This document shows, one piece after another, positions 1 through 16,363 of a stretch of DNA of 16,363 nt. Positions within the stretch are counted from its first letter, which is position 1. Each line of letters starts with the position of its first letter. The position numbers and the translations under genes are program-made. The DNA is taken from positions 1-16,363 of the forward strand of contig JAJRTK010000071.1 in NCBI GenBank assembly GCA_024278345.1. The letters are read 5' to 3'. The stretch is from a bacterium (GTDB lineage Bacteria > CSSED10-310 > JAJRTK01). Under the pieces are notes generated by a model, which was given only the letters and a program-made list of their open reading frames with translations, was not told the DNA's origin and searched no databases.

Positions 1-1930
<1,930 letters not shown>

Positions 1931-1958
1931 TCAAATGACCGGCTTTCCGGCCAGATAG

Positions 1959-1987
1959 ATTGTATCGTTCGGTACCACTTTCTCCAA
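1959..1987 (-). promoter_or_regulatory. Possible sigma70 promoter for pyrG-kdsA
   Basis: On the minus strand, TTGGAG (1987-1982) and TACAAT (1964-1959) are separated by 17 bases. The -10 matches consensus at 5 of 6 positions but the -35 at only 3. It lies in the 192-base gap between kdsB and pyrG and would give a leader of about 85 nt. Read-through from kdsB is equally possible. Confidence 0.35.
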
Positions 1988-2020
1988 ATCGCCATCCATG
2001 ACGGAGCCCTGGTAGGTGCC

Positions 2021-2050
2021 GGGCGAAGCCCTCACAGGGGGCAGGGGTAA
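2021..2050 (+). repeat. Possible intergenic repeat, copy A
   Basis: Starts with GGCGAAGCCCT, followed by a purine-rich CAGGG/GGGG stretch. A second copy (B) lies at 2802-2831 upstream of kdsB; the 11-base core is identical and 11 of the next 18 bases agree. Both copies sit in gaps of the KDO operon. GC-rich context makes chance similarity possible. Confidence 0.25.
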
Positions 2051-2059
2051 GCGTCCCCC

Positions 2060-2776
2060 TTACTTGGCCATTTCCCCAATCCACCGCCGTACCCGTTCCA
2101 GATCGCCGGGAGTATCCACTCCGATAGTGTCCGCTGGCGCATCGGCCACTGCCATGGGAAGCCCTCCATGGAGCAGACGAAGCTGTTCCAGTCTTTCGGC
2201 CCGTTCCGTGGGCGCTACCGGAAGTGTCCGGAAAAGTTCCAAGGTCTTTCGGCGATAAGCGTACATTCCCAGGTGCTTGAAAAAACGGTCGGGCTCCTGG
2301 GCCAGCGGCCGTCTGGAAAAGTAAAGCGCCCGTCCCCGCCGGTCCACTACGACTTTTACGATGTTGGGATTGGTTGCTTCGGCGCTTCTTAGGGGGTATC
2401 TTAGTGTGCTGGCGGCAGCTTCGGGGTCTTTTCGGAGCGCCTCGATGAGGCGTTGAAGGTGGCCTGGTTCCACCAGGGGCTCGTCCCCTTGGATATTGAC
2501 CACGATATCCGCATCGACGATTTGGTTGGCCTCAGCTAGCCGATCCGTTCCCGATGGCAGATCTCGGGTCGTGACGATGGTTTCAATTCCCAGCTTCTCC
2601 ATGGCAAGGAGTATTTCCGGATTGCCGGTGGCCACCAGGCTCTGCCCCAGCATGGGGCAGAGCGCCACCCGCCGGGCGATGAAGCCCACCATGGGCAGGC
2701 CGTCAATCTGTTCCAGGACCTTGCCTGGAAAGCGATTCGATGCCAGCCGCGCCGGGATCATGGCGACGATTTTCAT
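2060..2776 (-). CDS. kdsB: 3-deoxy-manno-octulosonate cytidylyltransferase (CMP-KDO synthetase)
   Basis: Activates KDO with CTP to CMP-KDO, the donor used by KDO transferases for lipid A; cytoplasmic. 238 residues, close to the usual 245-250. The nucleotidyltransferase signature IPARLASNRFPGK lies at about 7-19 and NIQGDEP, which binds metal and substrate, at about 94-100; HLGMYAYRR follows in the second half. The reading frame is open further upstream to 2947, but the ATG at 2776 is preceded by AGGAG with an 8-base spacer and is where family similarity begins. It is followed by pyrG and kdsA on the same strand. A promoter upstream of it overlaps the end of the preceding gene. Confidence 0.96.
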   Translation of the reverse strand: MKIVAMIPARLASNRFPGKVLEQIDGLPMVGFIARRVALCPMLGQSLVATGNPEILLAMEKLGIETIVTTRDLPSGTDRLAEANQIVDADIVVNIQGDEPLVEPGHLQRLIEALRKDPEAAASTLRYPLRSAEATNPNIVKVVVDRRGRALYFSRRPLAQEPDRFFKHLGMYAYRRKTLELFRTLPVAPTERAERLEQLRLLHGGLPMAVADAPADTIGVDTPGDLERVRRWIGEMAK

Positions 2777-2801
2777 GGGAGCCGCTCCTGAGTTCATAGT
2801 G

Positions 2802-2831
2802 GAGGCGAAGCCCTGCCAGGGCACCGGGGAA
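2802..2831 (+). repeat. Possible intergenic repeat, copy B
   Basis: Copy B of the element at 2021-2050, sharing the core GGCGAAGCCCT and then CAGGG and GGGG blocks. It lies in the untranslated leader of kdsB, just upstream of the Shine-Dalgarno. A palindromic G5-A4-GC5 hairpin follows at about 2834-2849. Confidence 0.25.
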
Positions 2832-2954
2832 TTGGGGGAAAAGCCCCCGGACAACTGCCAAGCGGAGTGCGGCGTTGCCCGATGCCAAGTTCTTTCCCCG
2901 CGACCCATCGTCCCGCTTTGCGTGGACACCCGGGCCGGAAAAACCAAAGGGCGT

Positions 2955-2982
2955 ATGATAGGAGGCCGCCGGAGAAGGTCAA
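2955..2982 (-). promoter_or_regulatory. Sigma70-type promoter for kdsB
   Basis: Minus-strand TTGACC (2982-2977) and TATCAT (2960-2955) are separated by 16 bases, each matching consensus at 5 of 6 positions. The -35 box covers the TGA stop of the upstream membrane-protein gene. The predicted start is near 2948, giving kdsB a leader of about 170 nt. This lets the KDO/CTP genes be transcribed independently of the membrane-protein gene. Confidence 0.6.
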
Positions 2983-3416
2983 AACCAGGCGAAGATCTGT
3001 GGCCCGACGGAAGCCAGGGTCGTGAAGCGGATCCACCGAAAGAGAGCCGCGACGACCAGGAGATGGCTTGGCGGTACCCTGAACCCAGCCGCGATGGAGG
3101 AAAGAGCTACTAACGGCGGCAGCCCCACAACCCCTGAGATGGCGGTGAGCAGAAGAAATCTGTTTTCCAGGTGTTCCCCGTAGCGTTCCCGCAGCCTCTC
3201 TACTTTTCCTCCCAGTTTTTTCCAGCGTCCAAGCAGCCGGGCTCCGCCCAGGTAGAGCAGAGCAAAGGTCGTACACTGTCCCAGTGCGCAGACAAGGCCG
3301 ACGAAAGCGGGGTTCCATCCTAGCTGTGAGCCGTAGTAAACGCTGGCGGTCTCGGCATTGATAAACCACAGGACAGTTCCGATGAGGGCGATGAAATACA
3401 GAGTCAAGATTTCCAT
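2979..3416 (-). CDS. Small membrane protein, DedA/VTT-like
   Basis: 145 residues. Hydrophobic segments are at about 2-18, 35-58, 87-108 and 112-135. The pattern GLVCALGQCTTFALLYLGGA, then a basic amphipathic stretch, then LPPLVALSSIAAGFRVPP and FRWIRF resembles the core of the DedA/VTT (SNARE-associated) family, whose members are inner-membrane transporters linked to lipid carriers and envelope homeostasis. It is shorter than typical DedA proteins. The start at 3416 follows AAAGG with a 6-base spacer, and hydrophobic sequence begins immediately; an open upstream extension of 21 polar residues has no good ribosome site. A TAAAAT box lies at 3444-3439 without a convincing -35. It sits next to the KDO genes, so an envelope role is plausible but inferred. 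Confidence 0.7.
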   Translation of the reverse strand: MEILTLYFIALIGTVLWFINAETASVYYGSQLGWNPAFVGLVCALGQCTTFALLYLGGARLLGRWKKLGGKVERLRERYGEHLENRFLLLTAISGVVGLPPLVALSSIAAGFRVPPSHLLVVAALFRWIRFTTLASVGPQIFAWF

Positions 3417-3520
3417 AAGTTGCCTTTCGGGGCGTTCTATTTTACTAACGGGATTGTTCCGGGCTTGTGAAACCGACAAAGTGACCGAGGGGAGCCTAGC
3501 GCGAAATCGGACATTCTGGG

Positions 3521-3546
3521 AAAAATGGAAAAGAGGCTTCGCCTCT
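3521..3546 (-). terminator. Terminator-like hairpin upstream of the DedA-like gene
   Basis: On the minus strand, AGAGGC-GAA-GCCTCT (3546-3532) forms a 6-base-pair stem with a stable GAA loop, followed by TTTTCCATTTTT. No minus-strand gene ends here, so it would act as a leader attenuator for the 3416 gene or block antisense transcription, or it may be fortuitous. Confidence 0.3.
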
Positions 3547-3626
3547 CCTTCCTATGACGGGCTGCTCTGGACCTGGGGGTGTGGAGGGCCAGGGGCGACA
3601 ATGGCGAGCGGCGGGGGCCGCGGGGA

Positions 3627-3647
3627 ACTCGTGCCAAAGGCACGAGT
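3627..3647. repeat. Perfect 21-bp palindrome (9-bp arms) in divergent regulatory region
   Basis: ACTCGTGCC and GGCACGAGT flank a 3-base AAA centre. No U-tract follows on either strand, so it is not an intrinsic terminator. It lies in the 443-base gap between two divergent genes (3417-3859), 130 bases upstream of the promoter at 3777. A dimeric regulator's operator is possible. Otherwise the gap holds only the promoter at 3777, the hairpin at 3521 and A-rich tracts near 3676-3700. Confidence 0.4.
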
Positions 3648-3776
3648 CGATACCGACGGGAGCGGAAGGCAACAGAAAAAAAAGAGCATCGAAAAAACAG
3701 GCCCTGAACCAAGAGTATACTCCCGGTGGCGGGGCGGCTTTTTTTCCGGACAACCTTCCGGCAAGGTGTCTGGAGC

Positions 3777-3804
3777 TTGACAGAAAGTTCCAGATTTGTA
3801 GAAT
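3777..3804 (+). promoter_or_regulatory. Strong sigma70-type promoter for the HAMP/DUF4388 gene
   Basis: Perfect -35 TTGACA (3777-3782), a 16-base spacer and -10 TAGAAT (3799-3804, 5 of 6). The predicted start near 3811 gives a leader of about 50 nt before the ATG at 3860. This also argues against the upstream open extension of the reading frame to 3554 being translated. Confidence 0.7.
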
Positions 3805-3859
3805 TTACCCGTACCTCTTTCGACATGGGCAGGGCACTCACACGGGAAAGCAACGCATC

Positions 3860-5173
3860 ATGACCAGTTCCAAGCGATTCATTAGCCTTTCGATCAAGCT
3901 CGCGTTCTACCTTTCGATCTTGCCGCTCGTCTCTATTCCAGTCTTGACCTATTTATCGACTTCGACTCTCATCAAGGAGTTCGAGGAGAATGCCAAGCGC
4001 GTAGGCACGACGGTGACGAGCAACGTCGCGGAGCTTGGCGCCAACGCGGTGATGTCCGGCAACTTCAATTTCTTGACGCGAGCATTGAGCGATACCATCA
4101 ATGCCCAGCAGGAGTTCCTTGACGGGTTTGTTCTCAAGAGGGACGGGGAGATGTTTGCGAGCTATTCTAGGAAGTCCGGCGAAGGCGCGGAGGGGGCCAA
4201 GATTGCCGACAAACGGCTTTCCAGCCTCGCGAAAGTGGATGCCAAGGAGCAGGTGGTCTCCCTGAGCTACAGGGTCGGTTCCGTTCGATACATGGATTTC
4301 GCCAAGGATATTTACAACGGTGACGAGAAGATCGCCACTTTGGTTTTCGGGGCCTCGCTGGAGGCACTCGATGAGAAAATCCGCCAATCTTGGCTCAACG
4401 GCGGTTTGTTGGCGGCGATCGTGATCCTCATCGCCGTGGCTTTGGGGATCGTCATCGCCAGAAGCATTACGAAGCCTCTCAAAGAGTTGGTGCAGGAGGC
4501 GGCGACCATCTCTTCGGGGAACTTGGACAATGAGATCCAGGCACATTCCGGCGATGAGGTGGGACTCTTGGCCCATGCCTTCGAGCAGATGCGCCTTTCC
4601 CTCAAAAAGCAGATCGCGGAAATCGCCAAGAAAGCTCTTAGCCTGGAGGGCGATCTGAAGGTCTTTTCCTTGCCCGACCTGATGCAGTTCATTTGCACGG
4701 CAAATCGCACAGGCTATCTGGTCATCGACAACAATGGGGAAGATGCCCGAATCTACTTTCGGAAGGGCGAAATCGTTCACTCCATGGCCAGTGGGATGGT
4801 GGGGAAAGAAGCTGTTTTCCGCCTGTTCAACCTCACGTCAGGAGCCTTCCGCTTTGAGGCCGGGGACTTTGAGGTCGAGGAATCGATCCACCTGCCTTGG
4901 CAGCACGTGATCATGGAGGGTGCGCGGCAGACCGACGAGATGAACCGTGTTCGGCAGCTCATCCCCTCCGCCGATCTCCGGATCGAAGTTTCCGAGCCGC
5001 CTGACGGAATGTCGCAGGTCAACCTCACGCCAGAGGAACTCCAGATCAGCATGATCGCCCGGAACCAGAATACCGTGGCCGATATCCTGGCTGCCAGCCC
5101 GCTGGAAGAGATCGATACTTACAAGGTCCTTTACCGCCTTATCTCCACGGGATTGTTGGATACGGTGAAATAG
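3860..5173 (+). CDS. Membrane sensor: two TM segments, HAMP and DUF4388-like domain
   Basis: 437 residues. TM1 at about 13-31, an extracytoplasmic sensor region at about 32-178, TM2 at 181-203, and a HAMP linker at 200-252 (ITKPLKELVQEAATISSGNL, then DEVGLLAHAFEQM). A DUF4388/PATAN-like domain follows at about 261-360, starting LEGDLKVFSLPDLMQF and containing GYLVID and YFRKGEIVHS. The C-terminal helical segment at 386-437 ends LYRLISTGLLDT and resembles the winged-helix-like tails seen after DUF4388. There is no kinase, cyclase or methyl-accepting domain, so output is probably through protein interaction. The periplasmic region resembles single-Cache sensors, but I cannot assign a ligand. 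The start at 3860 follows GGGAAAG and gives a classic basic-then-hydrophobic N-terminus; the promoter at 3777 excludes starts further upstream. Confidence 0.85.
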   Translation: MTSSKRFISLSIKLAFYLSILPLVSIPVLTYLSTSTLIKEFEENAKRVGTTVTSNVAELGANAVMSGNFNFLTRALSDTINAQQEFLDGFVLKRDGEMFASYSRKSGEGAEGAKIADKRLSSLAKVDAKEQVVSLSYRVGSVRYMDFAKDIYNGDEKIATLVFGASLEALDEKIRQSWLNGGLLAAIVILIAVALGIVIARSITKPLKELVQEAATISSGNLDNEIQAHSGDEVGLLAHAFEQMRLSLKKQIAEIAKKALSLEGDLKVFSLPDLMQFICTANRTGYLVIDNNGEDARIYFRKGEIVHSMASGMVGKEAVFRLFNLTSGAFRFEAGDFEVEESIHLPWQHVIMEGARQTDEMNRVRQLIPSADLRIEVSEPPDGMSQVNLTPEELQISMIARNQNTVADILAASPLEEIDTYKVLYRLISTGLLDTVK

Positions 5174-5210
5174 GGACTTCCGTTGTGGCGAAGGCGATGA
5201 TTGGCGAGAG

Positions 5211-5861
5211 TTATTTTTTCTTTTTCTTGCCCTTTTTGCCGCTGCCCGCCTCGATGTCCGGCTGGGTGATGAATTCCGCGATTCCCCGTGCCAATCCGCG
5301 CAAAGCGATCCGGACGGGGTTTTCATAGCCCACGTAAGAGCGGTTCTGTTTTTGGCGGTTCCGGATGAGGGCGACGACCTCCCGGGTTTTGGCATCCAGA
5401 ATTCGGCATTCAATGGCGATCTTGATTTTGTCGTTGAGGCGAGCCCTGCCCATGTCGTCCATGCGCGTGTTGAAAACCGTGATGGCGCCTTCCAAAAGAA
5501 GATCGACCTCGGCCGTGGCCGTGGCGGGAGATCGGTCGATGAGTTGGAAGGCCCTTCGACGTTCGGGGAAGCGTTCGAGCTCTTCCGCCAGAGCTTCAGC
5601 GGCGACTCTCTCTGCTTGCGGAATGATCTCGTGTCCTGTTGCATTTTCGAAATCGGGGATCCGGATGGAGTGGTAGTCTCGGAGGTTCAGCTTTGGGCTC
5701 AAGTAGCCCTGAGTGACTACTTCCGACGGGCGTAACAGCTCTTCATCCCCAAGAAAGCTCGTGTCGGCTTGGGGAGTGTGCCGTTTCTTGCTTGGCAACA
5801 GGCAAGCCGAAAAGAACAGTCCCCCAAAAAGCAACCATCGTCCACAGGTCTTTGCGCGCAT
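5211..5861 (-). CDS. Predicted outer-envelope lipoprotein with poly-lysine tail
   Basis: 216 residues. A basic N-terminus (MRAKTCGRWL) and hydrophobic run end in LFFSAC, a lipobox-like sequence placing the lipidated cysteine at 20. The mature part has YHSIRIPDFENATG, then a long helix, a glutamate-rich ELERFPERRR, LLEGAITVFNTRM and IAIECRILDAKTREVVA. This alternation resembles DUF4410-type lipoproteins; the role is unknown. It ends in GKKGKKKKK, which is unusual. The start at 5861 has GAGGA with a 7-base spacer and lies about 40 nt downstream of a good promoter. It is convergent with the HAMP gene, with 37 bases between the stops, and divergent from the IHF gene. Confidence 0.82.
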   Translation of the reverse strand: MRAKTCGRWLLFGGLFFSACLLPSKKRHTPQADTSFLGDEELLRPSEVVTQGYLSPKLNLRDYHSIRIPDFENATGHEIIPQAERVAAEALAEELERFPERRRAFQLIDRSPATATAEVDLLLEGAITVFNTRMDDMGRARLNDKIKIAIECRILDAKTREVVALIRNRQKQNRSYVGYENPVRIALRGLARGIAEFITQPDIEAGSGKKGKKKKK

Positions 5862-5908
5862 CTACTTGTCCTCGTGATTGTGACTCTTCCATGGCGTTTC
5901 CCAGCCAC

Positions 5909-5937
5909 AGTATAGACCGCCGTGGCCAACCTGCCAA
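5909..5937 (-). promoter_or_regulatory. Sigma70-type promoter for the lipoprotein gene
   Basis: Minus-strand TTGGCA (5937-5932, 5 of 6) and TATACT (5914-5909, 5 of 6) with the optimal 17-base spacer. Transcription would begin near 5902, about 40 nt upstream of the ATG. It lies in the 320-base divergent gap (5862-6181) shared with the IHF gene. Confidence 0.65.
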
Positions 5938-6042
5938 AGCTATAGCCACTTCTGGAACGCTGGGCGTGAACAGGCGTCCGCCGGGGGAATTGTGCCGCAG
6001 GTGAAGGGGGTTGGGGTGGATGGAGTCTGTGGCAGACTTTGC

Positions 6043-6071
6043 TTGACAACGCGGGCCTTGGTTGCTACTGC
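6043..6071 (+). promoter_or_regulatory. Possible promoter for the IHF/HU gene
   Basis: Perfect -35 TTGACA (6043-6048), 17-base spacer, but a poor -10 (TACTGC, 6066-6071). It would give a leader of about 105 nt, in which GCGAG/CTCGC can form a small hairpin near 6142-6157. An activator-dependent promoter would fit the weak -10; this is inference. Confidence 0.35.
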
Positions 6072-6181
6072 CTGTTAGCGCGAGAAGAGGTCTTTTCCGT
6101 GGGATGCAACGTGGACAAAACGGGGATTGCCAGGGCAGTGGCGAGAGAAACTCGCTTCCTGTTGCCAGGAGGAGGAGAGGA

Positions 6182-6466
6182 ATGACCAAGGAAGATATTG
6201 TCACACAGGTTTGGAACGAGCTGGAACTTACCAAACGGCGGTCTGGAGAGATTGTCGATCACCTGATCTTTACCATCAAAAATACCCTCAAAAAGGGAGA
6301 CATGGTGAAGATCGGAGGGTTCGGAAAGTTCGAGGTTCGCCATCGAAAGCCCCGAATTGGGCGGAACCCCAAGACAGGGGAAGAAAAAGAGATCAAAGAG
6401 GGAAAATCGGTCAAGTTCACAGCGGGAAAGCCCCTCAAGATCGCCGTGTTGAACAGCGCCGACTAG
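6182..6466 (+). CDS. ihfA: IHF/HU-family DNA-bending protein (IHF alpha-like)
   Basis: Small dimeric nucleoid protein that sharply bends DNA and assists recombination, replication and transcription. 94 residues, normal for the family. It opens MTKEDIV, has GDMVKIGGFGKFEVR at about 39-53, and the beta-arm tip GRNPKTGEE at about 59-67 with the intercalating proline, then VKFTAGKPLK. The N-terminus and arm favour IHF alpha over HU, but the two are hard to separate by eye and the family has several paralogues in many Proteobacteria. ATG at 6182 has a very strong purine-rich ribosome site (AGGAGGAGGAGAGGA). The frame is open upstream to 6062, but that part is unlike the family. A strong terminator follows. 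Confidence 0.93.
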   Translation: MTKEDIVTQVWNELELTKRRSGEIVDHLIFTIKNTLKKGDMVKIGGFGKFEVRHRKPRIGRNPKTGEEKEIKEGKSVKFTAGKPLKIAVLNSAD

Positions 6467-6539
6467 CGGGAACCTTCGGGATGCACTGTTCTTGACTTTG
6501 CCGGGCGACTTGGCGGGATCGACTTCTTTGATGCCGGCA

Positions 6540-6589
6540 GCCATCGGGAGTCGAAAATCCGGGCACTCCCGATGGCCTATCCTTTTTTT
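6540..6589 (+). terminator. Intrinsic terminator after the IHF gene
   Basis: A perfect 12-base-pair stem, GCCATCGGGAGT (6540-6551) with ACTCCCGATGGC (6565-6576), has a 13-base loop and is followed by seven consecutive T residues at 6583-6589. It lies 74 bases after the IHF stop. There is no U-tract on the other strand, so it is unidirectional. Confidence 0.9.
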
Positions 6590-6612
6590 CGGTGTTCCCC
6601 TTGCACTTCCCG

Positions 6613-7236
6613 TCACGAGCCGTACAGCTCGCGACCGATGAGCATGAGGCCTTCCAGATCGCAGATTTCCTTGGGAAAGAAGGGAACCCAGACAAGAGGC
6701 GCGTTTTTGTCCGGCAGACGCTCTTGGAACGTCGCGATGTTGTTTCGATCATGCTTGGCCATGGCATTCATCATTTGGCTCACCTGGATCAACGAGTCTA
6801 AATCCAGATCTAGCTCCACGAGCTGACGCTCGATTTCCAGGCGCTTGTGTTCGTCGGCCAGCTCTTGAAGGCCGCCTGGGCCAGGCGCCGTGGCGACGCG
6901 ATTGACCACCGTGAACCCCAATGAGAGCTTGAGTTTCTCAAGTTTCTCCGCAATGTAGAGCGCTTCTTCGATGGCTAGGCGCTGGGCGCTGGAAACAATG
7001 GTGAAGGAGGTGAGCCCCGGGTCTTGAAGAACGCGAAGAATCTTTTCGCTGCGCTCCTTGAATGCGGTGGCAAAGTCCTTGAAACTGCCCAAGAACTCGG
7101 CGATGTCCGTAAGCGCGCTGATTCCAAAGGCACTTTCGATCATGTCGGTGAGCAGGCTCGTCGATTTGCGAAAGATGCTGAAACTCAGGCTCGAGATTGC
7201 CTCCACCGGTTTCATGAACCAGCCAAGGGTCTGCAA
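6613..7236 (-). CDS. C-terminal fragment of the interrupted ArsA-like ATPase
   Basis: The first possible start after the TAG is TTG at 7236, with no ribosome-binding site in front. The 207-residue product would lack the DTAPTKH motif, which lies between 7341 and 7236. It retains the helical middle, FTIVSSAQRLAIEEALYIAE, GFTVVNRVAT and an ending WVPFFPKEICDLEGLMLIGR typical of the family's C-terminus. Independent translation is unlikely. Confidence 0.45.
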   Translation of the reverse strand: MQTLGWFMKPVEAISSLSFSIFRKSTSLLTDMIESAFGISALTDIAEFLGSFKDFATAFKERSEKILRVLQDPGLTSFTIVSSAQRLAIEEALYIAEKLEKLKLSLGFTVVNRVATAPGPGGLQELADEHKRLEIERQLVELDLDLDSLIQVSQMMNAMAKHDRNNIATFQERLPDKNAPLVWVPFFPKEICDLEGLMLIGRELYGS

Positions 7237-7341
7237 GTCGAACAGGTTGATGAGCCGCGAAGGGGTTTCAAAGAAATCGATGGCGTGTTTCGTGGGAGCC
7301 GTATCGACAACGATGAGGTCGTAGTCACGCTTGAAGTAAAG

Positions 7342-7761
7342 CTAGTATAGCTTCCCCAAAGCCACGACCTCTTGAGCTCCCACAAGAGAATCCGCCATCA
7401 CTTGATACATCTTCTGGCTCAAGATCCGATTCGCGGCGGCCTCGGTGGGCGCGATTTTCACAATGAGCTCGTCCATGACTTTTTTCGTGTCCATCATCAT
7501 GGCATTGAGTTGGCCCTTGATGGGAAGCGGGCTAAGATTTTTCAGTTGAACCGGGGTCTCTACGGCTTCCAAACCCGATAGGCCAAGGGCGTCGGCGAGC
7601 CTTTTTGCCGGATCGATGGTGATGACCAAGACCTTTCGACCGGCCATGGCCGCCCAAAGTGCCGTCGCCGCGGCGACGGTTGTTTTGCCCACTCCGCCGG
7701 AACCGCAAAACATCAAAACGCTGCGGCTGAGAAGAATTTCACGTGGTATCCGCAACATCAC
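7342..7761 (-). CDS. N-terminal fragment of the interrupted ArsA-like ATPase
   Basis: The portion before the TAG: 139 residues with the P-loop (GSGGVGKTT) and TIDPAKRLADALG but without the switch II/DTAP motif. It could not complete an ATPase site alone. Its P-loop has Ser where the deviant Walker A signature Lys usually sits (compare GKGGVGKTT in the neighbour). Confidence 0.6.
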   Translation of the reverse strand: MMLRIPREILLSRSVLMFCGSGGVGKTTVAAATALWAAMAGRKVLVITIDPAKRLADALGLSGLEAVETPVQLKNLSPLPIKGQLNAMMMDTKKVMDELIVKIAPTEAAANRILSQKMYQVMADSLVGAQEVVALGKLY

Positions 7762-8693
7762 GAAACCGATGCCTCCCGAGTGAGGAACTTTGCCACTTCT
7801 TCCAAAAACTCTACATCCTTGGCTTCGTCGGCAAGAAAAGGGATCTGAATTTGAGGGGCGTCCATCGCCCCCTGAAGTCGCTCGATGTGGTGGCGGTTGA
7901 TCTGGTTGCGGGCATGGTGAAAGAGGCCCGCCGCGGAGAAACCGCGGGCGAGGTCAGGACTCGCGAAAAAGGGCGCGGCTTCGCGGAGTCGCTCCAGCGC
8001 TTCCGGGTCCATGGGGCGGCTCAATGATGGGAAGATCCCGTTGATGACGATGGCATCGATGTCCAGGGACAGCTTGCCACGGATCGCTTTTTCCAGCTCA
8101 ATCGACTCGTTGACTGGCATTTCTTCGGCCAGCGTCACGATCAGAGTCCCCGTGTTTGCCCTGTCGGTGACCATGGACTGGACCGCTAGGGCTTTGCGGT
8201 GAAGGGAACCCACCTTGAAGGTTCGGAGCGCTTGATGGGCAACCTCGAAATAGCTGATCCCATGTCCAGTCGCTGGAGCGTCGATGAGAACTCTATCGAA
8301 CCGCGGTCGCGCCCGTTCCAGGAATTCTCGAATCGCGTCGAGGACGATGAGCTCCTTGAATCCAGGGGCCGCCGCAGTGAAATAACGATAGACGGAACTC
8401 TCGAGGATTCGGCGGTAGATCGTCTTGAAGCGGAAGGACTTTTTGATGAAATCGTCAAAGACCATCTGTTCGTCGAAATGAAGGGCGAACAGGTTGGGTC
8501 GGAGCGCAACTTCCTTGAGGCCCATCGAGGGAATTCCAAAATATCGCCGGATTTGATCCGTGGAGTGGATTCCCACAAGAAGTACACGGAGCCCCTGTCG
8601 GGCCATCGCAAGGCCCAGAGCACAACATATTGTCGTTTTGCCGACGCCCCCTTTGCCAAGAATTAGCTGAAGGCGTTTGGAGCTTGGAAACAT
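7758..8693 (-). CDS. ArsA/GET3-like ATPase, first of a tandem pair
   Basis: 311 residues of the deviant Walker A P-loop ATPase group that includes ArsA (arsenite pump), GET3/TRC40 (tail-anchored protein targeting) and the paired bacterial homologues such as mycobacterial Rv3679-Rv3680. GKGGVGKTT, with signature Lys14, is at 13-21; the switch II motif IDAPATGHG is at about 137-145. The C-terminal half has GTLIVTLAEEMPVNESIEL and DIDAIVINGIF. No arsenite-binding cysteine cluster is evident and no arsenic gene is nearby, so I would not call it an arsenic pump. The ATG at 8693 puts the P-loop at the usual position; an open extension to 8813 passes through hairpin-forming leader sequence and is probably untranslated. 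It overlaps the next paralogue, implying a stoichiometric heterodimer. Confidence 0.88.
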   Translation of the reverse strand: MFPSSKRLQLILGKGGVGKTTICCALGLAMARQGLRVLLVGIHSTDQIRRYFGIPSMGLKEVALRPNLFALHFDEQMVFDDFIKKSFRFKTIYRRILESSVYRYFTAAAPGFKELIVLDAIREFLERARPRFDRVLIDAPATGHGISYFEVAHQALRTFKVGSLHRKALAVQSMVTDRANTGTLIVTLAEEMPVNESIELEKAIRGKLSLDIDAIVINGIFPSLSRPMDPEALERLREAAPFFASPDLARGFSAAGLFHHARNQINRHHIERLQGAMDAPQIQIPFLADEAKDVEFLEEVAKFLTREASVS

Positions 8694-8731
8694 CACGGCC
8701 AAAATAGACCTTCCGAATAATTTGGGAGCAG

Positions 8732-8789
8732 TTGGTGAAAAAAGACCCACCCCTTTTGGGACAGGTTTCTCACCAAAATCCGTGGTGAG
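8732..8789 (-). promoter_or_regulatory. Leader of the ArsA-like operon with alternative hairpins
   Basis: On the minus strand CTCACCA (8789-8783) pairs perfectly with TGGTGAG (8775-8769). Part of that second arm, TTGGTGA (8776-8770), can instead pair perfectly with TCACCAA (8738-8732) on the far side of the terminator-like hairpin. Only one pairing can exist at a time. The remaining gap up to 8976 has further hairpins but no recognisable promoter for this operon. Confidence 0.4.
8738..8766 (-). terminator. Terminator-like hairpin in the leader of the ArsA-like operon
   Basis: Minus strand: ACCTGTCCC (8766-8758), loop AAAA, GGGGTGGGT (8753-8745), a 9-pair stem with three G-T wobbles, then C and six T residues (8743-8738). 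It is 45 bases before the first gene's ATG and no minus-strand gene ends upstream, which suggests attenuation, not end-of-gene termination. Confidence 0.45.
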
Positions 8790-8976
8790 ATAGGCGAGGC
8801 TCCTTCCTACCAAAGGATAAGAAAAGATGGTGCGGAAGCCGTTACCTCACCCGCTGTAAGGACGTCCAACCGACAACGAGATGGGGTGGACGCCTACCCA
8901 GGAAAATCCGGGACGAGTCTCCCGGGCGGTTGGGGGGGCCGGAAACCCAACTATCCCTAGATGAGGGAGACGAGGA

Positions 8977-10692
8977 TTGTCAAAATCAATACTCATGGTG
9001 ATGTGGCGCAAGGCAAGTCGCCGGATCTGTGTGATTCTTGCCTGGACTGCATTGCTCTTTGCTCTCGCCGTCGTGAGATGGGTGCCGCCAGATGCCCAGG
9101 GCGATCTTTATCCTTTGCCAGATGCGATACAATACACTGTGTCAGCACAGAATATCGCCCAGGGGAAAGGATATGTCGTGGAGCTCGCGGGAAGAGTCCA
9201 TCCGCCGCGCTACCCTATCGGGTTTCCTTTGAGCCTGGCGCCAGTCTTCTTGCTGGGCGGTGAGTTTCGCCATGCCGCCATCGCGGTCTTCCTCTACGCC
9301 ATGCTCTTTTTTCTGCCACTGGGCTTGGTGGCCTGGCGCTTTTTCGGGCAGGGCGCTGCTTTCTGGACCATCCTTTTTGCCGGGTTCTCTCCCGTCTTCG
9401 TCCAGCACTCTTCCATGATCATGTCCGAGTCACTGTCGCTCTTGATGATCGGAACTATCTTTGCAATAGAGCTCTTAGGAAGCCGCGGTCGTCGGAACTA
9501 TTTTTGTCTGGGCCTCCTTGGTGGATTTGCGGCGTTGGTCCGTTACACGGGACTGATGGCGTTGATACCAACCGGTCTTCGAGCGCTGAAAGAGAAGACC
9601 TGGAGAGCCCGCTTGACAGCAATTGGCACTCTTGCCATCGGCGTGGCCATCTTCCTTGCGCCGACTCTTTGTTTCAATGCTCAGAGCTACGGTGACCTTT
9701 TTCGGAATGGCTACCACTATTGGCAGCCGGAGCGGTATGAAAACCCCGGTTTTACGTTCGGCATCGACTACGCGTTGAATCATGCGGTGGTCACCTGGGC
9801 CAAGCACCCCCAGCCGCTGCTGATCTATTATGCACGGGTCCTTTCTGGGGTCGATGGAGGCCTTTTCGCGCCCATTGTACCGCTCCTCGCCCTGTTGGGC
9901 GTCTGCTTTTTTTGGTGCAAGCGGAAGAGCCACGGCCTCGGTGGGGGTCTCGAACAAGCAGTTCCCGGGCCTGGCTGGCGGAAGAAGGAGAAAAACGTCG
10001 AGGCCGCCACTCTCGTTGCCTCGGTCTGTAGGCTCTTGAGTTATCCATTTTTTCTCTACCTATTTTACTCGTGCTACCACTCCGACGAAAGCCGCTTCTT
10101 ACTCCCTGCACTTTTTCCCACCTCTTTGCTGGCGGGAATGGCTGCTTCCCAGTTGATCCAGAGGATCCGGGGAGGAGGCCCTGTTCTGGCATTGACCCTT
10201 TTCGCAGTCTTCTTTTTCACGTCGAAGCCGTCGGCGTTTTCACGGCCACATCTTAGGCCTCAATTGCGGTATCTCATCGTCCAGCGCTACAATGAGTTTC
10301 TCCCAAATGATGCGGTTCTTTTAACCTCGATGGATCCCCTTTACCTGGAAGCTCATCTCAGAAAGGGCACGGATCGCGTGGTCATGGCTTTGCTTCCGGA
10401 TACCTCTCATGCGACTCCCATTGCTCCCCACCCGCTTCCACGACCTTCCGGGCGTGCCATGAGTATCGAAGAATACAGGCGTTGGAGCCTCGACTTTGGA
10501 GCTGAGTACCCCGTGCCGGTCTTTGGGTTCCACAAGGCAGCTTTGGAGCCGTTGAAAGATCGACCCATTTTCCTTGACCTGGCTTCTCACCAAAGGGGTG
10601 TGGGAAGGAAAATCAGGCGCTTGGGATTCCAGCTCATACCGCTGACTCCTCCCGGTCCTCGTCGCCTTTACCGACTTCAGGCTATTCCGTAG
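8977..10692 (+). CDS. Multi-pass membrane glycosyltransferase, GT-C fold (GT39/GT83-like)
   Basis: 571 residues with about ten hydrophobic segments between 20 and 430, then a soluble C-terminal domain of about 140 residues. The first extracytoplasmic loop has the pattern PLPDAIQYTVSAQNIAQGKG then HPPRYPIGFPLSLAP, typical of lipid-phosphate-sugar-dependent transferases (ArnT, PMT and related), where an acidic residue after TM1 is catalytic. It probably transfers a sugar from a polyprenyl carrier to a lipid, glycan or protein outside the membrane; acceptor unknown. TTG at 8977 is favoured by GAGGGAG with a 7-base spacer; ATG codons at 8995 and 9001 are alternatives. The family is divergent and the assignment rests on topology and the loop motif. 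Confidence 0.8.
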   Translation: MSKSILMVMWRKASRRICVILAWTALLFALAVVRWVPPDAQGDLYPLPDAIQYTVSAQNIAQGKGYVVELAGRVHPPRYPIGFPLSLAPVFLLGGEFRHAAIAVFLYAMLFFLPLGLVAWRFFGQGAAFWTILFAGFSPVFVQHSSMIMSESLSLLMIGTIFAIELLGSRGRRNYFCLGLLGGFAALVRYTGLMALIPTGLRALKEKTWRARLTAIGTLAIGVAIFLAPTLCFNAQSYGDLFRNGYHYWQPERYENPGFTFGIDYALNHAVVTWAKHPQPLLIYYARVLSGVDGGLFAPIVPLLALLGVCFFWCKRKSHGLGGGLEQAVPGPGWRKKEKNVEAATLVASVCRLLSYPFFLYLFYSCYHSDESRFLLPALFPTSLLAGMAASQLIQRIRGGGPVLALTLFAVFFFTSKPSAFSRPHLRPQLRYLIVQRYNEFLPNDAVLLTSMDPLYLEAHLRKGTDRVVMALLPDTSHATPIAPHPLPRPSGRAMSIEEYRRWSLDFGAEYPVPVFGFHKAALEPLKDRPIFLDLASHQRGVGRKIRRLGFQLIPLTPPGPRRLYRLQAIP

Positions 10693-10785
10693 ATCCAAGA
10701 ATGATTGACGGGCTGGCCCCTGTTGGCCGCGGATTCTAGAAAGAGGATCGCGGCAAGTGCGACGCACCAAAAAATGCCGAAACCA

Positions 10786-10815
10786 TTGACAGCCCTTTTT
10801 GCCGTCGCCTACACT
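10786..10815 (+). promoter_or_regulatory. Sigma70-type promoter for the 10868 gene
   Basis: Perfect TTGACA (10786-10791), 18-base spacer, TACACT (10810-10815, 4 of 6). Transcription would start near 10822, 45 nt before the ATG at 10868. It supports the following frame as a real gene separate from the glycosyltransferase. Confidence 0.5.
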
Positions 10816-10867
10816 CCCCGTCAACAGATCGACACCGTAACCTGCTTTAGTTGGTCGGGACCCAAGA

Positions 10868-11395
10868 ATGGCTCTGTGCACACGAGCGGACAATCTTCTT
10901 CTCCTCCTCTATGCGCCACTGCTGGACGGGCGTTTCCAGCCGCCTTTTCGCAGTGCCGCAGCTTTTCACCGTGCCGTATACCTGTTACAGTGCGATGGAA
11001 CTTTGTGGCTTCCGCGCCACCAACCGTTCCTCTATCCCTACGCCGAGACCGAAGTTGGGCTCTTTTCCTCGAGCTTCTACGATGACCTCATCGCTCTTTA
11101 TTCCATGGGTTGCCTGCATTTGGAAAAGTCGCCATCTCCCATCGATGACCTGGCGGTTCTAGAGCTCAAGTGGTATTTCAGGGGACTCTGTCAGGGCGAC
11201 CAGTTGTTGCCGGACTTTGAGGCGCTGGGGGAATGTACGGTCGGGCTCTCTTCTTCGCTGGGGTTGAGGCTTGGTGCTCGTGTTTTCCGAGACCTCACGG
11301 TTTCTGAAAAGCGTTTTCTTAGCGATTTCAAAACGCAGGTCTGTCGACCGGACTTGCTCATTCACCTGCCTTCGACTCGAGTGGGGACCGGGTGA
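10868..11395 (+). CDS. Hypothetical protein, 175 residues, possibly YwgA/Panacea-like
   Basis: I do not recognise it securely. A leucine-rich helix at the start (NLLLLLYAPL, 9-18) is followed by FHRAVYLLQ at about 33-41 and then YPYAETEVGLFSSSFYDDL with LIALYSMGCLHL, to about 85. This order (helix, 'LQKxxYLLQ'-like helix, then 'F-Y-GPFS-xxL-xDLxxLxxxGLL'-like helix) resembles the fold of YwgA and Panacea-type proteins, some of which act near toxins or prophages. Similarity is weak. It is predicted soluble, with no signal peptide or TM. The start has only a weak GGGA ribosome site, but a good promoter lies 45-80 bases upstream. Confidence 0.6.
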   Translation: MALCTRADNLLLLLYAPLLDGRFQPPFRSAAAFHRAVYLLQCDGTLWLPRHQPFLYPYAETEVGLFSSSFYDDLIALYSMGCLHLEKSPSPIDDLAVLELKWYFRGLCQGDQLLPDFEALGECTVGLSSSLGLRLGARVFRDLTVSEKRFLSDFKTQVCRPDLLIHLPSTRVGTG

Positions 11396-11687
11396 ACCAG
11401 GATCTCCGGCTTCTGGGACTCCTGCAGGGCACGGTTCGAGCAAATTGCTTTCCTCTCTTTAGAGTTACATTCCGCTCGCGGCGCCGGCAATCCGTCCGCC
11501 GCCACTCGCCTTTCATCACCCCCGGACAGGGTCTACTGCCCTGAAACTACGCCAACCGGATTTCCGGCGTCTTCTCCATTTAGCCCGGATATCTCATCAC
11601 GGATTGTCACGTGGCGGTCGGGCGCGTTTTCACCAGACCCTTCTCCTCTTTGTGTTACGCTCCGATCCCATCGTGCGCCGCCCTCCC
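11396..11687. other. Gap without a convincing gene
   Basis: The 292 bases between the convergent 10868 and ThiE-like genes have no supported gene, RNA or clear terminator. A GTG-started frame of about 56 codons at 11392 has low-complexity Arg-rich product and no ribosome site. The phrase TTAGCCCGGATATCTCATCA at 11580-11599 resembles insertion-sequence termini I have seen, but no partner end or transposase is present. Confidence 0.5.
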
Positions 11688-12311
11688 CTACTGGCAACCC
11701 GGCGCCAACAGCCTTCGGCGTAGTTCTTCCGCTCCAGTGCAAGGATTTGGGTGAGAGAAAATCGCCCGAATTGCCGCGACTCCATGAATCCCGGGCAGGT
11801 GCATTTCTGCCGCGTTTCCGAGGTCGATGCCACCCAGTGCGAACAATTTTAGACCTTTCGGAACTGGCAGTTTTCCGAGGGCCATGATTCCCATTGGCTG
11901 CCCTTTGCCCGGTGTCGCGAAAATAGGACTGATCGTCGCCAGGTTTGCTCCCTCGTTTCGCGCTTTCTGGAGCCCCTTGGCATTGTGGCAGGATGCTCCC
12001 AGCAAGCGATTGGGTCCCAATAGCCTGCGGGCAATGGCCATGGGGAGTCCGGACTCTGGCAGGTGTACGCCGATTTGGGGGAAGGACAACGCCAGGTCAA
12101 GGCGGTCATTCACCAAAAGATTGGAGAGCCTGCTGGACGGCACGCCGGCGACGACCTTCTCCAGAAGATGGAAGAGCTCCCTGGCGGTTGACCATTTTTC
12201 TCGGAGCTGGACAAGGTGGCCGGCTGCAAGAATTTCGGCGATCTGGGGTGCTAGGATTCTTGTCACTCCCGTTCCGGCAGTAATGGCGTAGATTCGCGGC
12301 AGTTCCCTCAT
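11688..12311 (-). CDS. thiE: Thiamine-phosphate synthase family protein (ThiE/TenI)
   Basis: ThiE joins hydroxymethylpyrimidine-diphosphate to thiazole phosphate to make thiamine phosphate; the related TenI aromatises the thiazole. 207 residues, the normal length of this TIM barrel. Visible motifs in order: VQLREK at 34-39, LLVNDRLDLAL at 65-75, GVHLPE at 81-86, LLGASCHN at 103-110, ISPIFATPGKGQPMG at 127-141, FALGGI at 157-162 and GVAAIRAIF at 177-185. The phosphate-binding loop reads ATPGKG where ThiE usually has PTxTK, so ThiE and TenI cannot be separated by eye. No other thiamine gene is in the window. The frame is open upstream to 12389; the ATG at 12311 is chosen because the family fold starts directly after it, though its ribosome site is weak. 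Confidence 0.82.
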   Translation of the reverse strand: MRELPRIYAITAGTGVTRILAPQIAEILAAGHLVQLREKWSTARELFHLLEKVVAGVPSSRLSNLLVNDRLDLALSFPQIGVHLPESGLPMAIARRLLGPNRLLGASCHNAKGLQKARNEGANLATISPIFATPGKGQPMGIMALGKLPVPKGLKLFALGGIDLGNAAEMHLPGIHGVAAIRAIFSHPNPCTGAEELRRRLLAPGCQ

Positions 12312-12367
12312 TTTTCTGGCGCCTGGGTTGAGGGGTGGCTCTTGGATCTTGCTTTGAGCATTGGACG

Positions 12368-12397
12368 TTGACAGGCGCGATGCGGGCAAGATACCAT
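12368..12397 (+). promoter_or_regulatory. Sigma70-type promoter for the TPR-GAF operon
   Basis: Perfect -35 TTGACA (12368-12373), 18-base spacer and TACCAT (12392-12397, 4 of 6). Transcription from near 12404 would give a leader of about 340 nt. It points away from the divergent ThiE-like gene. Confidence 0.5.
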
Positions 12398-12403
12398 GGA
12401 ACT

Positions 12404-12743
12404 TGGGTAGATATGGATGTGTCGTCTTTTTGTCGTCACGTCCCCTATGACATCCCGATCACGCCTAACACCTTATCCGGAATCTTGCACCACGGCTCCA
12501 TGGAAGGCAGGTTGAAGCGCCTTCCCATCAAAGCAGAGGGGCACGAGCCGGGGTGTAGGGGCGGAAATCTTCCCTACGGCCAGTGAGGTTGCCCAGCCGA
12601 CGGAGCACGGTTGGGGAGGATGGACAAGGCGCAGCGGAAGACCCGTTGCGAGGGCTATGGCTCTACGGGTAAGGTGCTTGGAGCACCTTGTTTCGGGTAA
12701 GAGCATACCAGGTGTCAGGGACGGCAGCGAGGGAGCATCGGCC
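12404..12743 (+). promoter_or_regulatory. Long hairpin-rich leader of the TPR gene (possible structured RNA)
   Basis: No convincing gene lies in these 340 bases. Four local hairpins follow one another: GTAGGG/CCCTAC (12555-12560/12572-12577), CAGCCG/CGGTTG (12594-12599/12608-12613, one wobble), ACCCGT/ACGGGT (12641-12646/12665-12670), and directly after it AAGGTGCT-TGG-AGCACCTT (12671-12689), a perfect 8-pair stem with no U-tract behind it. It matches no riboswitch class, tmRNA, RNase P, SRP or 6S RNA that I know by sequence. Confidence 0.35.
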
Positions 12744-15173
12744 TTGGAAACGCAAAAAAACCGCCAATTGGCGAAAGAGCTGTTTCGTCAGGGAGTTGAC
12801 GCCTATAAGGAGGGTCGGCTGGCAGATGCCATAAGGCTTTGGCAAAAAGTGTCGAATCTCGACCCCCGGCATCCGCGAGCAGCGAAGTATCGGGCCAAGG
12901 CGCTGGCAAGGTTGCCCGCGGAGGAACGGGATATGCTGGAGACCGAGGCTGCCTTGGGGATGGTCGAGTTTGGGGATGGGGCACTGGAGCCTGAGTCGGC
13001 GAAACCGGCTGAACCAGATTTTGAGATCGCGGTGCCAGTTGATGACGGGACCGCTGCACCGTATCGCGGGGCGACTGCTGAATCAGCGTGGCAGTCGGAG
13101 CTCGCCGGTCACACGGTGCCTTCTCCCGCGGAAAAAGCTGAGGATTCTTTACCCGCCTGGGAGGAGGCGCGGAGCGGAGCGTTGCCAGACTGGAAACCGG
13201 CGGGAAATGCCTTCCAGTCAAGCATGGCAGCACCGACAGAGGGCGGGGAACAGGGGACATTCCCCGCTTTGCCAGAGACACTTTCTGACCCCTTCGGGGG
13301 CGGACTACCTTCCGGAGTGGTGGAGCAGAGTGATTTCGAGACTTCGGCTCCGGTGCCACCAGCGCTCGGGCAACAGGAACCTTTTAGTGGTGGAGAACCT
13401 TGGAGCTCTCCTGACTCGGGATTGCCGCGAGCGAGGGCTGCGACCACAGAAGATCCGGCAAGTGAGCCTTTTTCTGAGCTTCCTTCGGAACCTCGAAGCC
13501 AGGAAGAGGCAAGTCCTAGCGGTTGGAACGATCCTTTTGCCATTTCCGAAGGCAGCTTATCCTCCTTTTCGGCCGATGCCTTGTGGAGTGAGGGCGGCTC
13601 GGAAGATCCTTTTTCTGCTTCTGATCCATTCCAAGAGTCATCGGGGGCTCCCCTGGCGTTGCCCGCTCAGGCCTCTGACGGAGCCGATTCAGAAGCAGCA
13701 CCTTTGGATCTATCGACGGCGCTTCAAGATTTTCAATCTCCCTCTCTCCCTCAGGACGTACCGCCCGATGGCTTTGGAGATTCCGCTGGATTGGCGTTTG
13801 GGAATGCCGTTGTTCAAGAGGAGCCGACCGGTCCCTCGCTCTTCGATGCCGATGTATTGAGTCTCGATGTTGGAGATCTTTCTGTCTCCGACGAAAAAGA
13901 TGATGAGGGTGTCAGCTTTGTGGCCGCGGAGTTCTTGGACCAAGTGAGGGACGCTCCTTCCTCTGAGCCAGCAGTGGAGGGGATTGGCGGAACGGCCACG
14001 GAAGATGCCCCTTTGTCGGACCAAGCAGGAGCAGCAGATGATTTCCCAGATTTTTCAGAGGTTTCTGGATTTTCTTCGGCATCTGATGACTCTGTTTCGT
14101 CCCAGGGCAGCGAGTCGATTCCCAAGGATATTATCATCAACCCGTTTGCCGCTAACAAGGGGCGCTCTCCCTTGCTTCAAGGGGCTCCTCGACCGAAGCC
14201 CCCGGTGAGCAAGCTGCCATTTGTTGTCGCCTTGGCGGTTTTCGTGGTGGGAGGGGCGGGCTTCTATTTTTGGAATGAGGCCGGCAAAGAGCAGGCTGCC
14301 ATTGTCGCTCAGCAAGAGCGTGACCTGAGGAAGCAGCAAGAGCAAGTCAAGCAGGCCCGGCAGAAGGTCAAGGCGGCCAGCGAGGCCTTGAAGAGTGGTC
14401 AAACGGTACAGGCTCGGGACCTGCTTGAGGAAGCTGTGGCCCTCGACCCAGAAAACAAAGGGGCCGTCAAACAGCTTGCCGTGGCTCAAGGTCAACTGGA
14501 TGAGCGTGTCAAGTCGTTTGTTGAGGAAGGGGGCAATCTTCTGAGACGATCTCAATACGAAGCCTGCCTCATTTATGTGAGTCGAGGGCTCGAAATCGAT
14601 CCCAAGCACAAGGAACTGAAGGCCCTCCAGAAGCAGGCCGGGGAGCTACAGAAGATCAAAGGGAGTGACACTGAGATCGCTTTCCGCTATCGCAATTCGA
14701 GGGAGTTTGTAAAAGAAGCGGGCAAGAAAGAGGCCGAAGGGAAACTTGTCGAGGCGCTGGAGCTGTTATTGAGCGCAAGTAAACTTCACAAAACCGAAGA
14801 GATGGAGCGCCGAATCGGGGTTATCCGCGGTAAACTGGCCGACGATGGCAGGATCAAGAGAAACGCTGCGTCTATTGTTGAAGAAGGCAAAGCCTTTCTT
14901 AGGTCAGGAAACCCCACCAGTGCCAGGCTCTCTTTTAGGCGCGTTTTATCAGTATTGCCGAAATACCAGCCAGCACTAGAAGGGCTTAAAGAGGCTAACG
15001 CAGCTCTGAAGCGGCAGGAAGATCTCCGCTATTATAAATGGATGACGATTCGAAGCTACAAATACGGAAATACAGGGGAAGCATTGAGGTTTGTGCGAAA
15101 GTGGCTCGAATTGGACCCCGAAGACCAAGGAGCCCAGTTCTACTTGAATCAGCTCACTGGAGCGGAGAACTGA
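12744..15173 (+). CDS. Large single-pass TPR protein with acidic disordered linker
   Basis: 809 residues from TTG 12744, chosen because GAGGGAG lies 8 bases before it; the ATG at 12657 has no good ribosome site and its extra 29 codons run through a perfect hairpin. Residues 5-45 form a TPR-like pair (AKELFRQGVDAYKEGRLADA). Residues 75-480 are rich in Ser, Pro, Asp, Glu and Gly and probably disordered, with seven [DEN]PF motifs. A basic, proline-rich stretch (GAPRPKPPVSK) precedes one TM at 492-510 (PFVVALAVFVVGGAGFYFW), giving N-in/C-out by the positive-inside rule. Residues 515-809 are a coiled coil and several TPRs (QARDLLEEAVALDPENK; SYKYGNTGEALRFVRKWLEL), ending near GAEN. It resembles a polarity or scaffold protein in layout (FimV-like in composition, but with opposite topology). 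Function unknown. The GAF-like gene starts 14 bases downstream. Confidence 0.85.
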   Translation: METQKNRQLAKELFRQGVDAYKEGRLADAIRLWQKVSNLDPRHPRAAKYRAKALARLPAEERDMLETEAALGMVEFGDGALEPESAKPAEPDFEIAVPVDDGTAAPYRGATAESAWQSELAGHTVPSPAEKAEDSLPAWEEARSGALPDWKPAGNAFQSSMAAPTEGGEQGTFPALPETLSDPFGGGLPSGVVEQSDFETSAPVPPALGQQEPFSGGEPWSSPDSGLPRARAATTEDPASEPFSELPSEPRSQEEASPSGWNDPFAISEGSLSSFSADALWSEGGSEDPFSASDPFQESSGAPLALPAQASDGADSEAAPLDLSTALQDFQSPSLPQDVPPDGFGDSAGLAFGNAVVQEEPTGPSLFDADVLSLDVGDLSVSDEKDDEGVSFVAAEFLDQVRDAPSSEPAVEGIGGTATEDAPLSDQAGAADDFPDFSEVSGFSSASDDSVSSQGSESIPKDIIINPFAANKGRSPLLQGAPRPKPPVSKLPFVVALAVFVVGGAGFYFWNEAGKEQAAIVAQQERDLRKQQEQVKQARQKVKAASEALKSGQTVQARDLLEEAVALDPENKGAVKQLAVAQGQLDERVKSFVEEGGNLLRRSQYEACLIYVSRGLEIDPKHKELKALQKQAGELQKIKGSDTEIAFRYRNSREFVKEAGKKEAEGKLVEALELLLSASKLHKTEEMERRIGVIRGKLADDGRIKRNAASIVEEGKAFLRSGNPTSARLSFRRVLSVLPKYQPALEGLKEANAALKRQEDLRYYKWMTIRSYKYGNTGEALRFVRKWLELDPEDQGAQFYLNQLTGAEN

Positions 15174-15187
15174 TTTTGGAGGGAAAC

Positions 15188-16363
15188 GTGGTGGCGACGA
15201 GAGAACAGGCCGAGGTACTGGCTCTTTTGAAGGAGCTTCAGCAAGACGACATTGGGGATATTAGACGCCTTGCGCATGGGGTCGTCGAAAGGATCAAGAG
15301 GGTGGAGAATGCCGTCTCCACTCTGCAGGCCAAAGTCGAAAGTTCGATGACTTACGGCAGCTCCGAGGAGGGGGAATCCCTAGACACTCTTGTAGACTTT
15401 ACTGGTGCCTGCCAAGAGGTCAATAGCAGCGCTCAGCTTCCAGCTCTGGTGGCAGAGTACGCGTCCCGCTATCATTCCCGAGCTTTTGTTTTCGCTCGTC
15501 GAGAGAGCCATCTGGTTGGATGGGAGTGTTTTGTCAACGGAGAGAGCATGAGCTCCTCTTTTCGGGGAACCGCGGTCGATCTCACCGAGTTCGATGATCT
15601 CTTGCTTTCCCTCGACGGGGGAGAGGCCTGGAGCTACGCGGGGCGTTTTGAGCCGTTCTATTCCCAGATTGATATGGTTTTGGGGCAGGTTCCGGTGGGA
15701 GGAACCTGTTTTGTCCCTCTGACAGTGGGAAAACACTGTGTGGGAGTTTTGGGGGCCGATACACCTGATTCGGGGGAGAAGCTAGATGAGTCTCTCCTCT
15801 TGCTCTTGGGCAGGCACGCTGGATTATCCATTGAGAACCTCTTGCGAACACAGGAGTCCCTTTCTTCAGCGGAGGCCGCGTCAGTGGCTCCGTCTACTGA
15901 GCTAGTTCTTGAGCCACCGGAAGCCTCGCTGTCCGCTCCGGATGCAGCCGGCCTGGCTGTACAAGTGGCCCCTTTGGGCGCACCATCCTTTTCTGTAGAT
16001 GAAGAACCGGAGCCAAGCCAAGAGACTCTGACTGAAGAGGCGCGGAAAGGCGACACGGGACTGGACAGCGTGTTGCTGGGGGATCCCGAGGAGCTTGAGG
16101 CCAATGCGGGAGCCGCCGTTGGCGGCCTTGTGGATGATATCATCGAATTCGAGGAGCTTGCTGATCAGCCAGATGAGTCTTCGGCGGTTGAAGATATCAT
16201 CGAGTTCGAGGAAACCCCTCAAGAGTCGTCCGCTAGTCCGAGCTCAGAAGCGACTTTGGCGGTTGAGGATATCATCGAGTTCGAGGAAACCCCTCAAGAT
16301 CCATCCGCTAGTCCGAGCTCAGAAGCGACTTTGGCGGTTGAGGATATCATCGAGTTCGAGGCA
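15188..16363 (+). CDS. GAF-like domain protein with acidic repeat tail (runs off window)
   Basis: 392 codons are open to the window edge with no stop. Two adjacent GTG codons (15188, 15191) follow GGAGGG (15178-15183); either may be the start. Residues 1-60 are a predicted coiled coil (LALLKELQQDDIGDIRRLAH; RIKRVENAVSTLQAKVE). Residues about 63-222 look like a GAF domain: alpha-beta pattern with LPALVAEYASRYHSRAFVFA, then GTCFVPLTVGKHCVGVLGAD and a final helix LLLLLGRHAGLSIENLL. The rest is Pro/Ser/Glu/Asp-rich, with at least four copies of the motif DIIEFE. No TM or signal peptide is seen, so it is probably cytosolic. Closely spaced behind the TPR gene, it is likely co-transcribed with it. 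Ligand and output are unknown. Confidence 0.82.
   Translation, partial: MVATREQAEVLALLKELQQDDIGDIRRLAHGVVERIKRVENAVSTLQAKVESSMTYGSSEEGESLDTLVDFTGACQEVNSSAQLPALVAEYASRYHSRAFVFARRESHLVGWECFVNGESMSSSFRGTAVDLTEFDDLLLSLDGGEAWSYAGRFEPFYSQIDMVLGQVPVGGTCFVPLTVGKHCVGVLGADTPDSGEKLDESLLLLLGRHAGLSIENLLRTQESLSSAEAASVAPSTELVLEPPEASLSAPDAAGLAVQVAPLGAPSFSVDEEPEPSQETLTEEARKGDTGLDSVLLGDPEELEANAGAAVGGLVDDIIEFEELADQPDESSAVEDIIEFEETPQESSASPSSEATLAVEDIIEFEETPQDPSASPSSEATLAVEDIIEFEA
16130..16363 (+). repeat. Tandem 75-bp coding repeat encoding VEDIIEFEE
   Basis: Units begin at 16184, 16259 and 16334, exactly 75 bases apart. The first two complete units differ at 4 of 75 positions; the third is cut by the window end but is identical over its first 28 bases to the second. 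A diverged earlier copy (VDDIIEFEE) begins at 16130, 57 bases before the equivalent point in the first unit. Each unit encodes 25 residues: an acidic-hydrophobic core AVEDIIEFEE and a Ser/Pro-rich linker. The repeat probably continues beyond the window. Confidence 0.95.

Follow-up and report, generated by a model that had tools for sequence, protein, structure and literature searches.

Inner-membrane hubs of the FimV type carry one transmembrane (TM) helix, an acidic disordered cytoplasmic region and cytoplasmic TPRs, with a LysM domain located before the TM helix and the TPRs at the cytoplasmic C terminus. In eukaryotes, DPF/NPF motifs are characteristic of endocytic proteins such as epsin, Eps15 and stonin, and we know of no bacterial reader of these motifs. 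Eukaryotic NPF readers have been described (PMC12808100), and the domains of bacterial TPR-containing Ser/Thr kinases have been surveyed (PMC1262709).

The TPR protein encoded in the window (the entire 16,363-nucleotide stretch of DNA that was analyzed) resembles FimV-type hubs in having one TM helix, an acidic and probably disordered region predicted to be cytoplasmic, and a cytoplasmic TPR. However, its order and predicted topology are the reverse of those of FimV, with TPRs also across the membrane, and a Pfam scan yields no match to LysM in this protein, which has TPRs at both ends. As in the kinase-TPR-TM-TPR open reading frames (ORFs) of its phylum, TPR arrays flank a single TM helix, and its own genome has a kinase gene beside a TPR-TM protein. 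Unlike the TPR-containing Ser/Thr kinases, the window protein lacks a kinase domain, and its predicted cytoplasmic side consists only of a TPR and the acidic linker. The similarity to epsin, Eps15 and stonin lies in the occurrence of several DPF/EPF/NPF triplets within an acidic, probably disordered chain, whereas domain homology to these proteins is absent and the array of triplets is not conserved among relatives.

Architecture and predicted topology

ORF analysis reveals 838 open codons, with no internal stop, at positions 12657 to 15173 of the forward strand. The protein is 838 amino acids long if translation begins at ATG 12657, from which all residue numbers given here are counted, and 809 amino acids long if it begins at TTG 12744. 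Judging from sequence features, the TTG codon is more likely to be the start, because it is preceded by GAGGGAG at a spacing of ~8 and because the resulting N-terminal length matches that of the G001 protein described below. The original prediction of a membrane-spanning TPR protein is borne out by the intact ORF, by the Pfam TPR matches, and by a single clear TM segment evident from hydropathy (Table 1).

Table 1. Features of the TPR protein gene and of the gene located downstream.
Feature	Window position	Strand	Basis
TPR, acidic probably disordered region, TM, TPR protein	12744..15173	+	ORF, Pfam TPR, relatives
N-terminal TPR module, predicted cytoplasmic, aa 30-100	12744..12956	+	Pfam TPR_2 at residues 39-72 (7.7e-15); pLDDT 82-92 at residues 31-90
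Acidic low-complexity linker, probably disordered, aa 102-515	12960..14201	+	Composition; pLDDT about 30 over most of residues 101-544 (two-sequence alignment, weak evidence of disorder)
Six [DE]PF motifs, clustered, aa 211-325	13287..13631	+	Motif positions
Lone NPF adjoining the membrane, aa 495-497	14139..14147	+	Motif positions
Transmembrane helix, aa ~517-540	14205..14276	+	Hydropathy maximum at 520-538; modeled helix from about 521
Long helix followed by TPR blocks at the C terminus (predicted periplasmic)	14277..15170	+	Pfam, structure models, Foldseek
GAF-like protein with acidic 26-aa repeats	15188..16363, runs off the window	+	ORF, repeat match to contig C239

Pfam also detects a second TPR region around residues 573 to 611. 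An AlphaFold model derived from a shallow alignment predicts helices confidently at residues ~35 to 100 and 735 to 838, and with fair confidence at residues 545 to 615. When the C-terminal half is modeled from three sequences, the TM helix runs on into a long helix that precedes the TPR blocks. The structures matched by Foldseek are TPR arrays of a generic kind. The TPR portions of the window protein have the fold of such superhelices (consensus CTPR, P58IPK and the OGT TPR domain), but the global superposition is weak and no specific functional relative emerges.

Basic residues (NKGRSPLLQGAPRPKPPVSK) occur just before the TM helix and the N terminus is devoid of a hydrophobic segment, and therefore an N-in topology fits this protein. 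With this orientation, the N-terminal TPR and the linker would reside in the cytoplasm and the C-terminal TPRs in the periplasm. TPR modules had been proposed for both sides of the membrane, and they are indeed present at both ends of the protein, but the cytoplasmic TPR spans only residues ~30 to 100 and most TPRs are C-terminal. The linker, which corresponds to the disordered stretch of roughly 400 residues that had been noted earlier, comprises ~414 residues of acidic sequence modeled with low confidence and is probably disordered. Its net charge is -62 in 414 amino acids, and the acidic stretches of two relatives carry net charges of -53 in 195 amino acids (G001) and -25 in 268 amino acids (G003).

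Enrichment of [DEN]PF triplets in the linker

All seven Asp/Glu/Asn-Pro-Phe triplets named in the original prediction are present, beginning at residues 211, 241, 270, 292, 317, 323 and 495. Linker composition predicts 0.51 [DEN]PF triplets, and none of 100,000 shuffled sequences reaches seven. As [DEN]PF had been chosen with the sequence already in view, we corrected for motif choice by ranking it against every three-residue motif that has one class position. It scores highest among them, with a corrected P value of 0.0005 (one of 2000 shuffles is equally extreme). The enrichment is real and, after correction, moderate.

One explanation for this enrichment is that the array serves as a multivalent platform of short linear motifs for one bacterial reader domain, with a logic like that of the DPF/NPF arrays of clathrin adaptors in the absence of homology. 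This explanation gains from the survival of the enrichment after correction for motif choice, from the fact that D, E or N precedes each of the seven PF dipeptides in the linker, and from the placement of the motifs. A stretch of 112 residues holds six of the seven (P about 0.03 under uniform placement), and the first five are spaced 22 to 30 residues apart. Moreover, most of the copies use different codons, and the DNA shows little repetition, with one weak and imperfect 31-nucleotide repeat joining two motif copies; these observations argue that the array is not the product of recent tandem duplication. We nevertheless consider a motif platform of this kind unlikely, as no array is present in any same-layout protein found, no second array-bearing client was identified in the genome or the phylum by the searches described below, and no reader domain is known.

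Alternatively, the motif excess might have no binding role, and could be a by-product of an acidic linker rich in Pro, Ser, Ala and Phe that grows by slippage and drift. The 31-nucleotide repeat is consistent with such growth, as are the absence of the motif from relatives and the clear expansion of other short peptides in the neighboring gene and in a kinase encoded on contig C403 of the same genome (see below). However, most motif copies differ in their flanks as well as their codons, and shuffles of the same composition fail to yield the excess, which makes this second explanation doubtful as well.

Same-layout proteins in the phylum

The comparison set comprises eight genomes of a little-sampled phylum, none other of which is from the same genus or family. 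A search of the genome contigs with the whole protein revealed no close homologue, and a scan with the C-terminal alignment matched only the G001 protein and generic TPR proteins. The G001 protein (L016:4572-7127; GenBank contig JAFGSJ010000051.1, a metagenome-assembled genome, isolate Zod_Metabat.886) is the clearest relative, with an E-value of 3e-7 in the genome search and 28% identity over 141 C-terminal residues. Its parts are ordered as TPRs, acidic stretch, TPRs, TM helix and TPRs. A profile of the TM-TPR portion picks up the same layout in G003 (L073:6717-8951; 9.3e-9), and a profile built from three sequences adds proteins of the same layout in G002 and G005. These relatives are distant, sharing 18 to 25% identity over the TM-TPR part. 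Similarity to the window protein is detectable in the TM-TPR half, and the flanking of a single TM helix by TPRs and the acidic stretch are features of the window protein also. A profile search of 386 genomes yielded mostly TPR-only matches, and a G007 match was rejected as an orthologue because it is a multi-TM, TMTC-like TPR protein.

The genome that carries the window encodes, on contig C403, a further protein with a TPR, an acidic stretch, a TPR and a C-terminal TM helix, which adjoins a Ser/Thr kinase ORF. G004 encodes kinase-TPR-TM-TPR fusions with Pro/Thr-rich linkers after the TM helix (L076, L083), and G224 encodes an FHA-FHA-TM-TPR protein. This general layout is a common one in the phylum, where it is also seen in kinase fusions, and the architectures from G004 and G224 suggest a general signaling or scaffold module in the TM-TPR half.

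[DEN]PF triplets are absent from the acidic stretches of the same-layout proteins of G001, G003, G002 and G005, and from both the C403 TPR-acidic-TM protein and the adjacent kinase ORF. The one DPF in the G003 protein lies inside a folded TPR and represents an ordinary TPR residue pattern. Homologues without the PF motifs, which the original prediction had named as evidence against it, are therefore what is seen among these distant relatives. Since the proteins examined share so little identity with the window protein, close orthologues might conserve the array.

Searches for additional arrays were similarly negative. The PF cluster alone, used as a query against the eight genomes, gave only chance-level matches, and a DNA pattern that pairs DPF codon sets at most 30 bases apart, with only GAT as the first codon, recovered this gene alone. 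No second [DEN]PF array was found in the same genome or in the phylum by these searches. Searches for the EH and alpha-adaptin ear families gave no match here, and none in control genomes either, so that they weigh neither for nor against a reader. A search of the available literature library returned nothing on bacterial DPF arrays. The SSB-type DDIPF tail motif requires a C-terminal carboxylate, and this candidate was rejected because the window motifs are internal.

Acidic-aromatic repeats and a possible role for the linker

The gene starting at about 15188 is probably co-transcribed with the TPR protein gene. Its product has a region that reads as GAF-like from its sequence, with no Pfam match, and a helix motif at the C terminus (ADAKKLARLILQDIKLYNQDKIKIGIARGSL) shared with a G001 protein (L074:5304-6344). 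The G001 counterpart of the gene is located elsewhere in its genome, and thus the gene pairing is not conserved in G001. A disordered-looking region of the downstream protein carries the acidic-aromatic repeat VEDIIEFEETPQ, and the acidic tail of this protein contains tandem 26-amino-acid repeats of AVEDIIEFEETPQDPSASPSSEATL. The window ends within the latter, and the same repeat is found in frame at the end of contig C239, which, based on this match, probably supplies the rest of the gene (L026 17836-18909, minus strand). The break in the assembly appears to be due to these repeats.

The C403 Ser/Thr kinase-TPR ORF (L085, minus strand) contains FNPVTTA(F/L)(F/L)D three times, along with a fourth, variant form, INTAFFDAAF; the TT of these repeats could be candidate phosphorylation sites. 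This acidic-aromatic repeat, FNPVTTAFFDAAFGDDD, occupies a disordered-looking region of the kinase. This genome thus encodes at least three proteins whose disordered-looking regions contain short acidic-aromatic repeats, which are lineage-specific and differ from protein to protein.

On balance, we favor as reasonably probable the explanation that the window protein is an ordinary bitopic inner-membrane TPR protein, one of a set found across the phylum, and that its linker is a tether with acidic-aromatic 'stickers' amplified in this lineage. We reach this conclusion because the same layout occurs without the motif in G001, G003, G002 and G005, because the C403 protein of the same genome combines TPR, acidic stretch and TM helix without the motif, and because acidic-aromatic repeats of other kinds occur elsewhere in this genome in regions that are probably disordered. 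A short TPR and a long acidic disordered linker would occupy the cytoplasmic side, and the single TM helix would lead into TPR blocks in the periplasm, whose binding partners would be one or more envelope proteins. The linker would act as a flexible tether bearing weak sticker peptides, of which [DE]PF would be the version amplified in this lineage. Through many low-affinity contacts, the stickers may keep a cytoplasmic partner or other signaling proteins near the membrane, and the cytoplasmic TPR might take part in such weak, multivalent binding of cytoplasmic partners.

This tether explanation preserves the layout of the scaffold originally envisioned, in which a cytoplasmic multivalent platform is coupled to periplasmic TPRs, but not a conserved DPF/NPF platform, given that relatives lack the motif. 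It is quite improbable that the protein is an inner-membrane scaffold with a genuine [DE]PF code and a specific cytoplasmic reader, as a lineage-confined, convergent analogue of endocytic DPF/NPF arrays; nothing in this analysis points to a dedicated PF-reading partner. The proposed bacterial counterpart of eukaryotic adaptor recruitment is likewise unsupported, as the likeness is confined to a three-residue motif that is missing from the acidic stretches of the relatives found. If true, such a code would be a rare case of multivalent short-linear-motif recruitment at the bacterial inner membrane. As found, the value of the locus is mainly descriptive: within this little-sampled phylum, TPR-TM-TPR proteins are common and in some cases fused to kinases, and signaling proteins repeatedly feature long acidic linkers that carry acidic-aromatic repeats specific to the lineage.

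Elsewhere in the window, adjacent ArsA/GET3-family ATPase ORFs that are BagA/BagB-like are located at 6613-8813 on the minus strand. The second of these appears split (7342-7761 and 6613-7236), perhaps by a frameshift or an assembly error. The plus strand at 3554-5173 encodes a membrane HAMP protein with a C-terminal DUF4388 domain and a weak dCache match.
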